Source: an uncultured Dorea sp. | GTDB lineage: Bacteria > Bacillota > Clostridia > Lachnospirales > Lachnospiraceae | Assembly: GCA_945870325.1 (NCBI GenBank) | Contig: CAMBRQ010000006.1 | Span: 1-64,000 of the forward strand | Length of the DNA: 64,000 nucleotides | Direction: 5' to 3' | Shown here: one piece after another, positions 1 to 64,000 of the stretch | Layout of the letters: every line of letters starts with the position of its first letter | How positions within the stretch are numbered: position 1 is the first letter of the stretch | Translations under genes and position numbers: made by a program | Notes under the pieces: generated by a model | What the model saw: the letters and a program-made list of their open reading frames with translations, nothing else | The model's database searches: none | What the model was told of the DNA's origin: nothing

Positions 1-19
1 TATCTTGTATACAGTGTAC

Positions 20-1579
20 TTATAGTATACTCATATTTTCTTTAAAAATCAATATCCTATCGCCAGATTTTATCTCATCCGTGTCAAGTTCATTTACCTC
101 TTTGATCCCTTCTACCGTTGTATGATATCTTTTCGCCAGATCCCACAGAACATCCCCATCCCGCACAATATATCCTGTGATTCCGGGACGTTTCTCCATC
201 TCCTCCATGTCAATCGGCTGGAAATCAATCTCTCCGATATTCTTAAGTCGTACAGGTTTTTTCAAGAAACTATGGAACGCCAGCACCGCCTTGATCTCTA
301 TTTTGTCTGTTCCAAGCAGACCGATCGAGAGCTGCTCCACGGCATAGGTCAATCCATAAGTCATATCCTCCGATGTCTCATTGCTTTCCAACAGGTATGA
401 GAACGGAATCATTCCCTGCCAGGTATCAAACGGAATCTCATCATCCGCTTTCACATACAGAAAACTGATATGCAGCACCCCTTCTATCTGGATTCCGCCC
501 TCTGCCACCTCAGTGTGCTCGATCTGAATTCTTGCACTGTTATGGCAAATCTGCAGAATGTCATCCTTAATCTCAGGCAATGACAACTGCTCGGTCACCT
601 TGCATTTGGAATGATTCTGCATCAGAAGCTGTTCCATCATTTCTTCTGAGAGTTTCGGCGTACACGTCTGCTTCAGAGAGTAGACATCCGCAAGCACATC
701 CAGGCGTTCTTCTTCATATACGATCAAACGCACCTCCAGAGTTGCTTCCACTCCAATCAGACGCATCTCACCATCTTCGTCCATCCTCACATCAATATTC
801 ACATCTGCAAGTTCCGGATAGATCTGATGATACATATTATCCTGCGCTCCATAACATTCTATTCGTCCCTCATAGGGAATTGTCTGTTCAATCCAGTCCG
901 TCTTCCCATCCAGCGATTCATAGAAACAGAACAACAGCAACTCTCCCTGCAGTTTTAGTTCATCCGCCTCAAGTCTGGTATCCAGTTTTCTGCTGGTCAC
1001 TTCCGTCCAAAGCAGCGTCCCTATATTCTCCTTCGTTCCTCCGATCGATACTTCTTCTTTAATCCGGTAAGTATCCTTCTTCGTCGCAAATACTTTCAAA
1101 AGTTCTTTGTTCTCGAATCTCTTATACAACGAGATATCTCCGTCAACATCCACCGTAATCTCTGCCTCCCGCTTTCCTTCGGAACAGATGGCAAGTTCCG
1201 CCAACGTCTTAATATTCAATTTTCTGGAATGAATTGCTGTCACCGTCAGATCCACACTGGAAGACTGGATGAAAAGATTCCCCACCGGTTCTTCCTCCAG
1301 ATAGACCATTTCCTCAAAAGGAATCCGCCCCTCCAGACTTGAAAGACGTGCCTCTCCCTCATCCGTCACATACAACACCTTAAAATTCAGTTTTCCCGCA
1401 ACCCTTATGTAATTCTCCACAACTTTCATGTCCTCTACAGACAGAGTGCCTTCTCCTAGAATCACTCTCTTCACATCGCTCTTGGCATCCGGTACATTAT
1501 AATCATCATCTATATAGAACTGATCCGTAATCGTCTTCCCCGTCCTGTAAGTATGCATCTGTTTTGTTACATATTCCAT
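20..1579 (-). CDS. sipL: SipL-like spore morphogenesis protein (DUF3794 + LysM)
   Basis: The 519-residue product begins at an ATG preceded by a TAGGAGG ribosome site. Repeated SPOCS/DUF3794 beta-rich modules fill roughly residues 30-450; the first includes IDDDYNVPDAKSDVKRVI. A single LysM domain closes the protein at about 470-515 (YIVRDGDVLWDLAKRYHTT). This order and length match SipL of Clostridioides difficile, which binds the ATPase SpoIVA and is needed for coat localisation around the forespore; role assigned by family. It lies alone, followed upstream by a short lipoprotein gene on the same strand. It marks the host as a spore-forming Clostridia member. Other DUF3794-LysM proteins exist, so the exact orthology is likely but not proven. 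Confidence 0.85.
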   Translation of the reverse strand: MEYVTKQMHTYRTGKTITDQFYIDDDYNVPDAKSDVKRVILGEGTLSVEDMKVVENYIRVAGKLNFKVLYVTDEGEARLSSLEGRIPFEEMVYLEEEPVGNLFIQSSSVDLTVTAIHSRKLNIKTLAELAICSEGKREAEITVDVDGDISLYKRFENKELLKVFATKKDTYRIKEEVSIGGTKENIGTLLWTEVTSRKLDTRLEADELKLQGELLLFCFYESLDGKTDWIEQTIPYEGRIECYGAQDNMYHQIYPELADVNIDVRMDEDGEMRLIGVEATLEVRLIVYEEERLDVLADVYSLKQTCTPKLSEEMMEQLLMQNHSKCKVTEQLSLPEIKDDILQICHNSARIQIEHTEVAEGGIQIEGVLHISFLYVKADDEIPFDTWQGMIPFSYLLESNETSEDMTYGLTYAVEQLSIGLLGTDKIEIKAVLAFHSFLKKPVRLKNIGEIDFQPIDMEEMEKRPGITGYIVRDGDVLWDLAKRYHTTVEGIKEVNELDTDEIKSGDRILIFKENMSIL

Positions 1580-1669
1580 CTTCTTGAACCTCCTATATTA
1601 TCACCGTCAGATCTCAAACATCGCCTGAACAATTCATATGCCTCTCGCTTCATATGATCTTACAATCCA

Positions 1670-2110
1670 TCAATCATACACCACCGGTTTATCCACATAT
1701 TCCATCTTGATCACCACATAAGGATACGTCTCCCTGTCAAGAATCTTCTCCTCCTTCCCCGGTCCCAGAAGCCTGGTCTTAACCCGGACACTATCCTTGG
1801 TCTCATAACACTCCGTGGCTTCAACGCTGTACCCCGTAGTCTCCCGGCATCCATACCCTCTCGCCACATACAGATACCCGTCATCCCCATAACTTAACTT
1901 CATCTCCTCCTCTTTGGCCTCCTCAATCTCCCCCAGCAGTTCCTCCGGCACATCCTCCCGGTCCACCACCGTAAACTCCACGTCTCTCACCTTCTCCGCC
2001 TCCACCTTCTCCACCGAACACCCAGCCACCCCCAGACAACTCACCACAATCGCCATCCCTCCCAGCAGCTTCATCCTGCAAAAAACCTTCTTAAACCCAC
2101 GTTTTGCCAT
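1670..2110 (-). CDS. small predicted lipoprotein, unknown function
   Basis: The 146-residue product starts with a basic stretch (MAKRGFKKVFCRMKL) and a hydrophobic segment ending in VAGC at about residue 31, a lipobox, so it is probably exported and lipid-anchored. I chose the ATG at 2110 because a GTG 12 nt upstream overlaps the TAGGAGG ribosome site. The mature part is acidic then basic, has several Cys (YGCRETTGYSVEATECYE) and no family I recognise. It sits about 90 bp upstream of sipL on the same strand, so the two may be cotranscribed; a sporulation link would be guesswork. No close paralogue is seen in the window. Confidence 0.6.
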   Translation of the reverse strand: MAKRGFKKVFCRMKLLGGMAIVVSCLGVAGCSVEKVEAEKVRDVEFTVVDREDVPEELLGEIEEAKEEEMKLSYGDDGYLYVARGYGCRETTGYSVEATECYETKDSVRVKTRLLGPGKEEKILDRETYPYVVIKMEYVDKPVVYD

Positions 2111-2336
2111 ACGACCTGACACCTCCTAAATTAACAGCATCCATCCTTTAACATCCCCCTCAGCCTCACTTTTTCATCCTCACTCCACCAACCGCTGTTT
2201 TTTTCCACTGCCTCCCCCTGTCACATAAAAAACACACCTCTTCCCCTAATATCATACACACCGACTCTAGGAAAAATTCCAATTTTGTAGTATAATGGTT
2301 TTTATATTATGGAAAATAATGTGAAGGAGAATTATT

Positions 2337-3842
2337 ATGAACAACCAAAGACTTTCGGGTATCCTGCTCCACCCAACGTCCCTTCCTTCCCCATATGGAA
2401 TCGGAGACCTGGGCGAAGCAGCATACGAATTTGTAGATTTTCTTACGGAGGCAGGACAGCATCTATGGCAGATTCTCCCATTGACACACACTGGATACGG
2501 AGATTCTCCTTATCAGAGTTTCTCTGCCTTTGCCGGACAGCCTCTTTTGATCAGCCTTTCCCATCTGAAAGAACTGGAACTGATCGACGCTTCCGTCCTG
2601 GCTGATTGCCCTGTCTCGGGCCCAGAGCATATCGATTACGGAAGCATTATCCCATGGAAGCAGAACATATTTAAAACTGCCTATTCACGTTTCGCTGCTC
2701 CGGATTATCACAATGAACCACTGGCACGCGCCTTCTGTCAGTTTATCGAAGAGGAGCGTTACTGGCTGAATGATTATGCATTATTCATGGCATGCAAAGA
2801 TGCCAATAACGGTGCGAGCTGGCTGGAGTGGGACGATGAATACCGCCTCCCTACAGAAGAATTCAAGGCGCACCTTCGAGATACTATGTCATATGAGATC
2901 GGCTTCTATCAGTTCCTGCAGTTTATCTTCTTCGATGAATGGCTGCAGTTAAAATCTTATGCCAATAAGCACGGAGTTCAGATTATTGGGGACATTCCGA
3001 TCTTCGTATCAATGGACAGCGCTGATGTATGGGCGAACCAGCACCTGTTCCAGTTGGATTCCAAAGGCTATCCGTTAAAAGTTGCAGGCGTGCCGCCGGA
3101 TTATTTCTCAGCAACCGGACAGTTATGGGGCAATCCGCTGTATGCGTGGGATGCCCATATGCAGGAAGGCTTCGCGTGGTGGATTTCACGTATCCGCCAT
3201 CAGTTAAGTTCACTGGATATCCTTAGAATTGATCATTTCCGCGGCTTCGAGGCTTACTGGTCTATCCCTTACGGCGAAGAGACCGCGATCAATGGCGAAT
3301 GGGTGAAAGCACCTGGCTATGAATTATTCCAGGCAATTCAGAATGCGTTGGGTGATGATCTTCCGATCATTGCGGAGGATCTAGGTATTATTACGGCTGA
3401 AGTGGATGCGCTCCGCGAAGCATTCCATTTCCCAGGGATGAAGGTATTGCAGTTCGCATTCGACTCCACAGGAGAAGGCTCATACCTTCCGCACCAGTTC
3501 ACGAATCCTGACTGCGTATGCTACACAGGAACCCATGACAATGACACTACGCTTGGCTGGTACATGACGCTGAATCCAGAATGCCAGGATAAAGTATGCC
3601 GCTATACACATTGCACGGATGTTGCGTACATTAGCCACGACCTGATCGGCACCGCACTTGGAAGTATTGCACGTTATGCCATCTTCCCGATGCAGGATGT
3701 GCTTGGATACGGTTCCTCTGCACGTATGAATACGCCGGGCGTTGCGGCCGGCAACTGGAGCTGGCGTTATAAAGAAGGTGTACTCACACCGGAACTTGCC
3801 AAAAAACTAAAAGATATGTCCAGATTATATGGAAGATATTAG
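2337..3842 (+). CDS. malQ: 4-alpha-glucanotransferase (amylomaltase, GH77)
   Basis: The 501-residue product is full length for GH77 amylomaltase, which transfers alpha-1,4-glucan segments between maltodextrins in the cytoplasm. The GH77 hallmarks are in order: GYGDSPYQSFSAFAG near residue 50, nucleophile Asp in LRIDHFRGFEAYW near 297, acid/base Glu in IIAEDLGII near 347, and GTHDNDTTLGWY near 400. Start is the ATG after GAAGGAGAAT. A TATAAT at 2291-2296 could be its -10 box, with a poor -35. plsC follows after 18 bp, so the two are probably cotranscribed up to a terminator at the plsC end. No other maltodextrin genes are adjacent. Confidence 0.95.
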   Translation: MNNQRLSGILLHPTSLPSPYGIGDLGEAAYEFVDFLTEAGQHLWQILPLTHTGYGDSPYQSFSAFAGQPLLISLSHLKELELIDASVLADCPVSGPEHIDYGSIIPWKQNIFKTAYSRFAAPDYHNEPLARAFCQFIEEERYWLNDYALFMACKDANNGASWLEWDDEYRLPTEEFKAHLRDTMSYEIGFYQFLQFIFFDEWLQLKSYANKHGVQIIGDIPIFVSMDSADVWANQHLFQLDSKGYPLKVAGVPPDYFSATGQLWGNPLYAWDAHMQEGFAWWISRIRHQLSSLDILRIDHFRGFEAYWSIPYGEETAINGEWVKAPGYELFQAIQNALGDDLPIIAEDLGIITAEVDALREAFHFPGMKVLQFAFDSTGEGSYLPHQFTNPDCVCYTGTHDNDTTLGWYMTLNPECQDKVCRYTHCTDVAYISHDLIGTALGSIARYAIFPMQDVLGYGSSARMNTPGVAAGNWSWRYKEGVLTPELAKKLKDMSRLYGRY

Positions 3843-3860
3843 ACAGGAGGAACCATACCG

Positions 3861-4595
3861 ATGATAAGAATTATATTCGTAGCATTATTTTTATTCCTTT
3901 TCCTGCTGCTTGGAATTCCGGTACTCGGAATTGAATGGATCATCGGCAGGTTCAACAAAGAAGCCAGTGATTATCAGAGCCTTCGCATCGTTCAGTGGGC
4001 ATTCAAGGTGATTCTTAAGATTGCCGGCGTAGAAGTAACTGTAATCGGAGAAGAGAATGTACCAGACGAGCCAGTGCTTTTTATCGGGAATCACAGAAGT
4101 TATTTTGACATCCTGCTGACCTATTCACGATGCAAGCACCTGACCGGATATGTTGCCAAGAAAGAGATGCTGCGTTACCCGCTTCTTCGTGACTGGATGA
4201 AACGGCTCTATTGTCTCTTCCTTGATCGTGACAATCCGAAAGAGGGATTGAAGACGATTCTTCAAGCGATTGATTATGTGAAGAATGGCATATCCATCTG
4301 TATCTTTCCGGAAGGAACCCGCAACGATGGCGAAGAACTCAGTTTGCTGCCATTCCACAATGGCTCATTTAAAATTGCGGAGAAATCAGGATGTGCGATT
4401 GTGCCTATGTCCATGAACAATACCATCGATATCTTCGAAGGTCATCTGCCACGGATCAAAAAGACTCATGTAGTATTGGAGTACGGGAAACCAATCTATA
4501 TGAAAGATCTTGACAAAGAGACAAAGAAACATATCGGAGAATACTGTCAGAACATTATTCGGGAAACCATTCATAAGAACCAGGCGCTTGTATAA
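3861..4595 (+). CDS. plsC: 1-acyl-sn-glycerol-3-phosphate acyltransferase
   Basis: The 244-residue protein has an N-terminal hydrophobic anchor (IIFVALFLFLFLLLGIPVL), the acyltransferase HX4D motif in GNHRSYFDILL near residue 77, and the FPEGTRN substrate-binding motif near 150. These define the PlsC/LPLAT family, which acylates lysophosphatidic acid to phosphatidic acid at the inner face of the membrane. The start follows ACAGGAGGAACC. It lies 18 bp after malQ and its stop codon is inside a rho-independent terminator, so it ends that transcript. The pairing with malQ has no obvious metabolic logic and probably reflects simple neighbourhood. Confidence 0.92.
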   Translation: MIRIIFVALFLFLFLLLGIPVLGIEWIIGRFNKEASDYQSLRIVQWAFKVILKIAGVEVTVIGEENVPDEPVLFIGNHRSYFDILLTYSRCKHLTGYVAKKEMLRYPLLRDWMKRLYCLFLDRDNPKEGLKTILQAIDYVKNGISICIFPEGTRNDGEELSLLPFHNGSFKIAEKSGCAIVPMSMNNTIDIFEGHLPRIKKTHVVLEYGKPIYMKDLDKETKKHIGEYCQNIIRETIHKNQALV

Positions 4596-4616
4596 GCGCC
4601 TGTCTTACTTTTTCTT
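4581..4616 (+). terminator. rho-independent terminator after plsC
   Basis: CAGGCGCTT and AAGCGCCTG form a perfect 9-bp stem around a GTAT loop (4581-4602), followed by a T-rich tract. The plsC stop codon lies inside the stem. Confidence 0.85.
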
Positions 4617-4644
4617 TTACATTTATCCGTTCTGGTGCTATAAT
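4616..4644 (+). promoter_or_regulatory. sigma-A promoter for pncB
   Basis: TTTACA at 4616-4621 and TATAAT at 4639-4644 are separated by 17 bp. This is a near-consensus housekeeping promoter placed about 70 bp before the pncB start and directly after the plsC terminator, so the pncB-ddl unit begins here. Confidence 0.8.
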
Positions 4645-4714
4645 AAAACAGAATTTACATTCATACTATTATGCAGTCATTTGTACTGCCAAATCAAAGG
4701 AGTAATAAAAAGAA

Positions 4715-6169
4715 ATGAACAGACAAGATCTAACTTTGCTGACAGACTTGTACGAACTTACCATGATGCAGGGCTATTATGCCAAAGGACAGAACGAAAA
4801 AGTTATCTTTGACGTATTCTTCCGGCAGAATCCTTGTAACAATGGCTACTCCGTCTGTGCCGGACTGGAACAGGTCATTGACTATATTAAGAATCTGAAT
4901 TTTACTTATGATGATGTCGATTATCTGAGAGGTCTCGGAATATTCAGCGAAGATTTTCTTCATTATTTGAGCGGTTTTCATTTTAGCGGAGATATCTACG
5001 CCATCCCGGAAGGAACGGTCGTATTTCCAAAAGAACCTCTGCTTAAGGTCATTGCACCGATTATGGAAGCCCAGCTCGTAGAGACAGCAATCCTTAATAT
5101 TGTCAACCACCAGTCTCTGATCGCTACCAAGGCATCCCGTGTCGTATTCGCTGCCGACGGGGACGGAATCATGGAATTCGGCTTAAGAAGAGCCCAGGGA
5201 CCGGATGCCGGACTGTACGGTGCCAGAGCTGCCATCATTGGTGGCTGTGTCGGAACGTCGAACGTCCTGGCTGGCAAACTCTTCGATGTGCCTGTGATGG
5301 GAACCCATGCCCACAGTTGGATCATGAGTTTCAAGGATGAATATACCGCATTTAAATACTATGCGGAACTGTATCCTGATAACTGTACACTGCTGGTTGA
5401 CACTTACGATACATTGAAGTCCGGAGTTCCGAATGCCATCCGTGTATTCCAGGAATTCAGAGATGCCGGAAAACCATTTAAGAAGTACGGAATCCGCCTG
5501 GACAGCGGCGACCTTGCATATCTGTCCAAAGAAGCCCGTAAGATGCTGGACGGGGCCGGCTTCACCGATGCATCGATCTGCGCTTCCAATGACCTGGACG
5601 AGCATCTTCTGCACGACCTTAAGATGCAGGGTGCAGCAATCGACTCCTGGGGTGTCGGCACGAATCTGATCACTTCCAAGGACAACCCGTCTTTCGGCGG
5701 CGTATATAAACTGGCTGCGATCCAGAACGAAGAAGGCGTATTCGTACCGAAGATTAAAATATCCGAAAATACAGAAAAAATCACAAATCCTGGTAACAAA
5801 ACGATCTATCGGATCTATGATAAAACAACGGGCAAAGTAAAAGCCGACCTGATCTGTTTCGCAGGAGAGACATTTGATACCAGCGAGGATCTACTTCTGT
5901 TTGATCCAATCGAGACATGGAAGAAGACCAAACTTCCGGGCGGCTCTTATACGATGCGGGAGATTCTTGTCCCGATCTTCAAGAATGGAGAATGCATCTA
6001 TAAGTCACCTTCTGTGAGAGAGATCGCCGAATACTGCAAGCAGGAGAAGAAGACTCTGTGGGAGGAAACCAAACGACTCTTCTATCCTCACCAGGTATAC
6101 GTGGATCTGTCGCCAAAACTTTACGAAGTGAAGAAATCATTACTAGATCAAATGAGTATTACTGAATAA
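4715..6169 (+). CDS. pncB: nicotinate phosphoribosyltransferase
   Basis: The 484-residue protein converts nicotinate and PRPP to nicotinate mononucleotide in the NAD salvage pathway. Family signatures are clear: LTDLYELTMMQGYY at the N terminus, MEFGLRRAQGPDAG near 152 and the PRPP/phosphate region GVGTNLITSKDNPSFGGVYK near 315, with IRLDSGDLAYLS near 260. Length fits the longer Firmicutes form. It has its own strong promoter and is followed after 16 bp by ddl with a good ribosome site, so the two form one transcript. There is no nearby NadD or NadE gene. Confidence 0.95.
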   Translation: MNRQDLTLLTDLYELTMMQGYYAKGQNEKVIFDVFFRQNPCNNGYSVCAGLEQVIDYIKNLNFTYDDVDYLRGLGIFSEDFLHYLSGFHFSGDIYAIPEGTVVFPKEPLLKVIAPIMEAQLVETAILNIVNHQSLIATKASRVVFAADGDGIMEFGLRRAQGPDAGLYGARAAIIGGCVGTSNVLAGKLFDVPVMGTHAHSWIMSFKDEYTAFKYYAELYPDNCTLLVDTYDTLKSGVPNAIRVFQEFRDAGKPFKKYGIRLDSGDLAYLSKEARKMLDGAGFTDASICASNDLDEHLLHDLKMQGAAIDSWGVGTNLITSKDNPSFGGVYKLAAIQNEEGVFVPKIKISENTEKITNPGNKTIYRIYDKTTGKVKADLICFAGETFDTSEDLLLFDPIETWKKTKLPGGSYTMREILVPIFKNGECIYKSPSVREIAEYCKQEKKTLWEETKRLFYPHQVYVDLSPKLYEVKKSLLDQMSITE

Positions 6170-6185
6170 AAGGAGACTATATCAT

Positions 6186-7253
6186 ATGAAGATTATTGTA
6201 TTAGCAGGCGGACTCAGTCCTGAACGTGACGTATCATTGATCTCAGGTGCTGGGATCTGCAGAACCTTAAGAGAAAAGGGGCATCAGGCATTCTTAATGG
6301 ATGTCTTCTTCGGATTCCCTTATGATTCTGGTAAATTGGAAGAAGTCTTCGATCTGCCGGGTGCCGGTCTTGAAATTGCAGAAGGCATCAAGACAACTGC
6401 TCCGGACCTTGAAGCACTGAAAAAATCCCGTCCGGACCAGTCTGACTGTTACTTAGGACCGAATGTCATCGAACTGTGCCGCATGGCAGACATTACTTTC
6501 ATGGGACTTCACGGTTCCGTAGGAGAGAACGGCAAATTACAGGCAACTTTCGATATCCTTGGCATCAAGTATACCGGACCGAATTCCCTGGGCTGTGCCG
6601 TATCTATGAATAAACTTGTGACCAAGCAGATCTTCAAATCTGCAGACGTTCCTACACCGCGCGGAACTTCCCTTACTCAGGAGACGAAGGATACTCCTCT
6701 TAGCGAACTTGGCTATTACCTTCCTTTGATTGTAAAGCCTTGCTCCGGAGGCTCCAGTATCGGCGTATATATTGTCCACACAGAAGAAGAATATACGAAT
6801 GCAATTCATGAATCCTTCGATGTGAACCACGAGGACGAAGTTGTGATTGAGCCTTACATCAAAGGACGTGAATTCGCCTGCGGTATCCTGGCTGGCAAAG
6901 CCCTCCCTCTGGTTGAGATCATCCCGAAGGATGGCGTCTTCGATTATGAGAACAAATATCAGGACGGCGGCGCTCAGGAGATCTGCCCTCCGATATCCAT
7001 AGACGAAGATACACAGAAAGCAATCCAGGCTGCCGGCGAGAAAGCATTCGAAGCACTTCGAATGGATGTTTACTCTCGTGCTGATTTCATCGTTGATGAT
7101 GCCGATGGCAGATTCTACTGTCTTGAGATGAATGCACTGCCGGGAATGACACCGGCAAGTCTGATGCCTAAGGCTGCAAGAGCTGCCGGAATTGAGTATG
7201 GCGACTTATGCGACAGGATTATTGAGGAATCCTACAAGGCACGCTATCGCTGA
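6186..7253 (+). CDS. ddl: D-alanine--D-alanine ligase
   Basis: The 355-residue ATP-grasp enzyme makes D-Ala-D-Ala for peptidoglycan precursors. Visible landmarks are MGLHGSVGENGKLQ near residue 108, the ATP-grasp loop VKPCSGGSSIGVY near 180, EPYIKGREFACGIL near 222 and the C-terminal Mg/ATP motif EMNALPGMTPASLMPKAA near 318. The start follows AAAGGAGACT. It lies 16 bp behind pncB and is followed, after a terminator, by murF, which uses its product. The D-Ala-D-Ala signature rather than D-Ala-D-Lac (vancomycin-type) is the default reading; I did not identify a specificity-changing residue. Confidence 0.94.
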   Translation: MKIIVLAGGLSPERDVSLISGAGICRTLREKGHQAFLMDVFFGFPYDSGKLEEVFDLPGAGLEIAEGIKTTAPDLEALKKSRPDQSDCYLGPNVIELCRMADITFMGLHGSVGENGKLQATFDILGIKYTGPNSLGCAVSMNKLVTKQIFKSADVPTPRGTSLTQETKDTPLSELGYYLPLIVKPCSGGSSIGVYIVHTEEEYTNAIHESFDVNHEDEVVIEPYIKGREFACGILAGKALPLVEIIPKDGVFDYENKYQDGGAQEICPPISIDEDTQKAIQAAGEKAFEALRMDVYSRADFIVDDADGRFYCLEMNALPGMTPASLMPKAARAAGIEYGDLCDRIIEESYKARYR

Positions 7254-7282
7254 ACCCTTTACAGTAAACCCTTTACAGACAA

Positions 7283-7325
7283 CAGGCCAAAGATGTGAGA
7301 ATACTTCTTTGGTCTGACATTTTTA
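7283..7325 (+). terminator. terminator between ddl and murF
   Basis: CAGGCCAAAGA (7283-7293) pairs with TCTTTGGTCTG (to 7316) with one G-T wobble, followed by ACATTTTTATT. A short direct repeat AAACCCTTTACAG sits just before it (about 7253-7278). Confidence 0.7.
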
Positions 7326-7374
7326 TTAAAAATAATATCGCAAAATACACGATTTCAAGGAGGAAAGCAGCATT

Positions 7375-8748
7375 ATGAAAAACCTCACTTTAGAAAATAT
7401 TACAAAAGCCTGTAATGGCACCTATCGCGGGAACGATAGCCTTCTTGGTCAGGAAGTAAAAGGGGTTGTAATCGACAGCCGCAAGGTAAAGCCAGGATAT
7501 CTCTTCGTTGCTATTGACGGTGCCAGATTCAACGCCCACAAATTCATCCCTGACACCATCGAAAAAGGCGCACTCTGCGTAGTATCCCACGAGGATCTTG
7601 GTGAGACTGACTATCCTTATATCCTGGTGGAATCTACCGGGCAGGCACTTCTCGATATTGCCAAACTCTACCGTGACTCCTTCGACATTAAGGTAGTCGG
7701 TATTACCGGAAGCGTTGGAAAGACGAGTACAAAAGAGATGATCGCTTCTGTTGTATCTCAGAAATATAACGTACATAAGACATTAGGCAACTTCAATAAT
7801 GAATGGGGACTTCCGATTACCATTTTCGAGATGAACGAAGAACATCAGGTAGCAATCCTGGAGATGGGTGTGAATCATTTTGGAGAGATGCGCCGCCTCT
7901 CTTCTGTATCAAGCCCGGATATCTGTGTCATTACAAATATCGGAGTTGCACATCTGGAGTTCTTCAAGACGAGAGAAGGAATCTATCAGGAGAAGACTCA
8001 GATGATCCAGGACATGAAAGATGGCGGAACCATCATTCTGAACGGAGATGATGATCTTCTGTCAAAGACAGGTCCTATCAAAGGCGTTACTCCTATCTTC
8101 TTCGGACTTGACGATAACAATCAATTCCGTGCCGACCGGATTGAACCCTTAGGCCTTCGCGGAACCGCCTGTACCATTCACCTGCCGGATGGCGCTTCTT
8201 TTGACTGCGTTGTTCCGCTGCCGGGTATCCATATGGTATCCAATGCACTTGCCGGAACGGCAGTCGGCTATACACTTGGGCTGACACCAGATGAGATAAA
8301 AGCTGGTATCGAAGGGCTTCCTTCCATTCCAGGACGCAACAATATCATTAAGACTGCACGACTGATTATTCTGGATGACTGCTACAATGCGAATCCAATC
8401 TCCATGAAAGCATCCATTGATGTCCTGAATATGGCAATCGGCCGTAAAGTTGCTATCCTTGGCAACATGGGCGAACTTGGGAATAACGAGCAGGAACTTC
8501 ACCGCGAAGTCGGCAAATACGCTGCCGAACAAGGTATTGATCTCGTATGCGGAATTGGCGGCCTTGCAAAAGACCTGATTGCAGGTGTGACCGAAAGCAA
8601 CTCCTCCACTCAGGGACTCTGGTTCGAGACAAAGGCTGATTTCCTCGCGGCTGCGGATGATATTATCCAAGATGGGGATAATGTTCTTGTAAAGGCTTCT
8701 CATGGCATGGAATTCCCAGAGATTGTAGATGCCTTGAAAAACATGTAA
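7375..8748 (+). CDS. murF: UDP-N-acetylmuramoyl-tripeptide--D-alanyl-D-alanine ligase
   Basis: The 457-residue Mur ligase adds D-Ala-D-Ala to UDP-MurNAc-tripeptide in the cytoplasm. The N-terminal domain carries VKGVVIDSRKVKPGYLF; the ATP P-loop is GITGSVGKTSTKEM near residue 110; the central ligase region has LGNFNNEWGLPITIF and EMGVNHFGEM; the C-terminal domain contains DDCYNANPISMKA near 335. Length is standard. The start follows AAGGAGGAAAG. It is separated from ddl by a terminator and is followed after 14 bp by the HAD phosphatase gene, so those two share a transcript. The ddl-murF order is a common Firmicutes cell-wall arrangement. Confidence 0.95.
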   Translation: MKNLTLENITKACNGTYRGNDSLLGQEVKGVVIDSRKVKPGYLFVAIDGARFNAHKFIPDTIEKGALCVVSHEDLGETDYPYILVESTGQALLDIAKLYRDSFDIKVVGITGSVGKTSTKEMIASVVSQKYNVHKTLGNFNNEWGLPITIFEMNEEHQVAILEMGVNHFGEMRRLSSVSSPDICVITNIGVAHLEFFKTREGIYQEKTQMIQDMKDGGTIILNGDDDLLSKTGPIKGVTPIFFGLDDNNQFRADRIEPLGLRGTACTIHLPDGASFDCVVPLPGIHMVSNALAGTAVGYTLGLTPDEIKAGIEGLPSIPGRNNIIKTARLIILDDCYNANPISMKASIDVLNMAIGRKVAILGNMGELGNNEQELHREVGKYAAEQGIDLVCGIGGLAKDLIAGVTESNSSTQGLWFETKADFLAAADDIIQDGDNVLVKASHGMEFPEIVDALKNM

Positions 8749-8762
8749 TAGGAGTTATTGCT

Positions 8763-9572
8763 ATGGATTATCAGATTCTCGCACTGGACTTAGACGGCAC
8801 TCTTACCAATTCTAAGAAAGAGATCTCTAGGCCCACGTTAGAAGCATTGATCGATATACAAAAAAACGGGAAAAAAGTAGTACTTGCAAGCGGACGCCCC
8901 ACGAACGGCGTCCTTCCCCTTGCCAAAGAACTTCATCTGGAGGAATACGGAAGTTATATCCTGTCCTTTAACGGCGGACGCATCACGGACTGCCGAAGCG
9001 GTCAGGTGATCTACAATAAAGTTCTTCCTGAAAATGTTGCCGCCCCTCTGTTCCATATTGCGAAGAAATATACCGGAATCGATATCATCGGCTATACTTC
9101 CGACTCCCTACTGTCCGGAATCAATCCGAACCAGTACAGCGAACTGGAGTCCCGAATCAACCATATGCCGATTATTCGGGTGGAAGACTTTCCTTCTTAT
9201 TTCGAAAAATCCCCGAATAAATTCCTACTTACCGGCGAGCCACAGATTATCCAACGCGTGAAAGAAGAAGCCATCGATTACTTCCACTCTTACCTGTATA
9301 TCTATTGCTCCGATCCATTTTTCTTGGAGATCATGCCACCGGGAATTGATAAAGCGCATTCCCTGCTGAAACTTCTTGCCAGTATCGGACTGACTTCCGA
9401 TGAGATGATCTGCTGCGGAGATGGATATAATGATCTTACTATGATCGAGACTGCAGGCTTGGGCGTAGCGATGGCGAATGCACAGCCTCCGGTGTTGGAA
9501 AAAGCTGATTATATTACGAAGTCTAATGATGAAGACGGAGTACTGCATGTGATTAACGAATTCATGCGATAA
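8763..9572 (+). CDS. Cof-type HAD-IIB phosphatase
   Basis: The 269-residue protein is a haloacid dehalogenase-type hydrolase of the Cof/YbjI subfamily, cytoplasmic phosphatases acting on sugar phosphates or related small molecules. Motif I with the nucleophile Asp is LALDLDGTLTNSKKEI at residues 6-21; motif II is LASGRP near 41; motif IV is CCGDGYNDLTMIETAGLGVAM near 218-238. The middle C2-type cap is present, which places it in IIB. It is coupled to murF (14 bp apart, with an AGGAG site) and ends at a bidirectional terminator. The substrate cannot be read from sequence. Confidence 0.88.
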   Translation: MDYQILALDLDGTLTNSKKEISRPTLEALIDIQKNGKKVVLASGRPTNGVLPLAKELHLEEYGSYILSFNGGRITDCRSGQVIYNKVLPENVAAPLFHIAKKYTGIDIIGYTSDSLLSGINPNQYSELESRINHMPIIRVEDFPSYFEKSPNKFLLTGEPQIIQRVKEEAIDYFHSYLYIYCSDPFFLEIMPPGIDKAHSLLKLLASIGLTSDEMICCGDGYNDLTMIETAGLGVAMANAQPPVLEKADYITKSNDEDGVLHVINEFMR

Positions 9573-9585
9573 ATATAACACACAC

Positions 9586-9612
9586 AGATTCGTAATCTAT
9601 TACGAATCTGCT
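9586..9612. terminator. bidirectional terminator between convergent genes
   Basis: AGATTCGTAAT and ATTACGAATCT form a perfect 11-bp stem around CT (9586-9609), between the plus-strand HAD gene and the minus-strand radical SAM gene. Confidence 0.75.
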
Positions 9613-9613
9613 T

Positions 9614-10540
9614 CTATACGCCTTCCCCATCGAATTCCGGGATAAAACTCTCCGATGCCACTTCCCCCTCCTGGATGAATCCGCACTCGACGCCTAGTTC
9701 CATGGCATAATCCACCACTCGTTCGTACTCTCTCTTGGTTACCTTTCTTGCAAGCAACGGATCATCCTTTACCTGTTCCATAGGCGTATACTGATTCATA
9801 ATGCTGATCATAATCCGCTCACCATAGGTCTCATACAGATACCGGATCACCGCCTTAGCGTTCTTCACATGCCCTGGAAGCACGAGATGACGGACAATGA
9901 CGCCACGCTTCATCCGTCCCGTCTTCTCATCGAACTTCAGGCTTCCCACCTGACTTACCATCTCTTCCAACGCCTCTTTTGCATATGCAGGATAATCCGG
10001 CGCATGAGAATACTTCTTCGCCAGTTCTTCTTCCATATATTTAAAATCCGGCAGGTAGATATCTACATACCCTTTAAGCATCTGAATCGTCTCCGTTTTC
10101 TCATATCCACTCGTATTATACACGATCGGAAGCCTCAAGCCCTCCTGCTTCGCCATATCGAGCGCCTCAGTTATCTGGGGGACATAATGTGTCGGCGTTA
10201 CCAGATTGATATTATTTGCCCCTTGCTCCTGCAGTTCCAAAAATATCCTGGCAAGCCGTTTTACACTGATAGGCTTTCCCACTTTCGACCTGGCAATGCT
10301 ATAGTTCTGGCAAAAGACACATCCCATATTGCACCCGGAGAAAAACACTGTCCCCGATCCTTCTTTTCCTGAGATACAGGTCTCCTCCCACATATGCAGC
10401 GCCGCCCTCGCAACCACAAGTTCCCCTGTCTCCTGGCAATATCCTCTCTGTCCTTTCCTGCGGTTCACTTTGCAGTTTCGCGGACACAGGCAGCACTCCT
10501 GCATGATACGCTTGCTCCACGCAGTTCTATCCATACACAT
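9614..10540 (-). CDS. PflX-like radical SAM protein
   Basis: The 308-residue protein has a Cys-rich N-terminal segment (CCLCPRNCKVNR, residues 16-27) and the radical SAM cluster motif in SGCNMGCVFCQNYSIA near 68-83 (CxxxCxxC). The following text, INLVTPTHYVPQITEAL and IVRHLVLPGH, matches the PflX/YgcF-type group related to pyruvate formate-lyase activases. It presumably binds a 4Fe-4S cluster and SAM; its target is unknown. It is transcribed alone on the minus strand; the start has two close ATGs (10540 and 10534) and a weak GGAG site. No glycyl-radical enzyme gene is adjacent, so an activase role is not supported by context. Confidence 0.82.
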   Translation of the reverse strand: MCMDRTAWSKRIMQECCLCPRNCKVNRRKGQRGYCQETGELVVARAALHMWEETCISGKEGSGTVFFSGCNMGCVFCQNYSIARSKVGKPISVKRLARIFLELQEQGANNINLVTPTHYVPQITEALDMAKQEGLRLPIVYNTSGYEKTETIQMLKGYVDIYLPDFKYMEEELAKKYSHAPDYPAYAKEALEEMVSQVGSLKFDEKTGRMKRGVIVRHLVLPGHVKNAKAVIRYLYETYGERIMISIMNQYTPMEQVKDDPLLARKVTKREYERVVDYAMELGVECGFIQEGEVASESFIPEFDGEGV

Positions 10541-10705
10541 GCTCCACTCCTTCTCCCCATACTATCTCCCCCATAATACCACTCTTCCCCACTCCAAACA
10601 ATTCCCCACTCCCCCAAAGTTTTCCTCGACAATCCCACTCCCCCACACACTCTCTTTCTCGTTGTCCCCTTTAAGGTTATTATTATATCCTTTGCTAATA
10701 AACAG
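10541..10705. other. intergenic sequence, pyrimidine-rich
   Basis: This stretch is strongly C/T-rich on the plus strand (many CCCCAC and CTCC runs) and shows no credible gene. A weak promoter-like TTGTCC (10662) with TATATC (10684) lies just before the structured RNA candidate. Confidence 0.4.
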
Positions 10706-10885
10706 CAGTTCTGAGAAGCGAGATGTTCCTAAGCAAACAATTCAGGGGTGCTCTTAATGGAGGCGAAATCCACTGCTTACGAAGACTTAAGCACGAAGGC
10801 TCTCCTGAGTGCTTTAGTCGCAGTTAGCAGTTAGTTCGCCGGAATGTTATCCCGTTTGCGTGGAATATCTCGCTTCTCAGAACTG
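10706..10885 (+). ncRNA. candidate structured RNA, 180 nt, long nested hairpin
   Basis: A 24-nt arm at 10706-10729 pairs with 10862-10885 with a single non-Watson-Crick position. That position is G-U if the plus strand is transcribed and A-C if the minus strand is, which favours plus. Nested inside are GCAAAC/GTTTGC (10733/10854), GGCGAA/TTCGCC (10762/10835), ACTGCT/AGCAGT (10772/10826) and an 11-bp stem with one mismatch GACTTAAGCAC/GTGCTTTAGTC (10784/10809). The whole thus folds as one long interrupted hairpin, the general form of 6S RNA and of some Clostridia RNA motifs such as raiA. No coding sequence or T-tract terminator accompanies it. A MITE with 24-bp terminal repeats is the main alternative; no target-site duplication is evident. 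Confidence 0.5.
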
Positions 10886-10914
10886 CGTCCACTTGTCAAA
10901 TATAAAAATAACCT

Positions 10915-12393
10915 CTAAAACAACCTCTTATTGGCATGATAGATTTCCTTAAATCTTAAAAATTCCTCTTCATACTTCTTCACATTTTCAAGAATCGGCT
11001 CCGTAACTTCCTCATTCAGTTTCACCATACTCTCACAAGCCTCTTCATAATCCCGGAAATACCCGCTTCCTACCGCAGCCGTCATCGCAGCCCCGATACT
11101 AGCCTGCTCCTTCCCCTGATTCGTATAGATCGGGCAATTATACATATCCGCCTGAATCTGTCTGAACAACGGGCTCTTAGCCCCGCCGCCCGCTGCAATC
11201 ACACGATCCGCCGTAATTCCAAGCGACTGGAAGATCGCGTACGACTCCTTCATGCTATAGACAATTCCCTCCATCGTACTGCGAATCAGATGTGCCTTCG
11301 TATGCTTCAGCGTCATTCCAAGATATACGGCCTTCGCATCCGGATCGTTGTGCGGTGTCCGTTCACCATTCAGGTATGGAAGGAATAATAACCCTTCACT
11401 TCCCGCCGGAATCTTCTCTGCAATTGCCGTCATATCATCAAAACTTCCGTACTCCAAAATGTTATTCTTAAGCCACTTAAGTGCAACTCCTCCGCTTAGA
11501 TGCGCTCCCATGATACTCCATAACGTCTCCCCGCCATGGCACCAGGTATTCGTCCGAAGCGACGGATCATACAGCGGCGCATCCAATGCACAAGTCAGAT
11601 GGCAGGCAGTTCCAATGGTAGATGCCATTCTTCCACTCTTAATCATTCCATTGCCAAGTTCCATCATCAGAGAATCTCCGCCGCCAAATGCAACAAAAGT
11701 TCCCTTCTTAAGTCCGGTCTGCCCGGCACATTCTTCCGTAATCACACCCGCCTGCTCATATGCCTCATGGCTTTCCACCAGCAGATCTGCCGAAATTCCT
11801 AATTTCTCCAGAATCTCGTATGCCCATGTTCGATGTTTCATATCCCACATACCTGTCGAACTGGCATCTGAAGCATCTGTCCCCCATTCTCCGCACATCC
11901 GGTACCGAATGTAATCTTTCGGCAGCATCACCTTATAGATCTTCTCATAATTCTGTGGTTCATTCTCCTTCACCCACATCAGGGACGGCAGAAGGAATCC
12001 GGCACTTAAGCGATTGCAGAATACCTGGCCGAACTGCTCTTCCGGCACAACTTCATATATCTTCCGAATCGTCTCTCCGGTTCGCTGATCCGCCCAGATA
12101 ATTGCATTACGAATTGGTTTGCCGTCTGCATCTACCATAACCAATCCATGCATTTGCCCGGAGTATCCGATTCCTCGGATTCCTTCTCGAATCTCAGGTG
12201 CTGTTCCAAGCATCTTGCGGATTGCCCGAATCGTCGCCTGCCACAACTGCTCCATATCCTGCTCTGCCTGGTTCAGTTCCGGCTTCATAATGTCGTACTC
12301 GCACTGTCCCTCTGCGATTGTTCTTCCCAGCGGATCAACCGCAACTGCTCTTACACTAGATGTCCCAAGATCAATTCCTACAAAACATTCCAT
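10915..12393 (-). CDS. xylB: xylulokinase
   Basis: The 492-residue FGGY-family kinase phosphorylates D-xylulose to xylulose 5-phosphate. N-terminal phosphate loop GIDLGTSSVRAVAVD (residues 6-20), IGYSGQMHGLVMVD near 78-91, WADQRTGE near 100 and the C-terminal adenosine motif AAGGGAKSPLFRQIQADMYNCP near 415 are typical of XylB, and the MHGLV motif is the xylulokinase-specific signature. The gene overlaps the aldo/keto reductase gene upstream by 16 bp, so the two are translationally coupled under the GntR repressor upstream. No xylose isomerase or transporter is in the window, so the substrate may come from a reductase/dehydrogenase route or a polyol. Confidence 0.92.
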   Translation of the reverse strand: MECFVGIDLGTSSVRAVAVDPLGRTIAEGQCEYDIMKPELNQAEQDMEQLWQATIRAIRKMLGTAPEIREGIRGIGYSGQMHGLVMVDADGKPIRNAIIWADQRTGETIRKIYEVVPEEQFGQVFCNRLSAGFLLPSLMWVKENEPQNYEKIYKVMLPKDYIRYRMCGEWGTDASDASSTGMWDMKHRTWAYEILEKLGISADLLVESHEAYEQAGVITEECAGQTGLKKGTFVAFGGGDSLMMELGNGMIKSGRMASTIGTACHLTCALDAPLYDPSLRTNTWCHGGETLWSIMGAHLSGGVALKWLKNNILEYGSFDDMTAIAEKIPAGSEGLLFLPYLNGERTPHNDPDAKAVYLGMTLKHTKAHLIRSTMEGIVYSMKESYAIFQSLGITADRVIAAGGGAKSPLFRQIQADMYNCPIYTNQGKEQASIGAAMTAAVGSGYFRDYEEACESMVKLNEEVTEPILENVKKYEEEFLRFKEIYHANKRLF

Positions 12394-13391
12394 GCATCTT
12401 CACCATCCCAGATATCCCGCCAGTCCTTCGCGTCTTCCCACAGGAACACCTTTCCCTTGATCAGACGTGCGTTCTTATCTGCCTTTCTTAATATCTCCAT
12501 CTCTTCTTCTGTAAGGAAATCCTCTGTCGTACACTTAAGATTCCCTACATATTCATTTTCATAGATTGAAAATGGAATCGGTACGTGACCTCTCTGTACC
12601 GCCCATTTCACACATATGGTCGCCGGATGACAGTGATGCGCTTTCGCAATCTCTACAAGTTCCGGCATCTCAAATGTCACCACATCTCCTTCTTCCGTAT
12701 CACGCTCTGGCCTGCACGGTGATCCCATCGGGCTGTATGCAATCGGAAGAATATCATGTGCCTTGCAGTATTCGAATAACTTCGGCTGCTGGAATGTTGG
12801 GTTGATCTCTACCTCCAGTACCGCCGGTTTGATTCTGCAAAGCGGAAGAACCTGTTCAAGTTTTGTAATCGTCATGTTGGACATTCCAATGGCTCTTACC
12901 AGTCCCAGGTCTACAAGCCTCTCCATCTGCCTCCATACCGTCATATATTCCTCTACGGTAAATGGAACCGCATCCGGGTTGCGCCCAGTAAGATGTGCTC
13001 CCGGAGCATGATAGTTCGGGAACGGCCAATGTACCATATAGATATCCACATAGTCCAACTGCAAATCTCTCAGACTCTGCGCACACGCCACCAGGACATC
13101 TCCCTTCCCGTGCATATCATTCCACACCTTCGTCATGATTGTCAGATCCTGCCTCTGTACGATTCCATCTGCGAACGCTCTTGCATACACTTCTCCAATG
13201 GCTTTCTCATTGCCATAAGCCGCCGCTCCGTCAAAAAGACGATAACCTGCTCTGATCGCTCCGTACACCGCATCGGCCACCTCTTCGGATGTGAATCGGT
13301 CATTCCCGAATGTCCCCATACCAATTCCGGGAATGATCATTCCATTGTTCAGTTTTCTCTGAGGAACCAGAGATGGATTCACTGTCTCCAT
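12378..13391 (-). CDS. aldo/keto reductase
   Basis: The 337-residue protein is an NAD(P)H-dependent AKR of the 2,5-diketogluconate/aldose reductase type. The catalytic set is visible: Asp and Tyr in FDGAAAYGNE, Lys in IMTKVWND, His in VDIYMVHWPFP. The cofactor region near the C terminus (PIPFSIYENEY) is altered from the usual IPKS, so cofactor preference is unclear. It is coupled to xylB by a 16-bp overlap, and the same operon layout suggests it acts on a pentose, pentulose or polyol that is then phosphorylated by XylB. The reaction direction cannot be judged from sequence. Confidence 0.85.
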   Translation of the reverse strand: METVNPSLVPQRKLNNGMIIPGIGMGTFGNDRFTSEEVADAVYGAIRAGYRLFDGAAAYGNEKAIGEVYARAFADGIVQRQDLTIMTKVWNDMHGKGDVLVACAQSLRDLQLDYVDIYMVHWPFPNYHAPGAHLTGRNPDAVPFTVEEYMTVWRQMERLVDLGLVRAIGMSNMTITKLEQVLPLCRIKPAVLEVEINPTFQQPKLFEYCKAHDILPIAYSPMGSPCRPERDTEEGDVVTFEMPELVEIAKAHHCHPATICVKWAVQRGHVPIPFSIYENEYVGNLKCTTEDFLTEEEMEILRKADKNARLIKGKVFLWEDAKDWRDIWDGEDAWNVL

Positions 13392-13445
13392 ACGCTACCT
13401 CCTTGTCTTCCTATCATCTTTATCTTCATTGCCTTGCTGACATTT

Positions 13446-14480
13446 CTATTTTAGCTTCCCTTTTACCTGCCAATCTTTGGCCTTCCATGCAGATCTTTCC
13501 TCTGCCTGGATCTCCAACTGCCGATAGATCCGTTTTGCCGTTGCCCGCAAATCCTGATTATAGATATCCACCGGATAACGTTCTGATCCTTCAAAATCAT
13601 CAATCACCGCAAGGGCTATCTTTCCCTCTTCCAAGAATCCTGCCTGCAGAAGCCTCTCTGCCGTCTGCTGCCCAATCTCACCAGTCCCACACAAGAACAG
13701 ACCTTCTTCCATCCCCGAAGCCTTCTCCTCCACTGCCTTCAGCGCTTCTTCAGACATCCTCCTGTCACGCCGCCAAGGCGCATGTAATATCTCTGCCTCA
13801 GGATGCAGTCCCCGGAACGCTTCTTCCCTCTTTCTTACATTGCTGATCTCCTGATTATCCCAGCCAATATACACATACTCCTGATGCTGCTTTTTCTGAC
13901 AGTCAAGCAAAACCTTTACTGCATCCTCATTATCCAGGAATACACTGTCTGCATAGGGAAATGCATTATCCGTATCGAAAAATACCAGATTCATCCCAAT
14001 ACTTCTCAAACGCAGTAATTTTTCCGGGTCAATCTTCTGGTCATCCTGCCACACAACCGCATTTCTGATATTCTTACTGTACAGCCGGTACAGACAATCT
14101 TCCAAAGACGTATGCTCCGGCACTTCTACATACAGCATCAGACCCTCCCGCTCCCAGACACATTTCTGGAAGTCTGCGATAAACCTGGCAAAAAACGGGT
14201 TCTTGGATGGCGCAACTACTCCAATCATATCCAGCATATTATGATTGCCGTAATTCTTAAGCGTTACCCGTGTCCCATTACCCACTTCACGCACAATCAG
14301 TTCTTCCGCCTCCAGAAGTTCCAATGCTTTTCTCACCGTAATTCTGCTGACTTCGTAATCCTGGGCAAGCTGACGCTCCGAAGGAATCTTCTCGCCATTC
14401 TTGTAGACACCTTCATAGATCTGACGGCAGATGTCATTCTTTAGATCGATATACCTTAATTCTGTTATCTCCGAATTCAC
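13446..14480 (-). CDS. GntR-type repressor with LacI-like sensor domain (AraR-like)
   Basis: The 344-residue protein has an N-terminal GntR winged helix at about residues 8-75 (KIPSERQLAQDYEVSRITVRK) followed by a periplasmic-binding-protein-type sensor (MIGVVAPSKNPFFARFIADF near 85). That layout is shared with AraR of Bacillus, a sugar-responsive repressor. It is the first gene upstream of the reductase/xylB operon on the same strand, 54 bp away, and the region before it holds a perfect 11-bp-arm palindrome, so autoregulation and control of the pentose operon are likely. The effector sugar is not known. Confidence 0.85.
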   Translation of the reverse strand: MNSEITELRYIDLKNDICRQIYEGVYKNGEKIPSERQLAQDYEVSRITVRKALELLEAEELIVREVGNGTRVTLKNYGNHNMLDMIGVVAPSKNPFFARFIADFQKCVWEREGLMLYVEVPEHTSLEDCLYRLYSKNIRNAVVWQDDQKIDPEKLLRLRSIGMNLVFFDTDNAFPYADSVFLDNEDAVKVLLDCQKKQHQEYVYIGWDNQEISNVRKREEAFRGLHPEAEILHAPWRRDRRMSEEALKAVEEKASGMEEGLFLCGTGEIGQQTAERLLQAGFLEEGKIALAVIDDFEGSERYPVDIYNQDLRATAKRIYRQLEIQAEERSAWKAKDWQVKGKLK

Positions 14481-14519
14481 AAGTCCCCTCCTTTCCTGAT
14501 ACTTCCATAGTTTCCCTTT

Positions 14520-14544
14520 AATGGTATTATATCATAATACCATT
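14520..14544. promoter_or_regulatory. palindromic operator upstream of the GntR gene
   Basis: AATGGTATTAT and ATAATACCATT form perfect 11-bp arms around ATC. Position and symmetry fit the binding site of the GntR-type repressor encoded immediately downstream on the minus strand. Confidence 0.7.
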
Positions 14545-14617
14545 ATGTGTCAACCTATAACTCCCGATATTAGCGAAAAATGTCGATAAAATCAAGGAAT
14601 TTCCTTGAACATAAAGG

Positions 14618-14646
14618 CTGACATTTTTAAAGATGCATGCTATAAT
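14618..14646 (+). promoter_or_regulatory. promoter for the Rpn-family gene
   Basis: CTGACA at 14618-14623 and TATAAT at 14641-14646 are spaced by 17 bp. The leader of about 165 nt that follows contains an inverted pair AGAGGA/TCCTCT (about 14758-14790) close to the ribosome site. Confidence 0.65.
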
Positions 14647-14816
14647 TCAAACAAGCATTATTTTTCTAAACATTCTATATGACAAAGTCATTCCAAATTC
14701 TAATGATATTTATAATCTTAGAAAATTCGATGCTTAATCACAGACCCAAGAACAGCAGAGAGGATTCTAAGAAGAATGAAAGAGTCCTCTTATATCCCAA
14801 AAAAGGAGGACCATGA

Positions 14817-15743
14817 ATGACGGAAGACCAAAGAATCATACAGGCAGCGAATGAGATTGTCACGCATCACAAAGTAATCGGCATGCCACTGCGTGCTTAT
14901 AAAGACAGAATCTTTCGCATGATATTCAAAGAAAAACGGGAATTGCTCGAACTTTACAATGCCATGAATGGAACCAGTTATACCAATGAGGATGATCTAA
15001 TTGTAACAACGTTAGAAAATGCAATTTATCTAGGCATGAAAAATGACATATCTTTTATGCTTTACGACCAGTTGACATTGTATGAACACCAATCCACCAA
15101 GAATCCCAACATGCCATTACGGGATTTACTGTACGTAGCAGATGTCTATTCTAATCTGACAAAAGATAAAAATCTATATAGTTCTACTCTAGTAAAGATA
15201 CCAGAGCCAAAGTTTGTCGTATTCTATAACGGAATAGAATCTATGGAAGAACGCCGAGAATTAAAACTCTCAGATGCATATGAAATAAAAAGCGAGAATC
15301 CAGACCTGGAATTAAAAGTAACTGAGTTGAATATCAATTCGGGATATAATGAAGAATTAATGAATAAATGTCAAACACTGCGAGAGTACATGATCCTGGT
15401 ATCCAAGATTCGGAATTACAGTCAAGAAATGCCCTTTGCAGAAGCTGTAGAATATGCCGTAGACGAATGTATCAACGAAGATATTTTAGCGGAATTTTTA
15501 CGAAAGAACAAAAACGAGGTAATCAAAGTGAGCATATATGAATATAACGAAGAACGCCATCTTCAACAGGAACGTGATGAAGCATGGCAGGAAGGCAACA
15601 AAACCGGCAAAAAACTAGGTGAAGAGCGTGTTAACAAACTTCACTACCATCTTATAGAAGATAATCGTATACAAGATTTGAAACATTCCATCGAAGATGA
15701 AGCATATCAGGAACACTTAATGGAAGAATACGGAATTGAATAG
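14817..15743 (+). CDS. Rpn/YhgA-like PD-(D/E)XK nuclease family protein
   Basis: The 308-residue product begins after AAAAGGAGG. The region at 25-150 reads as the transposase_31/Rpn family: YKDRIFRMIFKEKRELLELYNAMNG, then FMLYDQLTLYEHQSTKNPNMPLR and FVVFYNGIES, the last three containing the Asp, Glu-x-Gln and following strand of a PD-(D/E)XK core. Rpn proteins in E. coli are nucleases that raise recombination. The C terminus is coiled-coil-like and charged. The family is expanded in Lachnospiraceae, usually as solitary genes as here. The biological role in this group is not settled. Confidence 0.8.
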   Translation: MTEDQRIIQAANEIVTHHKVIGMPLRAYKDRIFRMIFKEKRELLELYNAMNGTSYTNEDDLIVTTLENAIYLGMKNDISFMLYDQLTLYEHQSTKNPNMPLRDLLYVADVYSNLTKDKNLYSSTLVKIPEPKFVVFYNGIESMEERRELKLSDAYEIKSENPDLELKVTELNINSGYNEELMNKCQTLREYMILVSKIRNYSQEMPFAEAVEYAVDECINEDILAEFLRKNKNEVIKVSIYEYNEERHLQQERDEAWQEGNKTGKKLGEERVNKLHYHLIEDNRIQDLKHSIEDEAYQEHLMEEYGIE

Positions 15744-15820
15744 AGAGTGTACGGCGCAGGACTCCGGCTGGCATCCCCTCAAGCATCCTCCCTCGCCGTT
15801 CACTTCTAATCTCTCATTTT

Positions 15821-17296
15821 CTACCTAAGAACCCCCTTGAATTCCTCATATGCCGCATCCCAAGCCTCTGCATCCCGCGGCTCATACGACATCACATTCT
15901 CGGAATTCGCAACAATTCGCCTTGCCTCTTTAATATCCTTGATCTCGCCCAGCGCCATAAACTGAACCGCCAGATTTCCAAGCGCCGTTGCTTCCACCGG
16001 ACCTGCCATCACTTCACAATGATTGGCACAAGCCGTCATCTGGCAAAGCATCTTGCTTTGAATCCCCCCACCAATCATATGGATTCTGTGATACTTTTTA
16101 TCCAGACAGAATTCAATCTTCTCCAGAACGTTCCTATATTTTAAAGCAAGACTCTGATTAATGCAGCACACGATCTCACCTACGGTCTTAGGAACCGGCT
16201 GTCCTGTCTTTTGGCAGAATTCCCGGATTCTTCTTGGCATGTTGCCTGCGGGTACGAATTCTGGTGCATCTACATCGATATAACTTCTAAAAGGCTTTGC
16301 TTTTGCCGCCATCTGCTCCAGTTCACCAAAACTATATTCCTGCCCTTCGCGAATCCACTGACGCCGGCATTCCTGAACCATCCATAAGCCAGTGATATTT
16401 TTCAGGAAATTCACCTTGCCGCCATAACTTCCTTCATTTGTCACGCTCAGTTCCAGAGATCTCTTGCCAATCGCAGGTTCTGATAATTCTGTACCATAGA
16501 GACTCCAGGTGCCACAACTGATGAAGATGAAGTCCTCCTCCTGAGTCGGCACCGCAACAGATGCGCTTTGTGTATCGTGAGACGCCACCGCAATCACTTT
16601 CTTGGAATCAATGGACAACTCCTCGCAGATCTCTGGTTTCAACTCTCCGATCACCGTCCCGCTTTCAATCACCTCCGGGAAGAAATCCTCCTTAAGTTCC
16701 AGGGCATCCGCCACCTCTTTCGACCATTGTTTATTACGGATATCATACATGGAAGAGGTCGTTGCCATGGTATACTCTGACTTCTGATTCCCCGTAAGGA
16801 AATACCCTAACAGATCCGGTGTAAATAAGAACTTCTTCGCTCGTTCCAGCATCCACGGACGCTTCTCCCTCAATGCATTCATCTGGAAAATTGTATTAAA
16901 ATACATGAATTCATTTCCTGTAATCTCATAGAGGCGCTCTTTGGAAATCTTGGAAAATACATCTTCGATCATCCCCTGGGTCCGGTCATCCCTGTAATGG
17001 ATTGCATTCTCCAGCAGTTCCCCATGTTCATCCAACAGAGCAAAGTCTACTCCCCAGGTGTCAATTCCGATACTTTCAAAATCCCCACACCTTTTTGCCT
17101 TGATCATCCCCTGCTTTATCTCATAAAACTGCCGCAGTGTATCCCAATACATGGTTCCGTTTACGGTCACCGGATCATTGGAGAATCTATGTACTTCCTT
17201 CATAGCGATCTTGCCATCTTCCAACGTTCCCAGAATCGCACGTCCACTGGATGCGCCAAAATCAAATGCCAGTACGCTCTTCGCCTTCTCTCCCAT
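15821..17296 (-). CDS. rhaB: rhamnulokinase
   Basis: The 491-residue FGGY kinase phosphorylates L-rhamnulose. The N-terminal loop is FDFGASSGRAILG (residues 11-23); IDTWGVDFALLDEHG near 78-92 is the RhaB signature; FISCGTWSLYGTEL near 256 and IGGGIQSKMLCQMTACANH near 418 follow. It is downstream of a class II aldolase on the same strand (83 bp apart), the normal RhaB-RhaD order. No rhamnose isomerase or mutarotase is present in the window, so the isomerase must be elsewhere or the pathway has a different entry sugar such as fuculose. Confidence 0.92.
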   Translation of the reverse strand: MGEKAKSVLAFDFGASSGRAILGTLEDGKIAMKEVHRFSNDPVTVNGTMYWDTLRQFYEIKQGMIKAKRCGDFESIGIDTWGVDFALLDEHGELLENAIHYRDDRTQGMIEDVFSKISKERLYEITGNEFMYFNTIFQMNALREKRPWMLERAKKFLFTPDLLGYFLTGNQKSEYTMATTSSMYDIRNKQWSKEVADALELKEDFFPEVIESGTVIGELKPEICEELSIDSKKVIAVASHDTQSASVAVPTQEEDFIFISCGTWSLYGTELSEPAIGKRSLELSVTNEGSYGGKVNFLKNITGLWMVQECRRQWIREGQEYSFGELEQMAAKAKPFRSYIDVDAPEFVPAGNMPRRIREFCQKTGQPVPKTVGEIVCCINQSLALKYRNVLEKIEFCLDKKYHRIHMIGGGIQSKMLCQMTACANHCEVMAGPVEATALGNLAVQFMALGEIKDIKEARRIVANSENVMSYEPRDAEAWDAAYEEFKGVLR

Positions 17297-17379
17297 ACCA
17301 CACTCTCCTTCTTCCCTGTACTCATAGTCTCACACAGTAAGGTACCTATGACTAGTTATCTTCGATTCACTATCACTGA

Positions 17380-18054
17380 TTATTTGTCGATTCCCGGATG
17401 TCTTCCGGTCAGCCCCATCTGTCTCCTGATATCATATAACTGCTCTACTCTCTCCTGACTTAAGATCTGCGGTCCACCCAGCATCTTAGCCTGATACAGA
17501 AGCCTTGCATAGAACTCCAAAGATTCCATCTTATGATATGCATTCAGCAAAGAATCTGAATATGTAAGCGCGCCATGATTCTCTAATAACACGGCATCAT
17601 AGCGTGACAGGAATTCGGCAATGGAATCCGGCACTTCTACGGTAGAAGGAGTTCCGTACTTTGCGATCGGAACGCTGCCAAGCGCAATGACTGCTTCCGG
17701 CATGATTGGCTCCTCTAGTGGAATACCTGCAATAGCAAATGTTGTTGCATACATCGGGTGTGCATGAACAACAGCATTCACATCCAGTCTCTCCTTGTAG
17801 ACTCTCATATGCATCTTAATCTCAGATGATGGACGGAATCCTTCATTTGCCTCCAGTACATTACCTTCACCGTCTACCTTACAGATATACTCAGGTGTCA
17901 TGAAACCTTTGCTGACTCCTGTCGGGGTGCACAGATACTCATTGTCATTCAGTTTTACCGAAAAGTTGCCATCATTAGAAGCCACCATTCCCCGGTCATA
18001 TACCCGTCTTCCAATCTCGCACATCTCTTTTTTGATGTCTAATTCACTTTTCAT
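17380..18054 (-). CDS. class II aldolase (rhamnulose/fuculose-1-phosphate type)
   Basis: The 224-residue protein belongs to the class II aldolase/adducin family, which splits L-rhamnulose, L-fuculose or related ketose 1-phosphates into DHAP and lactaldehyde using zinc. Motifs: VASNDGNFSVKLND near residue 25, the zinc pair in VVHAHPMYATTFA near 90 and the third His in LENHGALTYSDSLLNAYHKME near 150. The start is set by AAGGAGGAAGA before the ATG at 18054. With rhaB downstream, L-rhamnulose-1-phosphate is the most natural substrate, but the small size is closer to FucA than to typical RhaD, so I leave the symbol blank. Confidence 0.85.
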   Translation of the reverse strand: MKSELDIKKEMCEIGRRVYDRGMVASNDGNFSVKLNDNEYLCTPTGVSKGFMTPEYICKVDGEGNVLEANEGFRPSSEIKMHMRVYKERLDVNAVVHAHPMYATTFAIAGIPLEEPIMPEAVIALGSVPIAKYGTPSTVEVPDSIAEFLSRYDAVLLENHGALTYSDSLLNAYHKMESLEFYARLLYQAKMLGGPQILSQERVEQLYDIRRQMGLTGRHPGIDK

Positions 18055-18093
18055 GTATTCTTCCTCCTTATGTTTCATTTTAGTCGTTCATTT

Positions 18094-18110
18094 TATAAAA
18101 CAGTTTTATA
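18094..18110. promoter_or_regulatory. palindromic operator in the aldolase/ROK divergent region
   Basis: TATAAAAC and GTTTTATA form perfect 8-bp arms around A, 40 bp before the aldolase start. Further ATAAAAC or GTTTTAT copies occur near 18256 and 18290 before the ROK gene, so all may be sites for that regulator. Confidence 0.55.
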
Positions 18111-18313
18111 TAATATAGTTATATAATAGCACTGGATAAAAAACTACGCAATATGATATATTGAACAAATCTCATTTCCACTTTTTAGTTATATTTACTT
18201 TTATTTGTATTTCTATTTTCTGATTTTTCTGATATAATCATTTTAAAATGCATTTCATAAAACCATTTCAAATATTAACCACTATAGTTTTATTATTATG
18301 AGGAGGAATCATT

Positions 18314-19447
18314 ATGGAACGCTTTTCTCTTTCAGATATAAAAGTAAAGAATCGCATAGACATCTTTCATTATATTTATAACAATCCTTGCAGTTCCAAG
18401 CAGAAGATTGCCAACCAGCTTGGCATAACGCTTCCTACTGTCACTCAGCATCTGACAGCATTGATGGAAGATCAGCTCGTAGAAAAAAGCGGCCAGTTAA
18501 ATTCCACTTGCGGAAGAAAGGCAACTTCTTATTCTATTATCTCTACTGCCCGGATTGCTATCGGCATTGAACTTACGGAACACACCGTTCATATCGCGGC
18601 AGTTGACTTATACGTTGTCAAAAAAGCAAAAGTAAAGATTAATTTGAAATTCGAAAGAACAGAGGCGTATTTTGAGACACTTCGTGATCATGTTCTTGCT
18701 TTCATTGAGAAATATCATTTTAAAAATGAGCAGATTCTTGGAATTGGCATCGGGATTCAGGGACTGGTTTCACAAGGTGGCCGCCGGATCACTTATGCGA
18801 CGGTTATTGATGTGGAGGGCCTTTCCATTGATATCTTTGAAAAATATTTTTCCTGGCCATGCCGTTTTATACATAACACTGACTGTGCCGCGAACAGTGA
18901 ACTGTGGGTGAATCCTGAGATCAACGATGCTATCTATCTATCTCTCTGCATGCATCTGGGCGGCGCATTGATTCTAAACCGACAGATTAAAGAGGGCATT
19001 ACGGGCAAATCAGGCATCTTTGAGCACATGACTCTGATTCCCGGCGGACGTCCTTGCTATTGCGGACGTACAGGATGCGCAGAATGCTATTGTTCCGCCA
19101 GTACTTTTCTTGATGACCAGATGGATCTTGATGACTTTTTCCAGCAGAAAGCACAGGGCAACTCTGATTACCAGAAACGCTGGGAAGAATTCTTATACTA
19201 TCTTGCCATCCTGATCAATAATCTGCACATGGTCTTAGAAAGTACCGTCATTCTCGGCGGAGATATCATCCCGTATCTCACCGATAAAGATCTGAAAATG
19301 CTTCAGGATAAGGTCGTTGAATTTTCGGCATTTGGGGATGCGCCTACTTATATTCTGCCTGGGAAATGCCGGAATGATGCCGTGGCGATCGGGGCAGCAC
19401 TGCCATTTATACAGGAATTTCTACAGAACTTTATAGAAGAATCCTGA
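18314..19447 (+). CDS. ROK-family transcriptional regulator
   Basis: The 377-residue protein has an N-terminal MarR-like helix-turn-helix (SSKQKIANQLGITLPTVTQHL, residues 26-46) and a ROK domain with a degenerate kinase fold: LGIGIGIQGLVSQGG near 140 and the zinc motif region PCYCGRTGCAECYCSAS near 240, which retains the CxCGxxGCxE pattern. This is the XylR/NagC-type architecture of sugar-sensing repressors. It is divergent from the aldolase-rhaB operon, with repeated ATAAAAC elements between, so it probably controls that operon. The start follows GAGGAGGAATC and the gene ends at a strong terminator. Confidence 0.9.
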   Translation: MERFSLSDIKVKNRIDIFHYIYNNPCSSKQKIANQLGITLPTVTQHLTALMEDQLVEKSGQLNSTCGRKATSYSIISTARIAIGIELTEHTVHIAAVDLYVVKKAKVKINLKFERTEAYFETLRDHVLAFIEKYHFKNEQILGIGIGIQGLVSQGGRRITYATVIDVEGLSIDIFEKYFSWPCRFIHNTDCAANSELWVNPEINDAIYLSLCMHLGGALILNRQIKEGITGKSGIFEHMTLIPGGRPCYCGRTGCAECYCSASTFLDDQMDLDDFFQQKAQGNSDYQKRWEEFLYYLAILINNLHMVLESTVILGGDIIPYLTDKDLKMLQDKVVEFSAFGDAPTYILPGKCRNDAVAIGAALPFIQEFLQNFIEES

Positions 19448-19514
19448 TTCTTCTGGCGGTTATATGGCTAAGAAAATAAACGAACAGCAAGAAATACTGG
19501 TAAATAACAGAATG

Positions 19515-19562
19515 AATATCGGCGGAACTTATACTTCATAAGATCTGCCGATATTTTTCTCT
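19515..19562 (+). terminator. terminator after the ROK gene
   Basis: AATATCGGC (19515) pairs with GCCGATATT (to 19555) with an inner CTTAT/ATAAG stem, followed by TTTTCTCTT. Confidence 0.8.
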
Positions 19563-19600
19563 TATTATCCTATTTTCAGTTGGAATCAGGGTTACGCCTT

Positions 19601-20212
19601 CTATCTTATACTTTCATCAATTCTTCTGTTCTTAAAATAATATTCTTTATCCCGTTCACCGATTGGCCGCATCACTTTACAGGGATTACCAACAGCTACC
19701 ACATCAGATGGAATATCCTTCGTGACAACGCTTCCTGCTCCGATCACCGTATTATCACCGATGGTTACTCCAGGCATAATCATTACTCCTGCTCCGATCC
19801 AGCAGTTTTTCCCAATATGAACAGGTGCATTATACTGATATGCCTGCTGGCGAAGTTCCGGCAGGATCGGATGCCCCGCCGTGGCAATCGTCACATTCGG
19901 GCCAAACATGGTGTAATCGCCTACGTAGATATGCGTATCATCCACTAGTGTCAGGTTAAAATTCGCATAGATATTCTTCCCGAAGTGCGTATGATGACCA
20001 CCCCAGTTGCTGTGAAGAGGCGGTTCTATATAACAGCCGTCACCAATCTCAGCAAACATCTCCTTTAATAACGCCTCTCTTTTGGCGCCTTCTGACGGTC
20101 GTGTCAGGTTGTAATCGTACTGGCGCTCCAGGCACTGCTCCTGTTCTTTCATAATCTCTTCGCCATTGGGAAGGTATAGATCCGTGCTGTGCATTTTTTC
20201 AAATTCAGTCAT
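19601..20212 (-). CDS. maltose/galactoside-type sugar O-acetyltransferase
   Basis: The 203-residue protein is a left-handed beta-helix acetyltransferase of the Maa/LacA group. It has the N-terminal cap (EKMHSTDLYLPNGEEIMKEQ), the catalytic His in ATAGHPILPELR near residue 115, and hexapeptide turns such as IGKNCWIGAGVMIMPGVTIG near 135 followed by AVGNPCKVMR. It transfers acetyl from acetyl-CoA to a sugar hydroxyl in the cytoplasm, thought to mark non-metabolised sugars. It is a single gene, convergent with the ROK regulator. The start follows GGAGAAGC. Exact sugar specificity is not readable. Confidence 0.88.
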   Translation of the reverse strand: MTEFEKMHSTDLYLPNGEEIMKEQEQCLERQYDYNLTRPSEGAKREALLKEMFAEIGDGCYIEPPLHSNWGGHHTHFGKNIYANFNLTLVDDTHIYVGDYTMFGPNVTIATAGHPILPELRQQAYQYNAPVHIGKNCWIGAGVMIMPGVTIGDNTVIGAGSVVTKDIPSDVVAVGNPCKVMRPIGERDKEYYFKNRRIDESIR

Positions 20213-20387
20213 ATTGCTTCTCCTTTACATTTTTCCTGTCCGACAGAGTAGGTATACCGGACTGCATTTTACCCAATTTCTTATTATTTATTATAATAAT
20301 CTCGAGAGAGAACTGCAATAATTTCATAAACTTAAATATTTTCAAACCATATTGGGCATTACATTTACATATAGGGAGGATTTTACC

Positions 20388-20486
20388 ATGCAGGAAGTGT
20401 ACGAATTTTTAAAGAACTGTAATACATATTATCTGGCAACAGTTATCCCTGCATTTCTGCTACAATCTCTGAATCCTCACAGATAA
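20388..20486 (+). pseudogene. stub of a pyridoxamine 5'-phosphate oxidase-family gene
   Basis: A good ribosome site (TAGGGAGGAT) precedes an ATG opening a 32-residue frame that starts MQEVYEFLKNCNTYYLATV, the usual N terminus of small PNPOx-family flavin-binding proteins. The frame then runs into unrelated codons and stops. The rest of the gene is missing, so this is the 5' end left after a deletion. The expression signals look intact. Confidence 0.65.
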
Positions 20487-20586
20487 TTAACCTTTTATCC
20501 GAGAACATTTTTCTATAAAATAATGACGACATGATGTAACGAAATGACTAGTTGGGGTATATATAAGCAAAGAAGGATGTGACGCG

Positions 20587-20909
20587 ATGTTAGATATGGA
20601 TTCCATATATAGCGAACATGCAAAACTGGTATATAAATTTCTAATCTCCTTATGCCACGAGACAGATACTGCCGAAGAACTGACACAAGAAACATTCCAT
20701 CAGGCAGTCCGATGCGCAAACAAGTATAACGGGAACTGCAAGGTATCCACCTGGCTGTGCCAGATCGCAAAAATCTATGGCACAAAGAATTAAGGAGACG
20801 GAATAAAAAACTGATCATCGAATTCGCCGGAGGCGTAACAAAAGAAATTCGAATAAAAGATCTGTATACTGGCGAGGGGTTAGATAAAGTCGGGATTATC
20901 ATGAATTAA
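20587..20909 (+). pseudogene. broken ECF-type sigma factor gene
   Basis: The first 68 codons read as sigma region 2: DSIYSEHAKLVYKFLISLCHETDTAEELTQETFHQAV and then KVSTWLCQIAK. The frame then ends at a stop, but the neighbouring frame resumes exactly the expected text, WHKELRRRNKKL, so there is a frameshift near 20775. What follows (FAGGVTKEIRIKDLYTGEG, stop at 20909) does not look like sigma region 4, so the 3' part has been replaced or deleted. It is not expected to make a functional sigma factor. A repeat element begins immediately after. Confidence 0.7.
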
Positions 20910-20992
20910 AAAGGGACACGGCAAATTCAAAAAGGGACACGGCTATTTTAATTGGGGACGGGGGAAATTGAAAAAAACAATGTCCCCTCTTT
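20910..20992. repeat. GGGGAC-type interspersed repeat, copy 1
   Basis: Contains AAAAAGGGACACGGC twice (20910 and 20933) and a 26-nt string at 20950-20975 that recurs exactly at 50885-50910. GGGGAC here pairs with GTCCCC at about 20982 to give a hairpin whose minus-strand reading resembles a terminator for nothing obvious. Confidence 0.7.
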
Positions 20993-20998
20993 AGTGCG

Positions 20999-21664
20999 TT
21001 AATCTAACGCTGTCTGTTTTACCCTGCTAAGTCCTTTTGCCACCGCCGGAACTGAGATAATAACCACCGTCATGACCGCCTCTGCCAGCAGAAAACTATA
21101 GTTATAAGCAATCGGGTAGATGCTCTTCAATGACTGCGGGAAATTATCTGGCATGTAGTCCATCCAATATAGGTATCCTCCCAGAGAGTGGAATGCTCCT
21201 CTGGCGAGAACCGCCGCAATATATCCCTTCAGCAAGCCATTCTTGCTTTTTGCGAAAAATCCGGCAACGCCCAGCGCCGCGAATGCCAGCACATAGTCAC
21301 AGCAAACCTGAAAGAATGAAAGCACATACGGTTCCTGGATGAACTGTAGGAGCCCATAAGAAAGCCCCACAAGGATTCCAGTCTGTACTCCGTACCAGTT
21401 GCCGACCAATACAATGAACAGCATACTGCACAGCGTTACGCTTCCACCCCACGGCAACTTGAATATCTTCATATAAGAAGTCACAAACGCCAGCGCCATT
21501 GCCATCGCGCAGAACACTAACTGCTTTGTGCTCATCTTCTTTTTCCCGGATTTCTTCCCCGCAAAAAATAACGCAACGATAAAGAGTACAACTCCAACAA
21601 CAATACATACCGCATATCCGGCAGTTGTCAGACCGCCTTCTGCATTGACTAATAGATCAAACAT
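20999..21664 (-). CDS. thiT: energy-coupling-factor thiamine transporter S component
   Basis: The 221-residue membrane protein has about six hydrophobic segments and the ThiT hallmarks: MFIVLVGNWYGVQTGILVGL-like text (SMLFIVLVGNWYGVQTG), YGLLQFIQEPYVLSFFQV and GAFHSLGGYLYWMDYMPD, the aromatic-rich C-terminal loop that holds thiamine. It works with the shared EcfA/A'/T module, not encoded here. The ATG at 21664 is preceded by AGGAGGGC; an earlier in-frame start would lie before that site. A TPP riboswitch directly upstream supports both function and regulation. Confidence 0.92.
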   Translation of the reverse strand: MFDLLVNAEGGLTTAGYAVCIVVGVVLFIVALFFAGKKSGKKKMSTKQLVFCAMAMALAFVTSYMKIFKLPWGGSVTLCSMLFIVLVGNWYGVQTGILVGLSYGLLQFIQEPYVLSFFQVCCDYVLAFAALGVAGFFAKSKNGLLKGYIAAVLARGAFHSLGGYLYWMDYMPDNFPQSLKSIYPIAYNYSFLLAEAVMTVVIISVPAVAKGLSRVKQTALD

Positions 21665-21721
21665 AAAAATGCCCTCCTTGTCTCCGATTGAAAACAAAAA
21701 GGGCTTGAAGCCAATCTATAA

Positions 21722-21812
21722 CGCATCCCTACGTTGGCATTATCCACATCAGGTTATGGGTCGAAGTTGACAACTTCCTCTCAGCCTATTCTATAAGCTC
21801 CCCTTGTTATCA
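21722..21812 (-). promoter_or_regulatory. TPP riboswitch (THI box)
   Basis: Read on the minus strand, GGGGAGC, GGCTGAGAGGAAG, CGACCC, ACCTGAT and GGATAATGCCAACGTAGGGA occur in the order of the thi-box aptamer. The GGCTTCAAGCC hairpin after it (about 21698-21710) near the thiT ribosome site is the likely expression platform. Thiamine pyrophosphate would turn thiT off. Confidence 0.95.
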
Positions 21813-22033
21813 ATCTTATGTAGTTTGTCCAGTCATTATCATATACATGCTGCTTGGAAATGTCAACTCCATTACATCAGATTATCTTTCTTACCTTGCA
21901 GGCATCTCTCTAATCAATCAATAGGTCTGTAACTTGTATATTTCAATTCTGCTAAATTTGCGAGATTCGCGTCATTTGAAAAAGCGCACAAAATATCTAA
22001 TGAAATCAAGCCAAACTTTGTTAAAAATTTATC

Positions 22034-22062
22034 TTTACATTATCTATACTACGTGTTAATAT
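22034..22062 (+). promoter_or_regulatory. promoter of the small peptide/RNA unit
   Basis: TTTACA (22034-22039) and TAATAT (22057-22062) with 17-bp spacing, about 48 bp before the small reading frame. Confidence 0.6.
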
Positions 22063-22109
22063 TTTAACAGTTTAAGGAACGAGAATAAATGAGAAGGAAG
22101 TGAATGATA

Positions 22110-22190
22110 ATGATGAAGTTATTCAATGCTCTTAAAGAGTATTTTTCTGGGGAAACTGCTTTGTCAATATTTATAGAGAAACTTAACTAA
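22110..22190 (+). CDS. candidate 26-residue peptide
   Basis: GAAGGAAG stands 8-9 nt before ATGATG, opening a 26-codon frame that begins MMKLFNALKEYF and ends FIEKLN. The sequence is amphipathic with alternating hydrophobic and charged residues and no Cys. It has its own promoter and a strong terminator and no other gene inside the unit, which argues that the transcript is real. It could be a small membrane-active or regulatory peptide, or the unit may be a small RNA in which the frame is incidental. No family is recognised. Confidence 0.45.
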   Translation: MMKLFNALKEYFSGETALSIFIEKLN

Positions 22191-22210
22191 GAAGTTGTTA
22201 GGATGATTAG

Positions 22211-22250
22211 AAAGGTGTATCGAAAATTTTTTCGATACACCTTTTTTTAT
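22211..22250. terminator. strong terminator
   Basis: AAAGGTGTATCGAAAA pairs with TTTTCGATACACCTTT (22211-22246), then TTTT. It closes the small plus-strand unit and can also stop minus-strand transcripts from the transporter gene. Confidence 0.85.
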
Positions 22251-22284
22251 CATTTTCCAGATGGGTCTTACATTACAAGTATAT

Positions 22285-23520
22285 CTATTCGCCTGCATTC
22301 TGAGTTGCTTTACGCTCTGCAATTTCTTTAATATACTGCGGATTTTTTGTTTCAACATCCAGGAACCAGATATCAACCAGCAAGATGATAGCAACAACTA
22401 AGGGACCGAATTTAAAGAATGCATCAATACCGCTGATCGTACTTGCAGACTGAACCTCCAAAGCACCATTATATCCAACTGCACTTAAGAAGAATCCAAA
22501 GGCTGCTGTCAAAGCTCCTTGCCCGATTTTGGCGCCTACAGAACTTGCAGAGAACAAGACAGACTGAACACGTATACCGGTCTTCCACTCGCCATAATCG
22601 ATAGTGTCACCGATGAGGGCTCCGGCCATACCCATCGCAAAGCCCATTCCAATACCGCGCAACAGCGCCGTAGCAAATAAAATAGTAGAGGATGTCGGCA
22701 CTACTATAAATACAACCTGAGCCACCACCATACAGATTGAACCGAACAATACCATCTGTCGCTTCGTATACTTTTTCAAAAAGAAAGGAGCCACTGCAGA
22801 CAGAAATACGCCAGGCAAGTTGGAGCATGCAACAAACGTTCCCATCAAAGCCATATTTCCCAACACAGAGTTTAGGTAATAAATGGAAACAGACAGGTTA
22901 AAGGTCAGAATAAAATTGGCCATCAAATTAACAACAAAGGCCATCCACCAATATTTGTTTACAACAGCACATTTGATACCAACGATGAGATTCTCCGGAG
23001 GAACATCATTCTCTACCCGTTCTTTGACAAACAATACATTCAATGCCAAAGGTATCAGACCGATAATACCAAAGACCATAATAGACTTAATCCATGCAGA
23101 CTGCAGCCCTTGACCTCCAAAAAAATCAACCATCGGCATCATAACAGATGCCATAATAGTCTGTGTCAAAGCTGAAAACATCATGAAAAAAATCAGCATC
23201 TGCGAACGGTCAACAGAGTCATTTGTGACATAGGACGGAAGAGAATTAGCGGCCATGCCCACATAAGTGTACAAAACAGTATTAAACAGGTTATATGTAA
23301 CAAAGATGTAAACTATACGCAAGGCTACACTTCCGTCCGGAACCAGGAATACCAGAATAACGGAAAGCACCATAGGAATAGCCCACTTCAGTATAACGGG
23401 AATACAATGCCCTCTTTTACTTTTGTGGCTATCAATAATTTGACCTGCAATCAAGTCAGACACGCCATCGAAAATCTTAGAGAACGCAATAACACCGCCA
23501 ACCAGACCGGCATTCAGCAA
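22285..23520 (-). CDS. GPH-family sugar:cation symporter, N terminus missing
   Basis: The reading frame gives 411 residues of a MelB/GPH transporter with about eleven hydrophobic segments. The family motif KIFDGVSDLIAGQIIDSHKSKRG appears at residues 15-37, where normally it sits near 50-75 after a complete first transmembrane helix. The first helix and its usual leader (GDFG-type) are therefore absent. The frame starts at TTG 5 bp after the upstream esterase stop with no ribosome site. I read this as a 5' deletion that fused the two genes end to end; a functional protein is doubtful. It lies last in an AraC-linked esterase operon. Confidence 0.75.
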   Translation of the reverse strand: MLNAGLVGGVIAFSKIFDGVSDLIAGQIIDSHKSKRGHCIPVILKWAIPMVLSVILVFLVPDGSVALRIVYIFVTYNLFNTVLYTYVGMAANSLPSYVTNDSVDRSQMLIFFMMFSALTQTIMASVMMPMVDFFGGQGLQSAWIKSIMVFGIIGLIPLALNVLFVKERVENDVPPENLIVGIKCAVVNKYWWMAFVVNLMANFILTFNLSVSIYYLNSVLGNMALMGTFVACSNLPGVFLSAVAPFFLKKYTKRQMVLFGSICMVVAQVVFIVVPTSSTILFATALLRGIGMGFAMGMAGALIGDTIDYGEWKTGIRVQSVLFSASSVGAKIGQGALTAAFGFFLSAVGYNGALEVQSASTISGIDAFFKFGPLVVAIILLVDIWFLDVETKNPQYIKEIAERKATQNAGE

Positions 23521-23525
23521 GATAA

Positions 23526-24437
23526 CTATCTTCTGAAACAGTACTTGAGAAAGTCATCCACAATATCGACGACCTGGCTGGTCCAGAACTCCGCCCCTCC
23601 ATGATCGCCTCCTTTTATGAAATACAATTGAACATCCTTACCACACTTTTTCATCTGGCGGTAGAGAATCACACTACCTTCGCAATTGACCAAACGATCC
23701 TTCGTACCATGAAAGATAATGGTCGGCGGCATAACCGTTTCTTCGGTAATGTTGCATTCAACAGAAAGTTTTTTCTTTAATTCAAGATTATCTCTCAAAT
23801 CCACGCGCCCCATAACCAGTCCTTCCGGACTATCCGGCTGGCAGTGAAGAACCTGAATAGGATTGGAGTCTTCGTTCATGACGCTGCAGCTTCCATAATA
23901 ATTAATAATGCCTTTGACCTCAGCAGAAATGCCGGGAAATAGGTTATTCTCCACATCATCATGAATCATACCTGCAAACATAGCTGTATGCCCGCCAGAA
24001 GAATCACCCGCAATAACAATATTCTCAGCATCCACATGATATTCTGCAGCATGGGCACGCATAAAACGCACCGCATTTCTTGCATCCATAATCTGTGCAG
24101 GAAAAGGCGCAATGCCAGAATGCCGATACTCGACAACAGCCACAACATAACCACGCTCAGCCAATTTGGAAACACGACATAATTGATGGAACACATCTTG
24201 GGGAAGCCATGCTGAACCTTGCACAAACACAATACAAGGACAGACCATCTCAGGATTGTTACGACTAAAAGGCAACAGGATCTGCAGATGCAGCCGAACA
24301 GAATCTATCTCGGCATACTCTACATTATGGATATAGGAAACACCCATTTCGTCACCGGTGGTCTGAATCACTTGAACACCTTCTATTTCCTCTGTAAATT
24401 CCGGAATTTCTTCATAAGTCCATTCTTTTACTTCCAT
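23526..24437 (-). CDS. alpha/beta hydrolase (acetyl-esterase type)
   Basis: The 303-residue protein has the serine hydrolase set: oxyanion region CIVFVQGSAW near residue 90, nucleophile elbow AGDSSGGHTAM near 165, Asp in HGTKDRLVNCEG near 255 and His in KGGDHGGAEF near 285. This is the BD-FAE/hormone-sensitive-lipase-like group often found with glycan-degradation loci, where such enzymes remove acetyl or feruloyl groups from plant sugars. There is no signal peptide, so it is probably cytoplasmic. It is 15 bp downstream of a second esterase and just upstream of a truncated sugar transporter. Substrate unknown. Confidence 0.82.
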   Translation of the reverse strand: MEVKEWTYEEIPEFTEEIEGVQVIQTTGDEMGVSYIHNVEYAEIDSVRLHLQILLPFSRNNPEMVCPCIVFVQGSAWLPQDVFHQLCRVSKLAERGYVVAVVEYRHSGIAPFPAQIMDARNAVRFMRAHAAEYHVDAENIVIAGDSSGGHTAMFAGMIHDDVENNLFPGISAEVKGIINYYGSCSVMNEDSNPIQVLHCQPDSPEGLVMGRVDLRDNLELKKKLSVECNITEETVMPPTIIFHGTKDRLVNCEGSVILYRQMKKCGKDVQLYFIKGGDHGGAEFWTSQVVDIVDDFLKYCFRR

Positions 24438-24452
24438 AAAATAACCTTCCTT

Positions 24453-25250
24453 TTACTCATTTAGAAAAGCAAATGCTTCCTCCAAGTGCTTATTCCAAAA
24501 ATCCCAATCATGCTCCCCTGTATCCTCAATGTATGTAAAATCCGCATTTTGCGCTTGTAAGAAGTCGCGCATAGCATGATTTTCTTTGAGCAGAAAATCC
24601 TCACTGCCTTCTGTCATAAAAATTCTTGGAATACTTTTTTTGCTCTTTTCCAATTCCTGATAAATAACCCTTGGGTCCAAATCGCTCGTTGCAAGCATCT
24701 TCGGATCTCCAAATACACGACATTGGAACTCCACATTTGACACGCCATCGTCAACCGGAACTCCTCCGTTATCAACAATACGAATGGGTATATATGCTCC
24801 GGAAAATGCCAAAATCTTCGAAAAAGTGTGTGCATATTTTAATCCATTACGCATGGCACCATATCCACCCATTGACAGACCGCCGATATATGTATCTTCC
24901 CTCTCTTTCGACAATGGAAATAGCCTGCGCGTATACTCGACTAGTTCTTCCCCAATATATTTCCCGAAATGACGGTTTTCTGCTACATGATCAATATAGA
25001 AACTGTTATCACCATCCGGCATAATTACTGCAATCCCATACTTTTTACTTAACTCACTGATATGAGTATGTACAAGATAGTCGTTCTCATCTCCGGTATA
25101 TCCATGCAGCAAATACAGTGTTTTCATATTTTCCAACACAAAATCAGGACTTCCATCTTTCAGAAACCCTCCATCATTGGGCAATACTGCCGTGAACGGA
25201 ACCGTACGCATCAGGCAATTAGAAAAAAAACGAACACGAATAATAGCCAT
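24453..25250 (-). CDS. esterase-D/feruloyl-esterase-like hydrolase
   Basis: The 265-residue product starts at the ATG preceded by AAAGGAGGGAG at 25251-25266; a longer frame upstream would ignore that site. It has the esterase-D family layout: KTLYLLHGYTGDENDYL, IAVIMPDGDNSFY, GGLSMGGYGAMRNGLKY with the catalytic Ser near residue 125, and GEHDWDFWNKHLEEAF with the catalytic His near the end. These are tributyrin/feruloyl-type carboxylesterases without a signal peptide. It is the first gene of the three-gene operon divergent from an AraC regulator, so it probably acts on an imported esterified oligosaccharide. Confidence 0.85.
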   Translation of the reverse strand: MAIIRVRFFSNCLMRTVPFTAVLPNDGGFLKDGSPDFVLENMKTLYLLHGYTGDENDYLVHTHISELSKKYGIAVIMPDGDNSFYIDHVAENRHFGKYIGEELVEYTRRLFPLSKEREDTYIGGLSMGGYGAMRNGLKYAHTFSKILAFSGAYIPIRIVDNGGVPVDDGVSNVEFQCRVFGDPKMLATSDLDPRVIYQELEKSKKSIPRIFMTEGSEDFLLKENHAMRDFLQAQNADFTYIEDTGEHDWDFWNKHLEEAFAFLNE

Positions 25251-25571
25251 AATCTCCCTCCTTTGCTTCTTATTTGCCTTCATTGTGTTCAATTATATAG
25301 AATTAACAAATAAATTGACTGGAATTATATGCGGAGAAAACCGCCAAAAATTGATTTATTTTTTGAAAGATTTATATACTCAAAATTGATTTATATTAGA
25401 GAATACTCATTGACGCATTGGTTAAGTTGTGGTAATTTATAATTACTATTTTGATTATATTGCACAATTTTTCATCTACAATATCAATTAATTGCTGTTT
25501 TTGACATCAATCATATGCATTTTTCAGCAAAATGCCAAATAAAAACATATCAACAGCAAAGGAGGAGGAAA
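25251..25571. promoter_or_regulatory. divergent control region with 13-bp direct repeats
   Basis: This AT-rich intergenic region contains two identical 13-mers, AAAATTGATTTAT, at 25347-25359 and 25382-25394, exactly 35 bp apart and in the same orientation. Direct repeats spaced by whole helical turns are how AraC-family activators bind, so these are candidate sites for the adjacent regulator. No gene is seen. Confidence 0.5.
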
Positions 25572-26411
25572 ATGCAGGCTTTTCACGAGATAGTTATCAC
25601 ACCAGAAAACATTCCTGCCATCATACTACTGCATACAAGTAAATCCATTAACCAACCCCATTGGCATGAATCGGTGGAACTGCTTGCTTCTTTAGATTCA
25701 CAGTTACATATCTCTTGCGATCAAAATACATTTAATCTCAAGGAAAACGATGTTGCCATAATAAACAACTCACAGATACACTGTGTTTCCGCTCTGGAAG
25801 GTCATTCCTTTACCAGTTTGTCACTTCGCATTGCACCTGAGATTTTCCAAAAATACTGCGGTAAAAATCACTGCTGGTTTGACTTAAATCGAAGCCCGGA
25901 GGCTCGCAAAGAAATTGCAGACTGTGCTCAGAAATTATATGAACTTTATTCTGAAGAAAATACCCAGCCGTACTTGCTTTTAGAAGCAAACTCCATTTTA
26001 TTTCATATTGTATATCTGATGGTTACGCATATTCGTAGCGACTATCCGGCAGATAGACTCCATTATTCTGAGAAATATTACAATCGTTATCGCGAAATTA
26101 TGCGCTACATGGAGGAACATTACAATGAACCAATTAGTTTGGAAGATGTCGCCTCTTTCATTCACTTATCCAAGGAGCATCTCTCACGGGAATTTCCTAC
26201 TTATGTAGGGGAGGGATTCCGCGAACATCTAACAAACATTCGTCTTAATAATGCACATAAAGACTTGTTAGGCAGTGATCTGCCATTAATTGATATTGCA
26301 ATTAAGAACGGCTTTTCTGATCTTCGCTGTTATAATAGGGCATTCCAGAAATATTATAAGACTACCCCTGCCCAATATCGTCGGAAATATAAGAGGCTTA
26401 AAAATGAATAG
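25572..26411 (+). CDS. AraC-family transcriptional regulator
   Basis: The 279-residue protein starts at the ATG following AAAGGAGGAGG. An N-terminal cupin-type sugar sensor (HWHESVELLASLDSQLHIS near residue 30) precedes the paired C-terminal helix-turn-helices: ISLEDVASFIHLSKEHLSREF near 195 and LIDIAIKNGFSDLRCYNRAF near 245, then TTPAQYRRKYK. This is the usual carbohydrate-responsive AraC layout. It is divergent from the esterase/esterase/transporter operon and most likely activates it. The inducer is unknown. Confidence 0.9.
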   Translation: MQAFHEIVITPENIPAIILLHTSKSINQPHWHESVELLASLDSQLHISCDQNTFNLKENDVAIINNSQIHCVSALEGHSFTSLSLRIAPEIFQKYCGKNHCWFDLNRSPEARKEIADCAQKLYELYSEENTQPYLLLEANSILFHIVYLMVTHIRSDYPADRLHYSEKYYNRYREIMRYMEEHYNEPISLEDVASFIHLSKEHLSREFPTYVGEGFREHLTNIRLNNAHKDLLGSDLPLIDIAIKNGFSDLRCYNRAFQKYYKTTPAQYRRKYKRLKNE

Positions 26412-26955
26412 TTGACAAATTGATAATGCATGCCAAAGCGGCAACTTCATTTTTCTGTTTTTTTTAAATCCAATAGAAACTAAAGATTTATTTGGTCAAT
26501 TGATGATAAAGACGCACTTTAATAAGCCATTTTCGATGGCTTAAAATTCATTTTGAAAAGTTAAAATTCAGGCACTTTCTAAAGAAAATAAATGAATTCC
26601 TGTCCTGCCTTTTTGAATCTTATTATGAAGCTTGTTTATATTCCGTGCCATGGCAAGTGGTGTGCTTTCTGCAAGTACATTTGATCCTTGGAGAATTAAA
26701 AGAAGCCCATGGACTGCGTAGGGCAGATTCAACAGGGCCGTTTGTCATGCAGTTACAAACATATTTTACAGCATTTGTTGCGAACGCAAAAAAGAATAAC
26801 CGATTAGTAGCATATGCTGTGGGATAGGCACAGTGTTTTTAATGAGCGTCATTGAAAAAAATATTTTAAATACTATATAAAGAAAAACTCCCACACAAAA
26901 ATGGGAGTTTTTCAGTGCCCTTGATTATAGGGTATTTCGGAGTTTTTTCCAGATT
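26412..26955. other. intergenic region without a supported gene
   Basis: A small hairpin TAAGCCAT/ATGGCTTA sits at 26523-26542. A short plus-strand frame at 26645-26827 lacks a ribosome site and resembles nothing I know; it may be eroded mobile-element DNA. The right end holds the terminator at 26883. Confidence 0.5.
26883..26916. terminator. bidirectional terminator
   Basis: AAAAACTCCCA and TGGGAGTTTTT form an 11-bp stem with a CACAAAAA loop (26883-26912), T-rich in both directions. Confidence 0.8.
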
Positions 26956-27470
26956 TTATACAATTTTTATACAATTCATAATTACACTTATCATCATTTC
27001 TTTTTCTTCGGGATTCGATTCTGCAATCATAATAGTAAGTGCCACAAGAGTATGATCATCAATTAATTTTTCTCCATCTTGAAATAACACACCATTTTTG
27101 TCCAGAAAATACAGAAACATCGTTACTGCAATTCTCTTATTTCCATCAGAAAAACTGTGATTCTTTGTGACAAAATACAATAAATTTGCTGCCTTTTCCT
27201 CCAAAGCGGGATACAAATCTTCTCCCGCAAAACTTTGATAAATTGCCCCGATGCTCCCTTGAAAGAATCATCCTTCTCATTACCAAATAAGGAACTACTA
27301 TCTCCAAATTTCATATTATCAATGACTTTTCTACATTCTTCATAAGTTAGAATATACGTTGGCTTATTTCCTTTCGGACGTTCCATATTCTGATGATCAT
27401 AGGCATCCAACAATTCCAATGCCTGGTTATATCTTTCCACTACTGTCAGCACTTCCGAAAGCATCACAAA
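26956..27470 (-). pseudogene. RhuM/Fic-type protein, frameshifted 3' fragment
   Basis: Two overlapping frames together give about 170 residues of the C-terminal half of a Fic-domain protein: VVERYNQALELLDAYDH and YILTYEECRKVIDNM in the first, then, after a shift near 27265, GAIYQSFAGEDLYPALEEKA and the Fic core KNHSFSDGNKRIA. The Fic motif HxFxDGNxxR is intact, but the frame is not, and the N terminus is cut off where IS66 sequence begins. Fic proteins transfer AMP or related groups to target proteins. This copy should be inactive. Confidence 0.8.
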
Positions 27471-28018
27471 AGAATGCAAAAGGAACCGTTGCCTATGAAG
27501 CATTGAAACGGATCGCCGCAATCTATCATCTGGATAACCAGTTAAAAACGCTATCTGCAGATGAACGAAAAAAATAACAACAGATCAATATCAAACCTCT
27601 GGTAGAGGCTTTCTTTGCATGGGCAAAAGATATCCAGACAGGAAACCGGCTCTCCAAAGGCAAGACACTGGACGGGATTACATACTGTATTAATCAGGAA
27701 GAAGCCTTAAAAGTATTCCTGAATGACGGAGAAGTGCCTCTTGATAACAATGCAACAGAGAGTTCATTGCGCAGTTTCTGTCTGCATAAGCATACCTGGA
27801 AACTGATCGACAGTATTGATGGTGCAAAATCCAGTGCTATTATTTACAGTATCACGGAAACAGCCAAGGCAAACAATCTCAATCCATTCCGTTATCTGGA
27901 ATACGTCCTGACAATTCTGAAGAATCATCAGGATGATACGGATTACAGCTTTATTCAGGAATTGTTACCATGGTCAGAGAATCTTCCGGATATCTGTCAT
28001 AGCAAACCAAAACAACAA
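27470..28018 (+). pseudogene. IS66-family transposase, 3' fragment
   Basis: The frame carries the C-terminal third of an IS66 TnpC: YEALKRIAAIYHLDNQLK, KPLVEAFFAWAKD, then LDNNATESSLRSF and YSITETAKANNLNPFRYLEY, the last being the family's end signature. A TAA at 27575-27577 interrupts the frame and everything upstream of about 27470 is missing, replaced by the Fic remnant. No tnpA/tnpB or left end is visible. A GCCGCCAAATGGCGGC hairpin at about 28031-28046 may belong to the element's right end. Confidence 0.85.
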
Positions 28019-28129
28019 ACGTATAATTCAGGCCGCCAAATGGCGGCTAATAAACAAGGCGGTACTCATAGTTTACCGTATACTAAAAAACACCTATACT
28101 ATACAAATACAAAAACCTTCCCATTCCCC

Positions 28130-28165
28130 TTGACGATATAAAGAAATTTTTGTATAATTTCTTTA
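28130..28165 (+). promoter_or_regulatory. promoter and operator of the Phd/RelE pair
   Basis: TTGACG (28130-28135) and TATAAT (28153-28158) are 17 bp apart. TAAAGAAATT and AATTTCTTTA (28139-28148 and 28156-28165) form an inverted repeat across the -10 box, as expected for autorepression by the antitoxin. Confidence 0.8.
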
Positions 28166-28181
28166 CAAAGGAGGTGCTGAT

Positions 28182-28445
28182 ATGCCAACAATCCGTTCAA
28201 GCGCAGATTTGCGTAACAGTTACAACGAAATTTCTACATTCTGCCATGATTATTCTGAACCTGTTTTTATTACTAAAAATGGGAAAGGTGATCTCGCCGT
28301 CATGAGTATTGAAGCATACGAACAGCTTGTAGGCCGCTTTGAATTATACGGGCTGATCCATGAAGGTCTTGAAGATGTCGCTGCAGGCAGAACACGCCCA
28401 TTTTCAGAAGCAATGACTGACATAAGGAGCCGCCGCAAACGATGA
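28182..28445 (+). CDS. Phd/YefM-family antitoxin
   Basis: The 87-residue protein matches the Phd/YefM fold: SADLRNSYNEISTFCHDYSEPV at residues 6-27, then ITKNGKGDLAVMSIEAYEQL. The N-terminal part binds DNA and the C-terminal part neutralises the toxin. It starts after AAAGGAGGTG and overlaps the toxin gene by 4 bp, the standard arrangement. A promoter with an inverted repeat over the -10 box lies upstream. It is one of few intact units in this damaged stretch. Confidence 0.92.
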   Translation: MPTIRSSADLRNSYNEISTFCHDYSEPVFITKNGKGDLAVMSIEAYEQLVGRFELYGLIHEGLEDVAAGRTRPFSEAMTDIRSRRKR

Positions 28446-28774
28446 ATTATCATATCCACATTACCCTTACAGCCGAAAAAGATATGGTTCATGCAGCGGA
28501 TTATATCGAATATGTTTTAAAGAACCCGCAGGCCGCAGATCATCTGTTAGATGAAGCAGAACGCCAGATCAACACACTTTCACAATTTCCCATGAAACAT
28601 CCGCTTGTAGATGATAAAATTCTTTCTTCCTGGGGAGTCCGTTTCGTAACGGTAGGAAATCATCTTGCTTTCTATACCATTTCAGAGGAAGAAAAGCAGG
28701 TAAATATTGTACGGTTCTTGTACGCCAAAAGCGACTGGCACTCTATTTTGAAACTTGGTTTTCCATTAATATAG
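28442..28774 (+). CDS. RelE/ParE-family toxin
   Basis: The 110-residue basic protein has the ParE/RelE layout: ITLTAEKDMVHAADYIEYVL at the N terminus, DHLLDEAERQINTLSQFP in the helical middle, and the C-terminal strand HLAFYTISEEEKQVNIVRFLYAKSDW. It is coupled to the Phd-type antitoxin by a 4-bp overlap and followed by a terminator. Whether it cuts mRNA (RelE) or blocks gyrase (ParE) cannot be decided from sequence; the catalytic residues of RelE are not clearly recognisable. Confidence 0.9.
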   Translation: MNYHIHITLTAEKDMVHAADYIEYVLKNPQAADHLLDEAERQINTLSQFPMKHPLVDDKILSSWGVRFVTVGNHLAFYTISEEEKQVNIVRFLYAKSDWHSILKLGFPLI

Positions 28775-28780
28775 GTCACT

Positions 28781-28805
28781 CCCCGCAGGTGGCGGGGATT
28801 TTTTT
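28781..28805 (+). terminator. terminator after the toxin gene
   Basis: CCCCGC AGGTG GCGGGG stem-loop (28781-28797) followed by ATTTTTTTT. Confidence 0.85.
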
Positions 28806-29070
28806 ATCTGTTTGCTTTTTTACTTCCCTTCCGTTTTGGAAATTCCAAATGGAAATTTGCCCGTCCGTCCACAACTTCCAAAAGCAGATCTGCAGTAAAG
28901 TTCTTTCCTGTTTTTTGCGAATAGAAATCCGTCACATGAGTACGCCCTTTTTGCAGTAAATCCTTTGCCATTCTCTTATCAATCTGTTTCCTCATACCGG
29001 AAAGATAACGGTTTTCTTTCCAAAGTAGTTGTTCCAGGACAAAATCCAGATACTCTTTTGTTGATGCCAT
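28804..29070 (-). CDS. chimeric small ORF: TfoX start joined to topoisomerase C-terminal repeat
   Basis: The 88-residue frame starts MASTKEYLDFVLEQL, the standard opening of small TfoX/Sxy-family proteins in this bacterial family, but from residue 16 it reads instead as a type IA topoisomerase C-terminal repeat (KRMAKDLLQKGRTHVTDFYSQ, KTGKNFTADLLLEVV). The two halves do not belong together in any family I know, so this looks like a deletion fusion. A ribosome site (AGGAGGAAGTAAT) precedes the ATG, so a product may be made. The topoisomerase part is typical of conjugative-element TopB proteins and hints at a lost mobile element. Confidence 0.5.
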   Translation of the reverse strand: MASTKEYLDFVLEQLLWKENRYLSGMRKQIDKRMAKDLLQKGRTHVTDFYSQKTGKNFTADLLLEVVDGRANFHLEFPKRKGSKKANR

Positions 29071-29081
29071 ATTACTTCCTC

Positions 29082-29626
29082 CTACCCGTTGATAAGCTTT
29101 AGGAACTTCTTATCATTCATCTGCTCATTAGTGACATACTCCCCATCATAAAACAGCGAATACGTCGTGATCGGAGTCGGTGCATTCTGAGCATCCTCCC
29201 TGCTTTCGATCTTCACGACCTTGAATGATATGCCGTTCCTCTCAGCGGTCTCTTCCAGAACCGGCACATACTTTGCATTAAATGGACATTGATTCGTATA
29301 GTAAAGGACATAACCGTTTTCATCTATATGGGGATGCTTTGCGCATTCTTTGAACACCGGAGCCTCTGCTCCCTTTTCAAACGGCAGATACCATAGCTGA
29401 ATCCCGTTATCAGCCTCATCACAGACTTCAAAGCCCTTATACTTTAAGAACTTCGGATCAGCCAGGAACGGCTTCTTCTTTGCTGCTGCAAGAATACAAG
29501 CCCTTCATCAAATCTGTCCGCAAGCCACGCCTTCTTTGACGATACCTGAACATCTTTATTGTTGGAAATAGCGCAGCAAATATGCTCCTTTTCGAGATTC
29601 TCCTTCGTAACCCTTATATATTCCAT
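29082..29626 (-). pseudogene. GNAT/YoaP-type acetyltransferase with internal deletion
   Basis: The 5' part reads MEYIRVTKENLEKEHICCAI through AWLADRFDEGLVFL, the start of a GNAT protein. The 3' part, from about 29490 down, reads KKPFLADPKFLKYKGFEV and then the YoaP domain HPHIDENGYVLYYTNQCPFN to KFLKLING. The acetyl-CoA-binding core between them is gone, and the two parts are in different frames. A normal family member is about 250 residues. The separate downstream frame (29082-29357) could still make a YoaP-like fragment. Confidence 0.8.
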
Positions 29627-29630
29627 ACGC

Positions 29631-30263
29631 TTAAGTCCTCCTTATCGGATGCCGTACCACGGTCTTCAATTTCTCCGGTGCAACCTTCCGTGCATCACTC
29701 AGATATATCTCGTGATGCATTCTCTTTTCCGTGATATCCAGTACATATCCCTGCTCTTCCATAAACCTGTGCATCGCATCTACCGTAGCAGGTTCATCGT
29801 CATACGATCCGATATGCATACACTGCACACACAGGCCTTCATCATAGGCAAAAAACTCAACCTTAGAAAAATCCTGTTTTTTCTTAACTGTAGCTTCTTT
29901 GACCGCCCAATCGAAATCTTCCTTGGTAACAAAATCCGGCAGGCGGATGACAGATATCCACTGAAAAGAATCCTTATGCGCATAATCTACGCCGACCACT
30001 CCGTCTTGCCACCAGAATCCCTCTAATGGCGGTACCACATAATCAAAATATCCGTCTATCTGATGATTTCCCTTTTTACTCATCTTGATCGTAAATGCGA
30101 TCCCATACAGAAGACCGATAGCCTGCTTATATTCGCCATCTTCATCATTGGGATTCCCGCTACCCCTCGCTGCTATATAATTCATTTTCGGGACGGTGAC
30201 AATAGTCGGCGCACCCTTCGGCATATAGAATTCTTTGTATTCCTTCTTATAATCAAACGCCAT
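29631..30263 (-). CDS. GyrI-like small-molecule-binding protein
   Basis: The 210-residue protein is a stand-alone GyrI-like/SOUL-type effector-binding domain: MPKGAPTIVTVPKMNYIAARG, IGLLYGIAFTIKMSKK, VVPPLEGFWWQDG and YEGLCVQ-type text (AYDEGLCVQCMHIGSYDDE). Such proteins are found with regulators and are thought to bind drugs or hydrophobic ligands. It sits in a tight minus-strand run behind a WYL regulator and a broken VOC gene and 4 bp before a broken GNAT gene, so it was probably part of a regulator-controlled small stress operon. The ligand is unknown. Confidence 0.85.
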   Translation of the reverse strand: MAFDYKKEYKEFYMPKGAPTIVTVPKMNYIAARGSGNPNDEDGEYKQAIGLLYGIAFTIKMSKKGNHQIDGYFDYVVPPLEGFWWQDGVVGVDYAHKDSFQWISVIRLPDFVTKEDFDWAVKEATVKKKQDFSKVEFFAYDEGLCVQCMHIGSYDDEPATVDAMHRFMEEQGYVLDITEKRMHHEIYLSDARKVAPEKLKTVVRHPIRRT

Positions 30264-30268
30264 ATTCT

Positions 30269-30464
30269 TTATCCCTCCGTCAGATCCTTCTCTTCATAAG
30301 GCTTATTCCAGGAACCCATCTCAATCAGATTCCCCTCCGGATCAGCAAAGGTAAACATTTGATGTGTTTTCTTCTTCCTTGATTTCAAATCCAAGAACGT
30401 CCCTGTAAAAACGGATCATCTTTGCCATATCATCAACAAATAATCCGAAACCATCTAATCTCAT
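30269..30464 (-). pseudogene. VOC/glyoxalase-family gene with internal deletion
   Basis: The start MRLDGFGLFVDDMAKMIRFY and RDVLGFEIKEEENTSN is the first VOC module strand-helix unit. It is followed directly, in another frame, by the family's end, MFTFADPEGNLIEMGSW. About half of a normal 120-130-residue protein is missing. AGGATTAG before the ATG and 4-bp spacing to the WYL regulator show it belonged to the same operon. Confidence 0.8.
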
Positions 30465-30468
30465 TATG

Positions 30469-31380
30469 CTAATCCTCCATGTAAATCTGTAATGTTTCTT
30501 CCGCATTCCTGCGGATAATGTCCCGCGCTTCTCTCGGCTCCAGCACCTCTGCCTTTGCCCCAAATGTCATGAGCCATGTCACAAGGTTTTCCATATCCGT
30601 ATAGTCCGCCGAAAAGAGCAGCCTTCCATCATCCGCTTCTGTAAAACAATGCGGCCCGAATTCTTCAACCAGTCGCCACTTCATATCCGGTGTGAAAAGA
30701 GCTTTTACCTTAATCCCGCCCGGAAATATCTTCTCACTTGACAGATCAGGCATCGGTACATCTCTGCATACAAATCCCTGCTCTGCTTCAGCAGCCCGAT
30801 CCATACGGTTCAACTTAAATAGCCTGTAATCTTCACGGTCTGAGCACCATCCCCATACATACCAGCTTGACCATTGGAAAACCAGATAATACGGTTCTAT
30901 CGTCCTGTTACTTTCTCCGGTCGGTGCATAATACTTAAACTCCAGAAGATGTCTGTTTTCTATAGCGTCTTGGATCACCTCAATTTTAGGAGCAAGAGAA
31001 CCTTTATACCAGGATGACAGATCGATCAGCATGGATTCTTTGCCGCTAATGAATTCAGATGATCCAGCCTGAATCTTTTCCATCAACTGGCCATAGTATC
31101 TGCTGCCGGTCACACTATCCAGACTCCGCAGTCCCGTAAGAATCATCTGCATATCTTTGGAAGTCAGAATCGTCCTGTCCATACGATATCCGTCCATAAT
31201 ACTGATACCACCACCAGTACCCTGAGTAGTCCTTATAGGAATACCCGCTTTGCAAAGATCTTCAATATCTCGATTTATTGTCCTGCGAGATACCTCAAAC
31301 CTTTCCGCCAGTTCAGGAGCCGTTGTCTTTTCTTCCTGCAGTAAGATCGACAATATCCCGATAAGCCTATCTATCTTCAT
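30469..31380 (-). CDS. WYL-domain transcriptional regulator (YafY type)
   Basis: The 303-residue protein has a DeoR-like HTH_11 at residues 1-55 (TTAPELAERFEVSRRTINRDIEDL), a linker, and a WYL domain at about 140-220 (YYLVFQWSSWYVWGWCSDRED, RLFKLNRM) followed by the WCX extension. WYL regulators sense small ligands or nucleic acids and control nearby genes. It heads the minus-strand run containing the broken VOC, GyrI-like and GNAT genes, which it probably regulated. A second paralogue lies at 42902-43822 next to another broken small gene. Confidence 0.9.
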   Translation of the reverse strand: MKIDRLIGILSILLQEEKTTAPELAERFEVSRRTINRDIEDLCKAGIPIRTTQGTGGGISIMDGYRMDRTILTSKDMQMILTGLRSLDSVTGSRYYGQLMEKIQAGSSEFISGKESMLIDLSSWYKGSLAPKIEVIQDAIENRHLLEFKYYAPTGESNRTIEPYYLVFQWSSWYVWGWCSDREDYRLFKLNRMDRAAEAEQGFVCRDVPMPDLSSEKIFPGGIKVKALFTPDMKWRLVEEFGPHCFTEADDGRLLFSADYTDMENLVTWLMTFGAKAEVLEPREARDIIRRNAEETLQIYMED

Positions 31381-31469
31381 AATCTCTCACGCTCCGTTCA
31401 TATCATAGCAAACTCAACACGACAATAGTATGTCATGTTTATTATAGCAGTTAAAGATATTTTCGCAAA

Positions 31470-31518
31470 CAAAAAACAGCCTGCGAACATCAGGATTCTT
31501 CCCAATGCCCGCAGGCTG
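31470..31518 (-). terminator. minus-strand terminator-like hairpin
   Basis: CAGCCTGCG (31477-31485) and CGCAGGCTG (31510-31518) form a perfect 9-bp stem; on the minus strand it is followed by TTTTTTGTTTG. It lies about 90 bp before the WYL gene, with no intact gene feeding it. Confidence 0.65.
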
Positions 31519-31574
31519 ATGGTGCAGTTCTCTACGGATACTGCCTGAATTTTTTTAACCGTAAAAATGCACGA

Positions 31575-31871
31575 ATGGATAAGAAACTCACACAAGCAGA
31601 ATTAGCTGAAATACTGGATATTTCTTTACCATATCTCAAAGACCTAGAGCGCTTCCGGAACAATCCGAGCTACGATGTCTTCAAAAAAGTAATCCACTAC
31701 TTCAACCTGTCAGCAGATACTGTCATCTATCCAAACGAGAATCTGACCAATACTACATATCAGCAGATTGAGCGTCTGCTTACACGCTGTGATGAAGGGC
31801 AGCTTCGTGTCATCCTTGCCACCACAGAAGCGTTACTGTCCGAGAGTGAAATGCCTTCAGATTCAGAGTAA
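31575..31871 (+). pseudogene. XRE-type HTH protein, probably missing its N terminus
   Basis: The frame begins inside helix 1 of the HTH (MDKKLTQAELAEILDIS), continues LPYLKDLERFRNNPSYDVF and ends in a C-terminal tail (QQIERLLTRCDEGQLRVIL) of the type found in small plasmid or mobile-element regulators. There is no ribosome site before the ATG, and codons for a plausible continuation (NAR) precede it, so the true 5' end is probably lost. If translated it would be a 98-residue regulator. Confidence 0.55.
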
Positions 31872-32112
31872 CAGATAAAAATTCTGCATTTTTTGCCATT
31901 CCCTTTTGTACGATCTGCGAAATGTCTGCTTCCGGCGATTTCATGTTAATCCCAAAATATGTATTTTTCTTGCTGATGCCAATATAGTTCTTTGCCCACG
32001 CCTAATCGTTTCATTCTCCAACCTCCTTTGCGACCTCCACTATAAGCCCTCGCATAGTCTGAGAGTCAAGAGCATATTCGCAAAAGTTCTGGCAAGATAA
32101 TTGCAGACAACA
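31872..32112. other. eroded minus-strand coding remnant
   Basis: AAAGGAGGTTGGAGA precedes an ATG near 32013 opening MKRLGVGKELYWHQ, which soon stops; a neighbouring frame reads NYIGISKKNTYFGINMKSPE and QIVQKGMAKNAEFLSVTL without stops. A frameshifted gene start of unknown family is likely. Confidence 0.35.
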
Positions 32113-32301
32113 TCAAATTGGGCTGACTGGAAAACATACTTCTGTAACCATCTCATCTTCTGACTGCTCCATCTCAGGTGATATATGGTATATATTAAAA
32201 TGATTTCCATTCAATTTATAGCGGTTATCTCCAATCCAACGTATGATTTCCTCAATCGCCGTCGGCATAAAGTCAACTACAAATTCCGCATCTATTCCCA
32301 T
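32113..32301 (-). pseudogene. GyrI-like domain, C-terminal fragment
   Basis: The 62-residue frame reads ADNRYKLNG-like text (IRWIGDNRYKLNGNHFNIYH) and ends ISPEMEQSEDEMVTEVCFPV, the closing strand of GyrI-like/AraC effector domains. The rest of the gene, presumably an AraC or MerR regulator, is not present upstream. Confidence 0.55.
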
Positions 32302-32377
32302 TTAAAGAAACGGATAGCAAAGCCTCCGCAGACAACTAGCAACGCTACGGAATACTCTAAACAACCGTTTTATCAGG

Positions 32378-33349
32378 CTATCTAAATATTGGTTCTATAT
32401 ATGTTTTGATTAAATCTATCCTATCTCTTGCCTTTGGCACAAAAAGCGCAGAAGATGACACAACTATTTTATCTCTTGTATTCACATAAATGATATTTCC
32501 TCCATCCCCCATCGCTGCATAACCATCTTCATTTACCCACCATAAATATCCATACGGTAAATCATGTTTCTTCCATCGGCTATGCTCTCTCGTACTTTCT
32601 TCCACCCACTTTTCTGATACAATTCGTTTTCCATTCCATATGCCTTTATTCAAATATAACTGACCGATTTTTGCCATATCCATAGGGGAAAGTGTAAGTC
32701 CCCACCCCGCTGTATGAATCCCTAATGAATCCCGAACCCATCCGCTGGTATCTATAGATTCATTAAATGCCAGTTGATCTTCCTTGCTTTTGAACATCAA
32801 ATCTCCTTCTATATGAATTTCTAATGGAGAAAATAAATTTTCATCTGCAAACTCAAATACCGACTGCCCTGTTGCTTTTACTAATATTCCCGAAAAAATA
32901 TCCGGACCAATCAGAGGTGCATATCGGAATGTTCCGATCTTCCCCCGGCCCCCTAGCAAGTCTAGAGAGAATTTCACCCAATCCTCACTAGTGAAATATT
33001 TCACATACGGAGCAAAAAAACGATACTTATAAGGTGCTGTCATTGTCAGCATATCCTTGACTGTGATATTTTGGATGGTGTTTTCTCTCTTCCTTACTAT
33101 GTATTCAGGGAAAAAATCCAGCACTTTCTGATCAATACTTTGGATATATCCTTTATCTACTGCAATCCCAATCAGTATTGAAATAATACTTTTTGTTACA
33201 GAATAAACATGAACCTGGCTTTCTCTTGTACATCCCTTGAAATATTTTTCATATACCAATTTTCCTTCTTTTAATACCGCCACACCTGTGGTATTTCCAT
33301 AATCAGTGTTGATTTTATGTTCAAGATCTCTAATTCTTTTCTGATCCAT
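32378..33349 (-). CDS. serine beta-lactamase-like hydrolase (class C/esterase family)
   Basis: The 323-residue protein has the SxxK motif of penicillin-recognising hydrolases in VYSVTKSIISILIGIA near residue 50, followed by GWGLTLSPMDMAKIGQLYLNKG near 215 and a C-terminal YAAMGDGGN where the third (HxG/KTG) motif normally is. There is no signal peptide, so it is probably a cytoplasmic esterase or peptidase rather than a resistance enzyme. It is directly downstream of a MerR regulator with a GyrI-like sensor, 48 bp apart, and likely under its control. The start follows AAAGGAGATACC. Confidence 0.85.
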   Translation of the reverse strand: MDQKRIRDLEHKINTDYGNTTGVAVLKEGKLVYEKYFKGCTRESQVHVYSVTKSIISILIGIAVDKGYIQSIDQKVLDFFPEYIVRKRENTIQNITVKDMLTMTAPYKYRFFAPYVKYFTSEDWVKFSLDLLGGRGKIGTFRYAPLIGPDIFSGILVKATGQSVFEFADENLFSPLEIHIEGDLMFKSKEDQLAFNESIDTSGWVRDSLGIHTAGWGLTLSPMDMAKIGQLYLNKGIWNGKRIVSEKWVEESTREHSRWKKHDLPYGYLWWVNEDGYAAMGDGGNIIYVNTRDKIVVSSSALFVPKARDRIDLIKTYIEPIFR

Positions 33350-33397
33350 GGTATCTCCTTTACTTTAACCAATTTGTAAACGCATTTATTTCCCGCT

Positions 33398-34228
33398 TTA
33401 TTTTTTTAATATCTTTTTTACTGGATAATAGACCTCTGTAATGAGATCGCTCTCCTGCAAAACCTCCGAAGGACTTGTTACATAAACTTCATAAAGTGCA
33501 TTACAATTTTCGTACCCTTCTTTTTCTGCCCATTCAATTTGTTTCGCATAAACAGAAGAGAGCTGCGAGTAGGAACCATGCACAACAGTTTTCAAACAAA
33601 GTCCAGGATAAAAGTCCCTGGTTCCCGTTGCATACTCTTTGATTGGGACAGCAAATTCTGTATCCAACCCTAATGGACTATATTCATCACTATGGAACAA
33701 AACCATCGGTGGAGCGGATGCTGTCAGGCGCTTTTCCTTCATTTTCTTAAACAGCTCTCCAAAACAATACCCATATTCATCAGGGAAATCCTGTTCCTGA
33801 ATCATCTTTCGGATGGACAGAAGATACATCTTTGGCACCTCCACCAGTTCTATACCAATATCTTCCATATATGACATAATTGACTTTCCCTTTCTTAAGG
33901 CGGACATATCAGCATCTATCTGCTCCAACGTACTTCTATACATCATCACTTGCATTGAAATCTCTTTTTTCTTTTTACTAAGAGCCGCATATAGTTTGTC
34001 ATCCATTACCTCCTCTGACTCAAGAATTGCCTTAATCTCTTCCAACGAAAAATGATATGCTTTCAGCCGATTAATGAACAGCATCGTCTCCAACTGCTTA
34101 ATAGAATAATACCGATAACCATTTTCCGGATTGATTTCTTCTGGAAGTATCAATCCTATTTCCGCATAATATCGAAGTGTTTTTGTGGATACCCGGCATA
34201 TACTCGAAAATTCTCCAATTGTCAACAT
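33398..34228 (-). CDS. MerR-family regulator with GyrI-like effector domain (BmrR-like)
   Basis: The 276-residue protein opens MLTIGEFSSICRVSTKTLRYY, a MerR winged helix, followed by a long coiled dimer helix (about 75-120) and a GyrI-like drug-binding domain (AVPIKEYATGTRDFYPGLCL, then EVYYPVKK). That is the BmrR architecture, in which binding of lipophilic cations activates transcription. The ATG at 34228 is placed by AAGGAGGTC upstream. Its own promoter has the 19-bp spacer typical of MerR targets. The neighbouring serine hydrolase is the likely co-regulated gene; no efflux pump is adjacent. Confidence 0.92.
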   Translation of the reverse strand: MLTIGEFSSICRVSTKTLRYYAEIGLILPEEINPENGYRYYSIKQLETMLFINRLKAYHFSLEEIKAILESEEVMDDKLYAALSKKKKEISMQVMMYRSTLEQIDADMSALRKGKSIMSYMEDIGIELVEVPKMYLLSIRKMIQEQDFPDEYGYCFGELFKKMKEKRLTASAPPMVLFHSDEYSPLGLDTEFAVPIKEYATGTRDFYPGLCLKTVVHGSYSQLSSVYAKQIEWAEKEGYENCNALYEVYVTSPSEVLQESDLITEVYYPVKKILKK

Positions 34229-34251
34229 ATAATAGACCTCCTTCTGGTACC

Positions 34252-34282
34252 AGTATAAACTTTGCCCCAGGGGAAAAGTCAA
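34252..34282 (-). promoter_or_regulatory. MerR-type promoter with 19-bp spacer
   Basis: On the minus strand TTGACT (34282-34277) and TATACT (34257-34252) are separated by 19 bp, with the palindrome CCCCTGGGG in the spacer. Overlong spacers twisted by the bound regulator are the hallmark of MerR-controlled promoters. Confidence 0.85.
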
Positions 34283-34692
34283 CGGCACTTTTCATGCTTA
34301 TTTTCAAGGTAGTAGCATATTAATCGAATATAAAAACAATTGCAAGTTTTATCGGATTTAACAATCCTGTCAATTCGACACCCCTTTTATCTATCCTGTC
34401 TCCACAACATACCCAATATCTATCCTGTCCTCTCAACTCTCCGTCATTTTTTGCAGTAGACCAGTTCCCACAGACTTCCCAAACGCAAAAAATCCGGGAA
34501 TTGAAACTGTCATCCAAACCGTCTCAACTCCCGGAAATCCCTTGTTTCTACACTTTTTCAGTTCTTTATTTCTCAACTCGTGACATCAACACGACACTCT
34601 CAACATGATTATCGTTGTCCAAACTTATATTTTCACCAATATCTAAAAAATCTCTTTTTAATCTCATCATTTACACAGATACACTTTTGAAG
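34283..34692. other. non-coding or eroded region
   Basis: No convincing gene. It contains GGGACAGGATAGATA-like repeats on the minus strand (near 34385 and 34415), and the terminator hairpin at 34484-34534. Base composition starts to become AT-rich towards the right. Confidence 0.45.
34484..34534 (-). terminator. minus-strand terminator
   Basis: CCGGGAGTTGA pairs with TCAATTCCCGG (34494-34534 on the plus strand), followed on the minus strand by ATTTTTTGCG. It closes the RhuM pseudogene transcript or whatever preceded it. Confidence 0.7.
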
Positions 34693-35382
34693 TCAATTCT
34701 TACCCTTTTTCTTTACTACGCTATGAATATTTTTAATACTTTCCAAATACTCCTCTTCAACCGGCGATAAGTTCTGTGCCTGATATTTCCTATATTCTTC
34801 TGTTGCTTTTTCGATTGCCTGTGCATGACTAATCGTTCCAGCCCCTTGTAATACCTTTTCACCTGTTGTTTTTTAAACATTATCAAGATGCTCCACATAA
34901 TCTGCCATATACATAGGATTATGGCGCATAGCCTGAATTTCTGCGAAATCAAAGTAACCTGATACAATATTATTTAGAATTTTCAATTCCTCATCATTAA
35001 GGTAATTCTTTGCAATACTTATATCTTTCAATACAGGAAAATCACCAGAAAAACTTTTTAATCCCATAAAAGGCTGATTGGCATCCGCACGCTCGTATAT
35101 AACTTCTGCTGCTGTATGTCCATTATAGTTTTTTCCGTCAGCAGCAGTTGTTCGGAATTTCCGAACAACTGCATTTTCCTCTAGTTCGCCCTCTTCAAAG
35201 ATGTGCTTAATATGCTCACTGATATTAGATTTACTGGTTTGGTAAAGTTCGCATAATTGCGCCTGCGTAAGCCAAACCGTTTCGTCTTCCAATTTAACAT
35301 CAATTTTGGTAAGTCCATCTTCCGTTTGATATATGATGATTTCGTTTCCAACAATATTAGAATCATCTTTTTTATTTTTCAT
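34693..35382 (-). pseudogene. RhuM-family protein with internal deletion and frameshift
   Basis: A good ribosome site (GAAAGGAGGTTC) precedes MKNKKDDSNIVGNEIIIYQ, then the KilA-N/RhuM core VWLTQAQLCELYQTSKSNI and EEGELEENAVVRKF. After AADGKNYN the text jumps to HTAAEVIYERADANQPFMG, so about 100 residues (FYNLDVIISVGYRV region) are missing in frame. A frameshift near 34875 then splits the C-terminal end, whose other frame reads GTISHAQAIEKATEEYRKY. RhuM proteins are host-range or island-encoded factors of unknown function. This copy should be inactive. Confidence 0.85.
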
Positions 35383-35568
35383 CTGCGAACCTCCTTTCAT
35401 CGTTCCATTAATTTTCAACTCACTGAGCACTCTTACAGATCCCACCTGCCTCTCAAGCATGATATCCCATAATTCCAGACATTTCGTAGCAAGCAGTTTT
35501 ACCATTCTTCGCGCAATGTAGGAATCTTGCCCTTAAACTGTATTTCTTTATAAAGAAGTCAACTGGTA

Positions 35569-37025
35569 TTAAAAATCTATCTCGTCAATCGTATCAATAT
35601 CATCTGCAATTCCATATTCTACAAACATATTGTTCAGCCATTCTATATCAGGAATCAGAGAATCGTCTGGCTCGTCTTCAATAATATTGGTATGTGGACA
35701 CACAGAACACAATGGATTATTTTCACTATTCCGTCTACCATAACCAATAAGTTTTTCCTGTTCCACTTAATATAAGAGTAAGGATTCCCAAAATAAGTCG
35801 AAATTCTGCGAATGCTTTTTGCTGTCAGATTATCCTGCGTTTCGATAATCTTATTATAAAAGTCTAGAATTTTACCGTTATCTTTTTTTATTTGGCTTAG
35901 AACATAAATAATAGCTTCTTGTATATAGAAATCAAAAATTCTTTCATATTCAATAATAAGTCTATTAACATAGCCTTCATTCTTTGAAACCACCTCATAT
36001 AGTAGTTTCATTGCCAAACACCTAACATCTTTATTAGGTGCTGCACAACAGAGCAATCCAAAATAAAATGCCTCATCGTCTCTTCTGTCTTCTCTGTCAT
36101 TTAATGTCGTAAAGTACAACACATTTTTCAGCCTATTCTTTATCCCATTTTGGAAATAATACCCACAATAATGTACTATGGTCAATAGGTTTAAACATCC
36201 TCAGAAAAGTTGCAATATTCTCTCGTTTATAATGAATTTTAACCAATGTATTAAAATCCAGGTCCTCAATTAGTTCTGTACCAATTAATAAGTCCTTTAT
36301 TTTCTCATAATCTGGAGACATATTATCAAATATTGCTATAATCAAGGCTTCTTCAAGATTATACAAAGACTCTACTTTTGATTTTATAATACTAATCTGT
36401 TCCTCATATTTTTTCCCTCTGATATCTTCAAATAAGGAACGGGCAATCAAAAAATCTGTCAAAGAATCAATAACAAAGTAATATTGCTTTTTATTATCAC
36501 TTTCATAGCAATCCATAAAACCCATCTGTATCATGGATGGAAGAAAGTTTTCTCCTGTTTTAATTACCGAGAGTAGACTATTCTCATCAATACGCTTTTC
36601 CCCATTCCTATACATCCATTGAGCAACTCTTTTTGTATCTTTCCAAACATCTACACCCTGGCAAGTTAGGTGATCCTTAAACACCTTACCTATGGTCTTT
36701 TTTATATATTGCTCCAAAATAAAAGTGATAGACGCAATTCCATTTTCAGTTTCATCAACAATCTTTTTTGACGATAGTACATCACATAGCATGCTTAACA
36801 ATAACGCATTATTTGAATACAATAGGATATTTTTTAAGTTCTGTTAAAACGCCTAATAAATTATACTGACCTTCCTCAGACATTTCATTTATTGCATCAA
36901 CAATAAAAACAAATCCTGCATCACTTGCTTTTATTATTTCTTCAACATCAATATTGTTTGTGTCCTTTTCAAACTTACCGTATATACACAAATGTTCAAT
37001 ATTTTTTGTTCCAATTGTATACTAC
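35569..37025 (-). pseudogene. decayed NACHT/STAND-type NTPase
   Basis: Four minus-strand frames in series belong to one gene. The first has a Walker B region GFVFIVDAINEMSEEGQYN and LLGVLTELKKYPIV; after a junction near 36815 the second has YSNNALLLSMLCDVLSS (the NPLLLSxLC motif of NACHT proteins) and the winged-helix-like GENFLPSMIQMGFMD; the last two (junctions near 36150 and 35750) are helical-repeat-like. P-loop, N-terminal effector and the stretch between sensor 1 and NNALLLS are missing. Such proteins are bacterial NLR-like defence ATPases. With at least three frame breaks it cannot be active. It is visibly AT-rich. Confidence 0.7.
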
Positions 37026-37086
37026 TTGTCAAAATTTCTCTTCTTTTCTAACAGATTCACCCCTTTTTCAATCCAAAGGGGTAAAC

Positions 37087-37584
37087 TCAGTCTGAAAGCA
37101 AATCCTTCATCCATTTGGGAACTTTCTGCACTTTCTTGCCGGAAAGAAGCATATTAAAGATTTCTTCTGCATCTTCCTGACGCCAGAATCGGTTCCTGAT
37201 ATAGCAATCATGGCTACAGAAGTTCTGCTGTCTGTTCCGGCTTTCAAATTCTTTTCCGCAGAATACGCACTCATGCTTATATAATGTGGGATGCTCCTTT
37301 GCCCATTGTTTCCTACATTTTTCTGAACAATAAACCCGCTTTCTTCCTGCCGTTTCTACTTTAAGCGGTTTCCCACACTGTTTGCATGAAATTTCCGGAC
37401 ACTCATTCCGTATTTGTTCCCGATCTTTTCTTTCCACAAGTCTTTTTGCATATCCATCCAAACCATTTGCTTTACAATAATTCCTGACCTTATCCCGTGG
37501 AATGTCCAATACGTCAACTATCTTTCGATAGCCAATCCCAACATTACGGAGACGCACAATCATCTGTTTCTGTTCCTCTGTCAT
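37087..37584 (-). CDS. HTH and zinc-finger protein, mobile-element type
   Basis: The 165-residue protein starts MTEEQKQMIVRLRNVGIGYR with a resolvase-like helix-turn-helix (KIVDVLDIPRDKVRNYCKANG, residues 21-41), followed by two Cys-rich fingers: CKQCGKPL with YCSEKCRKQW, and CVFCGKEF with FCSHDCYIRN. Proteins of this type are common beside serine recombinases in Firmicutes mobile elements and are sometimes annotated as sigma-70-like, which the sequence does not support. Function unknown; DNA binding is likely. It stands between the dead NACHT gene and the AbiTii pair. Confidence 0.7.
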   Translation of the reverse strand: MTEEQKQMIVRLRNVGIGYRKIVDVLDIPRDKVRNYCKANGLDGYAKRLVERKDREQIRNECPEISCKQCGKPLKVETAGRKRVYCSEKCRKQWAKEHPTLYKHECVFCGKEFESRNRQQNFCSHDCYIRNRFWRQEDAEEIFNMLLSGKKVQKVPKWMKDLLSD

Positions 37585-37850
37585 TCAAAATCAACTCCTT
37601 AACAAATTTAGTAGTCCAGTAATCACTCTGGATTGCTTTTTTGTCAAGAAGTTCTTTTTATACAGTTCTCTTATTCTCCTTATTAATTTAAAAAGAAAGC
37701 CATAATACCGCAGCATTACCAACTCTCTTTTATGGCTAATTTTTTCGTTGTCCGCCAACGGCTGATTCATTCAGTAAGCAATTCGGAGTTAAGTATTAGT
37801 CCACCAGATATAGCAAGCTATAATTCTTGCCATTATACAGAATCCCTTTT

Positions 37851-38498
37851 CTATGTACTTCTATTTTGCACAGAATCAGTTGTTCCTTGCTGTACTTGTG
37901 ACTCTCTAACATCCCCATAAAAATTACTCACATAATTTACAATTTGAGGAATATTATATACTTTCTCTTTCTCTTCTGCCGTAAACTGTAATCCCTCACC
38001 AAGAATTCCATTCTCTTCTAGCAACAATGCCCATTCTAATATTTTATTTTTTACTTGCTCTACAATATTTACAATTGCATTCTTTGAGAATTGAAGCGTA
38101 TAATTTGATGCATGTCCTGTCATTCTACACAAAGTTTCAAGAGTCTTTCCATCAAAAGAATAAGACAATACATTATTATCCGTTTCGTTAATAATATTAA
38201 CTAAACTGGGAATAGAATCAAATAATTTTCTCGTATGAAAAGCATCTTCCGTGCTACTGTCCGGTATAACTACTGGAATCCAGCCATGATATGGGTTCCA
38301 CCCTTTTAAACTACCTGTTATCATTCTATAATCAGGAATTTTATCATAATCTTCATACCCATTCAATTCACTGGAAATCCATTCTTGAAAATCTGAAATT
38401 TCTAGTTTTCTAGCTATCAAATATGCCTTTCTCAGCAAAGACAATATATCACTATTGCTATCGATAGCCGCCTTCTGCAATTCTATAACTATTGACAT
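37851..38498 (-). CDS. AbiTii-domain abortive-infection protein
   Basis: The 215-residue protein has the AbiTii domain at about 3-185: ELQKAAIDSNSDILSLLRKA, LEISDFQEWISSELNGYED and IPDYRMITGSLKGWNPYHG. AbiTii is the second gene of the lactococcal AbiT phage-exclusion system; its mechanism is not established. The C terminus (193-211) is FYGDVRESQVQQGTTDSVQ, which closely resembles a motif in the upstream partner protein. The ATG at 38498 follows AAGGAGAAAA, only 8 bp after the partner's stop, so the two are cotranscribed. The 4-residue tail after the motif suggests either a short natural form or a lost C-terminal domain. Confidence 0.8.
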   Translation of the reverse strand: MSIVIELQKAAIDSNSDILSLLRKAYLIARKLEISDFQEWISSELNGYEDYDKIPDYRMITGSLKGWNPYHGWIPVVIPDSSTEDAFHTRKLFDSIPSLVNIINETDNNVLSYSFDGKTLETLCRMTGHASNYTLQFSKNAIVNIVEQVKNKILEWALLLEENGILGEGLQFTAEEKEKVYNIPQIVNYVSNFYGDVRESQVQQGTTDSVQNRST

Positions 38499-38506
38499 TT
38501 TTCTCC

Positions 38507-39361
38507 TTACCAATTTTCCAAAACAGACTCAATCAGTTTAAAAATTCCACTTGCAATAATTCCACATCCGACATTCGCTACATATCCTTTAAGTTTAGTC
38601 AATGTATTCTTTATTTTTGACGGTTCACTTTTCTGTTCAGTTGCCTCTAATGCTTCATCTACCATTTCTCGAATCGCATCCGCTTTATCGCCAAATTCGC
38701 TATTAAAAAGTTCATTCTCCGAATATTGTTTAATTTGATTTAAGATAGTTAATATTTTTTCATATGAAAATTCCCCCTCATTATTCATCTGCTGACATGA
38801 ATTCACAGTTCCCTGTTGTATTTGAGAGCCTGTAACATTCCCTGAAATATTCATAGTATTATTAATCGTTTGTCCTCTACTCATATAATCCTCCAATCTA
38901 GATGCTGCATTACCAGCGTCTTGCAACGTAACAAAGTAATCTCTGCCTTTTGCATACATTTTTTCAACAATTTCAAAATCTGGATTGCCATAATCATGCC
39001 AATATCTTTTTTCACTTTTATACGTTCGAGGATATTCATTATTATACTCATTAGTTTTGCAACCAATTTTGCGTAACAGTGAAACCTCTCTCTCCGTAAT
39101 ACTATTCGTTTCAATAGCAACTTTCACCATTTTTAAATCTTCGACAATTGTATTAAAATATGAAATAGACGAATAAACTGTCATTTGAAAATCAAACTCT
39201 ACCCTTTGCCAAAACCCATTTTCTTTCGATGATTTCAGCCACAACTCCATACTATGCTTGATTTTATCTGTATACTCCAGCCATTTCTTAATGTCAAGCA
39301 AAATATCACTTAATGATTGCTCCTCATAAGATGTCGCACCACCAATGATTCCTTGTGCCAT
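38507..39361 (-). CDS. unknown protein paired with AbiTii, carries GSQIQQGT motif
   Basis: I do not recognise the 284-residue product. Residues 1-165 look mostly helical (SLSDILLDIKKWLEYTDKIK, TIVEDLKMVKVAIETNS). At 172-190 stands ISGNVTGSQIQQGTVNSCQ, matching the AbiTii tail at 10 of 17 aligned positions. A second helical region (200-260) follows, and the end (VANVGCGIIASGIFKLIESV) is hydrophobic enough for membrane insertion or self-association. The start follows GGGAGAAGG. Cotranscription with AbiTii, the shared motif and the possible membrane end suggest a sensor-effector or toxin-regulator pair, but this is inference. Confidence 0.75.
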   Translation of the reverse strand: MAQGIIGGATSYEEQSLSDILLDIKKWLEYTDKIKHSMELWLKSSKENGFWQRVEFDFQMTVYSSISYFNTIVEDLKMVKVAIETNSITEREVSLLRKIGCKTNEYNNEYPRTYKSEKRYWHDYGNPDFEIVEKMYAKGRDYFVTLQDAGNAASRLEDYMSRGQTINNTMNISGNVTGSQIQQGTVNSCQQMNNEGEFSYEKILTILNQIKQYSENELFNSEFGDKADAIREMVDEALEATEQKSEPSKIKNTLTKLKGYVANVGCGIIASGIFKLIESVLENW

Positions 39362-39444
39362 TTACCTTCTCCCCCATCTTTTCTTCAAATTATACACCAT
39401 TTTCAACCTTTTTTACCCACTTCAACAAATCAAAGCAAAGAGAG

Positions 39445-40026
39445 TTATAATCCCTTTCTTCTGATGCACTTTTTAAACAGCTGTTCCATCGCTCTATAAT
39501 CACATAGGAAGGAATCCTCACTCGCTTTCATCATTTCTTCTTTGCTTGCATTTGCGAAATTCAGCACATACCCATTATGCAATGCTAAACATCGGATAAA
39601 CTCACGCTGGCTTCTGCCATTTCCTTCTCGGAAGGGATGCAGGGCATTGATTTCTGAAAAATAATATGCCAGCCGACCTATGAGATTTTCTTCCTCTAAC
39701 CCCCGCAGGTAATCTTCTTCTTTCAATTTTCCAAAGATTTCTGCTGCCTGGCCTGACAGGAATCTGACATTACAGAACATATTTCCTTTTGCGATATCAA
39801 CCTTTCTGATTTCCCCTGCCCATTCATATATATCCTGAAAAATATATTTATGGATTGCCTGCAGATGTTTCAAATTGAACTTTCCCCTGATTGGTTTGTC
39901 TATCAGTTCCAACAAACGCAGCATTGTAAGCCGTCTTTCCAACTGGCTCAACCGTTCGGAATCCCTGACTCCCATTTTGTTTTTCAAAACATCGGAATCC
40001 GGATAACAGTATATACGATCCGGCAT
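39445..40026 (-). CDS. Fic-family protein (toxin-type, AMPylase fold)
   Basis: The 193-residue protein has the complete Fic core: LKHLQAIHKYIFQDIYEWAGEIR near residue 50, and the active loop INALHPFREGNGRSQREFIR near 130 (HPFxxGNGRxxR). It would transfer AMP or another nucleotide part to a target protein. I see no inhibitory S/TxxxE(G/N) helix within the protein. It begins 1 bp after the stop of a RelB-type antitoxin-like gene, so the two are translationally coupled; a GTG 15 nt upstream is an alternative start. Unlike the Fic remnant at 27 kb it is intact. Confidence 0.9.
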   Translation of the reverse strand: MPDRIYCYPDSDVLKNKMGVRDSERLSQLERRLTMLRLLELIDKPIRGKFNLKHLQAIHKYIFQDIYEWAGEIRKVDIAKGNMFCNVRFLSGQAAEIFGKLKEEDYLRGLEEENLIGRLAYYFSEINALHPFREGNGRSQREFIRCLALHNGYVLNFANASKEEMMKASEDSFLCDYRAMEQLFKKCIRRKGL

Positions 40027-40027
40027 T

Positions 40028-40354
40028 TTATCTGACCTCACTTAATATCTGGCTTCTTAACTCATCTCCCGAAATTTCTCCGTTTTTATAAGCACGCAGC
40101 ATCCGGATATCTTCTTCATTCAAATCCATTCCTTCAAACGCCATAGTCGCTTTCACTTCCTTGATTGCCTCTGCCGCTGAATATGCTGAATGGTTTATTT
40201 TCACCTCAAATGGAATACTTTCTGTAAGAATAATCTGCTTTATCATCATATTTACCACAGCAGATAAATTCGTTCCCAGCTTTTCAAGGATCTCCGATGC
40301 CTTCTCCTTATCCTCTGATGAAGTCCTGACTTGTAACAATGATGTATTTGCCAT
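40028..40354 (-). CDS. RelB/DinJ-family antitoxin-like protein
   Basis: The 108-residue protein opens MANTSLLQVRTSSEDKEKAS with the ribbon-helix-helix DNA-binding part (ASEILEKLGTNLSAVVNMMI), as in RelB/DinJ antitoxins. Its C terminus (EDIRMLRAYKNGEISGDELR) would bind the partner. The ATG at 40354 fits the GAGGAGG site with 7-nt spacing; an ATG 6 nt upstream is too close. It is followed directly by a Fic gene rather than a RelE/YafQ gene, which is a less usual toxin partner. A strong promoter with an internal inverted repeat lies upstream. Confidence 0.85.
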   Translation of the reverse strand: MANTSLLQVRTSSEDKEKASEILEKLGTNLSAVVNMMIKQIILTESIPFEVKINHSAYSAAEAIKEVKATMAFEGMDLNEEDIRMLRAYKNGEISGDELRSQILSEVR

Positions 40355-40384
40355 ATTCATTCCTCCTCGATATTTGGTACTTTT

Positions 40385-40413
40385 ATTGTACAACATTGTC
40401 ATTACGTTGTAAA
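40385..40413 (-). promoter_or_regulatory. promoter and operator of the RelB-type/Fic pair
   Basis: On the minus strand TTTACA (40413-40408) and TACAAT (40390-40385) are 17 bp apart. ACAAC and GTTGT in the spacer form an inverted repeat, suitable for autorepression by the ribbon-helix-helix protein. Confidence 0.75.
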
Positions 40414-40484
40414 CTTTATTTTTCGAATTTATATCAAAAAAGCCAGCCAAGATATTTTTTATCCCGGCTGGTTCCCATCTATCA

Positions 40485-41345
40485 TTATTCCGCTTTATAC
40501 TCAATCTCCGTCCCATCCAGAAACACCGTCACCATCACGCCGCTCTCATATACCTTAATATGATCCAGCGTCCGCAGCATCAAATCGGCATCCAGCTCTT
40601 GTATGGGCTGTGCATGTTCCGTCAATTCCATAAAATCCACCGCTCGGAACCTCGCAAGCAAATCCGCTCCCTGTGCTTTCTCTTCCCACTCCGGCAGAAG
40701 CGCATCCCGGCATTCCAGCAGCTTATTCCATGCCATGAAATAAATCTTCCGCACGGTATCCTCATCTATATGCCGATTGGAGCATCCCAACACGCCTTTC
40801 ACCTTATACCGTTCACTGCACTGCCAGATTCTGCGAGTCTTACCGGTGCTGCTCTGCCAACCTTTCCTATGAAAAACCTTGCCGCACTCTCCGCAAATAA
40901 TCTTCGCCGCAAATGGATTCTGCTCTGTATTGTGGGAAAAGGAATTTGTCCCATACTCTTCCAGATACCGTTTCCTGCGTTCCATCTCCAACTGTACGCA
41001 CTCCCAAATCCATGGCTCAATGATGGCTTCATGGTCATCCTCAATATAAAACTGCTGAATCTCCCCTTCGTTCATCACACGCTTTTTTGTCAGAAAGCCC
41101 GCCGTGTAACTTTTCTGCAAAAGTTCCTCCATGCTCTCTGAAAAAAGCTCTGTACGCATATCGTTCTCTTTCCATTCTTCATACGATTCCTCTTTATACC
41201 CTTGTTCCCCCATTGCTTCCCTGTTCCTCTGCTCCCGCTTTTTCTGCTGCCACCATGGGCGGTAATACTTCTGGTATTCCTCTTCTGTAACCTCAAGCCA
41301 TGCTTCCAGTTCTCCGGATCGGATTCTAATTTTTCGTTTTGCCAT
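40485..41345 (-). CDS. chimeric ORF: small sigma-like start joined to serine-recombinase C terminus
   Basis: Residues 1-62 (MAKRKIRIRSGELEAWLEVT, YQKYYRPWWQQKKREQRNRE) are the N terminus of a small sigma-like/HTH protein common next to site-specific recombinases. From about residue 63 the text is the C-terminal half of a large serine recombinase: LTKKRVMNEGEIQQFYIEDD, HEAIIEPWIWECVQLEMERR, then the zinc ribbon IICGECGKVFHRKGW with CSERYKVKGVLGCSNRHID. The catalytic resolvase domain is absent, so no recombination is expected. The in-frame join of two neighbouring genes is most simply a deletion. An intact element would have carried both genes complete. Confidence 0.75.
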   Translation of the reverse strand: MAKRKIRIRSGELEAWLEVTEEEYQKYYRPWWQQKKREQRNREAMGEQGYKEESYEEWKENDMRTELFSESMEELLQKSYTAGFLTKKRVMNEGEIQQFYIEDDHEAIIEPWIWECVQLEMERRKRYLEEYGTNSFSHNTEQNPFAAKIICGECGKVFHRKGWQSSTGKTRRIWQCSERYKVKGVLGCSNRHIDEDTVRKIYFMAWNKLLECRDALLPEWEEKAQGADLLARFRAVDFMELTEHAQPIQELDADLMLRTLDHIKVYESGVMVTVFLDGTEIEYKAE

Positions 41346-41592
41346 ACAGCTTTCCTTTCTTTACCTTGCGGTAAAGCCAGAAAAAACTGACAGCCTTCTC
41401 CATAAACGCAAAAAAAGACCGCAAAAAGCTAACATTCAACTTTTTACGGTCTCTAAAATGAACCTCTACGCACGGGGCATGTCCCGGCGGACGAAATATC
41501 TGATTTTCACTTATACTACAATATTTTTCATTGGTGTCTAGCATTCCGCTTATCAAGCATTTCGCAGCCGATAAAAGCGCAGGGTCAGGCAT
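41326..41592 (-). CDS. possible small protein upstream of the chimeric recombinase
   Basis: An 88-residue frame begins after GGAAGGAGAAAG at good spacing and overlaps the next gene start by 20 bp, which suggests coupling. The sequence (MPDPALLSAAKCLISGMLDT at the start, a basic C terminus) resembles no family I can name. Small ORFs at this place are common in recombinase-bearing elements. It could also be non-coding. Confidence 0.35.
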   Translation of the reverse strand: MPDPALLSAAKCLISGMLDTNEKYCSISENQIFRPPGHAPCVEVHFRDRKKLNVSFLRSFFAFMEKAVSFFWLYRKVKKGKLYGKTKN

Positions 41593-41768
41593 CGTCTTTC
41601 TCCTTCCCGGCAGTACCGCACATATTCATGACTTCTCATGTACTAATGCAATCCGCCTTGGACCTGTCTGTTACGATGCAATCCCACTTTCCATAATCTA
41701 CCATGTATAAAGAGTATTGCCGCTAATAGATACTTCCAATCATCTCTCTCATTAAATAAAATTCCTAT

Positions 41769-42851
41769 TTACGCTTCCGTTTTTCTCAATATCCAATAGG
41801 CACCATACTGTATCCCATCATGCCCCCTCAATGTCTCCCGCCTTTTCTGAAATCCCAATTCTGTCAATGCCTCCGCGCGTTCCTGCGCTTCTGGCACTGC
41901 CTTTGTAGCCAGAATTTCACAGGAAAACATAAGAAAAGCAGGGGAAAGCAGAGGCTTCAGTATTTCTTTGATACACTCCCTCTTTTCATAATCACTGCGC
42001 AGATCCAGCCTCAGCAAACCGCATTCTGTAAAATAATCTTCTGCATCCCTGTGAAACAGCTCAATTGTCCCCACTGCTTCTCCAATGGCACGGTCAAAAA
42101 TACTCCATCTGACAAAACCTTTTCTTTCATATTCCCAAAGCCAGTACCGGATTGCTTCTTCCATACGTTCCAGAGATGTATAGTGGAACGTATCTCCATG
42201 GCAATTGTCACTGTTAAACAGCGGTACTGCTTTCTCATCGGAATATACCTTCAGCAGGTCTGATCCATCAGACTCTTCCACCAGACGCAGACGATATCTC
42301 CCGGTGTCAAATATCGGGCAATCCTCATACACCTTCCCATAATCAGAGGTTTTCTTACGCACAGCAAACACTTCGCAATTTGTTCTCCAAGAACCGTCTT
42401 CCATTACCGTTACGTTTTTCCAGTGAAAGGTATCTCCTGCTATCCTGTCAAATACCCATTTTGCACAGGCATCGCTCAATACCGTGCAGACAATCCCGCC
42501 TTCCTCTCTCTGTATCCTCAGCCGGGTCATACTTCCTCTTGTTGTATAAACCATATCGTAGCCCTTCGTTTCCGGCTGAAACATCCGAATGGCTGCTCCA
42601 TATTCCCCATCCGGCTGCGGATTACTCTCTCTTGTGGCCCTGGATGGGCAGATAAAGAGGTCTTCAATACAGGTTCCGTCCAACGCCCGGCGGAACAGCC
42701 ATTCCCCCTCCACATGACGTCCCCCCTTTCCATCCATAACATCATAGTAATCAAACTCCCAGTCTCCCAACAAGGATGCAAACCAGTCGTACTGCTCCGG
42801 AATTTTAGAAACTTCCCGGCATTCCAATAACGCTTTTACAAATTCACTCAT
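41769..42851 (-). CDS. two-domain protein: lipocalin-like DUF1579-type plus GNAT acetyltransferase
   Basis: The 360-residue protein has an N-terminal half (about 20-175) with WFASLLGDWEFDYYDVMDGK, HVEGEWLFRRALDGTCIEDL and GGIVCTVLSDACAKWVFDRI, similar to DUF1579-like lipocalin folds that bind small ligands. The C-terminal half (about 185-355) is GNAT-like: YRLRLVEESDGSDLLKVYSD, RWSIFDRAIGEAVGTIELFH and a final ALTELGFQKRRETLRG. The acetyl-CoA loop Q/RxxGxG is not clear, so activity is uncertain. It stands alone on the minus strand next to a WYL regulator gene. Substrate unknown. Confidence 0.7.
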   Translation of the reverse strand: MSEFVKALLECREVSKIPEQYDWFASLLGDWEFDYYDVMDGKGGRHVEGEWLFRRALDGTCIEDLFICPSRATRESNPQPDGEYGAAIRMFQPETKGYDMVYTTRGSMTRLRIQREEGGIVCTVLSDACAKWVFDRIAGDTFHWKNVTVMEDGSWRTNCEVFAVRKKTSDYGKVYEDCPIFDTGRYRLRLVEESDGSDLLKVYSDEKAVPLFNSDNCHGDTFHYTSLERMEEAIRYWLWEYERKGFVRWSIFDRAIGEAVGTIELFHRDAEDYFTECGLLRLDLRSDYEKRECIKEILKPLLSPAFLMFSCEILATKAVPEAQERAEALTELGFQKRRETLRGHDGIQYGAYWILRKTEA

Positions 42852-42901
42852 ACATTGTATCCTCTCTTTTTTCTTAGCATCTTATCACATGTATGCGACA
42901 G

Positions 42902-43822
42902 CTATATGTCGTAATTAGATAAAAAATTTTGAGCTGTTTCAATCAGCTCATTACGATACATCTCCGGCGAAATCACCGTAACCTGGTTTCCAAGGCTAAG
43001 TAATAATGCTTTCCATAACCGTTCCCCCGGAGGGACCCGAATCCACGCCCGTGACATTTCTCCGGAAAGTTCTTCCATCTCACTGTCTGGAAAATATTCT
43101 TCGATGATGCTATTTATTTTACTGTCAAAATGTACTTCGATTGTGACACAGGTATCCGAATATGCCTCATCCGCCTGTTTTATAAGAAGTCCCACATCCT
43201 CATGCTTCTTATCAGAATGTTTGGAAGTTACCCGTAATTCTGAGATTCTTGCTATTTTAAAAGTACGGTATGCTTCCTGCGGCACAGACCAGACGAACAA
43301 ATACCACGAATACCATTTATATTGGATTGCCAGCGGCTGAACCAGCCGCCGTGTTTCCTGCCCCTTCGCATCCCTGTACGAAAAGGTTACCAGTTTTTCC
43401 TCTGCGATGGCCTTTTCCAAAATCAGATTGTCCCATTGTACCTTTCGGTTTTCCTTCGCGATTCCAAAATCGAAAAAGGTCTTCTGACTTTCTGTATCCT
43501 CAGAAACAGCATGATACTTTTCTATCAATCCTGCCAGTGTTTCATTTGCGTAAGAGGTCGCCAGGCTTTCCAGCGCCTGCCGGATCATTTGCTGTTCATC
43601 CCTGCGGATATCACAATTTTTCATCTTATAAGACGGAAGAATCGAATAGCCTCCGTTTTTTCCATGGTTTGAATAAACCGGAATGCCTGCTTCCGTGATA
43701 CACACCATATCACGCTGAATCGTTCTGACTGTCACGTGAAATTTTTCTGCCAAAACACTTGCTGATACGTTTTCATGATTTAAAAGATAGATAATAATCT
43801 CCAATAATCTGTCAATTTTCAT
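42902..43822 (-). CDS. WYL-domain transcriptional regulator (YafY type), second copy
   Basis: The 306-residue protein has the same plan as the regulator at 30469-31380: HTH_11 at the start (VSASVLAEKFHVTVRTIQRDM), then YSILPSYKMKNCDIRRDEQQ, and a WYL domain (LAIQYKWYSWYLFVWSVPQE, RTFKIARISEL) followed by the WCX end. It is preceded by a 22-codon stub of a YjbR-type gene 7 bp upstream and followed by the GNAT fusion gene 50 bp downstream, so it probably controls that gene. The ligand is unknown. Confidence 0.88.
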   Translation of the reverse strand: MKIDRLLEIIIYLLNHENVSASVLAEKFHVTVRTIQRDMVCITEAGIPVYSNHGKNGGYSILPSYKMKNCDIRRDEQQMIRQALESLATSYANETLAGLIEKYHAVSEDTESQKTFFDFGIAKENRKVQWDNLILEKAIAEEKLVTFSYRDAKGQETRRLVQPLAIQYKWYSWYLFVWSVPQEAYRTFKIARISELRVTSKHSDKKHEDVGLLIKQADEAYSDTCVTIEVHFDSKINSIIEEYFPDSEMEELSGEMSRAWIRVPPGERLWKALLLSLGNQVTVISPEMYRNELIETAQNFLSNYDI

Positions 43823-43829
43823 ATTAAAA

Positions 43830-43898
43830 TCATCTCTTCCCTGTTTTCATATCCGGGAAAGTCAGCCCAAAGTCCAGAACTTCCTTCCTCTCTTTCAT
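43830..43898 (-). pseudogene. stub of a MmcQ/YjbR-family gene
   Basis: GACAGGAGGCAG precedes an ATG opening MKERKEVLDFGLTFPD, the normal start of YjbR-type DNA-binding proteins, after which the frame diverges and stops at 22 codons. The remainder of about 95 residues is missing. The stub now acts as a short leader 7 bp before the WYL regulator. Confidence 0.6.
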
Positions 43899-43979
43899 CA
43901 CGAACTGCCTCCTGTCAAAATTATTCTATAATCCATATAACTCTCCAATTTATCATTTTATATAGCCATCATACCTTGT

Positions 43980-44309
43980 CTATACCAGCAGATTCTCATC
44001 TCCCCAGGATTTCATATAATCAAGAACGGATAAAAAGCTCTTCCCAAGATCTGTCAACGTATACTCCACCCGTGGAGGAACCTCACAGAAATCATGCCGG
44101 ATAATGAAGCCATCTGCTTCCAGTTCCCGGAGCTGCTTCGTAAGAGAGCTTTCTGTAATTTCCCCTATCTGGCGGCGAAGCTGTCCGAAACGCCGGATAT
44201 CACACTTTCCAATATACCAGAGAAGCTCAATCTTATATTTCCCTCCCAGTAATTTCTGCACCATAGAAATCGTCTTACAACGGTTTGCTGCTTCTTCCGA
44301 TTTTCTCAT
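43980..44309 (-). CDS. HxlR-family transcriptional regulator
   Basis: The 109-residue winged-helix protein contains KTISMVQKLLGGKYKIELLW, RRFGQLRRQIGEITESSLTK and EVPPRVEYTLTDLGKSF, the HxlR signature. HxlR regulators respond to thiol stress or electrophiles; the Cys residues at CKTI and in KCDIRRF could serve as sensors. The ATG at 44309 follows AAGGAGATGG. It is divergent from a radical SAM gene, and a perfect palindrome stands between them. Confidence 0.9.
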   Translation of the reverse strand: MRKSEEAANRCKTISMVQKLLGGKYKIELLWYIGKCDIRRFGQLRRQIGEITESSLTKQLRELEADGFIIRHDFCEVPPRVEYTLTDLGKSFLSVLDYMKSWGDENLLV

Positions 44310-44360
44310 TTCTCCATCTCCTTCCCTCAACATCATACCCTATTCTGCGCAAAAATAAAA

Positions 44361-44411
44361 GGTACTGCAAAAAAGTACAGTACTTTTCTTTTTGGTGTGC
44401 TTTGCTATAAT
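44361..44411 (+). promoter_or_regulatory. HxlR operator and radical SAM promoter
   Basis: AAAAGTAC and GTACTTTT form a perfect palindrome around A (44371-44387), next to another GGTACT at 44361. A TATAAT at 44406-44411 lies just downstream with a poor -35 (CTTTTC), so the bound regulator would cover the -35 region. GTAC-type sites are usual for HxlR proteins. Confidence 0.6.
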
Positions 44412-44487
44412 CATCCTAACGGGACAGCAATGTACAGGTTTGCCTCGTTGCCTGTACATAATCTTAATTTGATTTGAGGTGGTTATC

Positions 44488-45423
44488 ATGCATTACACAG
44501 GAACAATCTGGCGTCCGCCCTATGAAGCAGACTCGCTTCTGCTGGAAGTAACAGCGGGCTGTACCCATCATAAGTGCAAGTTCTGTACCCTGTACAGTGA
44601 TTTGCCGTTCAAATTCAGAATGTCACCTATGGAAGACATAGAAGACGATTTACTGGAAGCTCAGGTTCTGCGTACAAATCCCTATTCAAAAATGTTAACC
44701 CGCCTGCAGGGAAAAGAAAACCCGGAGCCAATTCACCGTGTTTTCTTAACAGGAGCCAACCCATTTGTCCTGAAAACAGAAAAATTACTTGGAATTGCAT
44801 CCCTCATTCACAAGTATTTTCCCTCTGTTAAATCCATTGGATGCTTTGCCCGCATTACGGATTCCATAAAGAAGACAGATGATGAGCTGATCCGGCTTCG
44901 GCAGGCAGGATACACCGGGCTGACCATCGGCGTTGAAACAGGAGATGATGATGCACTTGCCTTTATGCGTAAAGGGTATACTTCCAAGGACATTCTAACC
45001 CAATGCAAAAGATTAGAGCAGACCGGTATCGAATATGGCTTCTTCTATCTGACCAGTATTTCCGGTAAGGGACACGGCGAAACCGGAGCAAAATTATCCG
45101 CAGGAATATTCAATCAGCTTCATCCGTTCCTAATTGGTCCAAATATGCTGACAGTTTATCCGGAATCCGATTTATATCAGGAAATCCAAAACGGAAACTG
45201 GCAGGAAGAAGGTGAACTGGAAAAATACCGTGAACTCCGTACCCTTGTGGAAAATCTGAATATATCCACCTATTTCGCCGCAATGGGAGCTTCCAATGCT
45301 TTCCAGCTCAGGGGACATTTGCCGGAGGATAAACCGAAATTATTGGAAACATTTGATAAAATCATTTCTGAAGTCAGTGAAGAAGATCTGCGAAATTACA
45401 GAAAAAATCTCCCGCATCTGTAA
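44488..45423 (+). CDS. radical SAM protein
   Basis: The 311-residue protein has the cluster motif VTAGCTHHKCKFCTLY at about residues 25-40; the Cys spacing (Cx4Cx2C) differs from the common Cx3Cx2C. Other landmarks are RVFLTGANPFVLKTEKLLG, GYTGLTIGVETGDDDALAFM and GIEYGFFYLTSISGKGHG, close to the HemN/YgiQ-like Elp3-type barrel. GAGGTGG precedes the ATG. It is divergent from an HxlR regulator with a shared operator, so it is probably induced by stress. The reaction is unknown. Confidence 0.85.
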   Translation: MHYTGTIWRPPYEADSLLLEVTAGCTHHKCKFCTLYSDLPFKFRMSPMEDIEDDLLEAQVLRTNPYSKMLTRLQGKENPEPIHRVFLTGANPFVLKTEKLLGIASLIHKYFPSVKSIGCFARITDSIKKTDDELIRLRQAGYTGLTIGVETGDDDALAFMRKGYTSKDILTQCKRLEQTGIEYGFFYLTSISGKGHGETGAKLSAGIFNQLHPFLIGPNMLTVYPESDLYQEIQNGNWQEEGELEKYRELRTLVENLNISTYFAAMGASNAFQLRGHLPEDKPKLLETFDKIISEVSEEDLRNYRKNLPHL

Positions 45424-45432
45424 TTCTGAAAT

Positions 45433-45470
45433 CCGGCAGAGAATACCGTATTCCCTGCCGGAATATTTTA
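45433..45470 (+). terminator. terminator after the radical SAM gene
   Basis: CCGGCAGAGAATAC pairs with GTATTCCCTGCCGG (45433-45461), followed by AATATTTTA. Confidence 0.75.
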
Positions 45471-45592
45471 AAAACGATCTATGTGTTCCTGTGTCACAAG
45501 TGCAGCGTATTATTGGTCTGCTTATCCCTCGCCTGACCCAAACCCCAAAAACCTGATTCCCATTCATTATCCCCTAAAATTAAACGCAGAAA

Positions 45593-45699
45593 AGGCACCT
45601 GCATTCCTGCAAGTGCCTGTAACTTCTATATTTACTTTTAAAAATCATTCAAACCGCACAGGTGGAATATCAAGAATATTGCAACCGCACAGGTGGAAA
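45593..45699. repeat. short hairpin and direct repeat
   Basis: AGGCACCTGCA and TGCAAGTGCCT form a hairpin at 45593-45618. AACCGCACAGGTGGAA occurs twice, at about 45652 and 45680, just past the stop of the minus-strand XRE gene. Confidence 0.5.
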
Positions 45700-46143
45700 T
45701 TATTTCCAGTGTTTCAATTGTGAAAGATACACATCAAACTGGATGCGCCGATCTTCGTCTTTCAGATTGTCAGGATTCGGCATATGGCTCACAAGATAAT
45801 CCAACAGCGACTCCTTTGACTGATAGACAAATTTTCCATCCGCATAACACCACTTGCAGTAATCTTCATTATAGCTTCCATCCTTTTCGCGGCTGATCAA
45901 ACTATCTTCATTCAAGGGCATACCGCAGCATTGGCAAATAAGCTGCCGCGGAGTCCCTAACAGTGTATTAATTGATACATTAAATTCTTTTGACAACAAT
46001 TTCAATGATTCTGTATCCGGCTGTGTCTCGCCGTTTTCCCAACGGCTGACAGCCTGCCTGCTGATCATCAGGCGCTCCGCCATCTGCTCCTGCGTAAGAC
46101 CATTCTTTTCACGCAGTTTCTTAATGATATCCCGTGTTTCCAT
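45700..46143 (-). CDS. XRE-family regulator with zinc-ribbon C terminus
   Basis: The 147-residue protein has a classical HTH at residues 5-60 (NGLTQEQMAERLMISRQAVS, WENGETQPDTESLKLLSKEF) and a C-terminal zinc-ribbon-like domain with CQCCGMPL and DYCKWCYADGKF, in which two CxxC pairs could bind zinc. This combination is a frequent one-component regulator in Lachnospiraceae and is often annotated as HTH plus putative zinc ribbon. The target is unknown. It stands alone between two operons. It starts at an ATG after GAGGATGAGC. Confidence 0.85.
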   Translation of the reverse strand: METRDIIKKLREKNGLTQEQMAERLMISRQAVSRWENGETQPDTESLKLLSKEFNVSINTLLGTPRQLICQCCGMPLNEDSLISREKDGSYNEDYCKWCYADGKFVYQSKESLLDYLVSHMPNPDNLKDEDRRIQFDVYLSQLKHWK

Positions 46144-46350
46144 CCCTGCTCATCCTCAACCTTTCTGCTTAATAATGTACTCTCATTATAAATTGATGTT
46201 TCACACCTGACAAGCAACCCGCTGTTGCTGTTATTCCCCGAACAGTATAACGCATTTTAGGATAAAAACGTTCAAAAATGGCACTGTATTGGCACCGTAA
46301 CGGCACTGGAAAATCCTACCACTCAGCGCCAAGATCAGTCTGCTACTCTG

Positions 46351-46878
46351 TCAGGCAGTCTCTTCTGCATCCGTTTTTCCTCTTTCTCCATTTATAATCC
46401 TTTCCGCCGCCTGCTCCGGCATTATATGGGAAACATCTATTTTTTCCGTATCCAGTTTTTCATATAAACCAATCCTGGCAATACTTCTCTGAATCACGTC
46501 CTCTGACCGGATACCTGCGTCTATATCCTTTTGCAGACGTTTCCTTAAAACATCCGCATCACACATCAAAGAAATGGTATATATCTGACAATCTTCTGTT
46601 TCCAACTTTGATATAATTTCATCTATAATACCCTACTCGTGCATTACCCAACAGAATATGATATTCTCATATGCGCTGCAACGAATAAACTGATTCAGCA
46701 GAAAACAGATATTCTCCATTACCATTTTCTTTATTTTCGGTGTTACCTGAAAGGGATGCATGTCCCAGCACCAGTCCCCGTCAAGAAAAACACAGTTCGG
46801 AAGTTTATTTTTCAAAATCCGGCAGGTGGTAGTTTTTCCAACTCCCATCATTCCGCCTATTAAGTAAATATTTTTCAT
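46351..46878 (-). pseudogene. P-loop kinase-like ATPase with a nonsense codon
   Basis: The frame begins MKNIYLIGGMMGVGKTTTCR with a Walker A motif and continues LPNCVFLDGDWCWDMHPFQV, as in AAA_33/zeta-like small nucleotide or sugar kinases. An in-frame TAG at 46633-46635 interrupts it; the same frame then continues GIIDEIISKLETEDCQIYTI, LMCDADVLRKRLQKDIDAGI to the end of a normal 175-residue protein. A single CAG to TAG change would explain it. It is the last gene of a three-gene run with a GNAT and a SnoaL-like gene (7-bp gaps). Confidence 0.85.
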
Positions 46879-46885
46879 AGTCTTC

Positions 46886-47329
46886 TTATTCCTGCAATTC
46901 CAATACCATCAGGTAGTCTTCATTCTGCTCCCTTAATACCTGAAATCCCAGTTTCCAATACAGAAAAATTCCTGCACATCTCTTTTTCCATAGTATGATA
47001 GCAGAGGAAATCTCCATTTTCCGTTTCAATCTTTTCATACGAAATAATTTGATACCCCGTTTCAGATACATACTTTCCGCCGGGAAAGAAGCGTCTACAT
47101 GAACCCTGGGATAATTTTCCAAAATCCTTGTTTCCAGCAAATCCATCAATTTGCTTCCATATCCCTTTCCCTGATATTCAGGCAAAATAAACAATCTGCA
47201 AATCTCATTCTTCCGGATGCTCCCGGTTCCTATGATGTTTCCCTGTACCATCGCAAAATAGATTTTTTCGGAATACATCACTTCTTCAATCCTTGCTTCA
47301 CTGTGCAGATCAAGAAATATCAGACTCAA
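46886..47329 (-). CDS. GNAT-family acetyltransferase, probably frameshifted near the middle
   Basis: The first 95 residues are a clear GNAT domain: YFAMVQGNIIGTGSIRKNEI and the acetyl-CoA loop LPEYQGKGYGSKLMDLLE near 70-87, then FPAESMYLKRG. From there the frame used gives basic text, while the neighbouring frame gives YQIISYEKIETENGDFLCYH, the expected family ending. The frame returns to GNAT-like text at its end (LYWKLGFQVLREQNEDYLMV), which could be a second GNAT tail. The gene therefore looks frameshifted or chimeric. It is the middle gene of a SnoaL/GNAT/P-loop operon. Confidence 0.65.
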   Translation of the reverse strand: MSLIFLDLHSEARIEEVMYSEKIYFAMVQGNIIGTGSIRKNEICRLFILPEYQGKGYGSKLMDLLETRILENYPRVHVDASFPAESMYLKRGIKLFRMKRLKRKMEISSAIILWKKRCAGIFLYWKLGFQVLREQNEDYLMVLELQE

Positions 47330-47336
47330 ACATTTT

Positions 47337-47774
47337 TCAATTTTCTCCTAATTTATCCGTACAATCTTCAGGCTTTATAAGCCCTTCCTGAAACAATGTT
47401 TCAAATGTATTTACTGCTCCCCCATGCTCCACGATTTTCCCATCAACCACTTTGTCTATATCTACCCCGGTAAAAACCAGCTTTTTATTCGTAGGCTTCA
47501 TTCCCAACCATTCGCCTTTATGTGTCCCTTCCATGATAAACTCAGAGATAACATGATCACCGTCACAATACTGCCTGATGATCTTCATAGAATAATCGGG
47601 ATATGTATTCTTTACTGCAATAAGATGGCTTCTCATTCCTTCAATTCCTATTAGAATCAATTCTTCTCCATTTTTATGCACACAGTCCTCAGATATATAT
47701 TTCCCGACTTCTTCCAGCAGATGATTCGTCACCACAACTTCATAAAAATATTTCACGATTTCTTTTCTATCCAT
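47337..47774 (-). CDS. SnoaL-like polyketide cyclase/ester cyclase family protein
   Basis: The 145-residue protein is a cone-fold SnoaL-like member: VKYFYEVVVTNHLLEEVGKY, YPDYSMKIIRQYCDGDHVIS, then TGVDIDKVVDGKIVEHGGAV near 95-115. Family members bind or isomerise small hydrophobic molecules; many have no known function. It is first in a run with a GNAT and a P-loop gene spaced 7 bp apart. The start is at ATG 47774 (GAGGTCGTG before it). There is no reason to assume polyketide chemistry here. Confidence 0.8.
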   Translation of the reverse strand: MDRKEIVKYFYEVVVTNHLLEEVGKYISEDCVHKNGEELILIGIEGMRSHLIAVKNTYPDYSMKIIRQYCDGDHVISEFIMEGTHKGEWLGMKPTNKKLVFTGVDIDKVVDGKIVEHGGAVNTFETLFQEGLIKPEDCTDKLGEN

Positions 47775-47793
47775 CACGACCTCCCAGGCAAAA

Positions 47794-48191
47794 TTACTTT
47801 TTCTTTCTCAGTTTTAGCACAATACCCTGCTTATCTGCTGCCTTCTGAAACTGCTCTGTCACATAATTTTGCAGCAGCCACTTCAGAATACGGATTTTCT
47901 CTTCCTGCTCTGCCCTGTACACCTCCACACCGATTTCCTGCTGCTTCTCCAAATCTTTTTTCCGGTTCTGATGCGTGACAAACGAATCAAACGCATCAAT
48001 ATTCTCATATTTTTCACAAGAAAATTCCTGACACTGGCTGCAATATTCCGGCTTTTCATGCTGCAGGCTGCATCTGGCTATTTTGCAGGACTGGTTTCCT
48101 TCATCGCCGCCGCATCCAGGTGCATAGGACACAGTCCGCAATTTAATCCACACAAAGAAAACAATAAATCTGATCTTGTAAAATCCTTCAA
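47794..48191 (-). pseudogene. DUF3795 protein with N-terminal frameshift
   Basis: DUF3795 proteins carry a Cys-rich start. Here the frame from a TTG at 48191 gives CGLNCGLCPMHLD, then a shift near 48110 moves into the frame PGCGGDEGNQSCKIARCSLQ, HEKPEYCSQCQEFSCEKYEN and a helical tail ending KLRKKK. Joined, they would make a complete protein of about 130 residues. The shift is probably a small deletion. Function of the family is unknown; the Cys spacing suggests metal binding. Confidence 0.75.
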
Positions 48192-48214
48192 AATGTCTCT
48201 CCCCTCTACCCTGT

Positions 48215-48661
48215 TTAGCCTTTTATCTGCTCCACTTTCAGAACCATTTTTTGGCATGGATATTCAAATACCACCAGTTCTTCATCATCCACAAATCCGC
48301 ACGAATGATAACAGTAACGGGCAGCCATTCCTTTCTGGTCTCCTTCCCTAAATGTAATCACATGAACCACTTCCCCATCCTCAAAGCACTCTGCCATCCG
48401 TTTAATTAGTCGTTTCCCAACGCCCTGTTTTCGGAATTCCGGCATGACTGCCAGGAACATAAGCTCTTTTTCCTGATAAGAAAAAGTAAGCATTCCCGCC
48501 AATCTGCCCTCTTTCTCCTCCAAAAGTGCTTCCTTATCGTCTATGGCCTTATCAAGTGCTTCCAGGAATTCTGTCTCCTGGTATCCGGGAAAAGCTTCTT
48601 TCACCTGTTCCATCATGGAACGTACCTTGTTAATATCCTCTTTCGTTACATATCGAATCAT
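48215..48661 (-). CDS. GNAT-family N-acetyltransferase
   Basis: The 148-residue protein has the GNAT core: MIRYVTKEDINKVRSMMEQV, AGMLTFSYQEKELMFLAVMP and the acetyl-CoA loop EFRKQGVGKRLIKRMAECF (RKxGVG) near residues 80-98, then ARYCYHSCGFVDDEEL. It is an intact stand-alone acetyltransferase. Its start overlaps the stop of the upstream Cdd1-like gene by 4 bp (ATGA), so the two are coupled. The acceptor molecule is unknown. Confidence 0.88.
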   Translation of the reverse strand: MIRYVTKEDINKVRSMMEQVKEAFPGYQETEFLEALDKAIDDKEALLEEKEGRLAGMLTFSYQEKELMFLAVMPEFRKQGVGKRLIKRMAECFEDGEVVHVITFREGDQKGMAARYCYHSCGFVDDEELVVFEYPCQKMVLKVEQIKG

Positions 48662-48957
48662 TGATTTTCACACCTTTCCGGATACTCCTTATCCTTCCAA
48701 TACCACCATTTCAATTTCTCCGGTTCATGCTGATCATGTTCTGCAAAATATACTGCGCAGCGAAATACATACAGCACACATCTGTCATCCTGGAATCCCT
48801 TTTTCATACAATCCAGACGATACAATTCTTCCGGGTCTTTTCCCCTTAAGTCTGAAATGCAGTAGATTCCAATATTTTTCAAATGCTGTTCCATATTTGC
48901 TCCCACACCCGGTATCTTCTTCAAATCACCGGTTTTATTCTCCTCATTCTGCATCAT
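48658..48957 (-). CDS. Cdd1/pathogenicity-locus helix-hairpin-helix protein
   Basis: The 99-residue protein contains LKKIPGVGANMEQHLKNIGI, a helix-hairpin-helix at about 12-31, followed by SDLRGKDPEELYRLDCMKKG and DDRCVLYVFRCAVYFAEHD, the signature of the small Cdd1 family first named beside the C. difficile pathogenicity locus. The HhH suggests nucleic-acid binding. It is coupled to the downstream GNAT gene. Function is not known. Confidence 0.88.
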   Translation of the reverse strand: MMQNEENKTGDLKKIPGVGANMEQHLKNIGIYCISDLRGKDPEELYRLDCMKKGFQDDRCVLYVFRCAVYFAEHDQHEPEKLKWWYWKDKEYPERCENQ

Positions 48958-49407
48958 CCCAAATCCTCCTGCTGGAAAGGCATGGGTGATTTTATATTGT
49001 CAATATCCCCAGATTGTCCATACCCTCTCTCCATTTCAAAATACAGCTTTTCTTCTTTTCATCGTATCGTAAATAAGTGTGACAACTATCTGTCAGTTTC
49101 AACCTTCAATCTTCATTTTTTCAGTATATCATGGAACCCTATACAGACACCATAATATTTCGCATACAAAGATTAATTTTCTGTGCAGTATAAACTTTCG
49201 TTCCGTGGTTCTCACTTTTGCCACAGAGTATAGACTTTTGCCAAAAAGTACAGGGTTTCGTCCCGTGGTACCCACTTTCCCGAATACCACAGAACAAAAC
49301 CCTATTTTCCTCTTACCCCACCCGGAGTAAAATTTTCAATTCACATCTGACTTCTTCGTAAAAACACAAGTCCATTTTTCCCAAAAGTGCCCGAAAAGCC
49401 CGGAAAA
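48958..49407. repeat. gene-free region with degenerate direct repeats
   Basis: No gene is supported. TTTCGTTCCGTGGTTCTCAC (near 49195) and TTTCGTCCCGTGGTACCCAC (near 49257) are diverged copies about 60 bp apart, with ACTTTTGCCA twice in between (49218 and 49232). This looks like the relic of an interspersed or MITE-type repeat. Confidence 0.5.
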
Positions 49408-50802
49408 TCAACGTTTCTTAACGAGAAGAGCGACTGTCTCAACATGCACCGTATGCGGAAACTGATCCACCGCCCTAACTCTCCTCACTTCATACCCATT
49501 CCCCCGCAAAAACTTCACATCTCTAGCCAAGGTAGCCGAGTCACAACTCACATACACAATCTTCTCCGGCCGCATATCCACCATCGTCTGAAGCAGCGAC
49601 TCCTCGCACCCTTTCCTAGGCGGATCAACCACAATCACATCCGCATGGGCCTTCTTCCCTTCATGCTCTTTTTCATACCTTTCATAATACTCCGGCAGAA
49701 CCTCTTCCGCCTTCCCCACATAGAATTCTGCATTTTCTATTCCATTAATCTTAGCATTATTCTTCGCATCCTCTATCGCCTGAGGCACGATCTCCACCCC
49801 ATAGACCTTCTCCGCTTTCTGCGCCAGGAACAAAGAGATCGTTCCAATGCCGCAATACAGATCCCACACGACCTCATTTCCCGTAAGCCCTGCATATTCC
49901 ATCGCCAAACCATATAACTTCTCCGTCTGCACGGGATTAACCTGATAGAAAGAAAGCGGTGATATCTGATACTTTACATTTCCTATATAATCAGTAATAT
50001 ATGTCTGTCCCCACATCAGTTTAATCTCGTTTCCCATGATAACATTCGTCTTATCGCGATTCATACTGTATGTGATGCTGGTCATTCCTTCTATCGCCGA
50101 CAGACGCCCGGCCAGCACATCACCATAAGGAATCGCACGCCCATTGATCACCAGACAAACCATAATCTCCTTCGTCGTGAATCCATAACGAATCAGTACG
50201 TGGCGCACCAGTCCCTGATGCTTCTCTTCATCGTACGCACTGATGTGATATTCCTCCATGAAAGACAGAATGCACTTAAGAATCTCTTCATTCACTTCCA
50301 CCCCAAGAGCACAATCCGTATTCGGAATAATGCTGTGGGTTCTTCCCGCATAGAATCCTGTAATAATCTTGCCTTCTTTGTCCGTTCCTATAGGGAACTG
50401 CGCCTTATTCCGATAATGGAACGGATTCTCCATACCCATGATTGGCTCCATAACCTCTTCCAGCAACACTTCCGGCACTTCTCCAATCCGCATCAGGTTT
50501 CCCTTCACCTTATCCGATTTAAACTGAAGCTGTCTGCCGTAATCCATCTCCTGAATCTGGCATCCGCCGCACTTTCTCGCCATTGGACACTTTGGCTCAT
50601 CTACACGATACTTGGACGGCGTAAGAATATTCATCAGTCTTGCATAACCGTAATTCTTCTTTGCCTTCATAATCTTCGCTTCCACTATGTCGCCGATAAT
50701 GGCATCTTTAATGAATAAAGTATATCCATCTATTTTGCCGATACCTTCGCCAGCCGTTCCTATATCTTCAATTACAACCGTAACAATCTCATTTTTCTGC
50801 AT
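49408..50802 (-). CDS. 23S rRNA (uracil-5-)-methyltransferase, RlmD/RlmCD type
   Basis: The 464-residue protein has an N-terminal TRAM domain (residues 1-60, DIGTAGEGIGKIDGYTLFIK), a 4Fe-4S Cys set in KCPMARKCGGCQIQEMDYGR near 75, and the SAM methyltransferase motifs DLYCGIGTISLFLAQKAEKV near 320, DVIVVDPPRKGCEESLLQTM near 400 and YVSCDSATLARDVKFL near 425 with the catalytic Cys. This is the TrmA/RlmCD family that makes 5-methyluridine in 23S rRNA. The ATG at 50802 is spaced properly from AGAGG; one 6 nt earlier touches the site. It is downstream of the repeat element and yhaM. Confidence 0.9.
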   Translation of the reverse strand: MQKNEIVTVVIEDIGTAGEGIGKIDGYTLFIKDAIIGDIVEAKIMKAKKNYGYARLMNILTPSKYRVDEPKCPMARKCGGCQIQEMDYGRQLQFKSDKVKGNLMRIGEVPEVLLEEVMEPIMGMENPFHYRNKAQFPIGTDKEGKIITGFYAGRTHSIIPNTDCALGVEVNEEILKCILSFMEEYHISAYDEEKHQGLVRHVLIRYGFTTKEIMVCLVINGRAIPYGDVLAGRLSAIEGMTSITYSMNRDKTNVIMGNEIKLMWGQTYITDYIGNVKYQISPLSFYQVNPVQTEKLYGLAMEYAGLTGNEVVWDLYCGIGTISLFLAQKAEKVYGVEIVPQAIEDAKNNAKINGIENAEFYVGKAEEVLPEYYERYEKEHEGKKAHADVIVVDPPRKGCEESLLQTMVDMRPEKIVYVSCDSATLARDVKFLRGNGYEVRRVRAVDQFPHTVHVETVALLVKKR

Positions 50803-50822
50803 AAACATACCTCTTTTTCATA

Positions 50823-50934
50823 AATGGGGACAGGGGAATTTTAATTGGGGACAGGGCAAATCGAAAAAGGGACAGGGGAATTTCAATTGGGGACGGGGGA
50901 AATTGAAAAATCCCCCGTCCCCAATTGGAATTAG
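50823..50934. repeat. GGGGAC-type interspersed repeat, copy 2, with strong hairpin
   Basis: Four tandem-like units of GGGGACAGGG or GGGGACGGGG separated by AATT-rich spacers. 50885-50910 is identical over 26 nt to 20950-20975. GGGGACGGGGGA pairs with TCCCCCGTCCCC (about 50889-50922), a 12-bp stem. It lies between rlmD and yhaM, both on the minus strand, and may work as an mRNA hairpin or weak terminator. Confidence 0.75.
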
Positions 50935-51872
50935 ATCACTGTTTTTCTCAAATTTGACTCGAACAATCGGTTATACCCTAGCCAGTCATTACTATTTTTA
51001 TCTTTGAATATCTCTGTCAATGTCTGCATCTTGGCATCTGCGCAGTCTGCGAAGTTCAGTGCCAGCGCCTCCGCTAATGCCGGTTTCTTCGGAGAACCAT
51101 ATTCCAGTTCGCCATGATGAGCGACAATACAATGCTTCAACTCACTTGCCAGTCTGTCTGGAAATCCCGGAATATTTCTTACCGCGTCACTGACCATCTC
51201 TACACCGATCACAATATGACCTAGCAACTGTCCGTCATCGGTATAGTCATTCTCCGGAAATGCGGATAATTCTTTCGTCTTTCCGATATCGTGGCAGATG
51301 GCTGCCGCATATAGCAAGTCTCTGTTCAGTATCGGATAAGCCCCTGCCATGTATTCGCAGAACTTCACCACACTTAGCGTATGTTCCAGCAATCCGCCTG
51401 AGAATCCGTGATGTACACTTTTTGCCGCGGAGTGTGCCTTGAATACTTTAATGAAGGCTTCGTCTTTTACGAAATAATACTCAATCAACTGTCTAAGGTA
51501 CTGGTTCTTAATCTGTCCTACATATTTCAGTAGTTCCTGATACATCTTGTCAGTACTCTTCTCTGTAGTCGGCATATAATCCGCAGGGATATATTCGCCT
51601 TCCTGCGCTTTCCGTATCTGCTTAATATTCAACTGAAGATTGTTATTATAACTGATAACCTCTCCATACACTTCTATAAAATCCATCTCGTCATAATCTG
51701 CGATTCCTCCGGAATTCGGGTCCCAGACTTTTCCGTCCAGAGTTCCCGTCTTATCCTGAAGAATCAGATTGTCGTATGGTTTGCCGTTTCTGGTCTCTGC
51801 GGAACGTTTTCCTTTACACAAATATACGTTCCTAATAGTCTCCCCTTCATGGAGAGTATTAATATATCTCAT
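50931..51872 (-). CDS. yhaM: 3'-5' exoribonuclease YhaM
   Basis: The 313-residue protein joins an N-terminal OB fold (VYLCKGKRSAETRNGKPYDN, GTLDGKVWDPNSGG) to an HD domain with HTLSVVKFCEYMAGAYPI, AICHDIGKTKELSAFP near 205 and KHCIVAHHGELEYGSPKKPA near 265. That is YhaM, which degrades RNA from the 3' end in Gram-positive bacteria. AGAGGCAGAATT precedes the ATG at 51872. It is single and followed by the repeat element and rlmD. Confidence 0.92.
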   Translation of the reverse strand: MRYINTLHEGETIRNVYLCKGKRSAETRNGKPYDNLILQDKTGTLDGKVWDPNSGGIADYDEMDFIEVYGEVISYNNNLQLNIKQIRKAQEGEYIPADYMPTTEKSTDKMYQELLKYVGQIKNQYLRQLIEYYFVKDEAFIKVFKAHSAAKSVHHGFSGGLLEHTLSVVKFCEYMAGAYPILNRDLLYAAAICHDIGKTKELSAFPENDYTDDGQLLGHIVIGVEMVSDAVRNIPGFPDRLASELKHCIVAHHGELEYGSPKKPALAEALALNFADCADAKMQTLTEIFKDKNSNDWLGYNRLFESNLRKTVI

Positions 51873-52130
51873 AATTCTGCCTCTTTTCATTCTGTCATCT
51901 TTTTATTTTATTGACTGCCTTTTGCTTATCCTATCCTCATCCAAATATCCTTCACAGAATACACAGACGAACATCCATCACCATAACAGGCTCATCACAA
52001 TAATGCATATTCCTACAGCCTTTTAAATTATACACCAACTTTATGATTTGTCATCATTAAAATCTATTCTTATGTAAACCTTCTGCAAGCCTCCGTAAGA
52101 GCCATCCAAAAGCCACTTACTCCCAAGCGC

Positions 52131-53399
52131 CTACTCCTTACTTCCTATCGTCACGCCAAACTCAATATCCACGTAACCGTCAGCCCCCTGGCGCTGTCCC
52201 TTTATCACAACCTTGCGCCCGGACCGCTCATCCATCAATACGGAATGATAAGCCGCATAAGTCGCCACATCCGTGCCGCCAATACTGGTAATGATATCAC
52301 CACATTGGATGCCTGCTGCCATTGCCGGAGAATCCGGCTCTACTTCCTTCACATACACGCCTTTCGGAATCCCTTGCTGTTCAATCTCTTCCGTAACATC
52401 CACACCATGAATCCCGATATAAGGCACTCCATGCCCGTTAGACAGGCACTCTATAATATCTTTCACATCCGTAATCCCATATCCGGCAATCAGTTCCTTA
52501 CTCTCTTCGTCTGCGACACTCTGGTCAATCAACGCAATGATCTCGCCTTTCATATTCACAACGAAGCCGCTTCCGCTCTTCACGCCCGCAATATCCGTAT
52601 TGATCAGACGGTACTGTCCATCCACAGAATCATACACATTCTTCCCGGAAGCAATTGATCCAAATCCCATAGCCCCCGCATACCCGAATGGCTTGCCCAG
52701 CACGATTGCAATATCTCCCTTCGTCACAGCACTCGAACTGCCAAGTGTTGCCGTCTTAATCCTGGACCATGTAGACTCGCCGATCTCCGCCCGATTTACC
52801 GCATAGACCGCGAATCCCAGATTGCCGTCACTTTTCTTGAGCGTCGCTTCACAGCTCTGTCCGTCAACAAATATCACCTGCAATTCCTGTGCATCCTTCA
52901 CAACCGAAGATTTGCCAAGTATCAGCAACTCTCTTCCGTTATCTGCAACGATCAGTCCTGACACGCTATTCTTGCTGTCGCCAGATCCTTCCGTCCAATC
53001 CTGATCTTGCTGCACTCCGACCACTTCCACGACTGCCTTATTCGCCTCCGTTGCAATCAACGTCAGCGATTGCTGCATCTGCCGGTAACTGTCCGCATCA
53101 AGAGTCTGCTGCACCGTTTCCTGACTCGGCGCTTCTTCTTCTCCCTGCTCTTCCTCATCCTCCTGCGGAATCGTAATCTGCTGCGGATCTTTTTGGAACA
53201 CTCTATCCATCGTTGGCCTAAGCGCACTAAAACTAAAACTGGCAAACACACCAAACACCAGTCCCAGTCCGGCCATCCGGAAGAATCCCTTCCGCTTGCC
53301 GCCACGTTCGTTTTTAATCGTCTCCTGCAGGAATGAATATTCCTGGTCAGTCCTTTCTCTTGGTTCCAGCCCTTCTTTTGGATCTTTATGCTCTTCCAT
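52131..53399 (-). CDS. HtrA/DegP-like membrane protein lacking the catalytic His and Asp
   Basis: The 422-residue protein has a cytoplasmic Glu/Arg-rich start, one membrane helix (FRMAGLGLVFGVFASFSFSA) near 40-60, an acidic linker, a trypsin-like domain (about 105-310) and a C-terminal PDZ (PKGVYVKEVEPDSPAMAAGI near 345). In S1C proteases the first motif is TNNHVV, but here it is LLILGKSSVV; the DxAVLK motif is NLGFAVYAV; the GNSGGPL motif is GVKSGSGFVV, leaving perhaps only the Ser. It should not be a working protease. It may bind peptides as a decoy, sensor or scaffold outside the membrane. The fold is retained over full length, so it is not a random pseudogene. It is divergent from mutS2. 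Confidence 0.85.
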   Translation of the reverse strand: MEEHKDPKEGLEPRERTDQEYSFLQETIKNERGGKRKGFFRMAGLGLVFGVFASFSFSALRPTMDRVFQKDPQQITIPQEDEEEQGEEEAPSQETVQQTLDADSYRQMQQSLTLIATEANKAVVEVVGVQQDQDWTEGSGDSKNSVSGLIVADNGRELLILGKSSVVKDAQELQVIFVDGQSCEATLKKSDGNLGFAVYAVNRAEIGESTWSRIKTATLGSSSAVTKGDIAIVLGKPFGYAGAMGFGSIASGKNVYDSVDGQYRLINTDIAGVKSGSGFVVNMKGEIIALIDQSVADEESKELIAGYGITDVKDIIECLSNGHGVPYIGIHGVDVTEEIEQQGIPKGVYVKEVEPDSPAMAAGIQCGDIITSIGGTDVATYAAYHSVLMDERSGRKVVIKGQRQGADGYVDIEFGVTIGSKE

Positions 53400-53584
53400 A
53401 GATGCATCCTTCTCCTTCTAACATCTACCAAAATCCATTCTATATTTATATCAAAAAAACTGCCTACAGAGTATATACTGCAAGTTTCTCCACAAGTTAT
53501 AGTATAAACTATGAAAAGCGAATGTTCAATATTTATCCTTTTCTTTATCGGGCAAATGGGTTAGAATAAGTCTAGGTGAGAATT

Positions 53585-55960
53585 ATGAACAAAAAAACAT
53601 TAATCAAATTAGAATACAATAAGATAACAGAACTTTTAACAGAACAGGCTTCCTCCTTCAGCGGCAAAGAACGCTGCCGGAGGTTAAAGCCCATGACTTC
53701 ACTGCCGGAGATACAAAGCGCCCAGGAACAGACGGCTGCCGCTTTCACACGAATCGTGAAAAAGGGACGGCTTTCTTTTAGCGGCTGTAATCCTGTCAGC
53801 GATTCCTTAAAACGGCTGGAAGTCGGAGCGGCTCTTGGAAGCGGAGAACTTCTTCGCATCTGCAAATTACTGGAAACTGCCGGACGCGCCAAAGCATATG
53901 GAAGACATGAGAACAGTGACGATCAGGAAGACTGTCTGGATGCATTCTTTCAGCAGTTAGAGCCTATCACGCTGCTAACCACAGAGATCCGGCGCTGCAT
54001 CTTAGAAGAAGACGAGATTAGCGATGATGCCAGCAGCACGTTAAAACAGATCCGGCGCTCCATGGGACAGATCAATGACAAGGTGCATTCCACCCTGTCC
54101 AGTATGGTGAACGGCTCTCTTCGCACTTATCTGCAAGATCCTATTATCACCATGCGCGGAGATCGCTACTGTATCCCGGTGAAAGCAGAGTACAGAAGCC
54201 AGGTATCCGGACTCATTCACGACCAGTCCTCTACCGGCTCGACTCTTTTCATCGAGCCAATGGCTGTTGTAAAATTGAATAATGATCTGAAAGAACTTTA
54301 TGGCAAAGAGCAGGAAGAGATACAGGTCATCCTCGCCAGGTTAAGTAATGACGTCTCAGAATATATCGAAGCGATCCGAACCGACTACACGGTGCTTAGC
54401 GAACTTGATTTTATCTTCGCAAGGGGAAGCCTTGCACTGGATATGAATGCCTCTATGCCAGTCTTCAATACCGAAGGCCGCATCCACATCCGCGAGGGAC
54501 GTCATCCGCTTTTAGATAAGAAGAAAGTCGTTCCTATCACGATCATGTTAGGAGACGAATTCGACCTGTTAATCGTTACCGGTCCTAATACCGGCGGAAA
54601 GACAGTTTCCCTTAAGACCGTGGGACTCTTTACACTCATGGGACAGGCAGGACTTCACATTCCGGCACTGGACCGCTCCGAACTGGCAGTATTTGACAAT
54701 GTATATGCAGATATCGGAGATGAGCAGAGCATTGAGCAAAGCCTGAGTACCTTCTCATCCCATATGACCAATATCGTATCTTTCTTAAAACATGTGGATG
54801 AGCATTCTCTGGTCTTATTCGATGAACTTGGCGCAGGAACAGACCCTACCGAGGGCGCTGCTCTTGCAATCGCGATCCTGAACCATTTGCATCAGCGTGG
54901 CATCCGCACGATGGCAACCACCCATTACAGCGAGTTGAAGGTCTATGCCCTATCGACTCCCGGCGTGGAGAATGCCTGCTGCGAATTCGATTTGGAAACG
55001 CTACGACCGACCTACCGCCTGTTAATCGGAATCCCCGGCAAGAGTAATGCATTTGCCATTGCGGGCAAATTAGGGCTTCCCGGCTATATTATCGATGAGG
55101 CGAAGACGCATCTGACCGAACAGGACGAATCTTTCGAAGATCTGCTGACAGATCTGGAGACCAGCAAGCGTACGATCCAGAAGGAACAGGAAGAGATCGC
55201 CGCCTACAAGCGCGAACTGGAGCGTTTGAAAACCGAGACTAAGCAGAAGCAGCAGAAACTGGAAGAGCAAAAAGAACGCATCATCCGTGAAGCCAATGAA
55301 AAGGCACATGCAATCTTAGCAGATGCCAAGGAAACCGCCGATGAGACCATGCGTAATTTCCACAAGTTCGGCAAAGCGAACATCTCTGCCGCCGAGATGG
55401 AAAAAGAACGCGAACGGCTGCGCAAGAAAATAGCAGCCACCAGTTCCGGCATGAAATTAGAATCCAAAAAGCCAAAAAAGCAGCATAAGCCTTCTGATTT
55501 CAAACTTGGTGAATCTGTGAAGGTCTTAAGTATGAACCTGAATGGAACCGTCACTTCCCTTCCTGATTCTAAGGGAAATGTCACTGTACAGATGGGAATT
55601 CTCCGCTCCCAGGTCAATATCTCTGATCTGGAGATTATTGAGGAGGCACCGTCCTACTCAGCAAAACAGATGCACAAGACCAGCAAAGGTAAGATGAAGA
55701 TGGGCAAGTCACTCTCCGTAAGCACGGAGATTAATCTTCTTGGCAAGACAGTCGATGAGGCGATTGCAGAACTGGATAAATATCTGGACGATGCTACGCT
55801 CGCACATCTGTCTTCTGTCCGGATAGTCCACGGCAAAGGAACCGGAGCCCTGCGCTCTGGCATCCATACCTATCTAAGACGCCAGAAACACGTGAAGTCC
55901 TTCAGGCTTGGCGCATTTGGCGAAGGAGATGCAGGCGTGACCATCGTAGAATTAAAATAA
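53585..55960 (+). CDS. mutS2: endonuclease MutS2
   Basis: The 791-residue protein carries a core domain with coiled clamp, an ABC ATPase with Walker A GPNTGGKTVSLKTVGL near 335 and Walker B LVLFDELGAGTDPTEG near 410, a long charged coiled coil (about 515-630) and a C-terminal Smr nuclease domain (INLLGKTVDEAIAELDKYLD, VRIVHGKGTGALRSG). MutS2 suppresses recombination and in Bacillus rescues collided ribosomes. The ATG at 53585 has AGGTGAG at the right spacing. It is divergent from the HtrA-like gene, and the two-component genes follow after 85 bp. Confidence 0.95.
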   Translation: MNKKTLIKLEYNKITELLTEQASSFSGKERCRRLKPMTSLPEIQSAQEQTAAAFTRIVKKGRLSFSGCNPVSDSLKRLEVGAALGSGELLRICKLLETAGRAKAYGRHENSDDQEDCLDAFFQQLEPITLLTTEIRRCILEEDEISDDASSTLKQIRRSMGQINDKVHSTLSSMVNGSLRTYLQDPIITMRGDRYCIPVKAEYRSQVSGLIHDQSSTGSTLFIEPMAVVKLNNDLKELYGKEQEEIQVILARLSNDVSEYIEAIRTDYTVLSELDFIFARGSLALDMNASMPVFNTEGRIHIREGRHPLLDKKKVVPITIMLGDEFDLLIVTGPNTGGKTVSLKTVGLFTLMGQAGLHIPALDRSELAVFDNVYADIGDEQSIEQSLSTFSSHMTNIVSFLKHVDEHSLVLFDELGAGTDPTEGAALAIAILNHLHQRGIRTMATTHYSELKVYALSTPGVENACCEFDLETLRPTYRLLIGIPGKSNAFAIAGKLGLPGYIIDEAKTHLTEQDESFEDLLTDLETSKRTIQKEQEEIAAYKRELERLKTETKQKQQKLEEQKERIIREANEKAHAILADAKETADETMRNFHKFGKANISAAEMEKERERLRKKIAATSSGMKLESKKPKKQHKPSDFKLGESVKVLSMNLNGTVTSLPDSKGNVTVQMGILRSQVNISDLEIIEEAPSYSAKQMHKTSKGKMKMGKSLSVSTEINLLGKTVDEAIAELDKYLDDATLAHLSSVRIVHGKGTGALRSGIHTYLRRQKHVKSFRLGAFGEGDAGVTIVELK

Positions 55961-56045
55961 ACCACCAGCCCTGTCAGGCAGACCATATATGCGGCTACAG
56001 ATGAGACTGGCATACAGACACTATGATCAACGAGGAGGAGCAACA

Positions 56046-56750
56046 ATGGTTAATAAGCAGAAAATACTAATCGTAGACGATGACGAGAACATCGCCGAAC
56101 TGATCTCACTATATCTCACAAAAGAATGTTTCGACACGATGATGGTACATGATGGAGAGAAAGCCTTAATCGCTAACGAGACCTACCAGCCGAACCTGAT
56201 TCTTCTGGATCTTATGCTTCCGGGAATCGACGGCTATCAGGTCTGCCGGGAGATTCGTGCCAAATCCAACGTTCCGATCATCATGCTCTCAGCCAAAGGC
56301 GAAGTCTTCGACAAGGTCCTGGGGCTTGAACTAGGGGCTGATGACTATATTATGAAGCCATTCGACTCAAAGGAAATGGTTGCCCGCGTGAAAGCGGTTC
56401 TTCGCCGCTACCAGGCAGTTCCAAAAGCCGATACGCCAAAAGAAGACAAGGGAAAATGCGTAGAATATCCCGGCATCACCATCAATCTTACGAACTATTC
56501 CGTAACGGTAGATGGTGTGAACGTAGATATGCCTCCAAAAGAACTGGAACTACTGTATTTCCTTGCAGCGTCTCCCAACCAGGTATTCACACGCGAACAG
56601 CTTCTGGATCAGATCTGGGGTTATGAATATATTGGTGATACCCGTACCGTTGACGTTCATATCAAGCGGCTTCGCGAGAAGATTAAGGACCATAAGTCCT
56701 GGAGCCTGAGCACAGTCTGGGGAATCGGCTACAAATTCGAGGTAAAATAA
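56046..56750 (+). CDS. OmpR/PhoB-family response regulator
   Basis: The 234-residue protein has a receiver domain (ILIVDDDENIAELISLYL at the start, phospho-acceptor Asp in LILLDLMLPGIDGYQVC near 52, Thr/Ser in IMLSAKGE and Lys in DYIMKPFD) and a winged helix (REQLLDQIWGYEYIGDTRTV and VDVHIKRLREKIK). CGAGGAGGAG sets the ATG at 56046. The histidine kinase gene begins 37 bp downstream, so they form a pair. No obvious target genes are adjacent; the signal is not known. Confidence 0.93.
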   Translation: MVNKQKILIVDDDENIAELISLYLTKECFDTMMVHDGEKALIANETYQPNLILLDLMLPGIDGYQVCREIRAKSNVPIIMLSAKGEVFDKVLGLELGADDYIMKPFDSKEMVARVKAVLRRYQAVPKADTPKEDKGKCVEYPGITINLTNYSVTVDGVNVDMPPKELELLYFLAASPNQVFTREQLLDQIWGYEYIGDTRTVDVHIKRLREKIKDHKSWSLSTVWGIGYKFEVK

Positions 56751-56787
56751 GCACCACTCACGCTTGCAACAATTCAAAGGAGACCAC

Positions 56788-58194
56788 ATGCGCAGCACAT
56801 TGTATCTGAAATTTGCAATTATCTACATAATATTCGGCTTCCTAAGCCTCTTTACGGTTGCCACACTGACATACAACCTCACCGGCAGCCCTTTAGAGAC
56901 TCATGTAGCCACTTCCATGTATAAAGAGGCGAATCTGGTAGCAGGCAGTTACCTGCCCTCTTATTTCTCTGAGCAGTTAACTACCAGCGATGTTCACCTG
57001 CAATTAATCGGAATGATGAACCAGTTGGATGCTTCCGTATGGTTCGTAGATAAAGAAGGCGACATGCTCTCGTCTGCTGCCGCCGATAACTACCCCTCAT
57101 CACCGTCCATGATCGAGGAATTCAATCCGGCAGAAAGCGGCAGTAAGCAATATCAGATTGGAAATTATCATGATTATTTTGAAGAAGATGTAATTACCGT
57201 AATCGCTCCGGTTATAGATGGCTATTCCCCAAGCGGGTATCTGCTGATTCACAAGTATGTCTCAGACATCAACGAAGTTCAGTACATCCTGCTCCGTGCG
57301 GCGATGATTACATTGATTGTCATCTATCTTCTGTCCTTTATGATACTTCTCGCCTTCCAGTTCTTCGTGTACCGTCCGCTGCACAAGATTACGGAAGCCG
57401 CAACCCAGTATGCGTCCGGCAACCTGGATTACGAGATTCCTGTTGATACGGAGGATGAGATGGGTTACCTATCTGCATCGCTGAACTATATGTCTTCCCA
57501 GTTACGGGATATGGAGGATTACCAGAAGAAATTTGTGGCAAATGTCTCCCACGATTTCCGCTCGCCTCTGACCTCTATCAAAGGATATGTGGAAGCCATG
57601 GTAGATGGAACGATACCTTCGGAATTACATGAAAAATATCTCAAGATTATTCTCTTCGAGACGGAGCGCTTGACGGACCTTACCCAGGATCTGCTGGCTC
57701 TCAACGAGTTCGACACGAAGAATCTGCTTCTGAACAAAGAAGTATTCGATATTCACGAGATGATCAAGAATGTGGCAGCCTCCTTTGAAGGTACTTGCAC
57801 GCAGAAAAAGATATCCATTGAATTAATATTTGCCGCCAAATCACTGAACGTCAATGCAGACAAACGAAAAATCCAGCAAGTGCTGTACAACCTGCTGGAT
57901 AATGCAATCAAGTTCAGCGAACCAGATTCTGCCGTTACCATCGAGACAACAGAGCGCGGTGATAAAGTCTATACCTCCGTGAAAGATGACGGCATCGGAA
58001 TTCCACGCGGATCTCTGAATAAGATCTGGGAACGCTTTTATAAGTCTGATCTGTCTCGCGGGAAGGATAAGAAAGGGACTGGATTGGGGCTTGCGATTGT
58101 GAAAGAGGCGATTCAGGCACATGGGGAGAATATTAATGTGGTTAGTACCGAGGGGGTAGGGACGGAGTTTATCTTCTCGTTGCCTAAAGGTTAG
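56788..58194 (+). CDS. sensor histidine kinase
   Basis: The 468-residue protein has a first membrane helix at about 8-30, an extracellular sensor of about 130 residues (VDKEGDMLSSAAADNYPSSP region), a second helix near 175-200 (MITLIVIYLLSFMILLAFQF), a HAMP, the H-box FVANVSHDFRSPLTSIKGY near 250 and ATPase boxes VLYNLLDNAIKFSEPDSA, DDGIGIPRGSLNKIWERFY and GTGLGLAIVKEAIQAHG. It is the partner of the response regulator just upstream. It starts after AAAGGAGACC. The sensor domain resembles dCache/PAS-like forms but the ligand is unknown. Confidence 0.93.
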   Translation: MRSTLYLKFAIIYIIFGFLSLFTVATLTYNLTGSPLETHVATSMYKEANLVAGSYLPSYFSEQLTTSDVHLQLIGMMNQLDASVWFVDKEGDMLSSAAADNYPSSPSMIEEFNPAESGSKQYQIGNYHDYFEEDVITVIAPVIDGYSPSGYLLIHKYVSDINEVQYILLRAAMITLIVIYLLSFMILLAFQFFVYRPLHKITEAATQYASGNLDYEIPVDTEDEMGYLSASLNYMSSQLRDMEDYQKKFVANVSHDFRSPLTSIKGYVEAMVDGTIPSELHEKYLKIILFETERLTDLTQDLLALNEFDTKNLLLNKEVFDIHEMIKNVAASFEGTCTQKKISIELIFAAKSLNVNADKRKIQQVLYNLLDNAIKFSEPDSAVTIETTERGDKVYTSVKDDGIGIPRGSLNKIWERFYKSDLSRGKDKKGTGLGLAIVKEAIQAHGENINVVSTEGVGTEFIFSLPKG

Positions 58195-58211
58195 AAATTT
58201 TGTTTTTTAAT

Positions 58212-58316
58212 AGTCGCCGCCACCCGTAAAAACGGGTGGCTCGAGACACAGGCTATAAGCCCCTGCTACCAGAACACATCTCACGGCATCCTAACTTTCA
58301 CTCCGTTCAAGTCTCT
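58212..58316 (-). ncRNA. candidate TnpB omega-RNA or IS605-type right end without its gene
   Basis: On the minus strand the text runs GAACGGAGTGAAAGTTAG, GATGCCGTGAGATGTGTTCT, GGTAGCAGGGGCTTATAGCC and then the hairpin GCCACCCG/CGGGTGGC (58233-58240 with 58219-58226) followed by GGCGACTATT. Such GGAGTGAAAG-plus-final-hairpin ends recall the right end and guide RNA scaffold of IS200/IS605 TnpB elements in Clostridia. No tnpB is next to it: the upstream minus-strand gene is the ImmA/IrrE-like gene. If correct, it is a gene-less relic. I rely on resemblance only. Confidence 0.35.
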
Positions 58317-58327
58317 TAGTTATGCGT

Positions 58328-59140
58328 TTAATTTTGAAACAGCCACTCTTCGCATTCGTCTGTATAATACCCAGACATCCACTCTATAATCTCATTCTTT
58401 TCCTCTATACTCATCTTTATCTTCTGCATCTGCTTTTCATCTGCATTCTTCGCCTGATATACCCAGTATCCTATCCCTCGGAGATACTGGTATCCATATG
58501 CAACATAATAATCTGAAAGCACCGAACGTTCCGACAGATAGCGGATCCATTCTTCTGTTGTGATTGGAATCTTCTGATTACTTACCCGATATTTCACATA
58601 CCGTGCAAATTCTACCAGAAACTGTCTCATAGGAATCAATAAAAATACAGAGAAAATATCGGCAGCGATTTCTTCCATCTTCATTGGACACATTGGCATA
58701 ATAAAATAATTTTCATAATATTTCTCAGCATCATAATTCAACAGATATTGAACAATCTCATTGGCAATTGCATAACGTCTGGAAGAAGGTGGGGCCATAC
58801 TGTCCACATAGATTGTAACACTTTTTTGCCCCGTATATGAATCTTTACGAATCACAAGCTGACCAATTTTTCTATTAAGCGCTCGAATGTTTTCATTTTG
58901 GAATTCATTAAGATTCCTTTCCTCAATCTCGATTCCCAACTCAGTTGCAAGCGTCTCTATATCCACGGGAAAAAAACATCCTTCTTCTCCGAGAATACTA
59001 ATAATTAACTTTTCGGCAAACAGACCCACCTTCCAACAATATTTAATTATATGCCCTGCATTGCCGATCTCCTCTTTCAGAATTCGGGAAATTTCATCTA
59101 TCAATTCTTTTCTCTCCGGTCTCATATGAAGTGTTGGCAT
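58328..59140 (-). CDS. ImmA/IrrE-like protein with a degraded HExxH site
   Basis: The 270-residue protein keeps the ImmA/IrrE frame: FFPVDIETLATELGIEIEER at about 56-75, the strand SVTIYVDSMAPPSSRRYAIA, and the second helix MEEIAADIFSVFLLIP (155-170), where the family has ExxAxxFAxxLLxP. Between them the zinc site that should be HExxH reads NEIVQ (127-131), so both His are lost. It should not cleave. The C terminus (180-270) has no known fold. A proper ribosome site (AAAGGGAGAA) and 36-bp spacing put it in an operon behind the 1509-residue HD/HSP90 gene. Its role may be binding rather than proteolysis. Confidence 0.7.
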   Translation of the reverse strand: MPTLHMRPERKELIDEISRILKEEIGNAGHIIKYCWKVGLFAEKLIISILGEEGCFFPVDIETLATELGIEIEERNLNEFQNENIRALNRKIGQLVIRKDSYTGQKSVTIYVDSMAPPSSRRYAIANEIVQYLLNYDAEKYYENYFIMPMCPMKMEEIAADIFSVFLLIPMRQFLVEFARYVKYRVSNQKIPITTEEWIRYLSERSVLSDYYVAYGYQYLRGIGYWVYQAKNADEKQMQKIKMSIEEKNEIIEWMSGYYTDECEEWLFQN

Positions 59141-59176
59141 CTTTTGTCTATTCTCCCTTTATCTATTTATTGTTTC

Positions 59177-62100
59177 TCATACTTTCTTTTCAAAATATTC
59201 CAAATCCGGCAGATCATTATATGGGTTGCGAAAGGCATTCATTTCAATCAATGTGAATACATCAAACAACTCCTCAAAACATCTTAACCAGCAGTTCCAT
59301 AAATGCTTACTCAGTAAACCAGAACTATTATGCAGCGCAATATAATCCAGAATCATCTGTTGCTTATAGAATTCCTTGCTTCTTTCATTTTTCAGTATCT
59401 CCAGATACCTTATCTTATATTTTGCTGTTTCCGAAGCGTCTGCCATATACTCCCGCTTGATCACATACATCCATCCCTTGACAAACAAAGCATAGCGTTT
59501 TTCTGGAAGGGAGGTCAGTAACATTGACAAATCTTCGCCATAATATTCTCCAATAACTTTCAACAAAATACAAGCAATAATGTAACTACACTGCTCTCTG
59601 AATTCTGTAATATTTTTCAATTGAAAGCCCTGCTGCAGGTTATCTTCCGATTGCGATTCTCCCAATTTTCTTATACAATTTAATGTAAAACTACGATACT
59701 CCTCGCGTACTTCAACCATGAGTGGAAGCGCTTGTCTGTTTCCACTTTTCCACCCTTCTTTAAACTGTCCATAAATCTCTATATAATTCTTATGAATATC
59801 AGAATTCTTTTCCTGAATCTGCTTTATCTGTCTGTCTATTTCGCCAGAAGCAATCCAAAACTGGTCAGATAAGTATTTCTCAACATTCAGAATTCCAAAA
59901 AGTTGGTTAAGTTTTTTAGAATTATTCCTCGCTTCCGGAGAATTCATCCTTTCCATTATTGCCTTGAGTTCCTCTGCACCAAACGGAAAGATTAATTTTC
60001 CATAAGACTCCCTTGCCATATATCCCCGTTTTACAAAATAATGAGTATAGGGCAATTCCTTACATTTTAAATACTCCATTTTCTGCCATGCAGGAATAGA
60101 GAATCTCTGAATCCCATATCGCTTTGCATCTTCCAGAATACGCTTTACCACAAGTACCTTAAATGACTGATTCACGAATATAAAGGGGAATATCTTTCCG
60201 CAGATAATATTAATCCTTATATTTCCATCGTCACTCATGAACAATGCCACGGTTGGAATATACTTCAACATCCATTTCAGGAAGTACTGCTGCAGATATT
60301 CCCCCGGACTCATCTCGCCGCTCACACCTGCATCATCCATTCCATAATAGGTTGCAATTTTCAAGGCTCTCTGACCGATTTTCTGAAGTTTTTCCTCCAA
60401 CTCCTTCTTTTCTTTCGAAAAACTATCTGTAAGAATATACTGTTTTAAAATATCAATGGGATCTTCATGATCTTTTACCTCTCTTTTAATATAAATCGGT
60501 GTCAGAAATTGCTTCCATGGCGCGGAGACGTTTTCACGTTTTGAAACAATCATAAAACGATTGTCATTCGAAAAAACATCCGAGAAATTAATCACACCAC
60601 TGGCATATCCTGTCACTTCAGTCATTTTCTGAAGATTTACCTCTGGCCGGTGTTCGATCTTAAACAGCACCGATCTGTCCTGCAATTCATTCTGAAGCCA
60701 TTTCCCATATTCTCTCGCACATTCTAATGCTTCATTCCAACAGCATCTGGCTTCCTCGCCATTGTCACAACTCAGTCTGAATAATGGGTTGAATTCTCCT
60801 TTTTGTGCAAAGAAAGCCAGCATAGTAATAATCACTATGTTCTCTTTACACAGTTCAATTATCCTTTCTCTTATGTTATCAATTCTACGTCTTATATCAG
60901 CACTTGTAAATACTGTGTTTTGCTGATTGAAGGAAACTATGCCATTACATACCACGGAACTATTATACGCTTCAACTATCTCAGGCAAAGTATCAAATAA
61001 TTCTTTTTTCTGTTTCAGACTGTTTTCAATCCCTTGTGTCACTTCATTCGGTTGGTTTTTATTCATTGCTCTTAGAATTTCATGAACGGATTCCAGCAAC
61101 GGTTCATATATTTCCCGCAGAAAATATACTTTTCCTTTCTCGGTAAACCCTTTTCTGCTTAAATTAATATATTCTCTGGCAAGTTTTCCTTTGATATCAA
61201 TCGACTGAATCAATTCGTTCCCAAAATCCGGAAGTTCTATTTCATCAAGTTCTATCCCTTTATAATATATAAGAACACCTCTGTTTACATCCTTATTTTC
61301 ACAATGTCCATCCAATCTTTCTGTTTCTCTTTGTTCACTTTTCAGGAAATTCTTCATATTGATAATACAAAATGTACATAATTCATTATCCCAGAAATAA
61401 AAATGAGTATTCCAACAATCTAGTAATGCAATAGAACGATCTGTCTTCTCAATCAATATATTTTCACAGTATCCATTATTCTTATAATTATTGGTGTCTT
61501 TCCCCTTATTATAATAAAAGATCCAAGATTTGCCCGACCGATTCCATGCCCTGTCAGTAATTGTATTCTGAACAAACTGATTCAATGTATCATCCTTACA
61601 ACATGAAGTAATATCTTTTAGATCATCGTACCATGTTTTATCCCCTCTCAGATTACATTTTAATCTTTTCAGTTGATTTTTATCAGATAGATTAAGCGGT
61701 ATTACAACCCCTGGAACAGACTCAACCTTCAGATGAATCGGAAAAAGCTGTTCTCCGATCTGCTCGTCCAGATACAATGCCATCTGCGCCAGAAGTTCCG
61801 CAGAGTGGCGCAACGGTCGCAGCACCTCATAGTCCTGATCAAAATAATCCTTTCCGTCCCATGCTGCCGGATACAACTCATGTCGCATCTTTTTCTTCGC
61901 AGGTACAAAGACCTCGAAACAAGTGCCATATGCATCATCTTTTGTGTTAAAGGACTCTCTTGGTTTTACATTAATATATCCTTCATAATAATTGGATTTC
62001 ACTGTTGAGAATGTGACTTCATATTTTTCATTACTTCTCGTAAACGTATAGCATTTGAATATATTCGTTAAGATAAATGCACTCTGTAAACCGATTCCGA

Positions 62101-63706
62101 ATTCGGCTGTAGGTTTCAACCATTCCGGCATGTCCGTAATAATATGGCGGTCTCGTTTCCTGCTGTTTCCCACTTTGGCTATATTAAGTATACTCTCTTT
62201 ATCTATTCCCGTCCCAAAATCTTTAATCCTGACCTTAACTCCATACTGCCATTTCTCTTTATTCTTTTTATTACGCAGATCGATAAAATCCTCTTCCGTA
62301 ATCGGGAATTCATCCCGACGTTCATTCCTTTTGATAATCTGCATTTCAATCTCAATCGGAAATATATCTGTAGATAAAATATTCTCCAGTTCATCCGGAG
62401 ACATCTTTTTTAGTTCATCTCTCGACCGATAATATCCCCAAGTACGAACACATTCCTGCCAATATTGCATTTTACTGGCATCTATGGCATTCTGAAGGAA
62501 TTCTCTCAAAAAGACAAATTGCCCCTTATACACATTAGAACCCTCAAGAATTGCAAATGCCTTACTCTGAGAGATATGAAACTGTGTAGCCACCAGTTCT
62601 TCTGGAATCTGCATTCCATCCAGGTACAGTTTAACAGAATCAACCGTAGGCAATGCCCCACTGAAATTCCTGGGACAAATCAGCATCCAGTTATAACCCG
62701 CTTCTTTCAGGATGCTCTTCAGGATATCACATTCTTTTCTAACCAGACGCAACGCTTCCTGCGAACTACAATCAGCCTCAATGGATATAATGTCAGGCCT
62801 TATGTAAAGTCTCCGGATGGCCTGATGTTTCTCATAATGACGCTCTGAAAGTTCCGGAAAAACGCCGACAAATTCCTTGGTCAAAGGATGAAACCGATCA
62901 TTGTCCATATCCAGAATATCGCCTAATTGTAAAAGTACCGCAACAAAACGAGGATGTAGATAATCAGAGACATATCCGTTATCCTCCTGCGGCAGGTTCA
63001 TAATGTGTTCAAAATCAGAATCTGTATGAAGACCCGCACACTTTGCAATCAGTAAAAATATCCTTTGCGGAATACCCGCCATAGAAAATCCAGTGCCGAG
63101 TTTCTCGGATTTTAAAGTCCACTCAGTCAGACGATCCTCGGACATGTTTCCATGCTCCGTCCGCCTGAAATTAGCAATCAGATGAAGAATTCCATAATAT
63201 ACTGACAGTTTGTCAGCGTACAATTTCTTCATCTGTTCTTCTTTACTATCTTCGTCATCATATTCATACTTTGTCTGCTGAAGCGCTTTTACTGCTTTTT
63301 GAAAAACAACATCATTTTCATCCCCAAGTTCCTTCACCATATCGAGGAACTTTTCATTTTTCACAATCTCTTCCCGATCCGTATGTGTAATAACCATCCC
63401 GATGTCATGAATATAGACTGTATGGAGCAGCATAAAACAATCCGATGCTGACAATTCTCCAATCCTATTCTCTCCCAGAATCATCTCAATGTTATGAAGA
63501 ACCGTATTGGCATGGGACTCATCATGCTTGCTATAAGTTGGAAATGAACTCATAGTTGCTTCAAGAAGCTGTGAAAGCCAGCGTTTATTCTGACACCATG
63601 CATGCCACAGGACTTCATTTCGCTCAGTATGTTTTTCATTCAGATAATGCCTTTCCAATTGCCCTTCTATGGTCAGATGCTTTTTATTTTTCTTTTTCTT
63701 GCCCAT
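59177..63706 (-). CDS. 1509-residue HD phosphohydrolase/HSP90-type ATPase fusion
   Basis: After a Lys-rich start, residues 50-330 form an HD domain: FPTYSKHDESHANTVLHNIE (His 61/65), HTVYIHDIGMVITHT with HD at 100-101, RRTEHGNMSE near 185 and LLQLGDILDMDNDRFHP near 263. Residues 385-600 form an HSP90-type GHKL ATPase: N box FVFLREFLQNAIDASKMQYW (Asn 406), G1 box VRIKDFGTGIDKESI, G2 box PTAEFGIGLQSAF. The remaining 900 residues are unassigned, with no transmembrane segments. Such HD-plus-HSP90 proteins occur sporadically and are suspected conflict proteins; the exact reaction is unknown. GGCAGGAGACA precedes the ATG. It lies between a gene running off the edge and the ImmA/IrrE-like gene. Confidence 0.8.
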   Translation of the reverse strand: MGKKKKNKKHLTIEGQLERHYLNEKHTERNEVLWHAWCQNKRWLSQLLEATMSSFPTYSKHDESHANTVLHNIEMILGENRIGELSASDCFMLLHTVYIHDIGMVITHTDREEIVKNEKFLDMVKELGDENDVVFQKAVKALQQTKYEYDDEDSKEEQMKKLYADKLSVYYGILHLIANFRRTEHGNMSEDRLTEWTLKSEKLGTGFSMAGIPQRIFLLIAKCAGLHTDSDFEHIMNLPQEDNGYVSDYLHPRFVAVLLQLGDILDMDNDRFHPLTKEFVGVFPELSERHYEKHQAIRRLYIRPDIISIEADCSSQEALRLVRKECDILKSILKEAGYNWMLICPRNFSGALPTVDSVKLYLDGMQIPEELVATQFHISQSKAFAILEGSNVYKGQFVFLREFLQNAIDASKMQYWQECVRTWGYYRSRDELKKMSPDELENILSTDIFPIEIEMQIIKRNERRDEFPITEEDFIDLRNKKNKEKWQYGVKVRIKDFGTGIDKESILNIAKVGNSRKRDRHIITDMPEWLKPTAEFGIGLQSAFILTNIFKCYTFTRSNEKYEVTFSTVKSNYYEGYINVKPRESFNTKDDAYGTCFEVFVPAKKKMRHELYPAAWDGKDYFDQDYEVLRPLRHSAELLAQMALYLDEQIGEQLFPIHLKVESVPGVVIPLNLSDKNQLKRLKCNLRGDKTWYDDLKDITSCCKDDTLNQFVQNTITDRAWNRSGKSWIFYYNKGKDTNNYKNNGYCENILIEKTDRSIALLDCWNTHFYFWDNELCTFCIINMKNFLKSEQRETERLDGHCENKDVNRGVLIYYKGIELDEIELPDFGNELIQSIDIKGKLAREYINLSRKGFTEKGKVYFLREIYEPLLESVHEILRAMNKNQPNEVTQGIENSLKQKKELFDTLPEIVEAYNSSVVCNGIVSFNQQNTVFTSADIRRRIDNIRERIIELCKENIVIITMLAFFAQKGEFNPLFRLSCDNGEEARCCWNEALECAREYGKWLQNELQDRSVLFKIEHRPEVNLQKMTEVTGYASGVINFSDVFSNDNRFMIVSKRENVSAPWKQFLTPIYIKREVKDHEDPIDILKQYILTDSFSKEKKELEEKLQKIGQRALKIATYYGMDDAGVSGEMSPGEYLQQYFLKWMLKYIPTVALFMSDDGNIRINIICGKIFPFIFVNQSFKVLVVKRILEDAKRYGIQRFSIPAWQKMEYLKCKELPYTHYFVKRGYMARESYGKLIFPFGAEELKAIMERMNSPEARNNSKKLNQLFGILNVEKYLSDQFWIASGEIDRQIKQIQEKNSDIHKNYIEIYGQFKEGWKSGNRQALPLMVEVREEYRSFTLNCIRKLGESQSEDNLQQGFQLKNITEFREQCSYIIACILLKVIGEYYGEDLSMLLTSLPEKRYALFVKGWMYVIKREYMADASETAKYKIRYLEILKNERSKEFYKQQMILDYIALHNSSGLLSKHLWNCWLRCFEELFDVFTLIEMNAFRNPYNDLPDLEYFEKKV

Positions 63707-63757
63707 ATTGTCTCCTGCCGTTCTTTTTCTTCTTTTTCCTATGTATACAATTAATCT

Positions 63758-64000
63758 TTAACGTTTTTTCTGATTCCCTGATAGAATGTCAGATTCCTTC
63801 TCTATCACGCTCATGTAGTTTTTCTGTAATATATCTACAACAGAAACTGAATTAGACAGGCTCATCCGATTATCATTCTCCATAACTTCCTGGAATCTTT
63901 TCGCGAATTCTTCATATCTTTCATCTTCACGCAAAGCATAACTCATCTCCCTATGTAGATTACATAATGCGAAATACGTAGTGCTCCTCTGTATCAGTTT
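63758..64000 (-). CDS. partial gene at the window edge, C-terminal 80 residues
   Basis: The minus-strand frame is open from the window edge to the stop at 63758. It reads KLIQRSTTYFALCNLHREMS, then RYEEFAKRFQEVMENDNRMS and LQKNYMSVIEKESDILSGNQ, a helical, charged C terminus. An internal ATG at 63946 is possible but the frame continues upstream without a stop, so it is more likely the end of a longer gene. It stops 51 bp before the HD/HSP90 gene and is probably the first visible gene of that operon. No family can be named. Confidence 0.55.
   Translation of the reverse strand, partial: KLIQRSTTYFALCNLHREMSYALREDERYEEFAKRFQEVMENDNRMSLSNSVSVVDILQKNYMSVIEKESDILSGNQKKR

Follow-up and report, generated by a model that had tools for sequence, protein, structure and literature searches.

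Four genes on the minus strand lie at, and just beyond, the end of the stretch of DNA analysed here (the window: bases 1-64000 of contig C6, 109,420 bases long, in genome G000). In order of transcription they encode an ART-fold protein, a SLATT-like protein, a large HD-CE/HSP90-type ATPase and a protein of the M78 family (Table 1). The gaps between them are -4, 51 and 36 bases; that is, the ORFs for the 295-aa and 168-aa proteins overlap by 4 bases. The first-pass annotation described three tight minus-strand genes. All three ORFs are real, but the operon has four genes, and the ART-fold gene falls outside the window.

Table 1. Coordinates of the genes, domains and motif of the operon (window numbering unless the contig is named)
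Feature	Position	Strand	Remarks
295-aa ART-fold gene, first in operon	C6:64261-65148	minus	wholly beyond window
168-aa SLATT-like gene, second	63758-64264	minus	C-terminal 80 aa at 63758..64000 inside window
1509-aa HD-CE/HSP90-type ATPase gene, third	59177..63706	minus	ORF + Pfam
HD-CE domain, residues 55-327	62726..63544	minus	PF24391, HD metal-site residues intact
HSP90 N-terminal + middle region, residues 385 to about 875	61082..62554	minus	
C-terminal region, residues about 876-1509	59180..61081	minus	mostly helical, low conservation
270-aa IrrE/CapP-like (M78) gene, fourth, degenerate active site	58328..59140	minus	PF06114, PADLOC capP
NEIVQ replacing HExxH, residues 127-131	58748..58762	minus	aligned columns

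Upstream of the operon is a gene for a sigma-factor-like protein (Pfam Sigma70_r3); downstream, on the opposite strand at 56764-58194, is one for a sensor histidine kinase, recognized by eye. Counts of promoter-like sites (39, where 26.8 are expected; one of them lies some 140 bases ahead of the ART gene) and terminator-like sites (3, where 5.2 are expected) are not used as evidence, and a search of the operon and its surroundings gave no Rfam family at E 0.5 or below. The G+C content of the operon is 0.378, against 0.429 for the window; other 6.8-kb stretches of the window go down to 0.352, so that base composition gives no argument for foreign origin and was dropped. An empty insertion site was not found: one flank matches 35 and the other 6 of 41 genomes (the window's own included), and where a relative has both flanks (five cases) these lie on different contigs. 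Among the four operon proteins there is no cGAS/DncV-like nucleotidyltransferase, as in CBASS, by Pfam, PADLOC or NCBIfam, and no PADLOC or Pfam match to a reverse transcriptase (RT).

The 1509-residue protein does combine an HD domain with a complete GHKL ATPase, as first read from the letters. The HD part matches the HD-CE family (Pfam PF24391), which we take to be a predicted nucleotide-degrading immune effector, with 131.9 bits against a cut-off of 27 (E 4.4e-38). Conservation was assessed in 116 relatives, the best 120 of 174 proteins found minus 4 below 1300 aa. Among these listed matches, H61, H65, H100 and D101 are kept in 114 (the other 2 have gaps) and D263 in all 116; these five are presumably the metal-binding residues of the HD domain. 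The boxes that define GHKL ATPases lie at residues 399-411 (N), 495-502 (G1) and 534-544 (G2); among the same listed matches, N406, G537 and G539 are present in 116/116 and D496 in 115/116. The Pfam HATPase match (0.011) and the NCBIfam HSP90 match (1.3e-8) each fall under the curated cut-off. The match to NCBIfam PRK14083, at 33.8 bits, is far below its cut-off of 455, and the protein is therefore called a relative of HSP90, not an orthologue. Its modelled architecture is that of the HSP90 N-terminal and middle domain fold. Few rows extend past model residue 588, so that the region of an HSP90 C-terminal dimerisation domain is barely covered; for residues 876-1509, as thinly covered by the comparison, no family was named.

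The two genes upstream encode smaller proteins. The 295-aa protein has, in its structural model, a predicted ADP-ribosyltransferase (ART) fold; up to E 1 it has no match among the families of Pfam and NCBIfam. ARTs of the R-S-E clade carry an Arg, an S-x-S and an E/Q-x-E motif; here R109/R112, FTSCS and Q174-x-E176 are found, and E-x-E stands in five ART-SLATT fusions and six other relatives. The 168-aa protein matches the PADLOC model RTasSLATT (3.9e-6); the best curated SLATT model gives 34.9 bits against a cut-off of 41, and as the protein stays below the SLATT cut-offs it is called SLATT-like only. One hydrophobic segment (residues 37-55) is over threshold, and a second stretch is seen by eye only. 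Published excerpts describe a SLATT gene as required for DRT10 defence (PMC12632851) and SLATT as a predicted nucleotide-responsive pore (PMC7159879). These two genes, which the first reading could not take into account, are the likelier effectors of the operon. The role first proposed for the large protein, that of nucleotide-hydrolysing effector or switch, is modified also by its HSP90 N-terminal and middle architecture and by the HD-CE family to which its HD domain belongs.

The company kept by the large gene was followed through a profile scan of public genomes (62 loci) and viral contigs (2 loci); these loci are L003-L066. Seventeen of these are of the long type (L003-L019); the other 47 (L020-L066) mostly encode proteins of 900-1300 residues, some of them weak or cut. 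Twelve long-type loci reach far enough to be judged for M78 (L005, L010, L013, L018 and L019 end too soon), and in 11 of them the HD-CE/HSP90 gene is immediately followed by the M78 gene; a SLATT-type gene is near in 12/17 (L004, L013, L016 and L018 being short of one flank). Some of the neighbours so counted had themselves gone into building the M78 and SLATT profiles. The SLATT-type gene is on the opposite strand in L007 and follows M78 in L011, L015 and L017; in L003, L005, L006, L008 and L014 ART and SLATT form a single ORF. L012 has both flanks of its HD-CE/HSP90 gene and neither an M78 nor a SLATT partner. Among L020-L066, several of which end close to the gene, M78 is found in 0/47 and a SLATT-type gene in 11/47, lacking in 36. 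As a control, the M78 profile matches within L003-L066 only beside the large gene. Distances among the M78 proteins follow those among the HD-CE/HSP90 proteins (r 0.93, reached in 0 of 5000 permutations; window and 11 loci, L008 by its first piece). A second SLATT type, checked in L015 only, matches DUF4231 above cut-off (3.6e-14) and SLATT_1 below it (7e-5). The tree requires at least two changes between ART-SLATT and the other SLATT type, and the effectors have therefore been swapped.

The pair thus stays adjacent in other genomes, and its members are sparsely distributed. In the family to which the window belongs, the large-protein profile matches 8/397 genomes (E 1e-20), a patchy occurrence, and the M78 profile 3/397 (1e-8): the window's own, G194 and G380. 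The contig of G194 stops 90 bases short of the gene next to M78, so that a partner there is not judgeable; the match in G380 is weak (2.5e-9), and this genome is not one of the eight with the large protein. Homologues scattered without their partner, which would have counted against a functional pair, are not the pattern seen. The ART model matches 7/397 genomes of the family (1e-8) and, among 392 genomes of the order, only the window's own.

What the M78 protein does is less easily read. Its match to PF06114 is marginal (22.4 bits against a cut-off of 22), and PADLOC recognizes it as capP (3e-8); for a profile of 31 M78 relatives (A4) the nearest solved structures are CapP (7t5t, E 3e-5) and then IrrE (0.012). 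That it keeps the ImmA/IrrE frame with NEIVQ for HExxH is borne out by the alignment, in which NEIVQ occupies the motif's columns; as HExxH is absent, the window's protein is not classed as an active peptidase. The alignment has 80 rows, some near-identical: 68 of 78 proteins found and 12 from the loci, with P0181 and P0190-P0198 left out as partial or over-long (P0193 is of ordinary length). HExxH is intact in 29 rows and broken in 51; 49 of the broken rows start with N or Y, and 2 have HExxQ. In the eight-row clade of the window's protein the first His is N throughout. A simple point mutant, as would be expected had close homologues nearly all kept their His residues, is ruled out by this sharing of the broken motif within clades. 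On the M78 tree, intact and broken motifs are separated by a minimum of three changes. Intact forms stand beside the large gene in L003, L004, L006, L007, L008 and L009, and broken forms beside the same gene in the window, L011, L014, L015, L016 and L017; peptidase activity is therefore unlikely to be needed there. The loss of HExxH is thus ancient, in a protein that has held its position beside the large gene, and the window's M78 protein is, we infer, a sensor or adaptor. Such a natural series, from intact to lost HExxH beside the same large gene, would allow the passage of a signalling protease into a non-enzymatic sensor to be studied.

One way to understand this protein without giving it a part in any effector complex is as an expression regulator of CapP/ImmA type, which senses DNA damage and controls a repressor. 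Its nearest solved relatives would fit, as excerpts of PMC13373217 and PMC10904395 describe CapP and IrrE as activated by single-stranded DNA and as cleaving a repressor; two relatives (P0173 and P0177) bear HTH domains, and in L006 an HTH ORF (HTH_3, below cut-off) lies 10 bases before ART-SLATT. Against it, the catalytic motif is broken in the majority of rows counted above, and a gene like that of L006 was not found in other loci of at least 3500 bases, in a one-sequence query that makes a weak test. The reading is an unlikely one. A repressor gene in every operon was also considered and rejected, the upstream HTH ORF being present in L006 only.

A second perspective supposes a stress-triggered module like a toxin-antitoxin pair, with no role against phages: the ART and the membrane protein would be the toxin, and the HD-CE/HSP90 and M78 proteins would restrain it until DNA damage brings release. 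HSP90 can hold client proteins, relatives of M78 sense DNA damage, and toxins make up nearly all of the solved structures closest to the ART model. Most HD-CE/HSP90 loci, however, have no ART nearby, and the surroundings of several point to phage defence. In L065 and L066 a short gene with the HD-CE/HSP90 profile lies between the P2-type replication gene A and the portal gene (the ORFs of L065 mark it as the same Buttiauxella prophage as L057), and the part of PMC9122126 consulted presents this site of P2 prophages as a hotspot of anti-phage genes. Among selected neighbours that were scanned, L007 has a TIR-helicase and type I methyltransferase in its vicinity and L035 a SIR2/ThsA-like gene at its side; a neighbour in L054 gives a weak PADLOC match, and those in L031 and L042 give none. 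Some of the loci, then, keep company with conflict systems. The toxin-antitoxin account probably does not hold. Elsewhere the matches are five plasmid records with partial, distant matches, one unannotated 7-kb phage record, and none in E. coli genomes by megablast with the L065 gene.

A further line of evidence is a link to reverse-TRANSCRIPTASE defence. The ART adjoins HD-CE in six of the seven genomes that have this ART, one of the six being weak and split (G111: two ORFs, 27.9 bits against a cut-off of 27, and 20.2, below it); in the seventh, G374, no HD-CE is near in view. In the window's own genome one small gene separates ART from HD-CE/HSP90. In G148, G246, G370 and G162 the ART is accompanied by a second small gene, which matches RTas1299 where scanned (L102, L120), and by a UG24 RT (PADLOC RT_UG24, E 0) whose C-terminal part is HD-CE (E 3e-25, 8e-25, 5e-22 and 1e-20). 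Behind the UG24 gene of G162 stands a further, separate gene that matches the HD-CE/HSP90 profile. G103 and G291 contain HD-CE genes whose length is RT-like but no ART match, and no UG24 RT was found on plasmids. That HD-CE undoes or processes the product of the ART, for example by cutting ADP-ribosylated nucleotides, as counter-enzyme to enzyme, would suit the recurrence of ART beside HD-CE in three settings (HD-CE/HSP90, the UG24 RT with HD-CE, and the split HD-CE of L123), but is very improbable; HD-CE is commoner than this ART, occurring anywhere in 28/328 genomes of the window's family, against 7/397 for the ART.

The reading preferred here is that the four genes form a predicted abortive-infection-type anti-phage system, in which an HSP90 clamp would do the switching while HD, ART and the membrane protein would act as effectors; we rate its chance of being right as about even. 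Starting from the gene order, motifs, conserved company and model folds, the activities, their sequence, the signal and the target might be pictured as follows. A signal would arrive at the M78 protein or at the HSP90 region. The HExxH-less M78 protein would serve as receptor or adaptor, perhaps keeping the single-stranded DNA sensing of CapP and IrrE, and would signal by contact and not by repressor cleavage. The HSP90 dimer, closing on ATP, would pair or uncover two HD-CE domains; these could then hydrolyse the nucleotide pool or a signal nucleotide. The ART and SLATT-like proteins, a single polypeptide in relatives, may work together as a unit, modifying a target and perturbing the membrane, so that the cell would stop or die before the phage matures. 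HSP90 is the chaperone that keeps plant and animal immune receptors ready; in this operon, its N-terminal and middle module seems to be the immune switch itself.

A bolder extension of this anti-phage reading, offered tentatively and with the balance against it, is that ART and HD-CE make up a portable two-enzyme effector cassette, plugged into RT (UG24) switches in some loci and into HSP90 clamp switches in others. For the HSP90 switch, a retired protease of CapP type would serve as receptor; the ART might act on, or gate, the SLATT-type pore with which it shares one polypeptide in relatives.

The novelty of the operon has to be judged against several known systems. HD-CE and HSP90 modules in immunity are already in print: Nicastro et al. 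in 2023 (Nucleic Acids Res. 51:11479) reportedly predicted HD-CE/HSP90 systems as immune, and the likeness lies in the PF24391 and HSP90 modules; the kind of system is therefore known. The first claim, that no described system has this exact pair, accordingly survives in a narrower form: among the matches listed from mainly open-access literature, neither this set of four genes nor a pairing of ART with HD-CE that spans UG24 and HSP90 systems was found, nor was the HExxH-less CapP-like partner.

CapH-CapP and IrrE/PprI resemble the window's M78 protein in the placing of the domain similarly far from the N-terminus (residues 103-177, CapP 76-153); they differ in that HExxH is lost in the window's clade and that the operon has, by eye, no upstream repressor-like small ORF. 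SLATT effectors such as that of DRT10 resemble the operon in that a small SLATT-like protein is encoded beside an enzyme, but the window's protein is under the family cut-offs and its counterpart is fused to ART in five relatives. The UG24 DRT systems likewise have an ART of this family (RTas1808) as their first gene, and HD-CE at the C-terminus of the RT; the window's operon, in contrast, lacks the RT and RTas1299 and has HSP90 in the RT's place. The shared ART/HD-CE pairing would thus tie together two types of defence with unrelated switches, and offers a direct test of the common ground between UG24 and HSP90 systems.

At three loci (L042, L052 and L054), a short HD-CE/HSP90 gene, in which an HD-CE domain is fused to an HSP90-type ATPase, is preceded by an 820–847-aa protein and a small protein; domain scans of the large protein at two of these, L042 and L054, found a histidine-kinase-type ATPase and a PocR match, the latter below the cut-off in L042. 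The large upstream proteins of the three loci perhaps supply another input to HD-CE/HSP90. Elsewhere (L008, L018 and L123), the HD-CE gene is split into two ORFs; possibly these are decayed copies or assembly errors.

Among relatives of the window's small M78 protein, P0173 and P0177 carry HTH domains together with the motif HEIVQ.

Features near related operons and elsewhere in the window
Feature	Location	Strand	Basis or context
Helicase with C-terminal TIR domain	L007 3801-7304		near HD-CE/HSP90 operon
GHKL ATPase, MzaB-like	L122 9658-11373		PADLOC 1.7e-11
TPP riboswitch	window 21709-21814	minus	Rfam RF00059, 62.3 bits

The HD-CE genes in genomes G103 and G291 encode 1083 and 1088 aa, close to the length of the UG24 reverse transcriptase of DRT systems; neither genome gave a match to RTas1808, the ART family of the window's operon. 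A separate gene matching the HD-CE/HSP90 profile follows a UG24 operon whose reverse transcriptase has its own HD-CE domain (L102/L125, G162:C206); in L122, 263 bases separate the upstream MzaB-like ATPase from an ART-UG24 operon.
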